From: Acidobacteriota bacterium
GTDB lineage: Bacteria > Acidobacteriota > Terriglobia > Acidiferrales > UBA7541
Reading direction: 5' to 3'
Length of the DNA: 64,000 nt
NCBI GenBank assembly: GCA_013286465.1
Contig: JABDFR010000006.1
Span: forward strand, 1 to 64,000
In this document: piece after piece, positions 1 through 64,000 of the stretch
Layout of the letters: the number at the start of each line of letters is the position of its first letter
Position numbering within the stretch: the first letter of the stretch is position 1
Translations under genes and position numbers: made by a program
The notes under the pieces: generated by a model
What the model was told of the DNA's origin: nothing
Database searches by the model: none
The model's input: only the letters and a program-made list of their open reading frames with translations

Positions 1-255
1 CGATTGCTTTGCCATACGGTGATTCGCAAGAGCGAGATTGAAGGGGAATTTGGGATTTCGTTTGGCGAGTACTTTGCGCCGGAGCTTGTGCAACTGGATG
101 AATTGCGGGCGGACGGGCTCGTTGAAATTGGCGGTGACGAAATTCGCGTTACGGCGCTGGGGCGGGTTTTTATTCGTAATCTGGGAATGATCTTCGATCG
201 TTATCTTCGTGAGCAGCAAATGGATGCTCGCCCGCTTTTTTCCAAGACGCTTTAG
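1..255 (+). CDS. hemN: Oxygen-independent coproporphyrinogen III oxidase, C-terminal fragment (truncated by window start)
   Basis: ORF open at the left edge; C-terminus 'GEYFAPELVQLDELRADGLVEIGGDEIRVTALGRVFIRNLGMIFDRYLRE' resembles the HemN C-terminal domain; followed directly by a protoporphyrinogen oxidase gene. Confidence 0.8.
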   Translation, partial: RLLCHTVIRKSEIEGEFGISFGEYFAPELVQLDELRADGLVEIGGDEIRVTALGRVFIRNLGMIFDRYLREQQMDARPLFSKTL

Positions 256-267
256 TTTTGCTGCGGC

Positions 268-1665
268 ATGCCTGAACCATTTCAAGTCGCGATTGTGGGT
301 GGGGGGATTTCCGGATTGGCTTGCGCGCACCGGTTGCGTGGGCTGGGTGTGCCTGCTGTGGTGTTGGAATCGGAGGGGCGCGGCGGCGGGGTGATTGGGA
401 CTGTTGAGCGGAATGGATTTCTATTTGAGGCTGGGCCGCAGAGTTTTTTGGGGACTGCGCCGGTGCTGGAGTTGATTCGCGAATTGAAGCTTGAGGGCGA
501 ATTGGTGCAGGCGGATCCGAATGCTCCTCGCTTTGTCTTTGTGAAGGGACGATTGCAGGCTGTGCCGAGGTCGCCTACTGCGCTGCTTACTAGTTCCCTT
601 TTGAGTGTGCGGTCGCGGTATCGCGTTTTGAGTGAGCCTTTGCGGCGGACTGCGCCTGTGCAGCATGAAGAGACTGTGGCGGATTTTGTGCGGCGGAAAT
701 TTGGGAACGAGATTTTGGAGTATCTCGTGGCGCCTTTTGTTTCGGGGGTTTATGCCGGGGATCCGGAGACGCTTAGTTTGCGGGCGGCGTTTCCTTCACT
801 GGATGAATGGGAACGGGAATATGGCAGCGTTTTGCGCGGGGCGATTAACTCGCGGAAGAAGCAGGGTGGCGCGCGTCCCGGGCTTTGCTCGTTTCGCGGC
901 GGCATGCGGGCTTTGCTGCAAGCACTGGAATCGGAATTGGGGGATGGTTTTGTTACGGGCGCGCGGGCGGAAGCGCTGGAGCGTGGCGGATCATCTGGAT
1001 TTACCTTGCGCTTTATGAAGGATGGACGGCAGGAATCGATTTCTGTTCGTGCGGTGGTTTTGGCTGCACCTGCTTATACCGCGGGACATTTGCTTTCGGG
1101 GGTTTCGCAGACGGCTGGGGACGCTTTGCTTGGCGTGAGTTATGCACCGGTGGCCGTGATTGCTACTGGTTACAAGCGGCAGCAAGTTGGGAATGCGCTG
1201 GTGGGATTTGGCGTTTTGATTCCGCGGAAGGCTGGGTTGCATACGCTCGGGACGGTTTGGAATTCTTCTCTATTTGCTGGGCGAGCGCCTAAGAATTCGG
1301 TGACGCTTACTAGTTTTGCTGGAGGCGTTACGGATGCTGAGATTGTTTCGCGAGAGGAAAGCGAGATTGGTGCGCTGGTTGAATCCGAGCTTGAGAATTT
1401 GCTTTCGATCTCTGGGCCGCCTGTGGCGCGGGAGATTTGGAGATACCCTCGGGCGCTGCCTCAATACAATTTGGGGCATGCGCATGTTCTGGAGAATGTG
1501 CGCGGGGCGTTGGCTGGCGTGCCTGGGATTCATTTGACGGGGAATTATTTGAGCGGACCTGCGATTGGGAATTGTGTGGAGCAGAGTGCGAGGACGGCGG
1601 AGGCGGTTTGTGCTTTTTTGCGGGGGGCGGGTGGTTCGGCGGCTGGGGCGGCTCGGGCGAATTGA
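268..1665 (+). CDS. hemY: Protoporphyrinogen oxidase (FAD-dependent)
   Basis: N-terminal 'VAIVGGGISGLACAHRLRGLGVPAVVLESEGRGGGVIGTVERNGFLFEAGPQSF' FAD-binding motif typical of HemG/HemY; C-terminal 'GNYLSGPAIGNCVEQSARTAEAV'. Confidence 0.88.
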   Translation: MPEPFQVAIVGGGISGLACAHRLRGLGVPAVVLESEGRGGGVIGTVERNGFLFEAGPQSFLGTAPVLELIRELKLEGELVQADPNAPRFVFVKGRLQAVPRSPTALLTSSLLSVRSRYRVLSEPLRRTAPVQHEETVADFVRRKFGNEILEYLVAPFVSGVYAGDPETLSLRAAFPSLDEWEREYGSVLRGAINSRKKQGGARPGLCSFRGGMRALLQALESELGDGFVTGARAEALERGGSSGFTLRFMKDGRQESISVRAVVLAAPAYTAGHLLSGVSQTAGDALLGVSYAPVAVIATGYKRQQVGNALVGFGVLIPRKAGLHTLGTVWNSSLFAGRAPKNSVTLTSFAGGVTDAEIVSREESEIGALVESELENLLSISGPPVAREIWRYPRALPQYNLGHAHVLENVRGALAGVPGIHLTGNYLSGPAIGNCVEQSARTAEAVCAFLRGAGGSAAGAARAN

Positions 1666-1720
1666 ATTGGGCATCAGCTGAATGGCGACAAATGGGCCAC
1701 GTTTTCGCTCGCGTCACATC

Positions 1721-1752
1721 GGCGGGTGCAGCAAGCGGGCGCCCCTACGGGA
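1721..1752. repeat. Dispersed 'GCGGGTGCAGCAAGCGGGCGCCCCTACGGG' repeat (second copy near 13344)
   Basis: Shares GGCGGG(T/C)GCAGCAAGC...GGCGCCCCTACGGG with 13344-13380. Confidence 0.6.
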
Positions 1753-1777
1753 AAAATGCAACGACATGGGAAATTGC

Positions 1778-1797
1778 AAATTTCAAATTTGAAATTT
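1778..1797. repeat. 20-bp perfect palindrome AAATTTCAAATTTGAAATTT
   Basis: Read directly; identical to its reverse complement. Confidence 0.9.
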
Positions 1798-1900
1798 CAG
1801 ATTGGGGAAACGGCAAAGACAAATGCGAATGCAGATCCGTCACCGCTAAAGCGGGTTCGGGATGACAACTAAAAACGAATTGCGCGGACGTCCACCTCGC

Positions 1901-2449
1901 TTAGGCTTGGGTGCGGTTGCGGTGGGCTAGGCGGATTTTGCGGCGGCCTTCGGCTTGCGTGTAGCGGCGGCGGTCTTCTTCGGTTTCTAGGATTAGGGGG
2001 CGGATTTCTTGTGGGTTGCGTTGGGCGTCTACCGCTACGAAGGTTAGATATGCACTGCTGGTGTGCAGTCTGTGGCCGGTGATGAAATTTTCTGAGAAAA
2101 CCTTTACGCCTACTTCCATGGAGGTGCGGAAGACTCGATTTACGCTGGATTTTAGGATGATTAGTTCGCCTACTCGGACGGGGTTGCGGAAGTCTACGTA
2201 ATCTACCGAGGCGGTTACTACGTGGCTGTTGGAATGGCGGTGGGCGGCTATGGCCCCGGCGATATCGACTAGGTGAAGGACTCGGCCGCCGAGGATGAAG
2301 CCTAGAGGGTTGGCGTCGTTGGGGAGGACGGCTTCTACCATTTCTGATTGCGAGGCGCTGACGGGGCGGCCCGTTAATTTCCCGGTCGTCTGGTCCGCGC
2401 TGCCGTGATTGCCAGACTTGTTTCGAGAGCTTGTCGATTTCTTTGCCAT
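1901..2449 (-). CDS. Acyl-CoA thioesterase (hotdog fold)
   Basis: 'MVEAVLPNDANPLGFILGGRVLHLVDIAGAIAAHRHSNSHVVTASVDYVDFRNPVRVGELIILKSSVNRVFRTSMEVGVKV' is typical of acyl-CoA thioesterases; start placed at ATG 2449 preceded by a GGGGAG ribosome-binding site. Confidence 0.85.
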   Translation of the reverse strand: MAKKSTSSRNKSGNHGSADQTTGKLTGRPVSASQSEMVEAVLPNDANPLGFILGGRVLHLVDIAGAIAAHRHSNSHVVTASVDYVDFRNPVRVGELIILKSSVNRVFRTSMEVGVKVFSENFITGHRLHTSSAYLTFVAVDAQRNPQEIRPLILETEEDRRRYTQAEGRRKIRLAHRNRTQA

Positions 2450-2529
2450 TTTTCTCCCCGCTCGAAATTTCGGTTTGCGCGGCTTTGCTTGGCGCTGGCA
2501 GTTTCGCCCGATATAATACGCGCAGAACA

Positions 2530-2853
2530 ATGACGCAAACAACGAAGTCGCGGCGGGAAGTGCTTGAGGGATTTGTGCGGTCGAATCCGGGCGATGCGTT
2601 TGCGCGCTACGGACTGGCGCTGGAATGCGCGAAGTTGGGCGACGATGCTTCTGCTACCGACCACTTCCGGCAGCTTCTCGCGGCGCATCCGGAATATATT
2701 GCTGGATATTTTCAATTCGGGCAGTTGCTGGCGCGATTGGGTCAAATTCCCGAGGCGCGCCAGACGCTTTCGGCTGGGATTGCGATGGCTGGGAAAACCG
2801 GCGATACGCACGCGCGTGATGAGATGCAGGGGGCGCTTGATGCGCTGGTATGA
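2530..2853 (+). CDS. Small tetratricopeptide-type protein
   Basis: MTQTTKSRREVLEGFVRSNPGDAFARYGLALECAKLGDDASATDHFRQLLAAHPEYIAGYFQFGQLLARLGQIPEARQTL; TPR-like spacing. Confidence 0.7.
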   Translation: MTQTTKSRREVLEGFVRSNPGDAFARYGLALECAKLGDDASATDHFRQLLAAHPEYIAGYFQFGQLLARLGQIPEARQTLSAGIAMAGKTGDTHARDEMQGALDALV

Positions 2854-2888
2854 AATGCGCTGCACCGCGTTATACGGGATTCTAGAAA

Positions 2889-3509
2889 TTGACTTCTGAA
2901 CGCATTACTTTGTTTCCACTCCAGATTGTTTTGTTTCCGCATGCTGCTGTCCCGCTGCATATTTTCGAGCCGCGTTACAAGGAACTGATACGGCGGTGTG
3001 TCGAAACGGACGCGGAATTTGGGATCGTGCTGGAGCAGCGTGGCGGCGTGGCGAAAGTTGGGTGCACCGCGCAGGTGGTGGAGATTACGCAGGAATATGA
3101 AGATGGGCGAATGGATATTGCTGTGGAAGGGCGCCGGGTATTTGAGGTTTTGGAATTGTTTCAGGACAAGCCGTGCTTGGAAGCTTTGGGGCGGATTTTG
3201 ACGGATGAGCCGGATCCTAAAAACATTGCCGCGCCTGAGGAAGTGATGGCGGCTTACGAGAAATGCCACGAACTGCTTTATGGATCTACGCCGGATGAGA
3301 TTGATCGCGACGAGCATCCTTCGCTGGCTTACGCCATTGCTGAGGATTTGCCGCTGGACTTGGAGGATAAGCAACTCTTGCTCGCCTTGCGGGATGAGAA
3401 TGAACGGTTGGTGCGCTTGCTCCCGATGATTCAGCAGCTTGTGCCTCGGGCGGAATCTCGGCAGAGGATGCGGCAGAAGGCTGGGGGGAACGGGCATGCG
3501 AAGGTTTAG
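2889..3509 (+). CDS. LON substrate-binding (N-terminal) domain protein
   Basis: 'ERITLFPLQIVLFPHAAVPLHIFEPRYKELIRRCVETDAEFGIVL' is the LON N-domain signature; no ATPase or protease domain; TTG start. Confidence 0.85.
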   Translation: MTSERITLFPLQIVLFPHAAVPLHIFEPRYKELIRRCVETDAEFGIVLEQRGGVAKVGCTAQVVEITQEYEDGRMDIAVEGRRVFEVLELFQDKPCLEALGRILTDEPDPKNIAAPEEVMAAYEKCHELLYGSTPDEIDRDEHPSLAYAIAEDLPLDLEDKQLLLALRDENERLVRLLPMIQQLVPRAESRQRMRQKAGGNGHAKV

Positions 3510-3681
3510 TGCCGCGCGCGTCTGTTCCGGCATCTTATAATTCAGGCCTTCGATATGTCGCGGCATTGCCTTCGGGGCTAAATTTCAGAATTGTCGCTCT
3601 GGTTTTCTTTTGTAGGCCGCGCGTGATTTGGATTCCATTGGACATCTCGGTCGTCGGAGCCGGCAGGGACGCCAGCGGTAC
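3505..3681. repeat. ~177 bp element bounded by inverted ends (degenerate copy of the TAAGTAGCGCCGGCGTCYCTGCCGGCATCTTACGA family)
   Basis: Left end TTTAGTGCCGCGCGCGTCTGTTCCGGCATCTTATAA, right end TCGTCGGAGCCGGCAGGGACGCCAGCGGTAC. Confidence 0.55.
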
Positions 3682-3782
3682 GGGGATTGGCTTACTATCC
3701 GGTCGTGGCTCCATCATCTATAATGATTGTTTGGCGCGGAAAGTTTTTGACTTGATTTGTTTTTATTTTTATCGAGGGGCTC

Positions 3783-5267
3783 ATGAGCAATCGTCCTAAG
3801 ACACTTGGCGAGCTTCGGCGCGGGGCTTGGTCGGAAGAGAAGATCGCTAAGCGTAGTGTGAAGCAGGAGCTGCGGGAGAATCTTTTGGAGCGGTTGGAGA
3901 AGGGTGAGCCGCTTTTTCCTGGGATTCATGGTTATGAGGAATCGGTGATTCCGCAGATCGTGAATGCGCTGCTTTCGCGGCACAATTTTATTTTGTTGGG
4001 TTTGCGGGGGCAGGCGAAGACCCGGATTTTGCGCGGGTTGGCGGCGCTGCTAGATGCTGAGATTCCTGCGATTGCCGGGTGCGAGATTAATGACAATCCT
4101 TATGCGCCGATTTGCCGGGCTTGCCGGGAACGCGTGAAGGCTGAGGGCGATGCTACGCCGATTGCGTGGATTCCGCGCGATTTGCGGTATGTGGAGAAGC
4201 TGGCTACGCCGGACGTGACCATAGCTGACATGATCGGCGACGTGGATCCGATTAAGGCGGCTCGGGGGGGACGGGATCTTTCGGATGAATTGACGATTCA
4301 TTACGGATTGCTTCCGCGGGCGAATCGCGGGATTTTTGCGATTAATGAATTGCCGGATTTGGCCGGGAAGATTCAGGTGGGGCTTTTCAACATCATGCAG
4401 GAAGGTGATGTGCAGATTAAGGGTTATCCGGTGCGGATGCCGCTGGACGTGCTCGTAGTTTTCACGGCGAACCCGGAAGACTACACGGCGCGCGGGAAAA
4501 TTATTACGCCTCTGAAGGATCGCATTGGCTCGGAAATTCGTACGCACTATCCGGCTACCGTGGAAGAAGGGATGTCGATTACCGCGCAGGAATCCTGGCT
4601 TGCGCGGGGTACGAACCTGCGGGTGGATGTGCCGGTTTATTTGTCGGAGGTGATTGAGGAGATTGCATTTTTGGCGCGCGAGGATAAGCGCGTGGATAAA
4701 CGGTCTGGGGTTAGCCAGCGTTTGCCGATCAGCGCGCTGGAGAATGTGGCTAGCAGTTCGGAGCAACGGGCGGTGCGGAATGGCGAACGTCATGCCGTGG
4801 CGCGGGTCGCTGATATTTATTCTGCGATTCCTGCAATGACTGGGAAGTTTGAATTGGAATATGAGGGCGAATTGCGCGGGGCTGACAATATTGCCCGGGA
4901 ATTGATTCGGGCGGCGGTGGGGAAAGTTTTCACGCGTTATTTTTCGGATGCGAATTTGCAGCCGGTGGTGCAGTGGTTTGAGATGGGTGGGGAGATGAAA
5001 GTTCCGGCGAACGCCGCGGCTGCCGACCACCATACGCAACTGAAGAAAATTCCTGGGCTTTTCGATAATTTGACGCCTTTGGGTGTGCGGGCTAAGGATG
5101 AAGCGGCGCTGATGGCTAGTGCGGCGGAATTTATTCTTGAGGGGCTTTGGGCGCACAAGCGCGTTAGCCGCAGCGAGGAACGCGGATTTTACGGTGAGGT
5201 GCGGAAAACGCCGGAGCCGCGCGAGCAGCAGCCGGGGCGCATGCCGCCGCGACGGCAGTTTAATTAG
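3783..5267 (+). CDS. MoxR/Mg-chelatase ChlI-like AAA+ ATPase
   Basis: 'FILLGLRGQAKTRILRGLAALLDAEIPAIAGCEI' P-loop; 'NRGIFAINELPDLAGKIQVGLFNIMQEGDVQIKGYPVRMPLDVLVVFTANPEDYTARGKIITPLKDRIGSEIRTHYP'. Confidence 0.85.
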   Translation: MSNRPKTLGELRRGAWSEEKIAKRSVKQELRENLLERLEKGEPLFPGIHGYEESVIPQIVNALLSRHNFILLGLRGQAKTRILRGLAALLDAEIPAIAGCEINDNPYAPICRACRERVKAEGDATPIAWIPRDLRYVEKLATPDVTIADMIGDVDPIKAARGGRDLSDELTIHYGLLPRANRGIFAINELPDLAGKIQVGLFNIMQEGDVQIKGYPVRMPLDVLVVFTANPEDYTARGKIITPLKDRIGSEIRTHYPATVEEGMSITAQESWLARGTNLRVDVPVYLSEVIEEIAFLAREDKRVDKRSGVSQRLPISALENVASSSEQRAVRNGERHAVARVADIYSAIPAMTGKFELEYEGELRGADNIARELIRAAVGKVFTRYFSDANLQPVVQWFEMGGEMKVPANAAAADHHTQLKKIPGLFDNLTPLGVRAKDEAALMASAAEFILEGLWAHKRVSRSEERGFYGEVRKTPEPREQQPGRMPPRRQFN

Positions 5268-5298
5268 AAGGTTCATCTAACTGGTTTAACTAAAAACG

Positions 5299-6567
5299 AT
5301 GCGCTACATCCGATATTCGCGATACACCGGAGAGGCCGCCGACGACGTGGACCTCCAGGATTTAATGAACAAGCTTTCCGATTTTCTGCTGCAGAGCGGA
5401 TTTGAATCGCAGTATGGGATTTATGAGATGGATCCGCAGATGTCGACTGAGCGGATGATGGACGAATTGCGCGAGGCCATTCTGCGGGCGCTCGAAGAGG
5501 GTGATTTGATTCCGCCGGAGCTGATGGAACAGCTCATGCAGAATCCGGACCTTTCGAAAAATCAGGAATTGCGGGAGATGATTGACCGCTTGATCGAGCG
5601 GTTGCAGGAAGAGGGATTTATTTCGCAGCAGCCGCCGCAAGTTACGCCGCCGCCGAGCCAGACTCCGGGTGGGCAGATTGGGCGCGACAACCCGGACGCG
5701 CAGGCGCGCTTTGAGATCACCGACAAGGCCATCGATTTTCTGGGATTTAAGACTTTGAAGGATTTGATGGCTTCGCTGGGGAAATCCAGTTTTGGGCGGC
5801 ATGATACTCGCGATTTGGCTACCGGGGTGGAATCGGGCGGCGTTTCGCGGCCTTATGAATTTGGCGATACTTTGAATCTGGATATTGGCGAGACGCTTTT
5901 TCGAGCGGTGCGGCGGCAGGGCGCGAAAGTGCCGATTGAGATTGATTATTCGGATTTGATGGTGCATCAGTGCGAGTATCAGAGTTCTTGCGCTACCGTG
6001 CTGATGCTCGATTGCAGCCATAGCATGATTCTGTATGGCGAGGATCGTTTTACGCCGGCGAAACGCGTGGCGCTGGCTTTGGCTCAACTGATTCGCACGC
6101 AGTATCCGGGGGATTCGCTGCATTGCGTTTTGTTTCATGATTCGGCGGAGGAGATTCCGCTGGGGAAATTGGCGCGGGTGCAGGTGGGACCTTATTACAC
6201 GAATACGCGCGAGGGATTGCGTTTGGCGCAGCGCATTTTGAACAAGCAGAAGAAAGATATGCGGCAGATTGTGATGATTACTGACGGGAAGCCTTCGGCG
6301 CTTACGCTGGAAGACGGACGGATTTATAAGAATGCGTTTGGGTTGGATCCGCTTGTCGTTACACAAACTTTGGAAGAAGTCACTAAGTGCCGGCGGGCTG
6401 GAATTTTGATCAATACTTTTATGCTGGCTAGTGATTATAGCTTGGTGCATTTTGTGCAGAAGGTTACTGAGCTTTGCCGCGGGAAGGCTTACTTCACTAC
6501 TCCTTACACGCTTGGGCAGTACCTGCTGATGGATTACGTGCAAAAGAAGACTCGGAATATTCATTAA
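5299..6567 (+). CDS. von Willebrand factor type A (VWA) domain protein, partner of upstream AAA+ ATPase
   Basis: 'ATVLMLDCSHSMILYGEDRFTPAKRVALALAQLI' is a MIDAS-like DxSxS; directly downstream of the AAA+ gene. Confidence 0.82.
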   Translation: MRYIRYSRYTGEAADDVDLQDLMNKLSDFLLQSGFESQYGIYEMDPQMSTERMMDELREAILRALEEGDLIPPELMEQLMQNPDLSKNQELREMIDRLIERLQEEGFISQQPPQVTPPPSQTPGGQIGRDNPDAQARFEITDKAIDFLGFKTLKDLMASLGKSSFGRHDTRDLATGVESGGVSRPYEFGDTLNLDIGETLFRAVRRQGAKVPIEIDYSDLMVHQCEYQSSCATVLMLDCSHSMILYGEDRFTPAKRVALALAQLIRTQYPGDSLHCVLFHDSAEEIPLGKLARVQVGPYYTNTREGLRLAQRILNKQKKDMRQIVMITDGKPSALTLEDGRIYKNAFGLDPLVVTQTLEEVTKCRRAGILINTFMLASDYSLVHFVQKVTELCRGKAYFTTPYTLGQYLLMDYVQKKTRNIH

Positions 6568-6600
6568 ATTGCGTTTCATGGCTTGATCCTGCACGAAGAG

Positions 6601-6626
6601 GCCCGGCATAAAGCGCGGGCCCTACG
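6601..6626 (-). repeat. Hairpin repeat GCCCGGCATAAAGCGCGGGCCCTACG
   Basis: Near-identical inverted copy at 38717-38745 (GCCCGGCGTAAAGCGCGGGCCCTACG). Confidence 0.7.
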
Positions 6627-6770
6627 GGAGCTTGCTGCGCTTCGCGCAGCTCCCGGGCGGGCTTGTGCTATCGGAACCTCGAAGCTTTCGCGGGCGGCAG
6701 GCATCCAATAGAGTGCGGTACAATTTTGGGCGAGATTACTTCTTTGGATTATTTTTGATGGAGGAACGCG

Positions 6771-7265
6771 TTGGGAATGTTGGCTGCGGGAAAAATGGCG
6801 CCGGATTTTACTTTGGAGGGCGTGGACGGGAAGAGTCATTCGTTGGCTGCGGCTTTGAAGAATGGGCCGGTGTTATTGGCGTTTTTTAAGATTTCTTGCC
6901 CAGTTTGCCAGTTCACTTTCCCTTATATCGAGCGGCTTTTTGAGAAGTATGGGAATTCTAAAGTGACGGTTTGGGGCGTTTCGCAGGATGACGCGCAGGA
7001 TACTTTGGAATTTTGTAAGGAATTCGACGTTTCGTTTCTGCAGCTCATCGATGCGAATGGTTATTCGGTTTCGAATCGGTATGGGATTACGAATGTGCCC
7101 ACTTTGTTTTTGATTGGGACGGACGGGCGGATTCGCATCAGCGAGACTGGATTTTCTAAGAAGGATTTGGAGGAGATTGCCAAGGAATTTGCTGCGGTGA
7201 ACGCTGTGCCGCCTGCTGCTTTATTCAAGCCTAGTGATATTGTCCCGGATTATAAGCCTGGTTGA
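6771..7265 (+). CDS. Thioredoxin-like / peroxiredoxin (AhpC-TSA, TlpA-like) protein
   Basis: 'AAGKMAPDFTLEGVDGKSHSLAAALKNGPVLLAFFKISCPVCQFTFPYIERLFEKYG' with CPVC; 'VPTLFLIGTDGRI'. Confidence 0.85.
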   Translation: MGMLAAGKMAPDFTLEGVDGKSHSLAAALKNGPVLLAFFKISCPVCQFTFPYIERLFEKYGNSKVTVWGVSQDDAQDTLEFCKEFDVSFLQLIDANGYSVSNRYGITNVPTLFLIGTDGRIRISETGFSKKDLEEIAKEFAAVNAVPPAALFKPSDIVPDYKPG

Positions 7266-7309
7266 GGATCGCGAAACTAGGTTCCGGGGGAACCTGCCGG
7301 CTTCGTCGC

Positions 7310-7471
7310 TCAGTCCAAAACTTCTTTGAGCAGATTCTTTTTATGTTTGGGCGGCTTTTTGCGCTTGTCGGGGATTACTCGCTCGGTTTGCGGAGTGCCG
7401 AGTGCCAGGCGGGCGCGGCGGCGGGCTTCTTTTGCGGCGCGGAATTTTTTGGGTTTGCGTAGCGGGCTCAT
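7310..7471 (-). CDS. Small highly basic protein (53 aa), not in supplied ORF track
   Basis: Manual translation of minus strand: MSPLRKPKKFRAAKEARRRARLALGTPQTERVIPDKRKKPPKHKKNLLKEVLD*. Confidence 0.55.
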   Translation of the reverse strand: MSPLRKPKKFRAAKEARRRARLALGTPQTERVIPDKRKKPPKHKKNLLKEVLD

Positions 7472-7596
7472 TCCGGCGACCTCCGCGATGGATTATATAC
7501 TCGATTCATTTGGCGCCGGCGTGTCTGTGGGCATTTTACGATGCAGCCGCTACTTGCGGTTGACGCGCGTGCTCGTCTGCTGTCGAATGGATCTGC

Positions 7597-8871
7597 ATGA
7601 TGCGACGACTTCGCGCTGTTGCTACTTCCCTTCCGTTGATATTGGTCATCGCGGCGATATTGCGGCTGGGATTTTTCTGGGATTATGCCGCGCAAAATTC
7701 GCATCATGCGTTGGGGGTGCTGCCTTTTCTTTTTGAGCCTGGGAATATTGCGGCTTCGATTGTTTCGGGGGGTGGATTTAGTTCGCCGTTTCGGGTGCCT
7801 AGCGGGCCAACAGCTTGGATGGCGCCGGTTTATCCCTTGCTCCTTGCTGCTGTGTTCCGGATTTTCGGGGCCTATACCTTTCATTCGTTTGTCGCGGCCA
7901 CGCTGCTGAATATTCTTTTCTCGGTGCTCACCTGCATTCCTGTTTTTCGGATTGGGCGGCGCGTTGGGGGGATTGGTGTGGCTGCCGGGGCGGCTTGGCT
8001 TTGGGCTGTTTTTCCGAATGCGATTTTGGTGCCTTTTGAATGTATGTGGGATGCGTCGCTGGCGGCTTTGCTGGCCGCGGGGATTTTATGGGCAACGATT
8101 GAGTTGGCGGATTCGCTGCGGGTGCGCGATTGGATCGCATACGGCGCGCTGTGGGGATTTGCTTTGATGACGAATCCTACGCTGCTGGGGCTGCTTCCGT
8201 TTTTGATGGGATGGGTGATTTGGCGCCGGCGCGATCGCGCGAGTGCTTTGCTTAAGCCTGCCGGATTCGCGCTTGGCGTGATGATTTTGTGTTGCGTGCC
8301 TTGGACGATTCGGAATTACCTGGCGTTCGATACGTTTGTGCCTTTGCGGGCGAATTTGGGCGTGCAGCTTTGGTGCGGGAACAGCGATTCGGCGCGGGAT
8401 TTGTGGCTTGGCGAGGGACATCCGATTCATGATTCGTTTGAGCGGGCGCATTACATTGAGATCGGTGAGATTGCTTATGAACGGGAGAAAAGGGCTGAGG
8501 CTTTGAATTACATGGCGACGCATTCTCGGCGGGAATTGCATTTGACTTGGGTGCGATTCAAGACTTTTTGGAGTGGGGGGACGCCTGCGCCTTTCGCTGA
8601 TTTTATTCGCAGCCATTCTTGGTGGTTTCGATACGTCGTGGCCTTCAATCTTTTGACAGCGATTGGGGCGCTTGGCGGGATTATTGTGCTCTGGATTCGT
8701 CGCAGTGCGTATGTCGTTCCTCTTGCTGTTTTCCCGGTTATTTTTCCTTGGGCTTATTATCTTACGATTGTGGAGCCGCGGTATCGGCAGCCCGTCGATC
8801 CGGTGGCGATGTTGTTGACGGCGATTGTGATTGCGCAATTGGTCTCGAGAAGGAAATTAGAGGCGTCGTAA
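7597..8871 (+). CDS. Membrane glycosyltransferase (GT39/PMT/ArnT-like)
   Basis: Multiple hydrophobic segments; 'FLWDYAAQ..', 'APVYPLLLAAVFRIFG', 'YGALWGFALMTNPTLLGLLPFLMGWVIWRRRDR', 'EPRYRQPVDPVAMLLTAIV'. Confidence 0.7.
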   Translation: MMRRLRAVATSLPLILVIAAILRLGFFWDYAAQNSHHALGVLPFLFEPGNIAASIVSGGGFSSPFRVPSGPTAWMAPVYPLLLAAVFRIFGAYTFHSFVAATLLNILFSVLTCIPVFRIGRRVGGIGVAAGAAWLWAVFPNAILVPFECMWDASLAALLAAGILWATIELADSLRVRDWIAYGALWGFALMTNPTLLGLLPFLMGWVIWRRRDRASALLKPAGFALGVMILCCVPWTIRNYLAFDTFVPLRANLGVQLWCGNSDSARDLWLGEGHPIHDSFERAHYIEIGEIAYEREKRAEALNYMATHSRRELHLTWVRFKTFWSGGTPAPFADFIRSHSWWFRYVVAFNLLTAIGALGGIIVLWIRRSAYVVPLAVFPVIFPWAYYLTIVEPRYRQPVDPVAMLLTAIVIAQLVSRRKLEAS

Positions 8872-8902
8872 ATTTGGGATGAGCTTGACGGAGCAATTCC
8901 CG

Positions 8903-8973
8903 GCGCTAAAGCGCATGTTCAGCTGAGAGGCTGTTTTCGGAGCGCTGAAGCGCTCCTCCCCCGCATGAATGCG
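8903..8973. repeat. Cluster of three small hairpins (GCGCTAAAGCGC, GGAGCGCTGAAGCGCTCC, CGCATGAATGCG)
   Basis: Direct inspection; all carry a (C/A)TRAA(G/T) loop. Confidence 0.7.
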
Positions 8974-9135
8974 AGGGCCCCCACCGAAATGCCAAACCCC
9001 CGATAGTGGCCCTGACAACCCTTGGGTGCGTTTCTGGGTCGTGCGCGGTACCAAAAAACAATCTGATTGACGCCGGGGGCTTCTCGGGGTACTTAGCTAC
9101 AAAACCTTTGTGCTGAATCGTGTGGCTCATCGCTT

Positions 9136-9462
9136 ATGACTGGCAAACGGGACATGAATTTAGAGGATGCGCTTATTGAGGTTTGGCGCCAGGCGTTGGT
9201 GGAAGAGAAGGCGGAAGTCGAGGTGAATGGCTCGCGTTTTACGGTGCGGGTTACGGCGAAGAAGAATTTGCGGCAGATTGATTTTCGCGTGGGAGAGGAT
9301 GCTGTGCGCGGGATTGAGCAGAATCCGAAGACGGCTTCACGTTGGGCGCAATTGGCGCGCAAAGGGCATAAGGTGATGCAGTTTCTGATGCAGGGGCGAT
9401 ATTTTGCGAATGTGGTGGATGGGAAGTTGATGTTGTATGGCAAGCGGGCTGCGAGCGAGTGA
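9136..9462 (+). CDS. Conserved-looking hypothetical protein (108 aa)
   Basis: Intact ORF in an intergenic slot between membrane glycosyltransferase and cfa; codon pattern like the neighbours. Confidence 0.6.
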   Translation: MTGKRDMNLEDALIEVWRQALVEEKAEVEVNGSRFTVRVTAKKNLRQIDFRVGEDAVRGIEQNPKTASRWAQLARKGHKVMQFLMQGRYFANVVDGKLMLYGKRAASE

Positions 9463-9592
9463 TGCGGGGTCATTTTTGGCGGTGGTTTGGTGCTTTCGGG
9501 CTGCGACCGTTTAACGGTTGCGGAATCTAACACGATGAATGCGCTCGACGGCGAGCTCAACAATTGAACACGACAAAGGGAGGGTTCGATCC

Positions 9593-10849
9593 GTGGCGAA
9601 ATCTAACTTCTCCTCAGCCGAGAAGTGGCTGGTTAAGAAAATTCACCGGTCGATTGGGAACGCTCCGCTGCAGTTGGTCCTTGGGAATGGAGATGAGAGT
9701 GGCGCGAGCGATGGCGATCGCACGGGGAAAGTAATTCTGCGCGATCGGACGACGCTTCTACGGATGCTGCTCGATCCTGAGGTTGGGTTCGGCGACAGTT
9801 ATATGGAGGGGCGGGCGGAAGTCGACGGGGATTTGGTGCGCTGTTTGGAGGACGTGATCCGGTCGATGCGCGCGCCGCAGGCGGGAACCTGGTACGGGAA
9901 GATGATTTCGCGTTGGCTGGCTTGGGCGCAGGCGAATACGCCGCGCGGGTCGGCGAAGAATATCCATACGCACTACGATATGACTTCCGAATTCTACAAA
10001 CTGTGGCTGGATTCGCGCATGGTCTATACCTGCGCTTATTTTCCGACGCCATCGACGGGGCTCGAGGAAGCGCAGCTTGCGAAGATGGATCACGTTTGCC
10101 GCAAGGTGCAGCTGCGGCCGGGCGAAAAAGTGATTGAGGCGGGATGCGGTTGGGGCGCGCTGGCGATTCATATGGCCAAGCATTATGGCGTGAATGTGCG
10201 GGCTTTCAATATTTCGAAGGAGCAGATTGCGTTTGCCCGGGAGCGGGCGAAGAAGGAAGGGTTGAGCCGGCAGGTGGAATTTATTGAGGATGATTACCGG
10301 AATATTTCTGGGAAGTGCGATGTGTTTATGTCCGTGGGGATGCTGGAGCATGTGGGCGCGGAAAATTATAAGCGGCTGGGGCGGGTGATACATCGCGCGA
10401 TGGGGGATTCGGGGCGCGGGTTGCTGCATTTTATTGGGCGGAATCAAAATCGCTTGTTCAGTCCGTGGATTCGCAAGCGGATTTTTCCGGGGGCGCATGC
10501 GCCTTCGTTGCGGCAGGTGATGGATATTTTTGAGCCTTCGGATATTGCCGTGCTGGACGTGGAGAATTTGCGTTTTCATTATGCGCGGACTTTGGAGCAT
10601 TGGCTGGCGCGATTTGAACGCTCGACGGAAAAGGTGCAGGAAATGTTTGGCGCGGATTTTGTGCGGGCCTGGCGGCTTTATTTGGCCGGGTCGATTGCCG
10701 CGTTTACGACTGGATCGCTGCAATTATTTCAGGTCACCTTTGCGGGATCGGAATGTGCGCGGATTCCTTGGACGCGGGCTTACCTTTATCAGGATCAGCA
10801 GGAAGCTGCGGCGGAGAAAGAGCCGAAATGGATTCGTGCGATGTCTTGA
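9593..10849 (+). CDS. cfa: Cyclopropane-fatty-acyl-phospholipid synthase family methyltransferase
   Basis: 'NIHTHYDMTSEFYKLWLDSRMVYTCAYFPTPSTGLEEAQLAKMDHVCRKVQLRPGEKVIEAGCGWGALAIHMAKHYG'; GTG start at 9593 with AGGGAGG upstream. Confidence 0.92.
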   Translation: MAKSNFSSAEKWLVKKIHRSIGNAPLQLVLGNGDESGASDGDRTGKVILRDRTTLLRMLLDPEVGFGDSYMEGRAEVDGDLVRCLEDVIRSMRAPQAGTWYGKMISRWLAWAQANTPRGSAKNIHTHYDMTSEFYKLWLDSRMVYTCAYFPTPSTGLEEAQLAKMDHVCRKVQLRPGEKVIEAGCGWGALAIHMAKHYGVNVRAFNISKEQIAFARERAKKEGLSRQVEFIEDDYRNISGKCDVFMSVGMLEHVGAENYKRLGRVIHRAMGDSGRGLLHFIGRNQNRLFSPWIRKRIFPGAHAPSLRQVMDIFEPSDIAVLDVENLRFHYARTLEHWLARFERSTEKVQEMFGADFVRAWRLYLAGSIAAFTTGSLQLFQVTFAGSECARIPWTRAYLYQDQQEAAAEKEPKWIRAMS

Positions 10850-11952
10850 TTGTTGGCGGCGGGCCGGCGGGGTCGTCTTGCGCCTGGGCTTTGCGCGCGA
10901 GCGGCTTGGACGTTGCCATCCTCGACCGGTCCGTCTTTCCGCGCGATAAAGTTTGCGGCGGATGGATCACGCCTGCCGTTACTGAAGAATTGCGAATCGA
11001 TTTGGATGAGTATCGCCGCGGGCGCGTGTTGCAGCCGATTGCGGGATTTCTTACCGGCCGGATGGGCGGAACGGAAGTTGTGACGGACTACGGCCGGCCT
11101 ATCAGCTACGGGATTCGGCGCTGCGAATTTGACACTTTTTTGCTGGAGCGTTGCGGGGCGCGGATTTTCCAGGGCGCGCCATTGACGACGCTCGAACGGA
11201 GCGGAGATTCCTGGCTGGTGAATTCCGCGATCAAAGCGCGATTGATTATTGGCGCTGGGGGCCACTTTTGTCCCGTGGCGCGCTCGCTTGGAGCGGGGGC
11301 GCGCAGTGAAGTTGCAGTGGCGGCGCAGGAAATTGAGTTTGAGATGGATCCGTCGCAGCACGCGCGATGTTCTGTGCGGGCGGAATTGCCGGAATTATTT
11401 TTCTGCGCGGATATGAAGGGTTATGGATGGTGCTTTCGGAAAGAGAATTTCCTGAATATCGGATTGGGACGATTAGACGAGGGCCAGGGGCTGCCGCAGC
11501 ATGTTGCTGCGTTTGTGGAATTTTTGAAGACGACGGGAAAGGTTACGTTTGATTTGCCTGCGGGAATGCGCGGGCATGCTTATTTGATTTATCGCGAAGC
11601 GCATCGCCGGGTGGTAAGCGATGGGGTGTTGCTGATCGGCGATTCTGCCGGGCTGGCTTATTCACAGAGCGGCGAGGGGATTCGGCCGGCGATTGAATCG
11701 GGGTTGCTGGCGGCGAGAGCGATTGTTGCCGCGCGCGGAGATTATTCCGAGAGCGGGCTTGCGAAGTATCGGGGGCTTTTGCAATCGCGTTTCGGCGATG
11801 CTAAGGAAGATTGGTCAACGGCCATTGGACGTCGATTGCCTACGCGGGTGATGAGTGGGTTTGCGCGGTTGTTGCTGGCGAGCGGATGGTTTTCGCGGCA
11901 TATAGTTTTGGACCGGTGGTTTTTGCACCGAGATGTCCCTGCCTTGGTGTGA
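10828..11952 (+). CDS. FAD-dependent oxidoreductase, geranylgeranyl reductase-like
   Basis: 'MDSCDVLIVGGGPAGSSCAWALRASGLDVAILDRSVFPRDKVCGGWITPAV'; 'VLLIGDSAGLAYSQSGEGIRPAIESGLLAARAI'; overlaps end of cfa by 22 nt. Confidence 0.85.
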   Translation: MDSCDVLIVGGGPAGSSCAWALRASGLDVAILDRSVFPRDKVCGGWITPAVTEELRIDLDEYRRGRVLQPIAGFLTGRMGGTEVVTDYGRPISYGIRRCEFDTFLLERCGARIFQGAPLTTLERSGDSWLVNSAIKARLIIGAGGHFCPVARSLGAGARSEVAVAAQEIEFEMDPSQHARCSVRAELPELFFCADMKGYGWCFRKENFLNIGLGRLDEGQGLPQHVAAFVEFLKTTGKVTFDLPAGMRGHAYLIYREAHRRVVSDGVLLIGDSAGLAYSQSGEGIRPAIESGLLAARAIVAARGDYSESGLAKYRGLLQSRFGDAKEDWSTAIGRRLPTRVMSGFARLLLASGWFSRHIVLDRWFLHRDVPALV

Positions 11953-12028
11953 TGTTGTGCGACCGTATAGCGATTGACCCGCCCTTCAGTCGAACGCAAT
12001 TGCAAAACCGAAAACCCAAGGCTAACCC

Positions 12029-12056
12029 GGGCCGGTCGTAAACCCCGGCCCCTACG
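12029..12056 (-). repeat. Hairpin repeat GGGCCGG-TCGTAAACC-CCGGCCC-CTACG
   Basis: 7-bp stem; contains the stop codon of the adjacent minus-strand gene. Confidence 0.75.
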
Positions 12057-13065
12057 TTTCTGTCAGGCCGAAGGCTTTTGCTAGAAGTTCGTACGAACGG
12101 ACGCGGGCTTCTGGGTCGTAGGCGTGGGTCATGATCATTATTTCGTCGGCTTGGGTGCGCTTGGCTATGGCTTCTATGCGCGGGCGGACTTGATCCGGCG
12201 TGCCTACGATTAGAAGACGCTTGTAGGACGAGACTACCGCTTGCTCTTCTGGCGTGTAGGTGTGGGACTGCGCTTCTTCGGGGCTGGGCATTTGGCCGGG
12301 GCGGTTGGTGCGCAATTGAGCGAACGAGAGTAGTAGCGATGAGGCTATGCGTTGGGCGGCTGGTTCGGTGTCGGCGCAGAAGACGGAGAGGGCGAGGATG
12401 GCGTGCGGCTTTTCTAGCACGCCGTTGGTGGAAAAGCCGCTGCGGTAGGCGTGCATTGGGAAATCTGGTGGATCGAGGCTGAAATGTCCGGCGAAGGCGA
12501 AGCCTACGCCCATTTCTGCGGCTAGTTTTGCGCCGTAATCGCTTGAGCCGAGGAGGTAGATCGGCGGGAGCGGACGGTCCTCGGGCATTGCGCGGATGTT
12601 GCGAAATGGGCTGGCGGGTGGGAATTCGCCGCTGCCCCAGGCGATTAGTTCGCCGAGTTGTTCGAGGAAATCGTCTTTGGTTAGGGCCTCGCGCGAACGG
12701 CGCAGCGCCAGGGCTGTTAGCGGATCGGTGCCTGCGGCGCGGCCTATGCCGAGATCGATGCGGCCGGGATGGATGGCTTCGAGAAGTTTGTAGGACTCGG
12801 CTACTTGTAGCGGGGAGTGATTGGGGAGCATTACTCCGCCGGCGCCTAGACGGATTCGGGTGGTCATTGGGCCTACGTGGGCGATTAGGATCTCGGGTGT
12901 GGTGGTGGCGATGCCTGGCAAGTTGTGGTGTTCGGCGTACCAGAGGCGCGTGTAGCCGAGGCGATCGACGGCTTGCGCGATTTTCGTGGCGCTTTGTAAC
13001 GCGGCGATGCTGGTGCTGCCGTGCGAGAGTGGAACGAGGTCGAGAACGGAGAGCGGGAGTCGCAT
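12052..13065 (-). CDS. LLM-class flavin-dependent oxidoreductase (luciferase-like monooxygenase)
   Basis: 'LSVLDLVPLSHGSTSIAALQSATKIAQAVDRLGYTRLWYAEHHNLPGIATTTPEILIAHVGPMTTRIRLGAGGVMLPNHSPLQVAESYKLLEAIHPGRIDLGIGRAAG'. Confidence 0.92.
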   Translation of the reverse strand: MRLPLSVLDLVPLSHGSTSIAALQSATKIAQAVDRLGYTRLWYAEHHNLPGIATTTPEILIAHVGPMTTRIRLGAGGVMLPNHSPLQVAESYKLLEAIHPGRIDLGIGRAAGTDPLTALALRRSREALTKDDFLEQLGELIAWGSGEFPPASPFRNIRAMPEDRPLPPIYLLGSSDYGAKLAAEMGVGFAFAGHFSLDPPDFPMHAYRSGFSTNGVLEKPHAILALSVFCADTEPAAQRIASSLLLSFAQLRTNRPGQMPSPEEAQSHTYTPEEQAVVSSYKRLLIVGTPDQVRPRIEAIAKRTQADEIMIMTHAYDPEARVRSYELLAKAFGLTET

Positions 13066-13343
13066 GCGGTTGTTGACTTCTCCTTGGTTTGTGGAGCGCA
13101 GGAACCATCATAGCTGCGATTTTCGTTGGGCTGACGGTCCTGACATGTCTCCCTTAATTAGATGGGATCTGAACGCTCGGGATTCGATGCGAGTGGCGAG
13201 ACAATGACAGTGCTGACGCCAAGGCAAAAGAAATTTCAAATGGCATTGCTGACATCGCGCACATTTGCAAGACCGATGTAACGCGGAACATGCCGGATCG
13301 CGTTACGCCGGGGCGAATAGCCAACGATTTCGCTGGCGTGAGA

Positions 13344-13380
13344 CGGGCGGGCGCAGCAAGCAAGCCGGCGCCCCTACGGG
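13344..13380. repeat. Second copy of the GGCGGGCGCAGCAAGC...CGGCGCCCCTACGGG repeat
   Basis: Matches 1721-1752. Confidence 0.6.
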
Positions 13381-13445
13381 GAGAAATCTGAGCTGGCTCA
13401 GTTTTCTGTCCTCCGCGTCTGCCGGCGTATACTCAAATATGTCCG

Positions 13446-14414
13446 ATGCGATCCGCTGACTCATTCCGATTATTTCGAAATATTCGATTCTTTTTTTCTG
13501 TTGCCGTGGTGTTTGCGTTGCCATCGGGCGCGGCCGCCCAAAAGAAGGCGGGGCCGCGCAAAACGGTTAGCGCGCAATGGAGCAGGCAGGAATGTTCTGC
13601 GGGCATCGATTTGTTCTTTAGCGCGATGGAACCGCGTCAGGGGAGCTTGCAGTTGGTTGAAATTCGCAGTAGAAAGAGGTTGGCGGAGGTGTCTGGGAAG
13701 TGGAACGGCGACGAGTTGCAATTTTGGACGCCGTCGAGCGGGGCGGGCAAGGGATTGGATGTGCGACGGGCGCTGCTGGGAATCGATCTCGCGCTGGCGG
13801 CCGGAGCGCACGACTTTGCGGCCGCCGGGAAAACTGCTGACGGCGAGGCCTTTAGTTGCGGTGCAACCTTGACCGTGAGGGAGGGACAGTTCGCGGTAGA
13901 GAAATTGACGGTGGCGCCACAATTTGTGGAACCGAATCCGGAGCAACTCGCGCGTGCGGAAGAGGAGGGCAAGCGATTGCGGGAAATTTTCGCAACCGTG
14001 ACGCCAGAGAAGCTTTGGAGCGGGCGGTTCCGCGTACCCATTACGGGTGCTACGAATGGGAGAAATTTTGGAAGGAGGAGAGTGCTGAACGGGGAGCCTT
14101 CGTCGCCGCATACGGGAGTGGATTTTCCGGCGCCGGCTGGGACGTCGATACACGCGGCGCAAGATGGGCGCGTGGTGTTAGCCGAGCCGCTTTATTTCTC
14201 AGGAAATACCGTGATCATCGATCACGGCCTCGGGGTTTATACGCTTTACGGACATCTCAGCGCGTTTGGTGTGAAGGCTGGCGATGCGGTCGTTGCCGGT
14301 AGCGTGATTGGGAAAGTGGGGGCTACGGGCAGGGTAACCGGTCCGCACTTGCATTGGGGATTGACGGTGAACCGCGCGAAAGTGAACGCGCTCGATATCA
14401 CCCGATCGCTTTGA
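13446..14414 (+). CDS. M23-family (LytM) peptidase, exported
   Basis: 'PSSPHTGVDFPAPAGTSIHAAQDGRVVLAEPLYFSGNTVIIDHGLGVYTLYGHLSAFGVKAGDAVVAGSVIGKVGATGRVTGPHLHWGLTVN' contains HxxxD and HLHW motifs. Confidence 0.92.
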   Translation: MRSADSFRLFRNIRFFFSVAVVFALPSGAAAQKKAGPRKTVSAQWSRQECSAGIDLFFSAMEPRQGSLQLVEIRSRKRLAEVSGKWNGDELQFWTPSSGAGKGLDVRRALLGIDLALAAGAHDFAAAGKTADGEAFSCGATLTVREGQFAVEKLTVAPQFVEPNPEQLARAEEEGKRLREIFATVTPEKLWSGRFRVPITGATNGRNFGRRRVLNGEPSSPHTGVDFPAPAGTSIHAAQDGRVVLAEPLYFSGNTVIIDHGLGVYTLYGHLSAFGVKAGDAVVAGSVIGKVGATGRVTGPHLHWGLTVNRAKVNALDITRSL

Positions 14415-14450
14415 ACACGGCGCAACGCGCGCCTGTAGCCGGTTAGTCTC

Positions 14451-15926
14451 TTATTCTCCCAACGGAGTAGGCCCGCCGCCGCTGGCTTCTGACCAGATTC
14501 GCACCCCACGAGTTTCTTTCAGGAGGAGGCTCCCCACTATGAACGTTATGCCTGCCACTATCATCGGGTAATAGAGACCGGCGTAGATGTTGCCGGTGGC
14601 TGCTACTGACGACAACCCTATCAGTGGTAGCAGGCCGCCGAAGACACCGTTTCCTATGTGGTACGGTAACGATAGCGACGTGTAGCGGATCTTGGCGGGG
14701 AAAGCTTCGATCAAGTAGGCGGCGATCGGGCCGTAGACCAGGCAGACGTAGAGAACCTGCACGAAAATTAGGAAAACTAACATGGGGACGTTGGGCGCGG
14801 GCGCTTCCTTGGCTGGAACTAACGCGCCTGTCGCGTCGGTGGTCATGGCTGTCAGCGAGATCGCGTTGGTCACTTTGTTGCGAGTGGACTTTACGGTCAC
14901 GACGTTGTTGCCCGCGGCGCTCGCCATCGCATGGTAGATCGGGATATAGGTGAGAACGCCGAGGAGGCAGCCGGCCATCATTAGCTTTTTGCGGCCGATG
15001 CGATCGGACAGCGCGCCGACCACCGTGAAGAATGGCATGCCGCACAGTAGAGCGATGGCCACGATGATGTTCGCGGTTTTTACGTTTATCTTGAGGATGG
15101 TCTGCATATAGAAGAGCGCGTAAAACTGGCCCGTATACCAAATCACGCCCTGCCCCGCAGTGGCTCCGAATAGCGAAATCAGCACGAGCTTCAGATTCGA
15201 CCACTTTGTGAAAGCATCCTTGAGCGGTTGCGTGGACGTCATGCCTGCGCTCTTTAGCTGCGCGAAGATGGGCGACTCTTTCATTTTCAGGCGGATGTAA
15301 AGAGAGATGATCACCAGGAAAATGGAGATCAGGAACGGAATGCGCCAGCCGTAAGCGGCAAAGTCTTCCTTGGACATCGAGTTCTGAGTCACAAGAATCA
15401 CGATGAGCGAGACGAAAAGGCCCAGGGTGGCTGTGATCTGGATGAAACTGGTGTAGTAGCCGCGCTTGCTGTCCGGGACGTGTTCGCCGACATACACCGC
15501 GGCGCCGCCATATTCTCCGCCGAGGGCCAGGCCCTGTAGGACGCGGATTAGGATCAGCATAATGGGCGCAAACCAGCCGGCGGTGGCGAAGCTGGGTAGC
15601 AGACCGATTACGAAAGTAGAAAATCCCATGATTGAGAGGGTCACGAGGAAGGCATATTTGCGTCCCACCAGATCGCCAATGCGGCCGAAGAAAAGCGCGC
15701 CGAAAGGCCGTACCAGGAAGCCGACCGCAAAAGTGGCGAGATAGGCGATGTAGGCGAAATTGTCGTTGCCGGGAGGATAGAACTTCAGCGCCAGGATGGC
15801 GGTGAGGCTGCCGAAAATATAGAAGTCGTACCACTCGATCATGGTGCCGACCGAGGAGGCCATGATCACGCGCCAGATGCCGTACTCGGGCTTGCTGGTT
15901 CCTACCGCCGATGCAGCAGTCGTCAT
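14451..15926 (-). CDS. MFS transporter, metabolite:H+ symporter (MHS) type
   Basis: 'ASSVGTMIEWYDFYIFGSLTAILALKFYPPG', 'FGALFFGRIGDLVGRKYAFLVTLSIMGFSTFVIGLLPSFATAGWFAPIMLILIRVLQGLALGGEYGGAAVYVGEH'. Confidence 0.92.
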   Translation of the reverse strand: MTTAASAVGTSKPEYGIWRVIMASSVGTMIEWYDFYIFGSLTAILALKFYPPGNDNFAYIAYLATFAVGFLVRPFGALFFGRIGDLVGRKYAFLVTLSIMGFSTFVIGLLPSFATAGWFAPIMLILIRVLQGLALGGEYGGAAVYVGEHVPDSKRGYYTSFIQITATLGLFVSLIVILVTQNSMSKEDFAAYGWRIPFLISIFLVIISLYIRLKMKESPIFAQLKSAGMTSTQPLKDAFTKWSNLKLVLISLFGATAGQGVIWYTGQFYALFYMQTILKINVKTANIIVAIALLCGMPFFTVVGALSDRIGRKKLMMAGCLLGVLTYIPIYHAMASAAGNNVVTVKSTRNKVTNAISLTAMTTDATGALVPAKEAPAPNVPMLVFLIFVQVLYVCLVYGPIAAYLIEAFPAKIRYTSLSLPYHIGNGVFGGLLPLIGLSSVAATGNIYAGLYYPMIVAGITFIVGSLLLKETRGVRIWSEASGGGPTPLGE

Positions 15927-16102
15927 CGCTTCGTCCCCTGGCTGGAGAGGTTAGTCTCCGCAATGCGAGTTTGAATATCCTTTGCCTAAGCTTTGCGACG
16001 AGTTGCCGGCGTCGAAACTTTCGCTGGAGCGAATCGCCGGCCGACACGAATCGATAGCGCCAATCCAGATTTGTATCGATGAAACTATTTCGAGCTGCGG
16101 CC

Positions 16103-16975
16103 TTATTGATCCTTCTGCAAAATCGCGCTGACCGTCAGATCTGATCCCGCCAAAACGGTTAGTTCGCGCTTCCATTGAGCAAAGCCTGGTAAAGAAAAAA
16201 CGACGGAGTGTGTGCCCGCGCTTAGCACGATTGACGACGGGGTGCTGCCTACATAGTTGCCGTCTAAAGTAATTTCTGCGCCGGGGGGTGTGGATGCGAA
16301 ATTGACCTTAACTTTTTCGGCGGGAGATTCCTGCGCTGCGCGCGCGGGCGGCGCGGGAGCTCGGACAGGAGCGGTAGCCGGCGCGGGAGAAACCGCCGGA
16401 GCAGGCGCTGAAGCTGGAGCCGTTGCTGGAGCAGCCGCTGGTGTTGGAGTTGGAACTGGGGTTGGAGCGGGAGTCGCCGTCGAAGAACTCGGGCTTGGAG
16501 CTGCGCCCGGCTGCGGAGATCCCGCGGAAGCTGGAGCGGAAGGCGCGGAAATTTCCGCTACGTACTCATAAAACTGCTTGGCTTGCTTGCCCTTCGAATT
16601 TCTGAATGAAACGGTGATTCCGCGCTTTTCTTTCCGTCCGTAAATGGTTTCGCCGGGAGACAATGCCTCGCATTCCGACCACTTTGAGTCGGCTGTGCAA
16701 GTGATGCGGAAGGATTTTCCATCTGAATCCTGCACGAGCAGAATATTCTGCGTGGGCGGAGCCGTGCTGCCATTGCAGTCCGATGAATAGGCCATGAGCG
16801 TGCAATTCTTCACCGGGGCTGCGCCGGCGTCGAGCACGTGCGACTCGGCGCTTAGCACCGTGATTCGCAGGGGATAGCGAGAGGAACCGTCTTTGGCGAG
16901 CATGGCGGGGGCGAAGACGGCGCTGAGTAAAAACAGCGCCGCCAGCGATTTAAGACTTTTCGGCCACGCGCCCAT
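16103..16975 (-). CDS. Exported protein with Pro/Ala-rich linker and C-terminal PEGA domain
   Basis: Signal-peptide-like N-terminus; low-complexity PAPTPVPTPTPAAAPATAPASAPAP; 'VNFASTPPGAEITLDGNYVGSTPSSIVLSAGTHSVVFSLPGFAQWKRELTVLAGSDLTV' PEGA-type. Confidence 0.82.
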   Translation of the reverse strand: MGAWPKSLKSLAALFLLSAVFAPAMLAKDGSSRYPLRITVLSAESHVLDAGAAPVKNCTLMAYSSDCNGSTAPPTQNILLVQDSDGKSFRITCTADSKWSECEALSPGETIYGRKEKRGITVSFRNSKGKQAKQFYEYVAEISAPSAPASAGSPQPGAAPSPSSSTATPAPTPVPTPTPAAAPATAPASAPAPAVSPAPATAPVRAPAPPARAAQESPAEKVKVNFASTPPGAEITLDGNYVGSTPSSIVLSAGTHSVVFSLPGFAQWKRELTVLAGSDLTVSAILQKDQ

Positions 16976-17037
16976 CGTGCCCTTCCCGTCTTCGAATCCG
17001 GCAGTTTATAGAACTTGTTACAACCCGCTGTCAACCG

Positions 17038-19215
17038 TTAGAACGTGAACACCGGGCCGAACTCCTCGCGTTGATCCTGCCAGATGCGGGACGGGGCTGC
17101 CGCAATCGTCCAGAAGCCACCCAGCTCCGGTACTACGCGCGAGCCGTAATGGGTCTGCTCGAAAGCGAACGAGCACCACTGATTGATTTTGTAGTAGAGA
17201 GTTCCGCCGATGAATTCGCTGCCGATCATCGGGATGCCTACACCCTGGCCATTCTGGTTCGGGCCGACGCCATCGACGAAGCCGAGCTGCATGAGCGCGT
17301 CGCGGTGGACGTTCTGTTCCTTGCCGGCGTGCAGGTAGAGCTGCCAGCCTGCGTTGTGACCCTTGGGGTCGGCGTTAAACCAGCGGGAGATTGGCAGACC
17401 CACTTCGGCGAATCCGCCGTAGGTGCGTACGGCATGCTCTGGGGCAACTTCGAGTTTTCCGGAGCAGGTTGCCGCTGCGGCGTTGTATACGCCAGTGCAC
17501 CCGAGCATGGCGAATCCGGAGAGAACGCCCGCGACGTTGTCGATGCCGGTTCCGGAGAACACCGGGGTGAGGCCGATGGCGTTCGTGTAGTTGGTTGTGA
17601 GTTGGCCTCCGAGGATGGCGCGCAAGTCGCCGCCGCGATAGGCGCTGACAACGATCGTGAACCAGCGCGTCGGCAATTGGACCGCGATCTGATTGCCGTA
17701 CATATCGCTGCTTGCTGTGTAACCTTTGGCGAACTGAGTGTTCGCGACCAAAGCTGTCGGGTACGGGTTGCCAAACAGGTCGGTCGCGGTATTGGTGACG
17801 GTGGACTCGCGCTTCCCGAAGAATCCGGTCCAGAAGATTTGCGCCGGGGGAACGTTGGGAGCCTTGTCGAGTTGGAACTGCAGAGTCAGGCCGGCAGCGA
17901 GTTCAGGACGATCGGCATCGGCGCCCTGGCGTTCGGCTTGACCGATCTGATTCAAGAAGCCGGAAGTTGGCGACGCGCCATTGCAAAACGCATCCGCTAG
18001 AGTGCAAAAAGTGAGCTTTTCGATCTGGCCCGTAGCGGGCATTTGGATCGCAAACTCCGGTGAGATCTTGAATTTGCGGTCGGAGTCGCCAATCTGCTGC
18101 ACGGCTCCGATGCGAAACTGCGGCGTGCGGTTGTAGAGGGCACCGTAGGAGGCACCGGCCCAAGTGGTGTCCAGCAAGTTGGGCAAGGCCTTCGAACCGA
18201 ATAGCGTCCAATCCTGTCCGCCTACGAAGAATAGGCTGGTCTTATCCGAGGCGCGCCAATCGACGCGAGCGTAAGCCAACCGCAGTCGCGGGTTGGGGCT
18301 GCGAATCGAAGTCACGTCGGAGTTGTCGGACTCATTGAAGTTGCCTTCGAAGTCCGCTTCGATGCGTCCCGTAAGAACTAGATTGGGAGAAATGTCCGGC
18401 CACTCGATGTTGAGCCCGATGCGGCTCTGGCGGGCTTTGATGTGGAACTCGGGGTCGGCGTTAGGGCCGGTATTGCTGCCCGGCAGCAACATCAGACCGC
18501 CGACGATCGGGAAATCATCCCCATTTGGCGAACTGCTGTCGTGTTCCGCGGTGGCTTTGATGAAACCGTACGGAGTGAAAGTCACTGGCCCGATCTTCAG
18601 GCCAATTAGCCCGCCGGGCTTCGGCGAATCGAACGACATCACGCGCACGGGGGCGGCCGCCGGAGCTACTGACGGGCCGGCGGGCTTCGGAGGTGCCGCG
18701 GCTTGCGGCGCGGGAATCGGCTGCAAGGAGGCTGTATTCGGGCTCGGATCGAAGTTCGAAGGCGCGGTTGCCGGAGCTGCAACTGGAGCTACGGGACTTG
18801 TGGACGGCTGGATCGCCGTCGGCGGAGCCGGGACTGAAGTCAGGACTGGTGCTGCTGCCGGTGCGGTGCCTGGTAAATCGCCGGCGGTCAATATTCCTTT
18901 GCGATTGAGGAGATCGACCAAGAGCTGGAACTCGGCATCAGGAGCGGCGCTACGGATTTCGTTGGCTTCCGTGGGCGCGAGAACACCCTTGGACACGAGC
19001 ACGTCTAACAGGGCCGATACTTTTGCACTGGAGGCAGCTGCGGGACTGGAGGACGAATTTGGATCCGTGGGAGCCGCCGTTTTGTCGGATGATTTGGCGG
19101 AACTTGCGTTGGCATTCGCCTTTGCCTTCGTTGAATCGTCGTCGGATCGGGCGAACGTAGGTGCGACAGATACAACCGCTACGAGTAGAACCCCCATCAA
19201 GCGATTCAAAATCAT
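17038..19215 (-). CDS. Outer-membrane porin-like protein with N-terminal helical/Pro-Ala-rich region
   Basis: Signal peptide 'MILNRLMGVLLVAVVSVAPTFA'; beta-barrel-like C-terminal half ending in Phe ('EEFGPVFTF'); RBS AGGAGG upstream of ATG 19215. Confidence 0.75.
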   Translation of the reverse strand: MILNRLMGVLLVAVVSVAPTFARSDDDSTKAKANANASSAKSSDKTAAPTDPNSSSSPAAASSAKVSALLDVLVSKGVLAPTEANEIRSAAPDAEFQLLVDLLNRKGILTAGDLPGTAPAAAPVLTSVPAPPTAIQPSTSPVAPVAAPATAPSNFDPSPNTASLQPIPAPQAAAPPKPAGPSVAPAAAPVRVMSFDSPKPGGLIGLKIGPVTFTPYGFIKATAEHDSSSPNGDDFPIVGGLMLLPGSNTGPNADPEFHIKARQSRIGLNIEWPDISPNLVLTGRIEADFEGNFNESDNSDVTSIRSPNPRLRLAYARVDWRASDKTSLFFVGGQDWTLFGSKALPNLLDTTWAGASYGALYNRTPQFRIGAVQQIGDSDRKFKISPEFAIQMPATGQIEKLTFCTLADAFCNGASPTSGFLNQIGQAERQGADADRPELAAGLTLQFQLDKAPNVPPAQIFWTGFFGKRESTVTNTATDLFGNPYPTALVANTQFAKGYTASSDMYGNQIAVQLPTRWFTIVVSAYRGGDLRAILGGQLTTNYTNAIGLTPVFSGTGIDNVAGVLSGFAMLGCTGVYNAAAATCSGKLEVAPEHAVRTYGGFAEVGLPISRWFNADPKGHNAGWQLYLHAGKEQNVHRDALMQLGFVDGVGPNQNGQGVGIPMIGSEFIGGTLYYKINQWCSFAFEQTHYGSRVVPELGGFWTIAAAPSRIWQDQREEFGPVFTF

Positions 19216-19419
19216 AAGCTTACCGTCCTCCTTGATCAGAGAACTGCGCAGTAAAATAGGCACACTCGTGCTGTTCAACCTTCAGTGAAAGTCGGGATTT
19301 CACTCAATTACGATTTAATACTGTATTCGAAGCCCCACTGCGGTCCCAGAGTGCGCGCAAATTCACACAGTATTAATTAATTGTCAACAAGAATTAATAT
19401 TTGCTTCGAAAATATTTTG

Positions 19420-19518
19420 TGGCGGAAGCGTGTGGGAGTCGAACCCACCATTCGGCTCGCGAAGAGCCGAATCGCCGGCTTTGAAGGCCGGGAGGATCAC
19501 CGGACCCCTTGCGCCTCC
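19420..19518 (-). tRNA. selC: tRNA-Sec (anticodon UCA), 99 nt including encoded CCA
   Basis: Minus strand: GGAGGCGCAAGGGGTCCGGTGATCCTCCCGGCCTTCAAAGCCGGCGATTCGGCTCTTCGCGAGCCGAATGGTGGGTTCGACTCCCACACGCTTCCGCCA; anticodon stem CCGGC/GCCGG with loop CTTCAAA; 9-bp variable arm ATTCGGCTC/GAGCCGAAT; T-arm GTGGG-TTCGACT-CCCAC; acceptor GGAGGCG/CGCTTCC. Confidence 0.95.
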
Positions 19519-19638
19519 GTCGGAGTAGGCGTCATCGTAGCATATTGATCGCGGCGATTTTGCTGGGACGCTAAGGCGGATTCACGGCTGGGCCTTACAC
19601 CAACGTCAAAATCTACTACAGAACCTTACTTCGAAAGA

Positions 19639-19663
19639 CCTCACCTCTGAAGAGGTGAGCTAC
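19639..19663. repeat. Hairpin CCTCACCTC-TGAA-GAGGTGAG-CTAC
   Basis: 8-bp perfect stem directly 3' of the universal stress protein gene. Confidence 0.7.
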
Positions 19664-19668
19664 ATGAA

Positions 19669-20145
19669 TTACGCTGCGGAGGACTTGGCTTCTTCGGCGG
19701 CTTTGGTTGTGTGCATTACCAAGACTGGAACGTGGGACTCGCGTAGGACTTTTTCGGTTACGGAGCCGAAGACTAAGGCGTGCAGGCCGGAGAGGCCGTG
19801 GGTGGCGATTACGATTAGGTCGGCGTCGTTTTCGTCGGCTTGGCGGATGATTTCCATGGCGGTGTCGTTGGCGGTGCCGATGGTGGATTCGGCTTTGATG
19901 CCGGATTGCTTGAGCTTTAGCGCCATTTCGGCCAGGCGCGTTGCGGCGTCTGTGTGCAGGGACTCATCGTATTGGCCTTCTTTTAGCATCGAGACTGACG
20001 ACGGTAGATCGGGAATGGCTGGGACTATGTGAACTAGCAGGAGCTCGGCGTTGAATTGCTTGGCTAGGCTGGCGGCTGTTTCTAGGGCTGACTGGGATGG
20101 AGCGCTGAAGTCGATTGGCGAGAGAATTTTTGTGAATGTGGACAT
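19669..20145 (-). CDS. Universal stress protein (UspA family)
   Basis: 'FTKILSPIDFSAPSQSALETAASLAKQFNAELLLVHIVP...DADLIVIATHGLSGLHALVFGSVTEKVLRESHVPVLVM'. Confidence 0.93.
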   Translation of the reverse strand: MSTFTKILSPIDFSAPSQSALETAASLAKQFNAELLLVHIVPAIPDLPSSVSMLKEGQYDESLHTDAATRLAEMALKLKQSGIKAESTIGTANDTAMEIIRQADENDADLIVIATHGLSGLHALVFGSVTEKVLRESHVPVLVMHTTKAAEEAKSSAA

Positions 20146-20203
20146 GTGGCTCCTTCTGTTATGGCGATCGATCGTTGCGAGAACTCGAGTTCGACGAGCT
20201 CCG

Positions 20204-20316
20204 CGGCTAAAGCCGTTTTAGTGGCACGGCATATTCGGCTTGACTGAAGTCATGCCCTGACAAGGCACGAACAACCAAAGCTAAGTCGGGCGGGAGAGTG
20301 AACCCCCGCTCCTACT
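20204..20316. repeat. Composite of small hairpins: CGGCTAAAGCCG, TGACTGAAGTCATGCCCTGACAA, and GCGGGAGAGTGAACCCCCGCTCCTAC
   Basis: TGACTGAAGTCA(T/C)GCCCTGACAA is repeated at 42723-42745. Confidence 0.65.
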
Positions 20317-20327
20317 TCCGGCCCCTT

Positions 20328-21947
20328 CTAGCTCCATTTGTTAAATAGCCAGAATAGGCTGCCCGCGAGTAAGGCGGCGGCTGGCAGCGTGAAGATCCAG
20401 GCTAGTGCGATGTTGCGGACCGTGGCGAATTGCAGGCCGCTGCGATTTGCGGCCATGGTGCCCGCTATGCCCGACGATAAGACGTGCGTGGTACTGACAG
20501 GTAATCCGTAGATGTCGGCGGCCATGATGGTGGCGGCCGCTACTAGTTCGGCTGACGCGCCTTGGGCATAGGTGAGGTGCTCTTTGCCGATTTTCTCGCC
20601 TACTGTGACTACGATGCGCTTCCAACCGACCATTGTTCCGAGACCTAGAGCTAGCGCGACGGCTACTTTCACCCACGTGGGGATGAATTTTGTGGCGAGA
20701 TCGAGATGCTTCTTGTAATTCGCGAGCGCGGCCTTATCGGCATCGGCGAGAACTGGCTTGCCCGATTTTTGCATCAGGCGCAGCCCTTCGCTGATTACGT
20801 ACATATCGTTGCGCACGTTGGCTTGTTGATCGGCGGGGACTTGAGCCAACGCTTTATAGAGCGCTACTTCGTGCTCGATGTCGCCGATGAGTTGCTGCAT
20901 GGCCAGCATGGTGCTGGGTTTGAATTCGCGGGTGCGAATATAGGTGGTGACTTCGTCGCGCGTGTCGCCGACCACTGCGTTGGGATCGATATAGTGATTC
21001 ACTGCGGTGATGGCTTGCTCGGAAACTGCGGCGAAATCTTGCACTTGATTGATGCCGACAGCGTGATTTAGCGCATAAGCGGTGGGGACCGTGCCGATGA
21101 GAATGAGCATGATCAGGCCCATACCCTTTTGGCCGTCATTGGAGCCGTGCGCGAAACTTACGCCGGTGCAAGTGAGGATGAGCAGCGAGCGAATCCAGAA
21201 CGGAGGCGGCTCGGCACCCTCGGGAGCCTTATAGAGTTGCGGATTGCGGATCAGCTTCTTAGCTAGCAGCAGGAGCAACGCTGCGCAAACAAATCCGACC
21301 ACCGGAGAAATCAGAAGCGAGCGGAACACGTTGCCGGCTTGTCCCCAATCGACGCCGCTGGTGCCGGTTTTCACGGCCATAAGCTGATTGGCTAGGCCGA
21401 CTCCGATGATCGAGCCGATCAAAGTGTGCGAACTCGAAGCGGGCAGGCCAAACCACCAGGTTCCCAGATTCCACAGAATCGCCGAGACCAACAAGGCGAA
21501 GACCATCGCGAAACCAGCTCCGCGGCCCACTTGCAGAATTAATTCGACTGGGAGCAACGAAACGACGGCGAAAGCCACAGCGCCTGAGGAGAGCAGCACG
21601 CCGATCAGATTCCATAGGCCGGACCAGACCACCGCTACGTGCGGCTCGAGCGAGTGAGTATAGATTACCGTGGCGACGGCGTTGGCTGTGTCGTGGAAGC
21701 CGTTGACGAATTCGAAGGCGAGGGCGATTAATAGCGCGATGCCGAGAAGAACGTAGGGCCACGCGGATGCGACGTGGACGCCGGCGAGATCGGACATCAG
21801 GCGTATGCCGATGAAGATGATTCCGCCGACTAGGATTACGAGGAATGCGAGGATGCCCAGGCGACCGGGAGAAGATTTCTTCAGCTTTTGATCGAGTAGC
21901 GACGGCGGAGGCGCGATATTCGGTACGGCGGCGACGGTGTCGGCCAT
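20328..21947 (-). CDS. Inorganic phosphate transporter (PiT family)
   Basis: 'LIALAFEFVNGFHDTANAVATVIYTHSLEP', 'WWFGLPASSSHTLIGSIIGVGLANQLM', 'VSFAHGSNDGQKGMGLIMLILIG', 'YGLPVSTTHVLSSGIAG' PiT signatures. Confidence 0.95.
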   Translation of the reverse strand: MADTVAAVPNIAPPPSLLDQKLKKSSPGRLGILAFLVILVGGIIFIGIRLMSDLAGVHVASAWPYVLLGIALLIALAFEFVNGFHDTANAVATVIYTHSLEPHVAVVWSGLWNLIGVLLSSGAVAFAVVSLLPVELILQVGRGAGFAMVFALLVSAILWNLGTWWFGLPASSSHTLIGSIIGVGLANQLMAVKTGTSGVDWGQAGNVFRSLLISPVVGFVCAALLLLLAKKLIRNPQLYKAPEGAEPPPFWIRSLLILTCTGVSFAHGSNDGQKGMGLIMLILIGTVPTAYALNHAVGINQVQDFAAVSEQAITAVNHYIDPNAVVGDTRDEVTTYIRTREFKPSTMLAMQQLIGDIEHEVALYKALAQVPADQQANVRNDMYVISEGLRLMQKSGKPVLADADKAALANYKKHLDLATKFIPTWVKVAVALALGLGTMVGWKRIVVTVGEKIGKEHLTYAQGASAELVAAATIMAADIYGLPVSTTHVLSSGIAGTMAANRSGLQFATVRNIALAWIFTLPAAALLAGSLFWLFNKWS

Positions 21948-22163
21948 AGGGACCCTCGAAGGAGATTGGAACGCGCGGACAGTACCAATCCGCTTGTAAA
22001 TTCGCGATGACTGCCAGATGAATACTGCGTGAACGGACGCCGCGGCCAAATTTCAGGCATCGCAAAAGCGCCGGTCAGGAAAAGGCGCCACCGGAGACGT
22101 CGTGATCGCGCACGGCACACTAGCTCCGATTGCGCCAGCCTGCCGGGCCTTCGATCCGCCTGA

Positions 22164-22394
22164 CTACTGCCCGGCAGCCTTGCTCTTATGCCCGTGGTGC
22201 TCGACGTGCGACTTGGCGGCTTCCGTCGCGTGATGCGTGGCGTGGTGAAGATGGCCTTGCGCCGAATGAGCGTGATGGGCTGCCGTTTCGTGGTTTCCGG
22301 CCTCGTGATGCCGGGCCGCCTCGCGATGATGCTTTGCTGCGTGGTCGTGGTGCTCCGCTGCCTTGGTGTGATGCTCTGCCGCTTGCTTGGACAT
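22164..22394 (-). CDS. Small histidine/alanine-rich repetitive protein (76 aa)
   Basis: MSKQAAEHHTKAAEHHDHAAKHHREAARHHEAGNHETAAHHAHSAQGHLHHATHHATEAAKSHVEHHGHKSKAAGQ; GGAGGAAAC ribosome-binding site upstream. Confidence 0.8.
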   Translation of the reverse strand: MSKQAAEHHTKAAEHHDHAAKHHREAARHHEAGNHETAAHHAHSAQGHLHHATHHATEAAKSHVEHHGHKSKAAGQ

Positions 22395-22666
22395 GTTTCC
22401 TCCAGAGTGAAAAACGAACTGACGCGGGGAGGTTACTCATCGATGATGAAAGCTGCATGACTCTACGGTGAAAGTTGCCTATGCTTATTGCGATGGGAGC
22501 GACGACGGTTCCGCGGCAGCTTAGCCGGTCAAGTGGCGGCTGTAATATCCGATTAACCTAATACGGTTAGAAACACAGGCCATGCCCGCGGCGGACGCTG
22601 TCGTCGCGGGGACAACCGAATCGTTCGTCGACTAAATACCCAGCCGAGAAGAGGTGAGGGTTCGCG

Positions 22667-24049
22667 ATGCAAAATTACGATCTGCTGGCAATTGGTTCTG
22701 GCCCTGGTGGACAGCGCGCGGCGATTCAGGCGGCTAAGTGCGGGAAACGCGTGGCCGTGGTGGAAAAGCAAAGTTCGATTGGCGGGACCTGCATTAACTT
22801 CGGGACGATTCCGAGCAAGACGCTGCGCGAGGCGGTGCTGCATCTCTCTGGATTCCATTATCAGAATCTTTATGGCGTGGACTATCGGGTGAAAGAAAAA
22901 ATCACCATGGAGGACTTGATCTTCCGGGTGAAGCGGGTGATCGAGACGGAAGTCAGCGTGACGCAGGCGCAATTGCAGCGCAATGGGATCGAAATGCTGC
23001 ATGGCACGGCGAAATTTGCCGGGCCAAATCATGTTCGCATCGAGAACAGTCGCGGGGCGCTGGAAGTTAGCGCGAACACGATCGTCATCGCCACCGGCAC
23101 CAAGCCTGCGACTTCGCCTAAGGTGCCGTTCAATCAGCGCAACATTTTGAATAGCGACCAGATTTTTACCATGCAGGAGATTCCGAAGACGCTGATTGTA
23201 GTGGGCGGCGGCGTGATCGGGATGGAATACGTTTGTATGTTCGCTACTCTTGGCGTGCGCGTGATTTTGGTGGAGAAGCGGGCGCGCTTGCTGGAATTTG
23301 CGGATGCGGAGATGGTGGAGGCACTTTCGTATCAGTTGCGCGACCGGCGCGTGACCATGCGATTGAATGAGGAAGTGGAGAGCGTGGAAGAGACGCCTGA
23401 CGGGCGCGTGGTGGCGAATCTGATGAGTAAGAAACAGATTTATGCCGACGCGCTGCTTTATGCGGTGGGCCGGCACGGAAATGTTTCGGAATTGGATCTG
23501 CCGGCCGCCGGACTCACGGCGGATAATCGTGGGCGGATCACGGTGGATGAGCACTACCGGACCGCCAAGGAACACATTTATGCGGTCGGCGATGTGATTG
23601 GATTTCCGAGTTTGGCTTCCGTGTCGATGGAACAGGGGCGGCTTGCGGCGGCGCATGCTTTTGGAGTGCCGGTGCACTCCGATCCTGCTAGCTATCCTTA
23701 TGGAATCTATACGATTCCGCAGATTTCATTTATTGGGAAGAATGAGGAGCAACTTACTGAGGAAGATGTGCCTTACGAAGTGGGCATTGGATATTACCGC
23801 GAGATTGCGCGGGGGCAGATTTCCGGGGAGATTACCGGGCGGCTGAAATTGATTTTTCATCGGGAGACTCGGGAAATTCTCGGCGTTCATATTATTGGCG
23901 AGGATGCTTCCGAGCTTTTGCATATTGGGCAGGCGGTGTTTTGTTTGAAGGGGAAGCTCGATTATTTTGTGAATACGGTTTTTAATTATCCCACTTTGGC
24001 GGAATGTTATAAGGCTGCAGCGTTCAATGGGTTGAATCGACTTACCTAG
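22667..24049 (+). CDS. sthA: Si-specific (soluble) NAD(P)+ transhydrogenase
   Basis: 'YDLLAIGSGPGGQRAAIQAAKCGKRVAVVEKQSSIGGTCINFGTIPSKTLREAVLHLSG' - TIPSKTLR in place of the second redox Cys, as in SthA. Confidence 0.9.
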   Translation: MQNYDLLAIGSGPGGQRAAIQAAKCGKRVAVVEKQSSIGGTCINFGTIPSKTLREAVLHLSGFHYQNLYGVDYRVKEKITMEDLIFRVKRVIETEVSVTQAQLQRNGIEMLHGTAKFAGPNHVRIENSRGALEVSANTIVIATGTKPATSPKVPFNQRNILNSDQIFTMQEIPKTLIVVGGGVIGMEYVCMFATLGVRVILVEKRARLLEFADAEMVEALSYQLRDRRVTMRLNEEVESVEETPDGRVVANLMSKKQIYADALLYAVGRHGNVSELDLPAAGLTADNRGRITVDEHYRTAKEHIYAVGDVIGFPSLASVSMEQGRLAAAHAFGVPVHSDPASYPYGIYTIPQISFIGKNEEQLTEEDVPYEVGIGYYREIARGQISGEITGRLKLIFHRETREILGVHIIGEDASELLHIGQAVFCLKGKLDYFVNTVFNYPTLAECYKAAAFNGLNRLT

Positions 24050-24100
24050 AATTTGAACTTTTGGTCCGACCTTGTTTATTGCCCCTGGCTTGAGTTGTGG

Positions 24101-24136
24101 TCGTAGGATGCCGGCAGGGACGCCGGCGCTACTTAG
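24101..24136 (-). repeat. Solo end of the TAAGTAGCGCCGGCGTCCCTGCCGGCATCCTACGA repeat
   Basis: Near-identical to the ends at 33528 and 33672; contains stop codon of the 24133..29103 gene. Confidence 0.8.
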
Positions 24137-27100
24137 TGGCCGACCAGCACCCAGGACGCCCACTTTGATGGGTCATCCTTCCCTGTGCTTTTGATAATTT
24201 TCGCGCGGATTTCTAGTTGGGCTTTGCGCAGGGCTGTCCATTTGTCTTCGCCGGTTAGCCAGTGTTTGTAGAAGAGTTCGGCTAGTTCGGCGGATTCTTT
24301 GTCACTCATCGGCCAGAGAGAAATCAGGACGGTGGCGGCGCCGGCTCGCAGCATCGCGCGGGGCATGCCGTAAATGGCTTCGCGGGCGCTCTTGGGATCG
24401 ATTTTTCCCGCGGAAGTATTCAAGACCACGAGTTCTGTTCCGTTGAGATCGAGTCCTGCGGACTCGTAGGCGCTCAGGATTCCATCTTCAACATCGGGCG
24501 GCGGCTCGACTCCGGATAATGCTGCGTCCGCACCGGCGAAGAATATTCCTGTGCGAAGCGACGGATCGTCGAGGCCCGCGGGGATTTCATTTGCGGATTG
24601 CGCGTCGCCGCCTTCGGGTTGCGGCAGATAAAATCCGGAGGTCGCGATGTGAAGGACTCGCGGGCTGTGCGCGCCTCGAATGGCTTCTTCGACCGCGAGA
24701 GGACCTTCGTAAAGCTGAACCTGCCAATTCTTTTCCTGCAGCATTTTTGAAATCGATTGAACTTCCGCGCCGCTATCCGGCAGACGCGCGAGAATTGTCT
24801 TTGTGTCCGCGGCCGGTGGCGCCGATGGAATCGCGGGTGCCGGCATGCCTTTTGCGACTGCGTCGATCGCGGCGAGCGCGGAGCGATACTGCGTCTCGGA
24901 CAACGCGAAATCTGGATCGCCGAGAAGGACTGCGGTTTTCGCGGGACTATCCGTGCGCGGAGCGGCGGCTCGAACTAAATCTCGCGTACTTGGAACCATG
25001 TGCAGGTCGTATTTCTCGAGCAGCACCTTGTGGTCGCCCGCGGTTACGGCGCCGAACGCTACTTCGTTGAGCGCGCCGTCTGGGGAGATGTAGACGCGAG
25101 TGGCACCGCCGAGCGCGGATTCGATCGGCTTCCAGAATGCTTCGTAGAATTTCGACGAGTCGGGATGGGCGGCGGGTGCGAGCGAGCTGTGATACGCGCG
25201 TAGAGGCTCTGCCTCAAGCGTGGCTGCGTCGCCGAGAGTCACGAGCGTCGGCGAATTCACATACGTAGTGAGAACCAGAACCACATAGATCGGTTTGCTT
25301 GCGCGGGTTTCGGCATCGGCAAAATCGAAGCGCAAATACTCAACGGCCGCTTCACCCTCGTGCAATTGTTTGCGGATATCGCTCAGCGTCGGCGGGACCG
25401 TTGCTGGCGCTGGAGGATGCGAGCCGAGGCGCCGGGAATATTCGCGTTCAAGCTGCATCGATTGGTCGGCAAGCTTCTCTTCGGCCGCGCGCCATTCGGC
25501 GGTGTCGGGATGTTTTTGCGCGAAGAAAGCTGCCAGCTGCGATCTTTTAGAGGCGAGTTGTTCGAGTAGCGCTGTTGCTTCCGGGTCGCTGCCGGCGGTG
25601 GCGCGATGCCGCGCGAGAGTGAAGCTTGCGAGCGAGACCGCCTTCTGCCAAACGGCGAGATCGTACATGCGTGCGGCTTCGCCCGGATCGCCTTCGCGAT
25701 TGGCATAGGCGAAGCTGTAAGCATTCGGGAAGAAATCCTGCACCGCGTCGAGCATGGCCTTGCGGTCTTTGTCACTCATCGCGGGCGGCGACTGCGAGAG
25801 TTGCGCGCGCAAGGTGTCTTCGCGGCGATGGAAGAATTCCTGGGCTTTGCCGCGATTCCCTTCGTAATAATAAAGAACCGCGAGATCCTGAACCGTGTCG
25901 CTGGTGCGCGGATGATTTGGGCCGAAGACTTTTTCTCGAATGGCTAGGGCACGGAGGAGAAGCGGTTCGGCTTCCTGCGTCTTGTATTGCGCGAGGTAGA
26001 CTTCGGCGAGCGAGTCGGCAGTCAGGGCGAGATCGGGTGAATCCTTGCCGGAAAACTTGGTCTGTATTTCGAGAGCGGACGAATAGAATTTCGCGGCGTC
26101 GTCATGCTTGCCTTGCAATTCGTAAAAATCGGCGACGCTATCGAGGGTCTTTGCGTAGAGCGCGGTGGTTTTGCCTTGATCCTGCTCCAGGAGCTTGAGC
26201 GCATGCTCGGCGGCCTCAGTGCCTGCGACATATTGATGACGCGTCTTGTAGAGGTCCGCGAGAGTGGAATAGGAATCAGCGAGAGAGGACGGATCGGTGC
26301 CCGGCGTTTTCTCTTCGATGGCGATGGCCTGGCTTAGGCTGCGCGCCGCGTCGAGATATCTTCCCTCCGCGCGATAGACGGCCGATAGACCATTCAACAA
26401 ATCCACGATCTGCGAGCGATTCGCTTCTGTCGCGGCGGGCAACAGCTTGAGCGCGGCGCGGTAGAGCGGCCCGGCTTCGGCATATTGGCCCTGATCCGCA
26501 TAGAGACTGGCTAGATTCGAAAGTGGTCCGGCGAGCTTGGGATTGTCGGCGCCGAGTTTTTTTTCTTGGATAGAGATGGCGCGACGGAAGAGAGGCTCGG
26601 CTTCCGGGAACTTCCCTTCCGAGTTGAGCACTGCGGCGAGATTGTTGAGCGCGAGAACGACTGCATCGCCATTCGCGCCTGCATTTTTCTCGCGAATTTC
26701 GAGTGCGCGGCGCAACGGCGCCTCGGCATCCGCGTATTTTCCTTGCGCCTTATAAACGTCGGCGAGATTGGTGAAAGTTTCGGCGAGGCCGTTGCTATTG
26801 GGATACAGATCTTCGCGAATCGCCACTGCTTTGAGATAGGTCTCTGTGGCTTGGTCATACTGATTCGCGGTTTTGTACAGGTCGCCGATTCCATTCAGCG
26901 CGTAGGCTTGCATGCCGCGATCGTTCAAATCGCTCTCGATGGCCAGCGCCGAGCGGTAGGTGTCGAGCGCAGGGCCGGTCTGCCGCTGGCGCGCGAGAAC
27001 GCCGGCGAGATCGAGTAACGTGTCCGCTTCATTGGCCTTATCGTGCAGCTCCTGCAGGATGATCACTGCTTGCCGGTAGGCTTCCTGCGCCGCGGGATAT

Positions 27101-29103
27101 TGGCCGTCGGCTTCGTAAGTGTTGCCGAGATTGTGGCGCGCGATGGCTTCGTTGGCGCGATCTTTGGCCTTCACAAGCATTTCGATCGACGCCTGGAACT
27201 TTTCGATCGCTTCCTTATATTTTTCGCCGCCCTTCATGAACAGGCCGAGATTATTGGTGGCCACGCCGATGGTGCGAATGTCCGGGGACTTGGCGTTCTG
27301 AAGCGAGGTAAGCGCCTTATTCTGCCAGGCGATCGCATCGTCATATTTTTCGGAGCGATAGTAGAGCGTGGCGAGAAATGAATAGTGATCGGAAATGCCG
27401 GGAGCGTTGGCGCCGTTGTCGGCCTCGTAAAGCTGGATGGCTTCCTTCTCTAGCGTGATTGCCGGGGCGTAATCTTGCTTTTTGAAATAGGCGAAGGCGA
27501 TATTGCTGGTGCTGGTGGCGATGTCTGGATCTTTCGGATCGAGAATTCTCTTGCGAATTGCGAGAGTGAGATCGAAATTCTTCAGCGCTTCATCGACCTT
27601 GCCTTCGTCGACGAGAAAGAACGAGAGCGCATCCAGGCGATAGGCGGCTTCTTTGGAACTCTCGCCGTTCGCTTTCTTCACATCCTCGAGAGCCTCGCGA
27701 AGAAGCGCTTCGGCCTCGTCGTTCTTTTTCGCATCCTTGTAAATGCGAATGAGATTCTCGATGGTGGCGATTTTTTCGGAGTCGCCGGGTGGAAGGGCTT
27801 TTTCGCGGATGCTCAGCGATTGCTTGTAGTACTTCTCGGCGTCGGCATAGTTGCGCTGGTCGTCGAAGAGCACCGCGAGATTATTGATTACCGTGGCGAG
27901 CACGGCTTCATCGCCGGGCTTCGCTACCTTGGTGCGTATAGCGATGGCACGGCGGTAAATTTTCTCGGCTTCGGGGAATTTCTTTTGATCGTGCAGCGTG
28001 ACGCCGTAACTTTGCAGAGCGTCGGCGAGCTCGAGCGAGTCCGCGCCGAATACCGTTTCACGTATGGCGATTGCTTTTTCGAAATATGGCTCGGCGTCCG
28101 AGTATTTCCGTTCGCCCAGGAGGACGCGTCCCAAGCCAATGTTGATGCGCGCGTACTCGAAGTCTTCGGTCCCGATTGCTTTCGACCACATATCGAGTGC
28201 CTGGCGACACGACGTTTCGGCGTCCGCAGACTCGCCCTGAGATTGCTGAAATCCCGCGAGGGCCTCAAGAACTTCGGCCGCTTCCGCCGGGGAACCCGCC
28301 TGACCGAAGAGACGGATGGAATCTTCAAGTTCCTTCTTCACCTCACCGTTCATTCCCAATTTCTGATGGGTGGCGCCCAAGCCGTAAAGCACGGCGGCCT
28401 GGCCGTGTACATCTCCGATCGATTGAAAATCCTGGAGGGAACTTTTCAAAACTGGAAGCGCCGCTTTTGTCGCTTCCGCGTCGCCTTGATAGCCGAGCAG
28501 GCCCTGTGCATACGTCTTCTCGGCGCGGACGCGAACTTCGTCGCCGGGTTTTGACGGCCGTAGCTCGGTGATTTGAATCGCAAATACTCCGGCGACGGCG
28601 CTTGGATCGAAGCTGCGAACCTCGATTCGGTAGGTGCCCGCAACGGGTGCGATGATCGAGACGTTCTCCGGGCCGAAGGATCCGTTCAAGCTATCCATCG
28701 TGCCGACGTCCTTGCCGTCCGGGCCGCTGATGGCCAGCACTATGTCGATGCTTTTCTGATCAGCCACCACGTGAAGAAAATCACCCGCTTGCAACGCGAT
28801 ACGGTAGGCGTGCTTGTCGCCGCCTTTTAGAATGTCCTGCACGGGCGGCTGACCGAGAGCGAGAAATTGCGGCTCTGCTGGCGCTGCTTGTTGGGCGGTT
28901 GGCAAGCCTGCGGCGAGAATTTCACACGTTTCAAGCGTGCAAGAAACGAATGGATCGGCGTTCAAAGGGTAAGCGCTGGCCGAGGCGCCCGCAGCGATGA
29001 GCAAAACGGAGGACGCGAGCAGCCCGAAAAAAACGGCAGCGCGAGCGGAATAAAATAAAAAGGGGGGGCGGCGGTTAGACATCCGTTCTGGCTGAACATT
29101 CAT
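24133..29103 (-). CDS. Exported giant TPR protein with N-terminal PPC-like domain and C-terminal CHAT (caspase-like) domain; apparent catalytic residues replaced by Ser
   Basis: Signal peptide 'FYSARAAVFFGLLASSVLLIAAGASASA'; PPC-like 'KHAYRIALQAGDFLHVVADQKSIDIVLAISGPDG..GTYRIEVRSF'; many kinesin-light-chain-type TPRs; CHAT-like 'RVLHIATSGFY' and 'LVVLNTSAGK...MLRAGAATVLISLWPMSDKESAELAELFYKHWL'. Confidence 0.88.
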   Translation of the reverse strand: MNVQPERMSNRRPPFLFYSARAAVFFGLLASSVLLIAAGASASAYPLNADPFVSCTLETCEILAAGLPTAQQAAPAEPQFLALGQPPVQDILKGGDKHAYRIALQAGDFLHVVADQKSIDIVLAISGPDGKDVGTMDSLNGSFGPENVSIIAPVAGTYRIEVRSFDPSAVAGVFAIQITELRPSKPGDEVRVRAEKTYAQGLLGYQGDAEATKAALPVLKSSLQDFQSIGDVHGQAAVLYGLGATHQKLGMNGEVKKELEDSIRLFGQAGSPAEAAEVLEALAGFQQSQGESADAETSCRQALDMWSKAIGTEDFEYARINIGLGRVLLGERKYSDAEPYFEKAIAIRETVFGADSLELADALQSYGVTLHDQKKFPEAEKIYRRAIAIRTKVAKPGDEAVLATVINNLAVLFDDQRNYADAEKYYKQSLSIREKALPPGDSEKIATIENLIRIYKDAKKNDEAEALLREALEDVKKANGESSKEAAYRLDALSFFLVDEGKVDEALKNFDLTLAIRKRILDPKDPDIATSTSNIAFAYFKKQDYAPAITLEKEAIQLYEADNGANAPGISDHYSFLATLYYRSEKYDDAIAWQNKALTSLQNAKSPDIRTIGVATNNLGLFMKGGEKYKEAIEKFQASIEMLVKAKDRANEAIARHNLGNTYEADGQYPAAQEAYRQAVIILQELHDKANEADTLLDLAGVLARQRQTGPALDTYRSALAIESDLNDRGMQAYALNGIGDLYKTANQYDQATETYLKAVAIREDLYPNSNGLAETFTNLADVYKAQGKYADAEAPLRRALEIREKNAGANGDAVVLALNNLAAVLNSEGKFPEAEPLFRRAISIQEKKLGADNPKLAGPLSNLASLYADQGQYAEAGPLYRAALKLLPAATEANRSQIVDLLNGLSAVYRAEGRYLDAARSLSQAIAIEEKTPGTDPSSLADSYSTLADLYKTRHQYVAGTEAAEHALKLLEQDQGKTTALYAKTLDSVADFYELQGKHDDAAKFYSSALEIQTKFSGKDSPDLALTADSLAEVYLAQYKTQEAEPLLLRALAIREKVFGPNHPRTSDTVQDLAVLYYYEGNRGKAQEFFHRREDTLRAQLSQSPPAMSDKDRKAMLDAVQDFFPNAYSFAYANREGDPGEAARMYDLAVWQKAVSLASFTLARHRATAGSDPEATALLEQLASKRSQLAAFFAQKHPDTAEWRAAEEKLADQSMQLEREYSRRLGSHPPAPATVPPTLSDIRKQLHEGEAAVEYLRFDFADAETRASKPIYVVLVLTTYVNSPTLVTLGDAATLEAEPLRAYHSSLAPAAHPDSSKFYEAFWKPIESALGGATRVYISPDGALNEVAFGAVTAGDHKVLLEKYDLHMVPSTRDLVRAAAPRTDSPAKTAVLLGDPDFALSETQYRSALAAIDAVAKGMPAPAIPSAPPAADTKTILARLPDSGAEVQSISKMLQEKNWQVQLYEGPLAVEEAIRGAHSPRVLHIATSGFYLPQPEGGDAQSANEIPAGLDDPSLRTGIFFAGADAALSGVEPPPDVEDGILSAYESAGLDLNGTELVVLNTSAGKIDPKSAREAIYGMPRAMLRAGAATVLISLWPMSDKESAELAELFYKHWLTGEDKWTALRKAQLEIRAKIIKSTGKDDPSKWASWVLVGH

Positions 29104-29283
29104 CTTAGTTGCATCAGATACTCATAGAGAGTAATAATTAGTGATTGGAAGAATGTCAACGGATAAGTCTGGCGTTCTTCCGGCAGGATTTCGAAATAGC
29201 CATTTACGGATGTTGCTTTTAGGCCGTCACGTGAGCCCAGCATGAGGCGCGAGAATTACTCGCTTCGAGTTGTGTGCAAGATA

Positions 29284-30651
29284 ATGCGTGCGGCTCTGCT
29301 CGTCTCGATTTTCCTCTTTCCTGCGGTGCTTCGCGCCCAAGAAAACCTTGCCGGACATTGGGAAGGCACCGTAACGCTTTCCGAAAAGACGATTCTCATA
29401 CAAGTGGATTTCGATCGCTCGGATGCCGGATGGAACGGCACTGTTCTTTTGCCCGAGACGACTGCGCCGGTTTATGCGGCAAAATCGGTGGTGGTGGAAT
29501 CGGCGCGGGTGCGCATCGATCTGGAGATGGGCTTTTCTTCCGTTAGCCTCGACGGACAATTGAGCGGCGATTCGATCGAGGGCACCTTCACGCGGGACAA
29601 CGCTAAAGGGAAATTCAAGATCAAGCGAACTGCGGGCGCTAAGCCATCCGCCACGGAAGCTTCTAAACGGCCGAACTCGGCGCCGCAGCCGGGGCGCGAT
29701 GAGAGTCCCACCGCTGGCCCGAGCAAGCGCGTCGGCGGTGGCGACAGTTCGCGTACCAGCGGACCACAGGTGCAGGCAGTGGCTGCCACGGCTCCTCGCG
29801 AATCTCGCGTTGCTCGCGATGATCAGGGCGAATCGCGTGGCGTGATTCCTACGGCTACGGCTGACACCGGCGATTCCGACAACGGCATGCCCAATTTTTA
29901 TGCGGTGATGTTTGCTTCCGACAATTACGATGCGAAAGATTGGCCGCATTTGAATAATCCGGTCGACGACGCGAAATCTATTGCGCGCGAATTGCATAAC
30001 TTCTATGGATTTCATGCCGAGGTCTATGAGAATCAGACTTACAGCGCCATCAAGCACATTTTGGTGGACGATTATCAGAAACGGGATTTCAAGCCCAACG
30101 ACGAGCTTCTGATTTTCTTTGCCGGACACGGCGATTTTGATCCCGACGATAACCGCGGCTACGTGATTACAAAGGACTCGTCGCCACCAGGTTCCGATCG
30201 CGATCGCGAGATTGATTTTCCGAAGCTGATTACCTGGATGGATAAAATTAATGTCGGACACATTTTGCTGGTGCTGGACATTTGCCAGGGCGGCACGATC
30301 TTCGAGCAGGAGCGCGGCAATGTGCCCGCGCCCGCGATTCACGAGACCTCTGCTGCTTTGCAACGCTTGCGTGGCGTAAAGACGCGCAAGTGCATGACTT
30401 CGGGCGGTAAGGGCGCGGTGAAGGACGGGCATGCCGGGCAGGGTTCGCCTTTCGCAACTACCTTTATTGAGGTGCTGGGCGAGGCTGGACCCAATACCGA
30501 TGACATGGTTTTGAATGTGGACGAAGTGGCCGGAAAAATTAAGAAGACCATGGGACGTTTGGCAGACAGCACTACGCCGGAATTCGGTTCTTGCGCTACG
30601 GATAAGCCTACGAGCGATTTCTTTTTCTTCTGGCAGGCGCCTTCAAAGTAA
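29284..30651 (+). CDS. Exported caspase-family (C14-like) peptidase with N-terminal beta domain
   Basis: Signal peptide 'MRAALLVSIFLFPAVLRAQ'; 'NPVDDAKSIARELHNFYGFHAEVYENQT'; 'DELLIFFAGHGDFD' (His) and 'HILLVLDICQGGTIF' (Cys). Confidence 0.87.
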   Translation: MRAALLVSIFLFPAVLRAQENLAGHWEGTVTLSEKTILIQVDFDRSDAGWNGTVLLPETTAPVYAAKSVVVESARVRIDLEMGFSSVSLDGQLSGDSIEGTFTRDNAKGKFKIKRTAGAKPSATEASKRPNSAPQPGRDESPTAGPSKRVGGGDSSRTSGPQVQAVAATAPRESRVARDDQGESRGVIPTATADTGDSDNGMPNFYAVMFASDNYDAKDWPHLNNPVDDAKSIARELHNFYGFHAEVYENQTYSAIKHILVDDYQKRDFKPNDELLIFFAGHGDFDPDDNRGYVITKDSSPPGSDRDREIDFPKLITWMDKINVGHILLVLDICQGGTIFEQERGNVPAPAIHETSAALQRLRGVKTRKCMTSGGKGAVKDGHAGQGSPFATTFIEVLGEAGPNTDDMVLNVDEVAGKIKKTMGRLADSTTPEFGSCATDKPTSDFFFFWQAPSK

Positions 30652-30734
30652 TTTGCGGGATTCTTCGGATTTTTTCCCTCTGAGATTTTTTGCCGAGCGG
30701 TCCCCAACTAAGACTGAACACCCAATGCCACACC

Positions 30735-30762
30735 GGGAGCGAGGTAAACCCGCTCCCCTACG
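30735..30762 (-). repeat. Hairpin repeat GGGAGCG-AGGTAAACC-CGCTCCC-CTACG
   Basis: 7-bp stem; contains the stop codon of the 30758..33226 gene. Confidence 0.75.
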
Positions 30763-33226
30763 TTTTCTCCGAGAGTTTCTTGCGGGCAATTTCTAGCAGC
30801 TTGGGGTTGGTGCATACCTCGTAATACGAGCGAGGGCCTGGATTGCCGATCTTGGCGTCGGGCAGCAGCTCGCGGACGGAGCCTTTTCGCACTACGATCG
30901 TCTCGAGTGAATTGCCGAGCGGAAGTTCGCCGATATAAAGCTGCACTCGCTCTTTTCCCCACGGCATCGTGAAATTTCCGGCCAGCGGAGTTAGAGAAAT
31001 CTCGCCGGAGAGCTTTTCGAAGCCCTCTTCGTTCATTTCAATGCCGTTCAGATTGTAGCGGACCAGCAACTCCTCGCCTTCGTCATCGCCGACATCTTCC
31101 ATCAGCGTCTGCAGCAAGAAAACATTAAACGGCGACGGATTCTGGGCGAAAATGCGCCGCGCTACTTTCGAGCAACTCGAGAGGCGATCGGAGAGATTTA
31201 GCGCTTTCGAAATCATGATGCGCGAATCGCCGTCCATCCAGAGAGATGGCGCGGAATTCTGAAACGCGACCCCGACGCCTAGCTCGATGCGCGGCAACTC
31301 CACCGCTTCGGGACGGGCATTGTAGGCTTGCGTGACGGCCAGAATCTCGCGCGCGAGAATGCAAGCTTTGGCGACGGCTCGCTGAGTGGCGCGTGTGGAT
31401 TCGGTTTCGTAAATGGCCAGGATGATGGCGTCGCCTTCGATGAAAACTTTTGCGGCGCCGTAGCGGTCGAGCAGGCGCTTGACCGGCTCGTGCAGATTGC
31501 GGCTGAAATGCGAGGCCGGATTCAGACCGCGCGCTTGCAGATCCTTGGTGATTCCGCTCGAGCCGCGCACATCGGCTTTGATTACCGCGTGAGAGACTAC
31601 CGGGTCGTTGTCTTTTCCTGCCTCGTCGGTGAAAACCAGCTCGTACAGGCAATTATTGGCGCGCGAAAGCTCGCGGGAATGTTCCGAGCGCACCAGATTG
31701 ATGCGTTCCATCCAGGCGACGACGTGGTGGTAATTACGGCGATCGCGGCGCAGGCGAGTGAAATCTTCCGCGAATCGTAAGGCGATCGCGGGAATTTCTT
31801 CCGGCGGAATGCGGCGAATGGCACGCGCGGAATCTTCCAGTTTCTTCAGCGAAAACTTGCGGGCTGGAAATTGAGCCAGCACTTGTTCCACGCGCTTGGT
31901 TTCCTCGCGAACGACCAGCGCCTTCTTCAACTGCTGTAAGTGGACCGGAGGATTGTAGTCCATGTAAATCTGCCGGAGCTCGTAACCGGCGAAGACGTGG
32001 GCCAGCAAATCGCGTTCATCGAGACGATTCACCCATTCGCGGAGCAGCCGCTCGCGCGTTTCGGGAGGAGCTTCGCTGCCGCTCGAAGCACCGCGCGCGT
32101 CAAACAGCCGGCGCATATTTTCGGGATCATTCAGGTAATTCCCGATTCTGGCCCGATATTCTTCGGTGAGGAAATCCATCCGCTGCTTGGCCGCGTCAAT
32201 TCCGGGGCCGAGTTCCTCGATACTCAGTTCGAGAAGCGCGGCGCGCTTGCGCAGTTCTTCCGGTCCGCCGGATGGCTCGCTTGCTGACGGGCGGCGCTTC
32301 CACGGCCATGCAAACAGATCGTCGCTACCGCCGGCTTTCCGTCGCGCCTCTTCCTGCTCTTCCTCGAGACCGATCACCTCGCCTCGCAGCGCGCGGGCTT
32401 GTTCCATCAGCCGGTCGTAGGATTTGCGGCTGCGGCTGAGTTCTTCGGCGTTCTCGTCGGTGTGCACGAAATCGCGGATGAAATCGAGCAGCAGCTCCTC
32501 GAAAACTTCGAAGCGGTCCGGATCATGAATGAAGTTTCCGAGCAGGACGTAGTTCTCAAGCAGCAATGTTTCGTCCGTGCCGCCTTCGAGAAATAGAAAC
32601 CGATTGCGGAAGAGCTCGTAGATTTCCGGAAATTCCTCGCCGAATAGCGCGCGACGCGATTTCGAAAGCGCATTTTCATCCAATTCGCGCATGATTTGAT
32701 AAATCGAAAGGCCGACTTGGCGATAGATTCCGCGGCGATCGCCTTGCAGCTCGGCGATGCGCGACCGCATGACGTGCGCTTGCTCGCTGCGCTCGAAGTG
32801 GACGCCGCGCGAGTGGATCCATTCCTTGCACTCGACAATCAGGCTCGAAAACTGCGCGGTTATTTCGCTGAGCAGGAATTTCAGTACCGCGAGGCGATTC
32901 AGAATGTCCACTTCGATGTTTTGCGCGTACTTGGCGCGCGTGAGCGAAATTTGCAGCAATTCGAAGAGCTGCTTGCGAAAGCTGGAGGTGTCCGGAGCGG
33001 TGGAATTGCGCGATTGCGTGTAGGAAAAATTCAGGCTGGCAATGGCGCGAATGCTGTCGAGCAAATACTTGCGGGTTGATTCGGTAAACTTCGGGCTGAG
33101 GTAGACATCGTAGTGGATGTTGTCCAGGCCAACGTTGATGCTCTGCAAATGCAGCTCGAGCGTATACGGCTCGAGTTTCATGCGGGCCGGATGCGTGGGC
33201 GAAATTATAGTGTGCGAATCGGCCAT
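30758..33226 (-). CDS. Large soluble protein with C-terminal class III nucleotide-cyclase-like domain (tentative)
   Basis: 'AVIKADVRGSSGITKDLQARGLNPASHFSRNLHEPVKRLLDRYGAAKVFIEGDAIILAIYE...RIELGVGVAF...SRIMISKALNLSDRLSSCSKVARRIF' is reminiscent of guanylate cyclase fold motifs; long helical N-terminus. Confidence 0.6.
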   Translation of the reverse strand: MADSHTIISPTHPARMKLEPYTLELHLQSINVGLDNIHYDVYLSPKFTESTRKYLLDSIRAIASLNFSYTQSRNSTAPDTSSFRKQLFELLQISLTRAKYAQNIEVDILNRLAVLKFLLSEITAQFSSLIVECKEWIHSRGVHFERSEQAHVMRSRIAELQGDRRGIYRQVGLSIYQIMRELDENALSKSRRALFGEEFPEIYELFRNRFLFLEGGTDETLLLENYVLLGNFIHDPDRFEVFEELLLDFIRDFVHTDENAEELSRSRKSYDRLMEQARALRGEVIGLEEEQEEARRKAGGSDDLFAWPWKRRPSASEPSGGPEELRKRAALLELSIEELGPGIDAAKQRMDFLTEEYRARIGNYLNDPENMRRLFDARGASSGSEAPPETRERLLREWVNRLDERDLLAHVFAGYELRQIYMDYNPPVHLQQLKKALVVREETKRVEQVLAQFPARKFSLKKLEDSARAIRRIPPEEIPAIALRFAEDFTRLRRDRRNYHHVVAWMERINLVRSEHSRELSRANNCLYELVFTDEAGKDNDPVVSHAVIKADVRGSSGITKDLQARGLNPASHFSRNLHEPVKRLLDRYGAAKVFIEGDAIILAIYETESTRATQRAVAKACILAREILAVTQAYNARPEAVELPRIELGVGVAFQNSAPSLWMDGDSRIMISKALNLSDRLSSCSKVARRIFAQNPSPFNVFLLQTLMEDVGDDEGEELLVRYNLNGIEMNEEGFEKLSGEISLTPLAGNFTMPWGKERVQLYIGELPLGNSLETIVVRKGSVRELLPDAKIGNPGPRSYYEVCTNPKLLEIARKKLSEKT

Positions 33227-33282
33227 TCCTCGCCTCTGGCAGCTTGAAATTCACTGTAGCAGAATGGACTTGAGGCGCAACT

Positions 33283-33534
33283 GTGAGCACCCAACCCGTT
33301 AATGGCGCGATTGAAACTGGCCATTCGGCCGGTACATGTTTGCATTTCGGGGCGGACGGGAAGCGATGTTACAGGCCAGCGACGATTAGTGGCTTCTGCG
33401 AGAGGCACGATCCGGAGCGGAGTTCGAAATCGGCATTTTCTTTCGTGCGGCTAGCCGCTGCGCTGTTTCTTTTATGGGCGCTGCTGTGGCCGGTGATTGC
33501 GGATGTAGTGCGCGAATTGCGGCGTCTTAAGTAG
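33283..33534 (+). CDS. Small Cys/His-cluster protein with C-terminal transmembrane helix
   Basis: 'CLHFGADGKRCYRPATISGFCERH' C-x8-C-x10-C-x2-H plus 'LAAALFLLWALLWPVIADVV'; GTG start. Confidence 0.6.
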   Translation: MSTQPVNGAIETGHSAGTCLHFGADGKRCYRPATISGFCERHDPERSSKSAFSFVRLAAALFLLWALLWPVIADVVRELRRLK

Positions 33535-33709
33535 CGCCGGCGTCTCTGCCGGCATCTTGCGAACGCAATTTGGGCCATGGGCAGAAATCACGGCCGGACC
33601 ACACAAGGCCACTGAGGCCGAGCATTTGTGATCGCGCGCCGTCCGAACTCGCCGATGTCGCCGGAATTTTTCGTCGTAAGATGCCGGCAGGGACGCCGGC
33701 GCTACTTTA
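33528..33709. mobile_element. ~182 bp MITE/BIME-like element with inverted terminal hairpins
   Basis: Left TAAGTAGCGCCGGCGTCTCTGCCGGCATCTTGCGA; right TCGTAAGATGCCGGCAGGGACGCCGGCGCTACTTTA, in inverted orientation. Confidence 0.6.
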
Positions 33710-34145
33710 GGATCCCGGCGTCATCGACTACGCGGAGTTTGCGGGAATCTTCATCGACATGCTCTAGCTCGAATCGCAGTTGCGGCCAATCGCTGCGCAT
33801 GGACATCTTGTCCGGCCATTCGACGATCACGATGGCAGGCTCGCTGAAAAGATCTTCGACGCCCAGCGTTTCGAAATCGCGAAAGTCGGCGATGCGATAA
33901 AGATCGATGTGGTATACGCGCGCGCCGTTTCGATATTGATGGACGAGAGTAAACGTCGGACTCGTGACATCTTCTTCTCGCGCGGCCCCCAGACCCGTCA
34001 CGAGTCCTTTGGTTAGCGTGGTCTTCCCTGCCCCGAGTTCCCCGGCCAACAAAATTAGCAGCGGAGGCTTCAGGCGCGCGCCGAGTTCTTTGCCGAGGCG
34101 AATCGTCTCCTCTGCAGAATGCGTGATCCATTCATGGTCGGGCAT
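33702..34145 (-). CDS. tsaE: tRNA threonylcarbamoyladenosine biosynthesis ATPase TsaE
   Basis: 'THSAEETIRLGKELGARLKPPLLILLAGELGAGKTTLTKGLVTGLGAAREEDVTSPTFTLVHQYRNGARVYHIDLYRI'. Confidence 0.95.
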   Translation of the reverse strand: MPDHEWITHSAEETIRLGKELGARLKPPLLILLAGELGAGKTTLTKGLVTGLGAAREEDVTSPTFTLVHQYRNGARVYHIDLYRIADFRDFETLGVEDLFSEPAIVIVEWPDKMSMRSDWPQLRFELEHVDEDSRKLRVVDDAGILK

Positions 34146-35727
34146 CGTCTAGCTCGGCGATTAGTTTCGCATAGGCCTTCGGAATCGCGCGGATGATGTC
34201 GGTGGCCATCAACGAGATTTCGCCCGACTCTTCCGCGGCGATGTCGGCGGCGAGGCCGTGCAGATAGACGGCGAGGCAAACTGCTTTCGGCCAATCCTCA
34301 TTGCCGTGTTGCGCCAGAATTCCCGCGAGCATCCCGGTAAGTACGTCGCCGCTGCCGGCTTTCGCCATGCCGGGATTTCCGGTCGAGTTGATCCAGGTGC
34401 GGTCGTCGGGCGCGGCGATCACCGTTTCATGGCCTTTGAGTACGATCGTTGCTTTCAGTTCCGCTGCTGCTTTTTGCGCGACGCCGACGCGATGGCGCTG
34501 AATCTCTTGTACGGAAGAATTCAGCAGTCGCGCCATTTCTCCCGGATGCGGCGTCAGCACAATCTGCTCTGCGCGATGCTTGGCGAGCTCGCCGCTCTTC
34601 CCGTCGAATGCGTTCAAGCCGTCTGCATCGAGCACCAGCGGTGTCGGCGTTTCGCCAACCACCGAGCGCACGAATTCCTGTGTCTCCACCTGCGTCGTCA
34701 ACCCAGGGCCCATCGCTAGAATGTCCTTGCCGCGCAACAAATCTGCGAACGCGGAATGTTCCAGGCCGCGGACGCTGAGCGTGCCTGCCTGCGTTGCCGG
34801 CAAGGGCGCAGTCATCAGTTCGGGTAGAAAGGAGCTGACGATGGGGACGCAAATATCCGGCGTTGCCACGGTCACCAACCCAGCGCCAGACTTCAGCGCC
34901 GCCGATCCGGCCATCACCGCGGCGCCGGTCTTGCCTACTGATCCAGCCGCGATTAGCGCGTGTCCAAAATTACCTTTGTTCGAGTTCGCTTTGCGATGCA
35001 GCGAGATGCCCACGAACTCAAGAGGCTCGAGCCAGCGCACACGCGAATCGGAGCATTCTTCCACCAGCGTCGCAGGCGACCCGATTGCGCCAACGATCAG
35101 GCGGCCGACATTTTCTGAAGCCGGATAGAGGAGTATACCGATCTTCGGAGCGGTAAAAGTGATCGTGACGTCCGCTTTGATTGCCGCGCCGGCGACCTCG
35201 CCGACGTCGGCCGACAGGCCCGAAGGAATGTCGACCGCAAAAATGCGACCTTTCTTGCCGAAGCGATTGAGATCTTCGATGACTTCCGCGAGCCAGCCTC
35301 CAACAGCACCGTGCATTCCAGTGCCAAGCAGCGCGTCAATAATGATATCGGCAGAGGCGATCGATTTTTTGGCTTCCGCCCACTCACTGGCATCCCGTGC
35401 GACGAGACATTGGCCGGCCAATTTGTTGTAGCGCCGGTAATTCAGCTCCGCATCGCCATGAATATCGGCCGGAGCGCCACAAAAAATCACCGCGGACTTG
35501 CGATTGATTTCGGCGAGAAGGCGGGCGATCACGAAGCCGTCGCCGCCATTATTTCCCTTGCCGCAAATGATCGCGATTCGCCGCTGCTCGATATTTGCAA
35601 CCTGAGAAAGCAGAATCTGGACGAACCGCGCACCCGCATTCTCCATCAATTGCGCGCTGGGAATGGCGAACCGCTCGGTGGAGAGACGATCGACTTCCCG
35701 CATTTGCGCGGCGGTGAGGACTTTCAT
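34132..35727 (-). CDS. nnr: Bifunctional NAD(P)H-hydrate epimerase / ADP-dependent NAD(P)H-hydrate dehydratase
   Basis: N-terminal 'MKVLTAAQMREVDRLSTERFAIPSAQLMENAGARF...IAIICGKGNNGGDGFVIARLLAE'; C-terminal 'VLTPHPGEMARLL..NSTGNPGMAKAGSGDVLTGMLAGILAQ'. Confidence 0.95.
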   Translation of the reverse strand: MKVLTAAQMREVDRLSTERFAIPSAQLMENAGARFVQILLSQVANIEQRRIAIICGKGNNGGDGFVIARLLAEINRKSAVIFCGAPADIHGDAELNYRRYNKLAGQCLVARDASEWAEAKKSIASADIIIDALLGTGMHGAVGGWLAEVIEDLNRFGKKGRIFAVDIPSGLSADVGEVAGAAIKADVTITFTAPKIGILLYPASENVGRLIVGAIGSPATLVEECSDSRVRWLEPLEFVGISLHRKANSNKGNFGHALIAAGSVGKTGAAVMAGSAALKSGAGLVTVATPDICVPIVSSFLPELMTAPLPATQAGTLSVRGLEHSAFADLLRGKDILAMGPGLTTQVETQEFVRSVVGETPTPLVLDADGLNAFDGKSGELAKHRAEQIVLTPHPGEMARLLNSSVQEIQRHRVGVAQKAAAELKATIVLKGHETVIAAPDDRTWINSTGNPGMAKAGSGDVLTGMLAGILAQHGNEDWPKAVCLAVYLHGLAADIAAEESGEISLMATDIIRAIPKAYAKLIAELDDARP

Positions 35728-35790
35728 GGCTTCAATTCGATTGTGGGAGTTTCGAGCAAGTCAAACCTGGCAGCGGGGCGCATCGCGCCA

Positions 35791-36534
35791 TCACAACATC
35801 CATCCGCCGCTTACATTTAGAACCTGGCCGGTGATGAAATCGGCCTCGTCGCTGGCGAAAAAATTCACCGCTACGGCCACGTCTTGCGCCGAAGGAGGCC
35901 GGCCAATCGGAGAGCGCGTGTCGCGAATTTTTCGCGCTTCATCCGCGGTCAGATCGCGCTCGTCCACATTCGATGGATTGATCACGTTCACGGTGATACC
36001 GTGCTTCGCTTCTTCGACAGCCAGCGAGCGCGAAAACGAAACTACCGCCGCTTTCGCTGCAGCGTAAGCCGAAATTGTCGCTTGACCGAACGCGCGCTCG
36101 GCGCCCACGGCACCCAGATTGATGATTCGTCCCCAGTGCTGACGGCGCATCACCGAAAGTACCGCCTTGCTCATATAAAAAACGCTCAGCAGATTCGACG
36201 CCAGCACGCGCTGCCATTCTTCGTGCGTGGTCTCGATCACCGGCTTCCAATTAAACGCGCCCACATTGTTCACTAGCACATCCAGCCGTCCGAACCGCTC
36301 TACGACCGTATCGCAAAGAAACTGCACTTTCGATGCGTCGGTGACGTCCGCTTCCACCGCGAAGCACTCCGCGCCGGCCGCCTGCATCTCGCGCAATGTA
36401 TTTTGCGCCGCCGCCTTGTTCGAGCGGTAGGAAATGGCCACGCGCGCGCCCGCCTGCGCGAGTGCCATCGCGATGCCCTTGCCAATGCCGCGGCTTCCGC
36501 CGCTCACAAGCGCCGCCCGTTGACGCAGAGACAA
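35791..36534 (-). CDS. SDR-family oxidoreductase (FabG-like 3-oxoacyl-ACP reductase)
   Basis: 'AALVSGGSRGIGKGIAMALAQAGARVAISYRSN', 'LVNNVGAF', 'ISAYAAAKAAVVSFSRSLAVEEAKHGITVNVINPSNV'. Confidence 0.9.
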   Translation of the reverse strand: MSLRQRAALVSGGSRGIGKGIAMALAQAGARVAISYRSNKAAAQNTLREMQAAGAECFAVEADVTDASKVQFLCDTVVERFGRLDVLVNNVGAFNWKPVIETTHEEWQRVLASNLLSVFYMSKAVLSVMRRQHWGRIINLGAVGAERAFGQATISAYAAAKAAVVSFSRSLAVEEAKHGITVNVINPSNVDERDLTADEARKIRDTRSPIGRPPSAQDVAVAVNFFASDEADFITGQVLNVSGGWML

Positions 36535-36591
36535 TTCGCCAGCTCCTTTCGAACGAGAACTCGCAAGTATAAGGGAAACTTGGCTGTTGCC

Positions 36592-38619
36592 CTAGCCGCT
36601 TCCTTTGCTTCCGTTCGAATTCAGCCGCGCGACGATCACGGTCATGTCGTCGGCCTGCTCATCGGAGCCGCCCCATTGTTCGGCCGCGTCGATTAACTCT
36701 TCGGCGATTCTGCTGGGCGCCGCCGCGCGATGGCGCAGAACTTCTTCGAGCAGACGGTGCGTCCCGAATTCTTCGCCGAATACGTTCATCGGCTCGGTCA
36801 ATCCATCGCTAAATGTTACGAACAAACTTTCCGGCGCCGCTTGCACTGTGACCGATTCATATTCGGCCTCTTCAAAGAGGCCGACGACCGTCCCGCCTTC
36901 CTCCAATTTTCGAGTGGTCTCGCCGGCGACGAGAAACGGAACGCAATGACCCGCATTCGTATATTCGAGCGACTGGCGATCGGAATCATAGATTCCATAG
37001 AACAGCGTGGCGTAGTGATCGTCCGCGGTATTGCGGCAAAGATGGAGATTTAGCCGCGCGACGGTTTGTGCCGCGCTTGCACCGGGATCGAGTAACAGCA
37101 AACTTCGCAACGCTGCCTGCAGGCTGGCCATCAACAGCGACGCCGAAATTCCCTTCCCGCTGATATCGGCGAGCAAAATCGCGACTCTCGACGGGCTGAG
37201 CAGAATGAAATCATAATAATCGCCGCTGACCATGCGGGCGGCGCGGCAGATCGCCGCCAGCTCGACGCCCGGGAGCTGCGGGATCGTCCGCGGGAAGAGC
37301 TGCAGCTGCACTTCGCGTGCGATGGTGATTTCATTTTCGAGGCGCTGGCGCTGCCGCTGTTCTTCAATCAGGCCGCCAATCGAGCTGGTCATTTCATTGA
37401 AAGATTCGGCGAGCACTCCGAGCTGATCTCTCTTCTGCACGCGAACGCGGCGCGAGAAATCGCCTCGCCGGACGTTGCGGGTGGCATCGTAAAGTTCGGC
37501 CACTGCAGAGGTGATGCGGCGCGTCAAAATGATGCCGGTAACCAGCGCGCCGGCCTCCATCAGGATGAACAGGATGCTAGCCAGGATGAAAACCAGCGTA
37601 ACGAGCGGGCCGATCGCACCGACCGATGCGAACAGCGTGCCATTGAGCCGCGATGGCCGCACCCAGAATGCGGCGTAAATCGGCGTAACTTGCGGATCGG
37701 ATTTTCCCGGATCCACGCGCAGAGCCTCGAGCGTCAATGCACCGCTGATCTGCGGATCGATCCAATGCAATGGAGCGCCGACTTCGCGGCGGCGGCTGCC
37801 GATATCGAACGCGGGAACAAAATCGGCCGGACGTTGCGGATCCGGCGCGCTCGCGGCAGAGGCCTGTTTCATCACCGTAAAATGGATAGGCCCCAATTCC
37901 GCGGGCAGAGTGTCGAGCAACTCGGAGTTCACCGGAAGCGAAACGCGCAGGGGAATCCAGTCACGCGCCGCGCGTACATGGCGGAAACACTGAATCCACA
38001 ATTGACCATTTCGATCGACCAGGCCTACGAATTCACGGCGTTCGCGGCCATCGTCGCGCGGAACCAAAATATCGGCGGGAGTGCCGTCCACGGTAAGGCC
38101 GCTATACTCGCTCGACTCCGACGCGACGACCGCTGCCACGTCCGGCCGCTGCAGAACGGCATCCGTGGTTACTCTGGAATCGTTGGCGGTTTCGCGAGCG
38201 ATGGAATGAGCGATCGTGTCGGAGACGGCGCGCAGTTCGTGCATGCGTTCCGCGAGGCCATCGCGCAAGATGTGCGCGCCCAACTGAACATAAATCAAAT
38301 ACATCGCGATTCCGGCCATGGTCAGCAGCAGCACCACCGGAACCACGGCGATGAACACGTAAGCAACAATGAGCCGGTTGCGCAGGCTCCACATGAGCTG
38401 CCCGCGCACCCAAGGAGTTAGGCGGAAGGCGAAATAAATTAGCGCGAGAACAAAAAGATAATCGAGCAGGCCGAGCAGCGGAACGTTGACGCCGAATCCG
38501 CTAACGGTACGCGCCAGAAGAAAAAGCACGAGGAGACCCAACGCTCCTGCGTCGACGGGCGTCAGACGCCGTGCAAATGCGCGCACGCGCGCGATAGGTC
38601 TCGCGGACATGGCGTTCAT
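36592..38619 (-). CDS. Membrane sensor PP2C/SpoIIE (RsbU-like) serine phosphatase with HAMP domain
   Basis: HAMP region 'LTRRITSAVAELYDATRNVRRGDFSRRVRVQKRDQLGVLAESFNEM'; 'RLENEITIAREVQLQLFPRTIPQLPGVELAAICRAARMVSGDYYDFILLSPSRVAILLADISGKGISASLLMASLQAALRS'. Confidence 0.92.
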   Translation of the reverse strand: MNAMSARPIARVRAFARRLTPVDAGALGLLVLFLLARTVSGFGVNVPLLGLLDYLFVLALIYFAFRLTPWVRGQLMWSLRNRLIVAYVFIAVVPVVLLLTMAGIAMYLIYVQLGAHILRDGLAERMHELRAVSDTIAHSIARETANDSRVTTDAVLQRPDVAAVVASESSEYSGLTVDGTPADILVPRDDGRERREFVGLVDRNGQLWIQCFRHVRAARDWIPLRVSLPVNSELLDTLPAELGPIHFTVMKQASAASAPDPQRPADFVPAFDIGSRRREVGAPLHWIDPQISGALTLEALRVDPGKSDPQVTPIYAAFWVRPSRLNGTLFASVGAIGPLVTLVFILASILFILMEAGALVTGIILTRRITSAVAELYDATRNVRRGDFSRRVRVQKRDQLGVLAESFNEMTSSIGGLIEEQRQRQRLENEITIAREVQLQLFPRTIPQLPGVELAAICRAARMVSGDYYDFILLSPSRVAILLADISGKGISASLLMASLQAALRSLLLLDPGASAAQTVARLNLHLCRNTADDHYATLFYGIYDSDRQSLEYTNAGHCVPFLVAGETTRKLEEGGTVVGLFEEAEYESVTVQAAPESLFVTFSDGLTEPMNVFGEEFGTHRLLEEVLRHRAAAPSRIAEELIDAAEQWGGSDEQADDMTVIVARLNSNGSKGSG

Positions 38620-38716
38620 TGTGACGCAGAGAGGCGCCCATACTCAACGGATAAGCGCCAGATTGGAAATTAGGGCTAATGGTGCGATCAGACTCGTGAG
38701 CGAGGCGAACGAATCC

Positions 38717-38745
38717 CGTAGGGCCCGCGCTTTACGCCGGGCCTC
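38717..38745 (+). repeat. Inverted copy of the 6601 hairpin repeat
   Basis: Reverse complement GAAGAGGCCCGGCGTAAAGCGCGGGCCCTACGGGA vs 6594-6629 GAAGAGGCCCGGCATAAAGCGCGGGCCCTACGGGA. Confidence 0.8.
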
Positions 38746-38793
38746 TTCAGGCAAGATTGCGCGATGAAAGCGCCGTGCGCCGGTAGTCGAATA

Positions 38794-40386
38794 TTAACGA
38801 TTCAAAGCCTTCTGCACCTTGCTGTGCTTCCGGCTATACGTGAAATAAATCACCATGCCGATTGCCAGCCAGATGATGAGCCGCGCCCAGTTGATCCAAC
38901 CGAGCTTGTACATCATGTAGCCGTTGAAGAGCACGCCAAGGATCGGAATCGCCGGAACCCACGGCGTGCGGAACGGCCGCTCCTGTCCCGGATTCGTCTT
39001 GCGCAGCACCAGGATGGCTATGCAGACGATCACAAAGGCCAGTAGCGTGCCGATGTTCACCATTTTTCCGATGTCATCAATTGGGACGGTGCTTCCGACG
39101 ACTGCCGCCAGCAAACCGACCAAAATCGTATTCTTGTACGGTGTGCGGAACTTCGGATGGATCGCGGCGAAGAATTTCCGTGGCAGCAGCCCATCGTTGG
39201 CCATGGAATAGAGAACGCGCGTCTGGCCCAGAAGCATGACCAGCATCACGCTCGTTAAGCCGGCCAGCGCTCCCGCGGTGATCAGGTACGAAGCTTTCGT
39301 GAGTCCGCGATCCATGAACGCAACGGCCAGCGGCGCTTCGATGTTGATCTCTTTCCAGGGCACCATGCCGGTGAGAACTGCGGCTACAAGAATGTAAAGA
39401 ATGGTGCAGGCGACCAGCGACGCGATAATCCCAATCGGCAAATCGCGCTGCGGATTTTTCGCTTCCTGCGCGGTGGTGGAGACGGCGTCGAAGCCGATAT
39501 AGGCGAAGAAAATGTAGGCCGCTCCAGCGCCGATGCCTCCGAATCCCATGGGCGCGAAGGTGGACCAATCGTGGCCCCAGTTCGAAGTATTCACGTAGTG
39601 CATGCCGAGCGCGATTACGAAAAGCACTACGGCGACTTTGATCATCACGATGGCGGAATTGAAGCGCGCCGATTCTTGAATTCCGATTACCAAAATCGCC
39701 GTGATTATTAGCGCGATGCAAAAAGCCGGGAGATTGAATCCGACCTCCACGCCGAATAAATGAGGCGCGCCAACTAGATCGTGTGCCCTCTGGATTAACT
39801 CCGGCGTTTGGGCGGAAATGATGTCGCCTACTCTGCTGAGAAAAGCCTGCGTTCCGTCCATCAGTGAGCCATCGGAAGCATGCGCCATTTGCCGCGCCAC
39901 GATGTTTTCGGCCGTACGCAGCGCGGTCCAGTGATCGTATGCCAGCCAGAGAGGCATGCGGACGTGGAATATATTCAGGAACTCGATGAAGTGATTCGAC
40001 CAGCCGGAGGAAACCGTGCTGGCGCCCATGGCGTATTCGAGCGTCAAGTCCCAACCGATAATCCACGCGAAAATTTCACCGAGCGCAGCGTACGCGTAGG
40101 TGTAAGCGCTGCCGGCGAGTGGAATCATGGCCGAAAATTCCGCGTAGCAAAGCCCCGCGAAAGCGCAGCCGAAACCGGAAATCACGAAGGAGAGCATCAA
40201 CCCCGGTCCGGCATAATGCGCGCCCAAGCCGGAGAGCACGAAAATTCCCGCGCCGATGATCGCGCCGATTCCGAGCGCCGTGAGCGAAACGGGGCCGAGG
40301 GTGCGCTTCAGCGAATGTTCGCCGGTCTCGCGCGACTCCTCGATCATCAGTGACATCGGTTTCTTTGCTAGGACCGAGCCGCCCAT
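38794..40386 (-). CDS. APC-superfamily amino acid permease (CAT-like)
   Basis: 'LKRTLGPVSLTALGIGAIIGAGIFVLSGLGAHYAGPGLMLSFVISGFGCAFAGLCYAEFSAMIPLAGSAYTYAYAALGEIFAWIIGWDLTLEYAMG'. Confidence 0.93.
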   Translation of the reverse strand: MGGSVLAKKPMSLMIEESRETGEHSLKRTLGPVSLTALGIGAIIGAGIFVLSGLGAHYAGPGLMLSFVISGFGCAFAGLCYAEFSAMIPLAGSAYTYAYAALGEIFAWIIGWDLTLEYAMGASTVSSGWSNHFIEFLNIFHVRMPLWLAYDHWTALRTAENIVARQMAHASDGSLMDGTQAFLSRVGDIISAQTPELIQRAHDLVGAPHLFGVEVGFNLPAFCIALIITAILVIGIQESARFNSAIVMIKVAVVLFVIALGMHYVNTSNWGHDWSTFAPMGFGGIGAGAAYIFFAYIGFDAVSTTAQEAKNPQRDLPIGIIASLVACTILYILVAAVLTGMVPWKEINIEAPLAVAFMDRGLTKASYLITAGALAGLTSVMLVMLLGQTRVLYSMANDGLLPRKFFAAIHPKFRTPYKNTILVGLLAAVVGSTVPIDDIGKMVNIGTLLAFVIVCIAILVLRKTNPGQERPFRTPWVPAIPILGVLFNGYMMYKLGWINWARLIIWLAIGMVIYFTYSRKHSKVQKALNR

Positions 40387-40438
40387 TCGTCTCCTCCTCG
40401 GAGCGAAATCCGTTCCTTCGCTTCCCCGCCGCTACAAA

Positions 40439-41977
40439 CTACGCTGCCGCAGATTCCGATTTCCGGATGCGATTCCACAAGAAATACACCGGCACGCCAA
40501 GGATCACAATGATGAGTCCCGGCCAGGTGTACTGCGGTTTGTATCTAAGAAGCTGAATTTCGATGAAGACGGCCATCACCAGATACAACGCCGGCAGCAC
40601 CGGATAGCCAATGGCGCGATACGGGCGCTCCATATTCGGGCGCGTGCGGCGCAGAACGAAGAGTCCGCCGAGCGTGAGAATGTAGAAAATTAAGACGGCG
40701 AAAATCAGGAAGTCGAGCAACTGGCTGTACGTGCCCGAGAGACAAAGTATGCTCGCCCATATGCATTGAACTACCAGCGCGGCGGCTGGAGCATGGAAAC
40801 GGTTTACTTTGCCGACGGATTTGAAAAACAGACCGTCTTTCGCCATGGCGTAATAAATCCGCGCGCCGGCAAGAATCAAACCGTTATTGCAGCCGAATCC
40901 GGAAATCAAAATGGCGATGGCCATCACGATTGCGCCCACAGGACCGAAAACCACTTCGAGCGCAGCGGTGCCCACGCGGCTTTCCGAGGCGTACTGAATT
41001 CCGCGCGCCAGCGCCGCGTGACCGTTGGGATCGCCGGAAATCGGAAGAATTCGCAGGTAGGCGAAGTTCGCGAGGATGTACAGCGTCATCACGATGATCG
41101 TGCCGAGCGCCAGCGAAAGCGGCAGGTTGCGGCTTGGGTTTTTCACTTCGGCCGCGGTAAAGGTGATGTTGTTCCAGGCGTCGGCAGCGAAGAGAGAACC
41201 AACCATGGCTACGGCCACCAGGGTGAGCGTGCCAACCATCCAGGTGGATTCGCCCGGTGGATACGGGTGCATCGTGGATAAGCCGGCATTGCGCCAAAAA
41301 TGCGTGAAGTTCGCTTCGCGCGCTACTGCGGTGGAAAAAACGATCCCGATAACCGCGAGAGCCGCGAGAGAGCCGGTTTTCGTCACCGTGAAAATGTTCT
41401 GCACGATCGCGCCGATGCGCAGGCCGCGCGAATTGAGCCAGGTCAGAAAGACGATGGAAGCGATGGCCAGCAAATTTTGCGTGTTCAAGCCGACGTTGTA
41501 GGGCCCCAGCGTGCCGAACCAAAGATGCCACGGGCCCATGGTGCCCGCTTTCCAAATCCATCCGCTCGCCGAGAACCACGGCACCATCACGCCCGTGAAT
41601 TTCGCAAACGAAATCGCCACCGCCGCAATCGTGGCCGTCTGAATCACCAGCAGCATGGTCCAGCCGTAGAGAAATCCCCACATCGGCCCAAGCGATTCGC
41701 GCAAATAAACGTACTGCCCGCCGGCTTGCGGCATCGCCGCGGCCAATTCGCCATAGCTGAGCGCACCGATCAACGTCATGATGCCGGAAACAATCCAGAC
41801 CGTGAGCAAAAGCCCGGGGCTTTGCACTTGCCCAGCAATATCGGCGGAGACGATGAAGATACCCGATCCGATCATCGAGCCGCAGACAATCATGGTCGAA
41901 TCGAAGAGGCCGAGCCCCTTCACCAGTTCGGTTTGGCCGCCGGCTACTCCGGCTCTCGGTACCGCCGCTTCAGCCAT
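40439..41977 (-). CDS. APC-superfamily amino acid permease (LAT-like)
   Basis: 'LFDSTMIVCGSMIGSGIFIVSADIAGQVQSPGLLLTVWIVSGIMTLIGALSYGELAAAMPQAGGQYVYLRESLGPMWGFLYGWTMLLVIQT'. Confidence 0.93.
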   Translation of the reverse strand: MAEAAVPRAGVAGGQTELVKGLGLFDSTMIVCGSMIGSGIFIVSADIAGQVQSPGLLLTVWIVSGIMTLIGALSYGELAAAMPQAGGQYVYLRESLGPMWGFLYGWTMLLVIQTATIAAVAISFAKFTGVMVPWFSASGWIWKAGTMGPWHLWFGTLGPYNVGLNTQNLLAIASIVFLTWLNSRGLRIGAIVQNIFTVTKTGSLAALAVIGIVFSTAVAREANFTHFWRNAGLSTMHPYPPGESTWMVGTLTLVAVAMVGSLFAADAWNNITFTAAEVKNPSRNLPLSLALGTIIVMTLYILANFAYLRILPISGDPNGHAALARGIQYASESRVGTAALEVVFGPVGAIVMAIAILISGFGCNNGLILAGARIYYAMAKDGLFFKSVGKVNRFHAPAAALVVQCIWASILCLSGTYSQLLDFLIFAVLIFYILTLGGLFVLRRTRPNMERPYRAIGYPVLPALYLVMAVFIEIQLLRYKPQYTWPGLIIVILGVPVYFLWNRIRKSESAAA

Positions 41978-42632
41978 CGATGCCGCTCTCCGTAATCTGC
42001 GCGCGACAGCGCGCGCTTCGAACTTTCGCCGCGATGCGCAGGTACTCGGCGGCGCGTTCAGCGGGCTTGCCCGCAGCCATCAGATCGCTGATCACCGCGA
42101 CCGAATCGGCGCCTGCACGATACACCGATTCCGCGTTTTCCGCTGTGATTCCGCCAATCGCCACGATCGGTTTTTCAGTCATGGCCCGCGTGCGCGCGAC
42201 GAATTCCAGACCAACCACCGGGTCCGGATTTTTCTTGGTGCTCGTCGCAAACACGGGACCGACGGCAATGTAATCCGCCGATGTCTCCAGCGCCGCGCGA
42301 AACTGCTTTAAATTGTGCGTTGAAACTCCAACCCAGCGCCCGCTGCCACAGATCGCCCGCGCATCTTCCGCGCGCAAATCCTCTTGCCCGACGTGTACGC
42401 CGCCGGAATCGCACAGTGCCGCGATATCCGCGCGATCGTTCACGATAAATCGCGCCCGGCCCCGCAACCGCGCCGACAGCCTTCCGCAAATCTCAAAAAA
42501 TCTCCGCGCGCTTGCCGTCTTATCGCGGTACTGCATCAGCTCGACGCCCACCCCAGCGAACTCATCGGCAACTTCCACAGCGCGTTCGCCCACCAGGTCT
42601 GCGTCCAAAATCGCGTAAAGACTGGGGAACAC
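41970..42632 (-). CDS. thiE: Thiamine-phosphate synthase
   Basis: 'LYAILDADLVG...GVELMQYRDKTASARRFFEICGRL...FIVNDRADIAALCDSGGVHVGQEDLRAEDARAICG...VGVSTHNLKQFRAALETSADYIAVGPVFATSTKKNPDPVVGLEFV'; GTG start 42632 proposed. Confidence 0.93.
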   Translation of the reverse strand: MFPSLYAILDADLVGERAVEVADEFAGVGVELMQYRDKTASARRFFEICGRLSARLRGRARFIVNDRADIAALCDSGGVHVGQEDLRAEDARAICGSGRWVGVSTHNLKQFRAALETSADYIAVGPVFATSTKKNPDPVVGLEFVARTRAMTEKPIVAIGGITAENAESVYRAGADSVAVISDLMAAGKPAERAAEYLRIAAKVRSARCRAQITESGIDG

Positions 42633-42769
42633 GGCCCCTCTCGGTCTTTGTGAGCCAGTGGGAGGACTCAAAAGACGTCCCCTCAGCGGCTGAAGCCCAA
42701 CAAATTTGCGGCGCTTGCGACATGACTGAAGTCACGCCCTGACAAACCATCCTGCAAATCGCGTTAGGT

Positions 42770-44119
42770 CTATTTCGCCGCCAATGCGGCCGATCGGTCA
42801 AGGAAATGGGTGTCGAAGTTTCCCGCGAGGAACTCCTCATCGGTCAAAATCCGCCGGTGCAGCGGGATCGTGGTCTTGATGCCTTCTACGACAAATCCTT
42901 CGAGCGCGCCGCGCATGCGCATGACCGCTTCCGACCGGTCGCGCCCGTGCGTGATCAATTTCGCTACTAGAGAATCGTAGTAAGGAGGAATTACCGCATC
43001 GGAATAGGCGCCGGTATCGACGCGCACGCCGGGCCCGCCCGGCACGCGAAATGCCGTGATGCGGCCAGCCGAGGGCGCGAACGTTTCGGGATCTTCCGCG
43101 TTGATGCGGCACTCGATGGCATGTCCGCGGAATTCGAACGGCCCGACGACGTCTTTCAACTTTTCGCCCGCCGCCACGCGGATCTGCGATTTCACCAAGT
43201 CCACGCCGGTCACCATTTCCGTGACGGGATGCTCCACCTGAATGCGCGCGTTCATTTCAATAAAATAAAGTTTGCCGGTCGAATCGCGCAGGAATTCCAC
43301 CGTACCCGCGCTCGAATATTTCAGCTTCTTCAGCGCGGCGACCACTCTATCGCCGACTTCTTTGCGCGTCTTCGCGTCAAGCGCCGGCGAGGGCGATTCT
43401 TCCAGCACTTTCTGGTGCCGCCGCTGAATCGAGCACTCGCGCTCGCCGAAATGAATCACATCGCCGAACAAATCTCCCATCACCTGATACTCAATGTGCC
43501 GCGGCCGCTCGATCAGCCGCTCAAAATAAACATCCGCGCATCCAAACGCCTGCTGCGCCTCATTGCGCGCCGTTTGAAACGCGGCGATCAGCTCGCCCGC
43601 GGAATTCACCACGCGCATGCCGCGTCCGCCGCCGCCCTCGGCCGCTTTGATCATCAAAGGAAAGCCAATTTCCTTGGCAGCCTTGCGCGCCGCGTCTTCG
43701 TCGGGAACCACGCCTTCGCTCCCGGGAATCACCGGCATGCCTGCATCGGCCATAGCCTGGCGCGCTTTATCTTTTTCGCCCATCAGCCGGATCATGTCCG
43801 GGCGCGGGCCGATAAAAGTAATCTGCGAGGCCTCGCACACTTCCGCGAAGTTGGCATTTTCGGAAAGAAAGCCGTAGCCCGGATGAATAGCGTCCACGTT
43901 GGTAATTTCCGCGGCGCTGATGACCTGAGGAATATTCAAATAGCTTTCCGAGGAGCGCGGCGGCCCAATACACACCGCTTCATCGGCAAAACGCACATGC
44001 AGGGAATTTCTATCGGCTTCGGAGTAAACTGCAACAGTGCGGACGCCCAGCTCTTTGCAGGCCGAGAGGACGCGAAGGGCGATTTCGCCCCGGTTGGCGA
44101 TCAGAATTTTTCCGAACAT
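42770..44119 (-). CDS. accC: Acetyl-CoA carboxylase, biotin carboxylase subunit
   Basis: '[54 protein letters not shown]', '[11 protein letters not shown]', '[17 protein letters not shown]'-type motif. Confidence 0.97.
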
Positions 44120-44148
44120 CTCGCTGGGTGCGCAGCCATCCCGCTCGC

Positions 44149-44712
44149 CTACTTCTTCCGGTGCGGATGGATGCCGAAGAGCGGCTCGCCATATTCCACG
44201 GGCTGGCCGTTCTCCACAAAAATCCGCATGACTTCCCCATCCACATCCGACTCGATTTCGTTCATCAGCTTCATCGCTTCGATGATGCAGAGAACCTGGC
44301 CGGACTTGACGCGATCGCCGGGCCGCACAAAAGGATCGGCTTCGGGGCCCGGGGAAGCATAAAAGGTGCCCACGATGGGCGATTTGATCATGTGCAGGTC
44401 TTCAGCGCGTCCCGCTTCGGCCGGCGCCGCATCGCGCGCCGCTCCGCCGCTACCCGCGGCCGCCGCGCTGGAAGCTGCCGCCGGCGCCGCCAGGCCCGAG
44501 GACGAGGCAATCACAATCTCCGGCACGATGGCCGAGCGCAGCACCGGCACGGAATTGTGCGACGCTTTTTTCAGCCGGAGTCGGAAACTATCGCGCTCGT
44601 ACTCGAATTCCTCGAGCCCGTGCTTGCCCATAAATTCGAGCACGTGCTCCAGTTCCCGTAAATCCACTCCGGAACCGCCCCCGCTTTGTTTGGGTTTCTT
44701 CGATCCCGCCAT
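44149..44712 (-). CDS. accB: Acetyl-CoA carboxylase biotin carboxyl carrier protein
   Basis: C-terminal biotinyl motif '[42 protein letters not shown]'. Confidence 0.96.
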
Positions 44713-45825
44713 TTATAGCTCTAGAAATTCCTTGGTCGCGCGGGTCAAAATCTCAACCCCACGCTCGCCGATTGCCACGTCGTCTTCGATTCGGATTCCC
44801 CCACTGCCTTCGATGTAGACGCCCGGCTCGATGGTCACCACGTTGCCGGCCGCAAGCTTGGCCGTATCGCCCCGCGCCAGCCGTGGGATTTCGTGCACCT
44901 CAAGCCCCAAGCCGTGTCCGGTGCTGTGTGTGAAGGCCTTCGCCAGGCCATGACGGCGCAAGGTGCGCCGGGCCGCGGCATCCACGTCCCCCGCCGCAAC
45001 ACCGGCCCCGAGAGCTGCAATGGCCGCTAGCTGCGCATCGAGCACTGCGTGGTACCAGCCGCGGACTTTTCGCGGCGCCTTGCCCACGAAAACCGTCCGC
45101 GTCATGTCACTGCAATATCCGCGGAGTATAGCACCGAGGTCTAGGACGACCAACTCGTTTTTCCCAATCTGGCGCTGCGTGGGACGCGCATGAGGCAACG
45201 CCGAACGTGGCCCCGCAGCCACAATCGACTCGAACGAAGGCCCCGAGGCGCCCTTGCGCCGCATGCGGTATTCGGCCTCGGCGGCGATCTCATTCTCGGT
45301 GATTCCCGGCTGGATCAGCCCGGTCAGCTCGTCAAATACCTCGCTGATGAGCCGGGCGGCCTCCCGCATGGTATCGAGCTCACCGGCGTCCTTCACCGCG
45401 CGCAGCTCTTCCACAGTGTTCTTATCGCTGCTCCAGAGCACCCGCGGACCGGAGGCGGCACGCAGTTGCTGGGCCTGACCGACCGATACTTTCGATGGTG
45501 GGAAAAGCACTCGCCGCTTGCCGCGGTCGCCGCCCCGCAGCGCCGTGCCGACTTCGCCTAATAGCCCTTTCTTCGCGATGCGCACGCGTACGCCGGTCCC
45601 GGCAGCTTCCTCAGGCGCCTGAATCGTGTAGCGGCCATCCGTAAAGAGGGTGGCCCGATGCGGCTCGACCAGCAACATTCCGTTGCTGCCCGTGAATCCG
45701 CAGAGATAAGCGATGTTCGGGAGATGCGTGACCAGAATGGCGTCGCCGCGCAGGCCTAAAATGCGAATCCGGAGCCGCTCGATGCGGCCCCGGATTCGGT
45801 TTCCTTCAAGATTGCGTTCTGTCAA
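44713..45825 (-). CDS. M24-family Xaa-Pro aminopeptidase
   Basis: 'ELVVLDLGAILRGYCSDMTRTVFVGKAP', 'FTHSTGHGLGLEVHEIPRLARGDTAKLAAGNVVTIEPGVYIEGSGGIRIEDDVAI'. Confidence 0.93.
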   Translation of the reverse strand: MTERNLEGNRIRGRIERLRIRILGLRGDAILVTHLPNIAYLCGFTGSNGMLLVEPHRATLFTDGRYTIQAPEEAAGTGVRVRIAKKGLLGEVGTALRGGDRGKRRVLFPPSKVSVGQAQQLRAASGPRVLWSSDKNTVEELRAVKDAGELDTMREAARLISEVFDELTGLIQPGITENEIAAEAEYRMRRKGASGPSFESIVAAGPRSALPHARPTQRQIGKNELVVLDLGAILRGYCSDMTRTVFVGKAPRKVRGWYHAVLDAQLAAIAALGAGVAAGDVDAAARRTLRRHGLAKAFTHSTGHGLGLEVHEIPRLARGDTAKLAAGNVVTIEPGVYIEGSGGIRIEDDVAIGERGVEILTRATKEFLEL

Positions 45826-45848
45826 CTTGCCCGACCCGATTCTCCCGC

Positions 45849-48206
45849 TTAGTTCGGGATGATTCGCGGAGTCAGGAAGAACAGCAACTCCGAAGAGGTC
45901 GAGCTGATGGTGGTGTGCTTGAACAGGTTGCCGATCACCGGCACGCTGCCGAGCAAAGGCACCTGGTCAACCGAAGTGCGCTGCTGCGAGACGATGATGC
46001 CGCCAATCACGACGGTGGCGCCATCGGAAATCAGCACGCGCGTGTCCGCTTCCTGCGTGTCGATGGCGGGAATGCCTTCGACGCGCGGAATCGATTGATC
46101 GATCTGGTCGTTGGTCACCTTCACGTCCATGAAGATGGTGCCTTCGGCGGTAATCTGCGGCGTGACTTCGAGTTGCAGCACCGCGTCCACGAACTGCACA
46201 GAAATAGTGTTGTTCACGATCGTTTGCACGGGAATCTTGGTTCCCTGCTTCACGGTCGCCTTTTCATTGTTCTGGGTGATCAAACGCGGCTTCGAGAGCA
46301 GCTTGCCGACGCCCTTGTTCTCCGCCGCAGTGATGATGTAATCGAGGGCGAAGTTCCGCGACGTGAACAGATAGCTGAAGCCGCTGGTGGGCGAACCGAC
46401 GCCCAGGTTGGTTTCAAGCGGCATGGTCGACCCCGTGCTCGATCCACCGGAGGTGACTACGAGCGGAGGAGTGGGCAGGCCAGGGCCGCGCGTCAAGCTG
46501 CTGGTACCGACCTGCGAGTTGCCGCCGACGATATTGTTGCCGCTCGAGGTGCCCGCGGAAAAGGCCAACTGTGTTCCCAGTTCACGCGTGAAACTGCGGT
46601 TGGCAGCCACCACGCGCGCTTCGATTTCCACTTGCTGCGATTTGCGATCGAGCTGGCGGATCAGGTTATCGACCACCGGCATCACGGCGGGAATATCGCG
46701 GATGATCAAGGTGTTCGAGCGCGCGTCGGAAATCACGTCGCCGCGAGAGGACAGGAATTTTTTCAGCGTGTTGGCCATGTCGTCGGCCTTGGCATAGCTC
46801 AGCACGCGAGTGGTGGTCACCACATCGGCGGCTTCGGCTTGGGCCTTGGCCAGATCGCGCGTCTCTTCGGCTTCTTTGCGGACCGTGTCGCGCGTGGCGA
46901 TGCGGAGCACGTTGCCTTCGAGCTGCTTTTCAAGATCGTTGTTCTTCAGCACGATCTCGAGCGCCTGATCCCACGGTACGTCGTCGAGAACGATGGTCAG
47001 GCTGCCCTTCACATTCGGATCCACCACGATATTCAAGCCGCTGATTTCGTGAATCAGGCGGAAGAAATCGCGCAGGTCGACATCCTTCAAATTCACCGAG
47101 ATCGGCTCACCGGAATACTTGCCGGAAGCGGGACCCGCGGCTGCTTGCCCATTGACGAGCGGCTGGTGCGAGGTTCCGGCGGGTTTCGTATCGTCCGCAG
47201 AATGTGTTTTGTTGCCCGCCGACAAGGTCATCTTTGCCGGATCGGGGGAAGCCAGCGCAGCGCCGGGCTGAGTCAAGGTTGCCGGCAAGACCACTGCAGG
47301 CGCCGCTACGCCAGTGCTGTCCTTCTTCGGGCTCTTCGAGCGATGCACGTTGACGGTTGTGTTGACCGGCTCGGTCGCGTCGTTATCCTGCGACTTGCCT
47401 TTGCCAGGCGCGAAATCCACAGTCACCGTGTTGCCCTTGGCAGTAATCGTATAAGGCGACGGCGAGCGCAGCTCGATCACCACGCGCGCCACGTCCGGCG
47501 AAAACTGCGCCAGACGCACTTGCCGCACCGGATCGAGATTGCTGGCAATATTGTGTTCGGAAGTCTTTACGTGCGTGGCCGAAAAATCCAGCACAATGCG
47601 GTCGGGATTGCTGAGCCGCAGCACGTGATAGGTCAACGGTCCGTCTCCGGTAACGTTCACCTCGGTATCTTTTCCAGCCTGCTCGAGGCGCACATGTTCG
47701 ATCGCCGCGGCGCTCGTGCCGGTATTCGCATTTCCTGCGAGAGGAGTCGCCGCCGGCGCTCCGGAATCCGCGGAAGGCTTCGGGGCTGCATCTTTCGCTG
47801 CGCCGTGGCCATTCGCCACCACCACGGTCAAATCCGTCGAAGCGTTGCGCTCGACAACCGGCTCGGCCATGGCGCTCATGCGCAATTCGATGCGTACCAC
47901 CGACTTGTCGCCGCTGCCGTAAGACAGCACGCGATAGCCGCTCACCAAATCCGAGTCGAGGACCTTGGCGCTCGCTTGCGGCGCGCTCACCCCGGTCAGA
48001 TCCAGCACGAAGAGCGACCGGTTCGGCCGGCTCGTGGTGTATTGGAAAGGCGCCGTGGATTGCGCCGAGAGCCGCACCACGCCGTCCTTTACCTGGCTAT
48101 CGAGCCGCACCACCGGCCGGGATTCCGCCCGCGCCACGCCGCTCGACCCTATCAGGCTCGCCGCCAACACCAGGGCGAGTCCCCACGGTTGCCTTATGAT
48201 CCTCAT
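45849..48206 (-). CDS. pilQ: Type IV pilus secretin PilQ (AMIN domains + secretin)
   Basis: 'VNLKDVDLRDFFRLIHEISGLNIVVDPNVKGSLTIVLDDVPWDQALEIVLKNNDLEKQLEGNVLRIAT'; 'VVIGGIIVSQQRTSVDQVPLLGSVPVIGNLFKHTTISSTSSELLFFLTPRII'. Confidence 0.96.
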   Translation of the reverse strand: MRIIRQPWGLALVLAASLIGSSGVARAESRPVVRLDSQVKDGVVRLSAQSTAPFQYTTSRPNRSLFVLDLTGVSAPQASAKVLDSDLVSGYRVLSYGSGDKSVVRIELRMSAMAEPVVERNASTDLTVVVANGHGAAKDAAPKPSADSGAPAATPLAGNANTGTSAAAIEHVRLEQAGKDTEVNVTGDGPLTYHVLRLSNPDRIVLDFSATHVKTSEHNIASNLDPVRQVRLAQFSPDVARVVIELRSPSPYTITAKGNTVTVDFAPGKGKSQDNDATEPVNTTVNVHRSKSPKKDSTGVAAPAVVLPATLTQPGAALASPDPAKMTLSAGNKTHSADDTKPAGTSHQPLVNGQAAAGPASGKYSGEPISVNLKDVDLRDFFRLIHEISGLNIVVDPNVKGSLTIVLDDVPWDQALEIVLKNNDLEKQLEGNVLRIATRDTVRKEAEETRDLAKAQAEAADVVTTTRVLSYAKADDMANTLKKFLSSRGDVISDARSNTLIIRDIPAVMPVVDNLIRQLDRKSQQVEIEARVVAANRSFTRELGTQLAFSAGTSSGNNIVGGNSQVGTSSLTRGPGLPTPPLVVTSGGSSTGSTMPLETNLGVGSPTSGFSYLFTSRNFALDYIITAAENKGVGKLLSKPRLITQNNEKATVKQGTKIPVQTIVNNTISVQFVDAVLQLEVTPQITAEGTIFMDVKVTNDQIDQSIPRVEGIPAIDTQEADTRVLISDGATVVIGGIIVSQQRTSVDQVPLLGSVPVIGNLFKHTTISSTSSELLFFLTPRIIPN

Positions 48207-48802
48207 TGCTGCTCTCCTGCGCTCGAATAGAGTCGCTTGCTTACTTCGCGCTCGACCGGTTTCCCGAATGCATCCTTCGACGATTCCCGGAAGATGACGC
48301 CTTCCAAACTGATCTTTTCCACTTCACCGTCGTACAGACGGTCGCCTTCGCGTACGAAATAAACTCGCTGCTGCGGATTCGAAACTACCGCGATCATTCC
48401 CGTCTGCGACTTCACGATTCCATCCACGCGGATCTGCGCGATCACCAATCCAGCCTTTCCCGGAGGCAATGGCGGGCCAGACTTGCGCATGGCCAGCAAT
48501 GAAAGGAACGGGTCGCGGTGTGCTCCACCCGGTGCCGCTGTCGGTTCCGTACCCGCTGCGCCTTCTTTGCCCTGCGCGGCTCCAGCAGCCGGCTTCTTCG
48601 CCGACGGCTTTTGCGCGGCTACTTGCGGATTGGCGGAATTCGCGCCGGCGGCCTTGTGCGCTTTCTTCTTGGCCGGCGGTTTCGCGGCAGGCGTTGCCGC
48701 AGGCTGCTGCGGCGCGCTACCCTGCGCGAACATGGCGGGGGCGAGCCACACAACCAGTGCGGCGGCGGCGATTGTCTTCGTAATCGAGTATGCGAGTCTC
48801 AT
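48203..48802 (-). CDS. pilP: PilP-like type IV pilus assembly protein
   Basis: Position between pilO and pilQ; 'RDPFLSLL...LVIAQIRVDGIVKSQTGMIAVVSNPQQRVYFVREGDRLYDGEVEKISLEGVIFRE'; 4-nt overlap with pilQ. Confidence 0.82.
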   Translation of the reverse strand: MRLAYSITKTIAAAALVVWLAPAMFAQGSAPQQPAATPAAKPPAKKKAHKAAGANSANPQVAAQKPSAKKPAAGAAQGKEGAAGTEPTAAPGGAHRDPFLSLLAMRKSGPPLPPGKAGLVIAQIRVDGIVKSQTGMIAVVSNPQQRVYFVREGDRLYDGEVEKISLEGVIFRESSKDAFGKPVEREVSKRLYSSAGEQQ

Positions 48803-48813
48803 GTCTCTCGTCC

Positions 48814-49458
48814 CTATCGCTTCACAGGCGCCGCGGTCTTTTTCGTATCGGGCGGCGGCTGCTCGTCGGCGGGCTTGCTGAAATAGGTGGTTACGGTCAT
48901 CGTGCCTGTCACCGTGGTTCCCGGCGTTGTCTGGAATTGCGGCGCGGCCGTGGTCCCGCCGATGCCGTTCAATTTCAGATCTCCCACGTTGATAATTCGC
49001 GAGAGCCGGCTCAGTTTGCCGAAGAAATCCAGCACCGAGAAATACGGCCCGTCGACTTCCAGATCAAACGGCATCTCGTCGTGGTAATCCTTCGGAACGA
49101 TCGGCTTGGTGGCAATCCGGCGAATCGAAACGCCGGAAGTGCTCGCCGCCGTTTGCAGCATGATGATGAACTGATCGACCTGCTTATCTTCCGGCACGAT
49201 CGTCTGCAAGGTGGCCAGTTGCTTTTGCAACGCTTCCATCTCGCTCTGCAATTCCACGCGGCGCTGCTGGTAAACCCGCAAATTCTGCACCTCGGTTTCC
49301 AGCGGTTTCAATTGCGCCTTAGCGGCTTCGAGGTCTGTGCGAACCTTGGCGACCGGTGAAAAGGGAACCCAGAAACCGAGCAACACGATCAGGAATGCGA
49401 CGCCCAGATAAATCAGCGCTTGAATCGGCCAGGGCCAATCTCGGAATGGTGTTGCCAT
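48814..49458 (-). CDS. pilO: Type IV pilus assembly protein PilO
   Basis: N-terminal TM then coiled coil; 'PEDKQVDQFIIMLQTAASTSGVSIRRI...YHDEMPFDLEVDGPYFSVLDFFGKLSRLSRIINVGDL'. Confidence 0.92.
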   Translation of the reverse strand: MATPFRDWPWPIQALIYLGVAFLIVLLGFWVPFSPVAKVRTDLEAAKAQLKPLETEVQNLRVYQQRRVELQSEMEALQKQLATLQTIVPEDKQVDQFIIMLQTAASTSGVSIRRIATKPIVPKDYHDEMPFDLEVDGPYFSVLDFFGKLSRLSRIINVGDLKLNGIGGTTAAPQFQTTPGTTVTGTMTVTTYFSKPADEQPPPDTKKTAAPVKR

Positions 49459-49461
49459 CGG

Positions 49462-50085
49462 TTAGCTCCTGCCCTTCGCTGCCGGTGCCGCGGCTGGCGG
49501 CGTGGCGGCCGCTGGCGGCGCCTGCACGGCGATTTCTGCATTCATGGTGAAAGCGAAGGTCTGCACGGCCTTCTCCAGGTCGTTTTCCTTCGCTTCCTTG
49601 ATTTCAATCTTGTCGAAGTAGCCGGAGCGCTTCATTTGCGTAATGAAATTCGCCACTGCATTCACGGAACTCGCTTCGCCGTCGAGCGTCAGCGTGTTCC
49701 CTGTTTTCGAAAGCGACGTCAGCCACACCCCGTCGGTACGCGACACGGTGTTCGCCACCGCCGTCAGCAATTCCTGGCCGCCGGTGCGTCCCTTTTGCAG
49801 CTCTTCAATCACGTTGATGCGCTGCTGCAGTACCGCTTTCTCGCTCTCGAACTGCGTCACCTGCGCCTTCACTTGCTGCAACCGCGCTTTTTCCGCTTGC
49901 ACGTCGGAGATGTGTTGTTTCGTGGCGGTCAGCTCTTTGTTCTGCCCCACGTAAACGACGAACAGCACGATGAACGCCGCCGCCAGCGCGCCAATCAACA
50001 TCAACACGCGTACGGTTGCTTCGACGGGCACCGCTTGTTTGGCGGCTTTCGGGCGCGCCTGGCCGAGTAAGTTGATCCGAATCAT
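49462..50085 (-). CDS. pilN: Type IV pilus assembly protein PilN
   Basis: 'MIRINLLGQARPK' start and single TM; 'DGVWLTSLSKTGNTLTLDGEASSVNAVANFITQMKRSGYFDKIEI'. Confidence 0.92.
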   Translation of the reverse strand: MIRINLLGQARPKAAKQAVPVEATVRVLMLIGALAAAFIVLFVVYVGQNKELTATKQHISDVQAEKARLQQVKAQVTQFESEKAVLQQRINVIEELQKGRTGGQELLTAVANTVSRTDGVWLTSLSKTGNTLTLDGEASSVNAVANFITQMKRSGYFDKIEIKEAKENDLEKAVQTFAFTMNAEIAVQAPPAAATPPAAAPAAKGRS

Positions 50086-50087
50086 GG

Positions 50088-51134
50088 CTAGTCGAAACTC
50101 CTCAAAGCCAGGCCCACGGCGATCGCCAGTCGCGGCGCCATATCCCGGAGCTGGTTTTCGTCGAATTGACCCGGAGTTACACCGATCTTACGGAAGGGAT
50201 AAAGTTCTTCGACCGGCATGGCAAACTCTTCGCGCAGCAAATCGAGCAAGCCGGGGACGCGCGCCGTTCCGCCGGCCACCAGAATGCGCCGGATGTTTTC
50301 GCCGCTGGCCGTGGCGCGGAAGAAGTCGAAGGTCTTCTGAATTTCAAGAATCAAAATGTCCGACACCGATCGCAGAATTCCCGAGCGCTGATCATCGGAA
50401 ACGCCGGCATGCGTTCCGCCCATTTTCAATTTCTCGGCGTCCTCGAAGCTCAGGTCTAGTTCCTTCTGCAGCGCGTCGGTGTACTGATTTCCGCCCACTG
50501 AAACGTCGCGAGTGAACAGCGGCGTCGATCCGCGCACGATGTTGATATTCATCACGCTCGCGCCGATATTCAGCAGCGCCACCACTTGGCCCGGATCAGG
50601 GTCGTAGTTCACTTCGAAGCAGTTCTGCAGCGCAAACGCGTCGATATCGACGACCACTGGAGTCTTACCTGCCTGCGCCAACACGTTCGTGTGATTCAGA
50701 ATCTTGTCTTTCTTCACGGCCACGAGCAGCACGTCCATCGTGTTGTCGGTAGCCTCGAGCAATTGATAGCTGAGGTTTACGTCCGCAATGTCGAAGGGAA
50801 TATGCTGGCTGGCTTCCATCTGCACGCGGTCGAAAAGCTCTTCCTCGCTCATCAACGGCATGGGCACGCGCTTCACGATCACCGAATGGCCCGATACGGC
50901 GGTAGCCACATCTTTCGATTTCGTTTTCTGAGAGTCAAAAATCGAGCTGATTTTTTCGGCGACGGAGGGCGCGTCCATAATGGCGCCGTCCACTACGGTG
51001 TCCTGCGCCAAAGTATCGAGCCCGAAGCTCACGAGTTCATAGCCGGTTTTCGATTTCTTCAGCTCGACTGCCTTCACCGAACTCGAGCCAATATCGAGCC
51101 CGACTAGCGACCTGGTCTTTCCTAGATTGAACAT
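50088..51134 (-). CDS. pilM: Type IV pilus assembly protein PilM
   Basis: 'SLVGLDIGSSSVKAVELKKSKTGYELVSFGLDTLAQDTVVDGAIMDAPSVAEKI' actin-like ATPase. Confidence 0.95.
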   Translation of the reverse strand: MFNLGKTRSLVGLDIGSSSVKAVELKKSKTGYELVSFGLDTLAQDTVVDGAIMDAPSVAEKISSIFDSQKTKSKDVATAVSGHSVIVKRVPMPLMSEEELFDRVQMEASQHIPFDIADVNLSYQLLEATDNTMDVLLVAVKKDKILNHTNVLAQAGKTPVVVDIDAFALQNCFEVNYDPDPGQVVALLNIGASVMNINIVRGSTPLFTRDVSVGGNQYTDALQKELDLSFEDAEKLKMGGTHAGVSDDQRSGILRSVSDILILEIQKTFDFFRATASGENIRRILVAGGTARVPGLLDLLREEFAMPVEELYPFRKIGVTPGQFDENQLRDMAPRLAIAVGLALRSFD

Positions 51135-51493
51135 CGCGCGGCCCCTCGCTCCCTGCTCCGCAGTCTTTGCGGCCTTTGTTTCATTTGCACATCGGGAGAA
51201 TCCGAACGTTTCGGATGTCTTCTAGAACGATTCCCCGGGTCCCACTGCCGACTGCAAATCCAGTCAGCTCTCGCGTGCAAAGCATATGAGTACTATGCCT
51301 GCCGGTACGAAGTGCTTTTTGTGTTTATTACATCCCCAGCGTGGAGTGTCAAGCGAGGTGTTTCTGCGGTGCGCTGTTGGTTAAGAGCAAACTGGACGCA
51401 CGCGCGGCAAATACATCGGAAGTACAGGCCCAAAACGACGACCCGGCGAGCGCAAAAAGCGCAGAAAATGGCCGCCAGCGGGCAAAAATTGTC

Positions 51494-52960
51494 TTACTTC
51501 CCTTTTAAATCACCCAACCCGAGCTGTTTCCAGATTTCGTTCACTCGAGATTTTGTGCTGCCATCCATTTTGATCTCATCGGGCCAGCGTCCGGCATATC
51601 CTTCGCTGGCCCACTTTTTTGTGGCATCCACTCCCATTTTTGACCCGTAATCTTGCATCCGCGCGGCGTGATCCAGCGTGTCGACTGGCCCCATGACGAA
51701 CTGCACGTCCCGCTCCGGGTCAATCGCGCAGAGCGCCTTCCAAACCAGCTCGCTGGAATTGTGGATGTCCACGTCGTGATCGACCACTACCACCACTTTC
51801 GTGAACATCGCCTGGCCCAGCGACCAAATCGCGCTCATGATTTTGCGCGCGTGCCCCGGATAGGATTTCTTGATCGCCACGATCATCAAATTTTGAAAAA
51901 TTCCCTCCGCCGGCATGGCCACGTCCACGATTTCCGGATATTGCATCTTCATCACCGGAAAGAAAACGCGCTCGATCGCATGCCCCATCCAGAAATCTTC
52001 CTGCGGCGGCGGCCCGACGATGGTCGTCAGGTAGATCGGATCCTTCCGATGCGTGATGCAGGTAATGTGAAAAACAGGATACTCGCCTTCGAGCGAATAA
52101 AATCCGGTGTGATCGCCGAACGGCCCCTCAGTCCGCGTCTCCGATAAATCTACATATCCTTCCAGCACGATCTCCGCGTTCGCCGGAACCTCCAGCTCGA
52201 CAGTTTCGCAAGCCACCATCTCGACCGATTCCCGCCGCAAAAATCCCGAGAACATAAATTCGTCCATGTCCGGCGGCACCGGCAGAATTCCCGCGAGTGC
52301 CGTAGCGGGATCGGCTCCTATCGCTACCGCTACGTCCAGCTTCCCTTTTCCATGCTTCGATTTGGCGCTGCGGTAATGCTCCGCCCCATGCTTCTGCGTC
52401 TGCCAATGCATCCCGGTAGTGCACGCATCGAAAACTTGCATCCGGTAGCAGCCAACATTCCGCTTACCGGTCTCCGGATTTTTCGTAATCACCATCGGCC
52501 AGGTAATGTAACGCCCGCCATCCTGCGGCCAGCATTTCAAAATCGGAAAATAGTCGAGCGAAAAATCATCCTTCCGAATCACTTCCTTGCACGGCCCCGA
52601 CTTCACCGTCTTCGGAAAAAATGAGCCAAGTTCGGCAAGCTTCGGCAGCATTTTCAATTTGTCGAAAAACCCCTGCGGCGATTGCAAATTCAAATAACCG
52701 CGAATCCTCTCCGCAATTTCATCCAAGTCGTCGACCTCGAGCGCCAAATTCATCCGCCGCGCGCTACCCACGGAATTAATCAGCAAAGGAACTCGCGACC
52801 CCTTAGGCTTCTCGAAAAGCAGCGCCGGCCCGCCAACTTTCGAAACTCGATCGGTAATCTCAGTAATCTCTAAAATCGGATCGACTTCAGCCGAGATCCG
52901 TCGCAGTTCCCCAGCCTTTTCCAAACGCGCAATAAATTCCCGCAAATCCCGATAAGCCAC
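51494..52960 (-). CDS. ubiD: UbiD-family decarboxylase (menaquinone/ubiquinone pathway type)
   Basis: 'AYRDLREFIARLEKAGELRRISAEVDPILEITEITDRVSKVGGPALLFEKPKGSRVPLLINSVGSARRMNLAL'; 'TEGPFGDHTGFYSLEGEYPVFHITCITHRKDPIYLTTIVGPPPQED'; GTG 52960 preceded by GGAGG. Confidence 0.94.
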   Translation of the reverse strand: MAYRDLREFIARLEKAGELRRISAEVDPILEITEITDRVSKVGGPALLFEKPKGSRVPLLINSVGSARRMNLALEVDDLDEIAERIRGYLNLQSPQGFFDKLKMLPKLAELGSFFPKTVKSGPCKEVIRKDDFSLDYFPILKCWPQDGGRYITWPMVITKNPETGKRNVGCYRMQVFDACTTGMHWQTQKHGAEHYRSAKSKHGKGKLDVAVAIGADPATALAGILPVPPDMDEFMFSGFLRRESVEMVACETVELEVPANAEIVLEGYVDLSETRTEGPFGDHTGFYSLEGEYPVFHITCITHRKDPIYLTTIVGPPPQEDFWMGHAIERVFFPVMKMQYPEIVDVAMPAEGIFQNLMIVAIKKSYPGHARKIMSAIWSLGQAMFTKVVVVVDHDVDIHNSSELVWKALCAIDPERDVQFVMGPVDTLDHAARMQDYGSKMGVDATKKWASEGYAGRWPDEIKMDGSTKSRVNEIWKQLGLGDLKGK

Positions 52961-53113
52961 GAGCCCTCCGGAAGCGATGTCACTCAAACAAACTGCAAAC
53001 CGCACACTCTAACATGCCAAGCCATCGGAGTTCGCCTCTCTCCGACGCCCTTTCATTGACTCGCACATGTCACCTCCGTAAGATATTGCCGCTCATCGCC
53101 TAAGCATCCGTCA

Positions 53114-55882
53114 ATGCTCGGCCAAACTATCTCGCACTACCGCATCGTCGAAAAACTCGGCGGCGGAGGCATGGGCGTCGTCTACAAAGCCGAGGACATA
53201 AAACTCGGCCGCTTCGTAGCTCTAAAATTCCTCCCCGACGATGTCTCCAAAGATCCGCAATCCCTCGCCCGCTTCGAGCGCGAAGCCAAAGCCGCCTCCG
53301 CCCTGAACCATCCCAACATCTGCACCATCTACGAAATCGATGATCAGCACAGCCAAGCCTTCATCGCCATGGAATTTCTCGATGGCCAAACGGTGAAGCA
53401 TCGTATTGCCGAGCGCTCGCTTGATCTCGACACCATTCTCGCTCTCTCCATCGAAATCGCCGACGCCCTCGACGCCGCGCACGAAGCCGGCATCGTTCAC
53501 CGCGACATCAAGCCAGCCAATCTGTTCATCACCAAGCGGGGCCACGCCAAAATTCTAGACTTCGGTCTGGCCAAACTAGCCCAGCGCAACTCACGCGTCG
53601 CAGACGGCGCGACCGCCACGCTGCAGGATAAACTGCTCAGCGACGAACATCTCACCAGCCCCGGCGCCACTCTCGGCACCATCGCCTACATGTCCCCCGA
53701 GCAAGTCCGCGGGCGCGAGCTCGACGCACGCTCCGATCTTTTCTCCTTCGGCGCCGTTCTCTATGAAATGGTCACCAGCTCGGTTCCGTTCCGCGGCGAA
53801 AGCTCCGGCGACATTTTCGACGCCATACTCCACAGCACACCCGCAGCTCCGGTGCGCCTGAATCCGCAAATTTCCGCCGAATTCGAACGCATCATCCACA
53901 AAGCCCTGGAGAAGGATCGCGACCTTCGTTATCAGCACGCGTCCGAACTCCGCGCCGACCTGAAGCGCCTCAAGCGCGAATCCGAATCCGGTCGCGCAGT
54001 TCCCTCGTCCGGAACATCCCCTTCACATCAGTCAGGAACTTCGCCGTCCTCAGCAAAGGAGGCGGGTCTGCCATCGTCAGCGACGGCATCCTCCAGTTCC
54101 GTCCTGCTCGCCGAAGCCCGCCGCCACAAGCCAGCGCTGGTTCTGGTCACCGCGGCGGTTCTCGTGCTAGTCGCGGCCGCCGCATTCGGCGTTTACAAAC
54201 TCCTGGGCCGAAGCGGTCCCTCGATTGATACTCGAAACATAAACGTCCGCCCGCTCACCGAGCACGGACAAGCCGTCGGGTTCGCCGCCATTTCTCCCGA
54301 TGGAAAGTTGGTGGCTTACGGCCGCCGCGAAGGCGACCGCAGTCTCCGCGTCAAACAAGTCAGCTCGGGCAGCGAAGTCACCGTGGTTCCAGCGCAGCCC
54401 GGCTTCTTCGGCGAGGGCGCCACTTTCACGCCGGACGGAAACGATCTCTACTACTTCCACGACGATCCCGCGAATCCGAACGTCAAAAATCTCTATTCCG
54501 TTCCAGCCTTGGGCGGAAATTCGCGGCAACTCGTCGCCGACGTCGCCAGCGCGGTTGCGTTTTCTCCCGACGCGAAACACATGGTGTATCGCCGCGTGCT
54601 TGCGGACAAAGGGGAAGATCAGCTCCTAATCGCGAACGCAGACGGCAGCGGCGAGCAAGTCATGTATCGGAATCAATCCGGGTTCAGCTTGCTCGGTGAC
54701 CCCTCGTGGTCGGCGTCGCGCGACCTCATTGCCATCGGTGCCGTAAAGCTGGAAAAGAATTCCCTCACATCAATCTTGGTGCTAACTCCGCAAGGGAAGA
54801 TGATAAAGACTTTTCCGCTTCCAATGATTGTTTTGGCCGTTGCATGGCTGCCTGATTCGTCCGGCATTTTCTTCCTCGGCGGCGAAAAATCGAATGGGTT
54901 GCGCGCGCAAATCTGGTTTCAGCCGTATCCGGCAGGTCAGCCTTTTAAGATTAGCAACGACTTGGATGTATACGAGTCTCTCAGCCTCACCGCGGACGGA
55001 AAGTCCCTCGTCACCACCCAGGAACGCCAGGCCGCGACCATTTTCGCCGGTGACTCTCCAACCGCACTGAATGGCAAGATCACCTGGAAGCTCGCACCCA
55101 TTTCCTCCGAGCAAGCAACCGGATACTCTCTTTTTTGGACGGCCGCCGGGAAACTCGTGCAGCTTGATTCTTCGAACCACGCATTTGTCACCGCCGCCGA
55201 TGGCGGCGGCCGCCTTCGTTTGCTGGAAAATGACGATGCCGTGAACTTCCCGACTCCGTGTGGTCCGGCGGATCTGATCGTCCTGAACCGGTTTTCGGAA
55301 GATAATTCGGTCAATCTCTGGCGGCTCAATAGTTCGACCGGCGAATTAAAGCAGATGACCGTCGGACGAGCAGATACGCAGCCGTCCTGCACGCCCGACG
55401 GCAAATGGCTCTTCTACATCAACTTCGAGCAGGTCAATCGTATTCTCAAAATTCCAATCGACGGCGGGACGCCGGTGGAGATTGCTCGCGGGAACGTAGT
55501 TTTCCCCGCGGTTTCTCCGGATGGAACGTTGTTGGCGTACGGCAGAACTGACGGTCAGGGAGCCAGCCAAAAATCAAAATTCGTCGTGCAAAGGGTAGAA
55601 GGCGGCGCGACTGTAAACGAGTTCGAAGCTCCAGCGTTCATCTCTGGGCTGAACTGGACTGCGGACGGGCGCGCACTCACCTACGTTCGCAATACCACGG
55701 GCAACACACAAAACGTCTACATGCAGCCGTTGTCCGGCGGCGCCCCGATCCAATTAACTCACTTCGACTCCGAACCCGCGCTCATACCCGCCTACGCCTG
55801 GTCGCGCGACGGCAAAAAATTCGCGGTCACCCGCGCCCGCTACAACGACGCCGACGTAGTAATTTTCACCGGCTTCAAATAA
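53114..55882 (+). CDS. Transmembrane Ser/Thr protein kinase with C-terminal PD40/TolB-like beta-propeller
   Basis: '[40 protein letters not shown]', '[30 protein letters not shown]'; TM '[24 protein letters not shown]'; repeated 'SPDGK/TADGK' blade motifs. Confidence 0.95.
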
Positions 55883-55900
55883 TCCAACCGCCGCAACGCC

Positions 55901-55938
55901 GTTACGTACCGCCGGCGTCCCTGCCGGCTCTTTTACGC
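55901..55938 (+). repeat. Solo end of the GCCGGCGTCCCTGCCGGC repeat
   Basis: ACGTACCGCCGGCGTCCCTGCCGGCTCTTTTACG just 3' of the kinase gene. Confidence 0.65.
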
Positions 55939-56013
55939 GGCAAAAACGTGATCGCCCGCGCCCACGCTTGCACGCAGTTTCTCCCGAATGTTATTCTTCG
56001 TTCGGTGAACGGA

Positions 56014-56087
56014 GCGGGAGTGGTTCAGTGGCAGAACGCGAGCTTCCCAAGCTTGAGATGAGGGTTCGATTCCCTTCTCCCGCTCCA
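56014..56087 (+). tRNA. tRNA-Gly (anticodon CCC), CCA encoded
   Basis: GCGGGAGTGGTTCAGTGGCAGAACGCGAGCTTCCCAAGCTTGAGATGAGGGTTCGATTCCCTTCTCCCGCTCCA; acceptor GCGGGAG/CTCCCGC; anticodon loop TTCCCAA. Confidence 0.95.
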
Positions 56088-56174
56088 ACAATTCGACGCT
56101 TCACTTAGCGCAGAATCACATCTGCGGCGCTGTCACACGGGCAGTGCTTCCTTCACCCAAAAGTCCGGACTGCT

Positions 56175-56714
56175 TTAATGCACTGCAGGCGCGCTCACGT
56201 TCGAATATTCGTAGCGGATGGACATATGCGATTTTTCTGCAGCGCCGCCTAAGTCGGTATCCTGTTCCTGTTTTAACGGCAAGCCGGTGGACTTAGAAAT
56301 CCACAGGGTTGCATCGGACTTGGCGTCTTCAGTTTCAAAGTGCGCCTGGAATACGCGCGCCGCGGCGCCGTCCACGGTCTCATCTCTCAGAAATTTGCAT
56401 GAGATGTTTCGAGCGTTCTTGCGGTTCTCGATGGCCTGCTGGCGCATTTCGTCGATCGTGAGAGAGCTCTTGCGCCATTCGCCGCGGGCTAGGACGTAAA
56501 AGGCTCCGTTCGCAAAAATTGATTCGCTCACGTCGACTTTCGCTTTCGTGGAGTCAGCCGTCCGTTTGTTGAAACCGTGATGCGGAGTAATAAGCAATTT
56601 GTCTTCGGCGTCGTATAAGATTTTGCAGTCAGGCGGCACCGTTTGTGCCCAGATGCCAGCCGCGAGTGCGAGCGGGAGCGCGAGCAGAACCCCAGTCCGA
56701 GCGATTAGCTTCAT
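56175..56714 (-). CDS. Exported hypothetical protein
   Basis: Signal peptide 'MKLIARTGVLLALPLALAAGIWAQ'; outer-membrane lipoprotein-sorting-like 'WISKSTGLPLKQEQDTDLGG...SIRYEYSNV'. Confidence 0.7.
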   Translation of the reverse strand: MKLIARTGVLLALPLALAAGIWAQTVPPDCKILYDAEDKLLITPHHGFNKRTADSTKAKVDVSESIFANGAFYVLARGEWRKSSLTIDEMRQQAIENRKNARNISCKFLRDETVDGAAARVFQAHFETEDAKSDATLWISKSTGLPLKQEQDTDLGGAAEKSHMSIRYEYSNVSAPAVH

Positions 56715-56762
56715 TCACGACCCCTGAATTTGACTAACACTTATGGAGAGCGAACCGCGCGA

Positions 56763-57272
56763 TTAGTCTACCCAACTGAAGACTTCCAGGATATAACCCT
56801 CAGGATCCTTGAACGACAATCCATACATCCGCCGCCCATTCTTCGGCTCTTCCCACTTAGGCTGAGTTCGAATCTCCGCGCCCAGCGCCTTGAGCCGCGC
56901 ATACCATTCATCCACCAGCTTCGGATTCTGCACGATAAAGCTAAGCATCACCGGTTTCGACGGAGAAGGCCGCAGCGATCCATGCTCCTTGTCCACCAAC
57001 CCCACAGAAAAAGTATCGGTGACCGGATAAATCTTCACCCAGTCCATATCCAAACTCGGTTTTTTCCCAAGCAGCTTGCTATAGAATTCGCTGCCTTTTG
57101 CGAGGTCGTTGCAGTAGAGGAATGTGACCTGGCCGGAAATCGGTGAAGCGGAAGGAAGGTTCGTCACGTCGGAATTGGCCACTTGCTGCACCCTGGGATG
57201 CGCTGGATTTCCTAAACTAAGAACAACCACCGTTCCCAAGACAGCCGCGCCCGCGAAAGCGAATACTCTCAT
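56763..57272 (-). CDS. VOC/glyoxalase-family protein with N-terminal signal/TM segment
   Basis: 'QVTFLYCNDLAKGSEFYSKLLGKKPSLDMDWVKIYPVTDTFSVGLVDKEHG...RRMYGLSFKDPEGYILEVFSW'. Confidence 0.85.
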   Translation of the reverse strand: MRVFAFAGAAVLGTVVVLSLGNPAHPRVQQVANSDVTNLPSASPISGQVTFLYCNDLAKGSEFYSKLLGKKPSLDMDWVKIYPVTDTFSVGLVDKEHGSLRPSPSKPVMLSFIVQNPKLVDEWYARLKALGAEIRTQPKWEEPKNGRRMYGLSFKDPEGYILEVFSWVD

Positions 57273-57389
57273 TGTAATCCCTTCTCAAATTTCAGGTCGT
57301 ATCCGCTTTCGCTCTGTTACTAAGGCGCGTCGATTCCCTTCCTCCGCTACATTAGAGTCGGTCGAGCCACCGAGCCTTGTGCTTGGCAA

Positions 57390-58682
57390 TCAAAATTGCA
57401 GCGAAGGTCCGGCAAGCGAGTATCGCGACGACGCAAACGTCCCCGTCCCCAACTGCGTATCCATATCAGGAAACGCGGACGTATTCGGCGAGCCGTTGTA
57501 ATTATTGTCGTCGCTATTGCCCCAGCTTCCATAAGCCGGAGGTGGCGTCGAATAGTTGGAATCATTGTTGATGATCACTGGCGGATAAGAAGGCCAGCCC
57601 CACCACGGATTGTAATAAGCGGCCGGGCCCCAATAACCGCCCCAGCCCCACCAGGGATTCACGAACCACGGATTCCAACCCCAACCGAATCCCCATCCGA
57701 GTCCCCAGCCAAAACCGAAGCCCCAGCCAAAGCCGCAACCCCAGCAACCGCCTCCGCGCCAGCCGAACCCGCGATTGAATCCACCAAAGCCGCGGCCAAA
57801 TCCGGATCCATTTCGCTCGAAGCTGTTGAGCAATGAGCCCGAGTTGCCGCGGTTACCCATCAGCGAAACATTACCGAATCGCGAGCCACTCAAGCCGCGC
57901 GATCCAAGCGAGCTGGTGCCGCCGAGGCGCGAACCGCCCGAAGTGGAATTGCCAAACGAGCGCCCGCCGAACATAGTGCCGCTATGACCGGCATTAATAT
58001 TCGAAAGCGCCCGCGAAGAGGAAATCGCCGACGAACGCGATCCCACCGATCGCGACGAAAAGCTGCCGCGCCCGAGCGAGCTCCCGCTCGCACCGGCCGA
58101 TCGCCCGAAACTGGAACTCAAATTGGACGAGTGAAATCCGCTCGAATTTGCGGAGGAGCCAGCACCGCGACTCCCGCCGCCGAACGAATGCCACGCTCCA
58201 TCAGCAGCTCCATAGCTCGCATTGCGCGTAGCCCCAGAGTTGCCTCCCCTGCTGCCGCCGACGCCGCTCGGGCGCCCGCCGCCCATCGCCGTAGAATTGC
58301 CGGGACGCGCGCCGAACGCACCGGGACGACTCGTCGATGGCCCGCGCGATTGTCCACCGCGTTGCGCTCCGCCGAACGACCCACCGCGTTGCGCTCCACC
58401 GAACGATCCGCCACGGACGCTCGGTCCTGCGGAACGCCCCCCGCCAAAACTGCCGCCGCGAGGAGCGCTTCCTCCCCGCGAAAATCCTCCGCTACCGTGT
58501 GAGCTGCCGCCTCCATGGAAGCCACCTCCGCCTCCATGAGACCCGCCGCCCCCTCCGCCGTGAGAACCGCCACCTCCACCATGTCCGCCGCCATGCTGCG
58601 CAAACACGGGAGAAGGTCCGAAAGCAAAAATCAAAGCCGCTGCAATAAGAATAAAAATATTCCGAAAAGTATGATTGCTCAT
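57390..58682 (-). CDS. Exported Gly/Ser/Trp-rich low-complexity protein
   Basis: Signal peptide 'IFILIAAALIFAFGPSPVFAQ' followed by HGGGHGGGGGSHGGGG..., GGSFGGAQRGGSFGGAQRGG and GFGWGFGFGWGLGWGFGWGWNPWFVNPWWGW. Confidence 0.75.
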   Translation of the reverse strand: MSNHTFRNIFILIAAALIFAFGPSPVFAQHGGGHGGGGGSHGGGGGGSHGGGGGFHGGGSSHGSGGFSRGGSAPRGGSFGGGRSAGPSVRGGSFGGAQRGGSFGGAQRGGQSRGPSTSRPGAFGARPGNSTAMGGGRPSGVGGSRGGNSGATRNASYGAADGAWHSFGGGSRGAGSSANSSGFHSSNLSSSFGRSAGASGSSLGRGSFSSRSVGSRSSAISSSRALSNINAGHSGTMFGGRSFGNSTSGGSRLGGTSSLGSRGLSGSRFGNVSLMGNRGNSGSLLNSFERNGSGFGRGFGGFNRGFGWRGGGCWGCGFGWGFGFGWGLGWGFGWGWNPWFVNPWWGWGGYWGPAAYYNPWWGWPSYPPVIINNDSNYSTPPPAYGSWGNSDDNNYNGSPNTSAFPDMDTQLGTGTFASSRYSLAGPSLQF

Positions 58683-58840
58683 CCCCGCCTCCTTCTAGCT
58701 CGGTGGCACGAGAAGCCAAGCCGGCCCAAACAGGCATCCTTATATAGGATAGATGCCCTAAACTGGGGCAGCCAACTCGCAAGCCCACTCTAAGGGCATT
58801 CTAGACTTTTAGATGCGATGCGCAAGTCCTAAGGTTGCGG

Positions 58841-59021
58841 AAAGTAGCGCGGGCGTCCCCGCCGGCATCCGACGAAGATCAAAGCAGGCAAAAGCAGAAA
58901 TCGTGGACTGCGCGCAGAAAAAAAATCAGTGCTGTGTTTTGATAGAGTGGTCCGTCGGAGAGATCAGCCAGTGGCGAAATCCAGTTCGTAAGATGACGGC
59001 AGAGACGCCGGCCCTACTTAG
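58841..59021. mobile_element. ~181 bp MITE/BIME-like element with inverted terminal hairpins (second copy of the 33528 type)
   Basis: Left AAAGTAGCGCGGGCGTCCCCGCCGGCATCCGACGA, right TTCGTAAGATGACGGCAGAGACGCCGGCCCTACTTA; inner GCAGAAATC block shared with 33528 copy. Confidence 0.58.
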
Positions 59022-59581
59022 GCAAGCGCCTTAGGCACAGCCTCTCCCCAACGCCCCTGCGCCCGCAAAATCAATTCCACCACTTCGCGCGCCGCCCCGT
59101 GCCCCCCGCCAGCCCGCGTGACAAAATGCGCCGCTTTCTTCACCTCCAGCACCGCATTCGAAGTAGCGATGGCCAAACCAGCCCGCTGCAATAAAGGAAT
59201 GTCGGGCAAATCGTCGCCAAGATAAGCAGTCTCAGCATCGCTAGCATCGCTCAGCCGCTGACATTCCTCATAAGCCTCAAGTTTCTTCGCCCGTCCCTGA
59301 GACACAAAATCCATCTTCATCTCTTTCGCCCGCTGCGCGGTAGCCGCCGAATTTCGTCCCGTAATCAAGCCAGTCTTCATTCCCATAATGTGGGCGAGCG
59401 TAAGCCCAGCCCCATCATGGGCATCGAAAGTTTTCATCTCGCTCAATTCCCCGCTAACCATATTCGAAATTAAACAAACGCTCCCGTCCGTCAAAGTCCC
59501 GTCCACATCCATCAAAAAGAGCTTTATGTGTTTCGCTCGCTTCAAAATCTTCGTTGGCACCCGCCCAGAATTTTTCGCCAA
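59018..59581 (-). CDS. kdsC: 3-deoxy-D-manno-octulosonate 8-phosphate phosphatase (HAD IIIA)
   Basis: 'IKLFLMDVDGTLTDGSVCL...MKTFDAHDGAGLTLAHIMGMKTGLITGRNSAATAQRAKEMKMDFVSQG...AYLGDDLPDIPLLQRAGLAIATSNA'. Confidence 0.95.
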   Translation of the reverse strand: MAKNSGRVPTKILKRAKHIKLFLMDVDGTLTDGSVCLISNMVSGELSEMKTFDAHDGAGLTLAHIMGMKTGLITGRNSAATAQRAKEMKMDFVSQGRAKKLEAYEECQRLSDASDAETAYLGDDLPDIPLLQRAGLAIATSNAVLEVKKAAHFVTRAGGGHGAAREVVELILRAQGRWGEAVPKALA

Positions 59582-59608
59582 TTCAATTCCCCTAACGCTT
59601 TTGTTTTT

Positions 59609-59634
59609 GTAGGGGAGGGTGCTTTAGCCCTCCC
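59609..59634 (+). repeat. Hairpin repeat (minus strand GGGAGGGCTAAAGCACCCTCCCCTAC)
   Basis: 6-bp stem GGAGGG/CCCTCC with CTAAAG loop and CCTAC tail. Confidence 0.7.
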
Positions 59635-59720
59635 GCATTTCGGCCCGTAGTTATTCGGCAGGGTCCTAAATGTCGAACCTCACCGAGCCGCAAAAAACTG
59701 AAAACTGCCCGCCGACAAAT

Positions 59721-60692
59721 TCAAAAAAGCTGCAAAGTCCAAAGATCGTGAATATGCACGACGCCCTCAACGCGCCGCTCGGCATCAACCACAAGCACCG
59801 AGGTGATGCGCTTCTCTTCCATCACGCGCAGCGCACTGGCAGCGAGTTCGGTACGGCTCAGCGTCACCGGATTCTTGCTCATACATTCCGCCGCGGACAG
59901 TCCAAGCGCGTCTTGCGGCCGCTGCTGCATCATGCGCCGCAAATCGCCATCGGTGATGATACCTAATAGTTTTCGATCGCTGTCCACAACCGCGGCGAGA
60001 CCCAGCCCCTTGCGGCTCATTTCATAAATCACGTCGGGCATCTTCGCCCCAGCCGCAACGCAAGGCAGACTGTCGCCCGCGTGCATCAAGTTTTCAAGCC
60101 GCCGCAACCGCTTGCCAAGTTTCCCACCAGGATGCAAAGCCGCGAAATCTTCCTCCTTGAATCCGCGCTGCTCCAAAAGCGAAATCGCCAAGGCGTCGCC
60201 CATCGCCAACGCCGCCGCAGTCGAAGCAGTCGGCGCCAAATTCAAAGAGCAAGCCTCTTCCTTCACCATGATATCCAGCACGATGTCGCTCGCCTGCGCC
60301 AAAGTCGACTGCGGCTTGGCCGTCAGCGTCACCAATCGAATTCCCAAGCGCTTCAGCGGCTCGAGCAAATCCAGCAGCTCTTCCGTTTCGCCACTGGCCG
60401 AAATCGCCACCACCAAGTCTTCCGCCACCAACATCCCCAAATCCCCGTGCGCCGCTTCCGCAGCGTGCAAAAATAGCGACGGCGTTCCGGTGCTCGCAAA
60501 TGTTGCCGCGATTTTCCGTCCGATCAATCCCGACTTGCCCATCCCCGTCACTACCACGCGCCCTTTGCAGCCGTACAGAAGCTCGACCGCCCGCTCGAAG
60601 CGCGCGTCCAGCCGCTCGATCAACCCGGCAATCGCCTCGGCCTCAATCCGCAGCACGCGCTTGGCCGTCTCTATACTCATGGGTGATCCCAC
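59721..60692 (-). CDS. kdsD: Arabinose-5-phosphate isomerase (KdsD/KpsF/GutQ)
   Basis: SIS domain 'GRVVVTGMGKSGLIGRKIAATFASTGTPSLFLHAAEAAHGDLGMLVAEDLVVAISASGETEELLDLL' plus tandem CBS domains. Confidence 0.95.
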   Translation of the reverse strand: MGSPMSIETAKRVLRIEAEAIAGLIERLDARFERAVELLYGCKGRVVVTGMGKSGLIGRKIAATFASTGTPSLFLHAAEAAHGDLGMLVAEDLVVAISASGETEELLDLLEPLKRLGIRLVTLTAKPQSTLAQASDIVLDIMVKEEACSLNLAPTASTAAALAMGDALAISLLEQRGFKEEDFAALHPGGKLGKRLRRLENLMHAGDSLPCVAAGAKMPDVIYEMSRKGLGLAAVVDSDRKLLGIITDGDLRRMMQQRPQDALGLSAAECMSKNPVTLSRTELAASALRVMEEKRITSVLVVDAERRVEGVVHIHDLWTLQLF

Positions 60693-61513
60693 CCTCGCAC
60701 CAACCGCGAAATTTCCATAAGCCGCTTCACCAACGGCTTGAATTGTTCCAGCGGCAACGCATTCGATCCATCCGAAAGCGCCTTAGCCGGCTCGTCATGC
60801 ACCTCAACAAAAATCCCATCCACGCCCGCCGCCACGCTGGCCCGCGCCAACGGCTCGATAAATTCCGGCTGCCCCCCACTCGATTTCCCATCAGCGGCAG
60901 GTAGCTGCACCGAATGAGTAGCATCAAACACAATCGGATATCCAAATTTCCGCATCACGGGAAACGAGCGCATATCCACCACAAGATTCTGATACCCAAA
61001 CGAAGCTCCGCGCTCCGTCAAAATAATTTTCTCATTCCCCGCGCTAGCCACTTTCTCCGCCGCAGTACGCATCTCCGCCGGCGCCACAAACTGCCCCTTC
61101 TTAATATTCACCAACCGCCCAGTCCGTCCCGCCGCCACCAACAAGTCCGTCTGCCGGCAAAGAAACGCCGGAATCTGCAATACATCGCAAACTTCCGCAG
61201 CCGCCCCAGCCTGCGACGCATCGTGGATGTCCGTAAGCACCGGCAGACCAGTCCGCCGAGCAATCGCCCCAAGAATCCGCAACCCTTCGGTCAACCCAGG
61301 CCCGCGGTAAGATGCCACAGAAGTGCGATTCGCCTTATCAAACGAAGCCTTGAAGATCAAAGGCACGCCAAGTTCGCCCGCCGCAGCCGCCAAGCGCTCG
61401 GCCAGCATAGAAGCATGCGCCTCGCTCTCAATCACGCAAGGCCCCGCAACCACAAAAAGCGGCGCGCCAGCCCCCAGCCGAATTTTGCCAACCGAAAATG
61501 TGTGTTCCGCCAT
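60677..61513 (-). CDS. kdsA: 3-deoxy-8-phosphooctulonate synthase (KDO-8-P synthase)
   Basis: 'FVVAGPCVIESEAHASMLAERL...IFKASFDKANRTSVASYRGPGLTEGLRILGAI...ILTERGASFGYQNLVVDMRSFPVMRKFGYPIVFDATHSVQLPAADGKSSGGQPEFIEPLARA'. Confidence 0.96.
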   Translation of the reverse strand: MAEHTFSVGKIRLGAGAPLFVVAGPCVIESEAHASMLAERLAAAAGELGVPLIFKASFDKANRTSVASYRGPGLTEGLRILGAIARRTGLPVLTDIHDASQAGAAAEVCDVLQIPAFLCRQTDLLVAAGRTGRLVNIKKGQFVAPAEMRTAAEKVASAGNEKIILTERGASFGYQNLVVDMRSFPVMRKFGYPIVFDATHSVQLPAADGKSSGGQPEFIEPLARASVAAGVDGIFVEVHDEPAKALSDGSNALPLEQFKPLVKRLMEISRLVRGWDHP

Positions 61514-61597
61514 GTCCTCAGCGGTCTGGATTCTAACGGAATCGCCTACGAAGGCACAACGCGGCTGCACGCATGGGGGCGCGAGCTGTACTTCCCA

Positions 61598-64000
61598 CTA
61601 TTCGTATCGTAACGCGATAGTCGGATCGACGCGCAGCGCTCGCCACGCCGGAATTCCGCAGGCCAGCACCGCGACGAAAGCGAAGAAGATCGCAACGGCG
61701 GTGAAAATTAGCGGGTCACTGGTTTTCACGTTATAGAGAATCGAGGCCATCGAGCGCGTAAGCGCGAGTGCAACCAACACGCCGGCAACAATTCCGATGA
61801 TCGCGAGCTTCAGCCCTTCACCCACCACCAGCGTCACAAGCTGCTTCGGGCTCGCCCCCAGCGCCATGCGAATGCCAATTTCACTAGTGCGTTGCGCCAC
61901 GGAATTCGCCATCACTCCGTAGATTCCGATAGCACCGAGAAAAACGGCCAGCAACCCGAAAAAACCGGCGAGTTGGCTGAGGATCAGATCGGGCGCCAGG
62001 ACGTCGGCCATCAGCGAATCGATGCGGCTGACCTTCGAAACAGGCTGCTGCGAATCCACCGACCAAATCGCGTCGCGCATCGCCGCGGCCAAAGTTTCAT
62101 CGTTGCCCGACGAGCGAATTACGAAACCCGCCGATCGCGGCGGCGCCTGCGCGAATGGAAGATACAATTCGCGCCGCGGCTTTTCGCTCATACGATCCAT
62201 CTTCACATCGCCAACAACTCCGACGATGCTCACAACGGTATGCGCATCGCCGATCACAAGCTGTTGCCCGACCGGATCCACATCCGGCCACAACTGCTTT
62301 CTAAGCCGCTCGTTAATGATGGCCACGTTTGCCGTTCCGGTGTCGTCCGCCTCCGTAAATGCGCGGCCGCTGCGCAGCGGAATGCCCAAAGTCAAAAAGT
62401 AGTCCGGTGTAATCGCGGAATACTGCGCATAGATCGCATCATTCGGCGCAGGCACAGGCCGGTCGGCGCGATAAATTTTCTCGACGTCGCCCAGGCCAGT
62501 GAAAGGGACCGACCGGGTGACCGACGCAGACTCGACCTGCGGCAAAGCACGCATGCGTTCAAGACCCTGATTGAAGAAGGCCCGCACCTGCGCATCCGCC
62601 GAGTACTTGTTTTTCGGCAGGTCGACTTGCGTCGTGATCAGATGTGCAGGACGGAAGCCAGGATCAGCCTTCGCCATATGGACGAAACTTTGAACCAGAA
62701 ACGCCGTAGAGATCAGCACGACGACTGCGACCGCAACTTCGCCGGCGACAAAAGTTCGCCGCATGCGCATGCCGCGCTTGCCGCTCGAGATGTGGCCCGA
62801 CGCTTCTTTGAGGACCCCGTTCAGATCGAGCTTCGAAGCTTGAAGCGCAGGAGCGAGACCGAAAATGATTCCGCAAACAAACGCGAGACCAAACGCATAA
62901 GCGAGCGTCAAGAGATCCAAATCCACGTGGCCGTAATTCACCAGATAGCCGCGGACGCGCCCAGGGACCAGCGAATCGATCCAACTCATTCCCAGCACGC
63001 CGAACAGCAGTCCCGCCGCGCCACCCAACGAAAATAGAATTGCAGATTCGGTGAGCAACTGCCGCGCAATCCGGCGCCGAGTGGCTCCCAACGCGCTGCG
63101 CACCGCGATTTCCTTCGCACGTCCCGAGGCCCGCGCGATCATCAGATTCGCCACATTCGCGCACGCGATCAGCAGCACCAGGCCGACGATCCAAAAGCAC
63201 ACCAACACCTGATCGCCGCCCTCCTCTTGCGCGATTTCGTCGCGCAGAGAAGCCAAATAAAAAAGCTCGTTTTCATTAGTGGCTGGAAAGTCGCGTTCGA
63301 GTTGCGCCGAAATGGATTTCAGTTGCATGTTAGCCGCGGATAAATTCGATTCGGGCTTCATACGCGCGATTGCGCCGTAGCCGACGCCTTCGCGCGAGGC
63401 ACGCTGCGCATCGGTCCAGGCCATCGGCGTCCAAATATTCGCCGCGCCCATCAACGGCAACTGAAAATTCGCGGGCGCAACGCCGACGATCGTGCAGGTT
63501 TCTCCGTCCACGGTAATCTTGCGGCCGACAATTCGCGGATCGCTGGCGAAGCGACTGGCCCAAAGTCCGCGGCTGATGATAGCTACGTGATTCGCGCCCA
63601 GCCGCTCTTCTTGTGGCAAGAAGGCGCGGCCGAGCATCGGCGTGATGCCGAGCGTCTCGAAGAAACTCGCACTAACGCGTGCGCCCTGCACGCGCTCGGG
63701 CGTGCCGTCACCCGAAAGATTAAAATCGCGCATGTCCCATGCTGCAATGGAGGAAAGCGGGGCAGCTTGATCCCGCAGCGATAGAAAATCGCCCGGCGTC
63801 AGGATGTTGCCGATCCAGCCCTTCTTGATGTCGCGGGCTTTCACTACGACGAGTTGCTGGCTTTGCGGGAACGGGAGGCCTTTGATCAACCAGGCATCGA
63901 CGAAACTGAAGATGGCGACGTTGGTGCCAATCCCCAAAGCAAGTGTGAGCACAGCGACGAGCGTGAAGCCGGGCGCACGCAGCAGCATGCGCGCCGCAAA
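61598..64000 (-). CDS. ABC-transporter permease, MacB/FtsX type (ADOP-like), N-terminus beyond window
   Basis: 'APGFTLVAVLTLALGIGTNVAIFSFVDAWLIKGLPFPQSQQLVVV', duplicated permease halves, 'TSEIGIRMALGASPKQLVTLVVGEGLKLAIIGIVAGVLVALALTRSM'; reading frame open to window end. Confidence 0.92.
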   Translation of the reverse strand, partial: FAARMLLRAPGFTLVAVLTLALGIGTNVAIFSFVDAWLIKGLPFPQSQQLVVVKARDIKKGWIGNILTPGDFLSLRDQAAPLSSIAAWDMRDFNLSGDGTPERVQGARVSASFFETLGITPMLGRAFLPQEERLGANHVAIISRGLWASRFASDPRIVGRKITVDGETCTIVGVAPANFQLPLMGAANIWTPMAWTDAQRASREGVGYGAIARMKPESNLSAANMQLKSISAQLERDFPATNENELFYLASLRDEIAQEEGGDQVLVCFWIVGLVLLIACANVANLMIARASGRAKEIAVRSALGATRRRIARQLLTESAILFSLGGAAGLLFGVLGMSWIDSLVPGRVRGYLVNYGHVDLDLLTLAYAFGLAFVCGIIFGLAPALQASKLDLNGVLKEASGHISSGKRGMRMRRTFVAGEVAVAVVVLISTAFLVQSFVHMAKADPGFRPAHLITTQVDLPKNKYSADAQVRAFFNQGLERMRALPQVESASVTRSVPFTGLGDVEKIYRADRPVPAPNDAIYAQYSAITPDYFLTLGIPLRSGRAFTEADDTGTANVAIINERLRKQLWPDVDPVGQQLVIGDAHTVVSIVGVVGDVKMDRMSEKPRRELYLPFAQAPPRSAGFVIRSSGNDETLAAAMRDAIWSVDSQQPVSKVSRIDSLMADVLAPDLILSQLAGFFGLLAVFLGAIGIYGVMANSVAQRTSEIGIRMALGASPKQLVTLVVGEGLKLAIIGIVAGVLVALALTRSMASILYNVKTSDPLIFTAVAIFFAFVAVLACGIPAWRALRVDPTIALRYE

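Follow-up and report, generated by a model that had tools for sequence, protein, structure and literature searches.

The 64,000-nt stretch of Acidobacteriota DNA analysed here (the window) encodes an apparently exported protein of 1656 residues in which a long TPR array is followed by a CHAT protease domain with serine at both of its catalytic positions. We predict from the sequence, with high confidence, that this domain is catalytically dead, and the gene itself is probably maintained. The likely role of the protein is narrowed by the fact that its divergent neighbour, 138 bp away, is an intact caspase. We therefore put forward, tentatively and as the reading that we favour, that the protein is a maintained pseudoprotease that most likely acts as a docking or regulatory partner of that caspase. 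The features of the locus are as follows.

24133..29103, minus strand: PPC-TPR-pseudoCHAT open reading frame, 1656 aa, apparently exported (open frame; Pfam CHAT, TPR and PPC; CHAT-domain homologs at most 44% identical)
28972..29103, minus strand: likely Sec signal peptide, residues 1-44 (hydrophobic stretch, then ASA/YP; by eye)
28612..28812, minus strand: PPC domain, residues 98-164 (PF04151, 24.8 bits, just below the cut-off of 25.9)
25804..28416, minus strand: TPR array, about residues 230-1100 (PF13424, E 5e-121, 13 stretches)
24139..25155, minus strand: CHAT domain, residues 1317-1655, catalytically degenerate (PF12770, E 1.3e-48)
24637..24639, minus strand: Ser1489 (codon TCC, HIATSG) at the catalytic His position (alignment to intact paralogs)
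24412..24414, minus strand: Ser1564 (codon TCC, LNTSAG) at the catalytic Cys position (alignment to intact paralogs)
24364..24420, minus strand: degenerate Cys loop, residues 1562-1580 (SACETG..GEGV in relatives, NTSAGK..REAI here)
29104..29241, no strand: intergenic region of 138 bp between divergent start codons (from the reading-frame coordinates)
29242..30651, plus strand: caspase (Peptidase_C14), 469 aa, with a signal-like N-terminus (PF00656, E 4e-13)

Catalytic positions and fold of the CHAT domain

The C-terminal domain matches the Pfam CHAT profile PF12770 over nearly its whole length (166 bits against a cut-off of 24; profile positions 5-288 of 289), which together with a caspase/separase-like fold places the protein in the CHAT family. 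Pfam finds no Peptidase_C14 domain in the protein, which thus lacks the p20 domain that marks pseudo-orthocaspases. At its other end, the N-terminus resembles those of further PPC-TPR proteins (in L206 and L207). In the CHAT part GC3 is 0.64, similar to the rest of the gene and to its neighbours; a horizontal origin was considered on grounds of composition and is unsupported, both GC and GC3 of the gene being ordinary.

A preliminary description of this DNA had claimed an intact frame of 1656 aa and the loss of the catalytic dyad (His to Ser and Cys to Ser), had suggested a profile alignment and a structure prediction as checks, and had named another His/Cys pair in the catalytic positions as a finding that would overturn the claim. 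Length and frame are as claimed, the profile alignment gave the full-length match reported above, and Ser1489 and Ser1564 fall, when aligned with intact paralogs, in the His and Cys columns, where an active CHAT cysteine protease carries its catalytic residues. Any other cysteine is excluded as the nucleophile, and with it the alternative pair, because the whole protein has Cys only at residues 55, 60 and 299 and none beyond residue 299. In a profile scan of the loci listed, both columns could be read in 134 homologous regions, and all of these have His/Cys; Ser/Ser is seen in the window protein only. The count includes overlapping copies of the same region and hence not independent proteins (the 78 aligned relatives are the cleaner sample). 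Two additional relatives (L211, L212) have His/Cys too. The change is not a point sequencing error: two or more nucleotide substitutions separate a His codon from Ser, and the loss extends to further residues, SACETG having become NTSAGK and GEGV having become REAI.

For the CHAT part, the closest relatives share 41-44% identity and come from the same genus, family and order (among the matches listed); samples of the class and phylum added no closer ones. No close ortholog of the protein was found in the family, order, class and phylum samples or among the matches listed from a scan of genome contigs. When that scan used the window sequence alone it returned 0 relatives, and an alignment-based version permitting Ser at the His position gave only His/Cys proteins among the best 80 matches listed. 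In the only genus mate, the dehydrogenase that flanks the locus has a relative (G001:C100, 70% nucleotide identity) adjoined neither by the pseudo-CHAT gene nor by its neighbours, an arrangement that is uninformative on orthology.

The suggested structure prediction, an AlphaFold model of the CHAT fragment (residue 1 being residue 1202 of the protein), reached a pLDDT of 90 and a pTM of 0.88, and in this model the domain retains a confident CHAT/separase fold. Both serines sit in the strands that correspond to the caspase His and Cys strands (282-291 and 357-364 in fragment numbering). The best Foldseek matches were Csx29/TPR-CHAT of Craspase (E 7e-12), DdvA and separase, with gingipain also found. 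Set against the otherwise comparable model of an intact homolog (L125), that of the window protein shows a longer His strand and a helix after the Cys position that starts earlier and is longer; an inactive H-sheet/C-helix state of Craspase has been described (PMC9729208), and the modelled differences recall it, in a comparison of two models only. The uncertain loops that follow both serines were considered as a sign of decay, and this was dropped, as loop confidence in the L125 model is equal or lower.

The neighbouring caspase and its possible partnership

The His/Cys dyad of the neighbouring caspase is intact, its FAGHG and DICQGG motifs aligning with those of other caspases; the preliminary description makes no mention of this. 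Over its first 140 residues the caspase is similar to the N-terminal part of larger proteins from three other genomes (G040, G010, G021), no close ortholog was found in 60 relatives, and a promoter scan of the 138-bp intergenic region gave no sigma-70-like consensus. Beyond the caspase, on the minus strand at 30758-33226, lies a gene for an 822-aa protein with no Pfam or NCBIfam match above cut-off, the C-terminal half of which looks by eye like a class III nucleotide cyclase.

A caspase gene also adjoins an intact exported TPR-CHAT gene in 7 of the 80 loci listed (L129, L135, L146, L155, L164, L168, L199), which come from Acidobacteriota and Bacteroidota. Around the TPR-CHAT genes of the loci listed, caspases account for 10 of the 135 adjacent genes versus 3 of 455 others (Fisher p=4e-5, an optimistic value given a small caspase profile and two loci from close relatives, both Winogradskyella); the caspase profile was built from a motif search blind to gene position. 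Several points count against a partnership at this locus. The nearest intact paralogs (G000:C33, G001, G007) are without a caspase neighbour, the immediate neighbours in the linked loci run in the same direction while the two genes here are divergent, and we know of no second pair of a pseudo-CHAT and a caspase.

If the protein does partner the caspase, its signal peptide would export it from the cytoplasm, and the PPC domain and long TPR array would bind a ligand or partner proteins, with the TPR array sensing or collecting. The C-terminal CHAT domain, keeping its caspase/separase-like fold and presumably unable to cleave, would then hold the adjacent caspase inactive or help to activate it, in the way that pseudo-caspases act on live caspases. 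We tentatively infer a physical or regulatory link between the two proteins. In a broader version, which we hold with less assurance, exported TPR-CHATs and exported caspases would make up an envelope module of two genes that occurs in several phyla, and the CHAT protein of this lineage would have turned into a pseudoprotease dedicated to regulating the live caspase, the bacterial equivalent of the control of caspases by pseudo-caspases.

Alternatively, the protein could be a stand-alone periplasmic receptor or scaffold that works through its TPR array; the dead CHAT domain would then serve as a structural cap or a dimer unit, and the caspase would be unrelated. The TPRs give much the strongest match in the protein, the closest intact paralogs manage without a caspase beside them, and DdvA, recovered by Foldseek, is a precedent for a CHAT domain in trans-envelope signalling. 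The adjacent caspase nevertheless agrees with the wider linkage of TPR-CHAT and caspase genes, and we consider a stand-alone role somewhat doubtful.

Pattern of change and probable maintenance of the gene

The pattern of substitution bears on whether the gene is kept. Conservation reaches at least 95% in 40 alignment columns across 78 intact relatives; 13 of these are lost in the window protein, whereas intact relatives lose at most 4 each (median 0). The losses affect the His position and the Cys loop and mostly spare the structural columns: 8 of the 10 near-invariant columns of the Cys loop are lost versus 5 of 30 elsewhere (p=6e-4, indicative only, the loop boundaries having been drawn after the losses were seen). 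In the tree, the window protein nests within the Acidobacteriota TPR-CHATs, its exact neighbours being unsure, and the loss of the dyad is derived because all of these have His/Cys. The window branch is long (1.05, compared with 0.1-0.67 for clade members), which is also consistent with relaxed constraint. With the tree fixed, this branch accounts for 24% of total tree length in the catalytic CHAT half (17% without the catalytic segments) and for 13% in the N-terminal CHAT half and TPR tail; the intervening linker, at 19%, is fast too. This pattern fits active-site loss more than general decay.

In a simulation of neutral decay to 54-66% amino-acid identity, which assumes an approximate base composition and treats all divergence as neutral, about 6-7 stops are expected per 455 codons, and 0 are present. 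The proposal of the preliminary description that this is a pseudoprotease and not a decayed gene thus finds support in the open frame, the retained core, the confident fold and the stops that neutral change should have brought, whereas the role that it suggested, a scaffold or decoy, is conjectural. Early gene decay following loss of function would account for a long branch with its biggest share in the catalytic CHAT half (24%, versus 13% in the N-terminal half) and for a single copy in one genome. It is less easily reconciled with 1656 open codons, with the retention of the TPRs and of most CHAT core residues, and with the several stops expected at such divergence by simulation, and we judge it unlikely.

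A maintained gene might instead encode a decoy or bait whose dead CHAT domain lures or reports an inhibitor or protease that targets intact relatives. Pseudoenzymes serve as baits elsewhere, and the exposed, exported location suggested by the signal peptide would suit such a role, but we recognised no effector or immunity genes adjoining the pseudo-CHAT gene; we regard a decoy as improbable. It is very improbable that the protein is still an enzyme, with Ser1564 (S-A-G-K) as a new nucleophile and a different base. A serine does occupy the nucleophile position and a lysine lies three residues further, but the His position is Ser as well, the near-invariant SACETG..GEGV is rewritten, and in the Craspase CHAT a Cys-to-Ser mutation abolished protease activity (PMC9729208). 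An assembly artefact or chimera in a metagenome bin, conceivable for an incomplete (66%), multi-contig assembly, can be set aside as highly implausible given many dispersed sense changes, 0 frameshifts and a neighbour-like codon composition.

Known systems and related loci

The Acidobacteriota exported TPR-CHATs (G000:C33, G001:C249, L125-L129) share with the window protein the TPR-CHAT layout, about 40% identity in the CHAT domain and signal-like N-termini, but they all have His/Cys, are shorter and mostly lack a PPC domain. Csx29/TPR-CHAT of the type III-E Craspase has the same CHAT fold and provides the top structural matches. Cas7-11 is longer than 922 aa; no Cas7-11/gRAMP gene lies near the pseudo-CHAT gene, the other open reading frames in the window being at most 922 aa. 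Csx29 is cytoplasmic, RNA-activated and bound to Cas7-11, with His585/Cys627 intact (PMC9729208). DdvA (8rot, 8rw5), a transmembrane anti-sigma factor, likewise has a CHAT fold in an envelope protein; unlike the window protein it is membrane-anchored and retains its Cys (LVVLAACEGG).

CHAT proteases are cousins of caspases, and dead caspases are already known in bacteria. In bacterial pseudo-orthocaspases, some of which have TPRs, the His/Cys dyad is replaced, mostly by Tyr/Ser and also by Phe/Ser, according to passages of two reports (PMC6426788, PMC3501461). The proteins described there are Peptidase_C14 p20 proteins, whereas the window protein is a CHAT, and the pairs that these passages name as common do not include its Ser/Ser (PMC6426788, PMC3501461). 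In kind, pseudo-orthocaspases are the closest precedent for a dead CHAT. We found no description of a dead CHAT domain in an otherwise intact protein in the open-access literature searched. Should the pseudo-CHAT control the adjacent live caspase, the two would offer a simple bacterial pair for testing pseudoprotease regulation, and would indicate a wider partnership of exported TPR-CHATs and caspases, seen here in Acidobacteriota and Bacteroidota.

Some of the related loci are themselves unusual. One (L072, 4081-6360; G013:C210) encodes a 760-aa TPR protein whose CHAT region consists of the N-terminal half only, and in two others (L130, L171) the TPR-CHAT match is interrupted by a stop or an ambiguous base, reflecting damaged genes or assembly errors. 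Another (L067, 8440-15494; G007:C245) carries a tandem pair of intact TPR-CHAT genes, the second truncated by the contig end.
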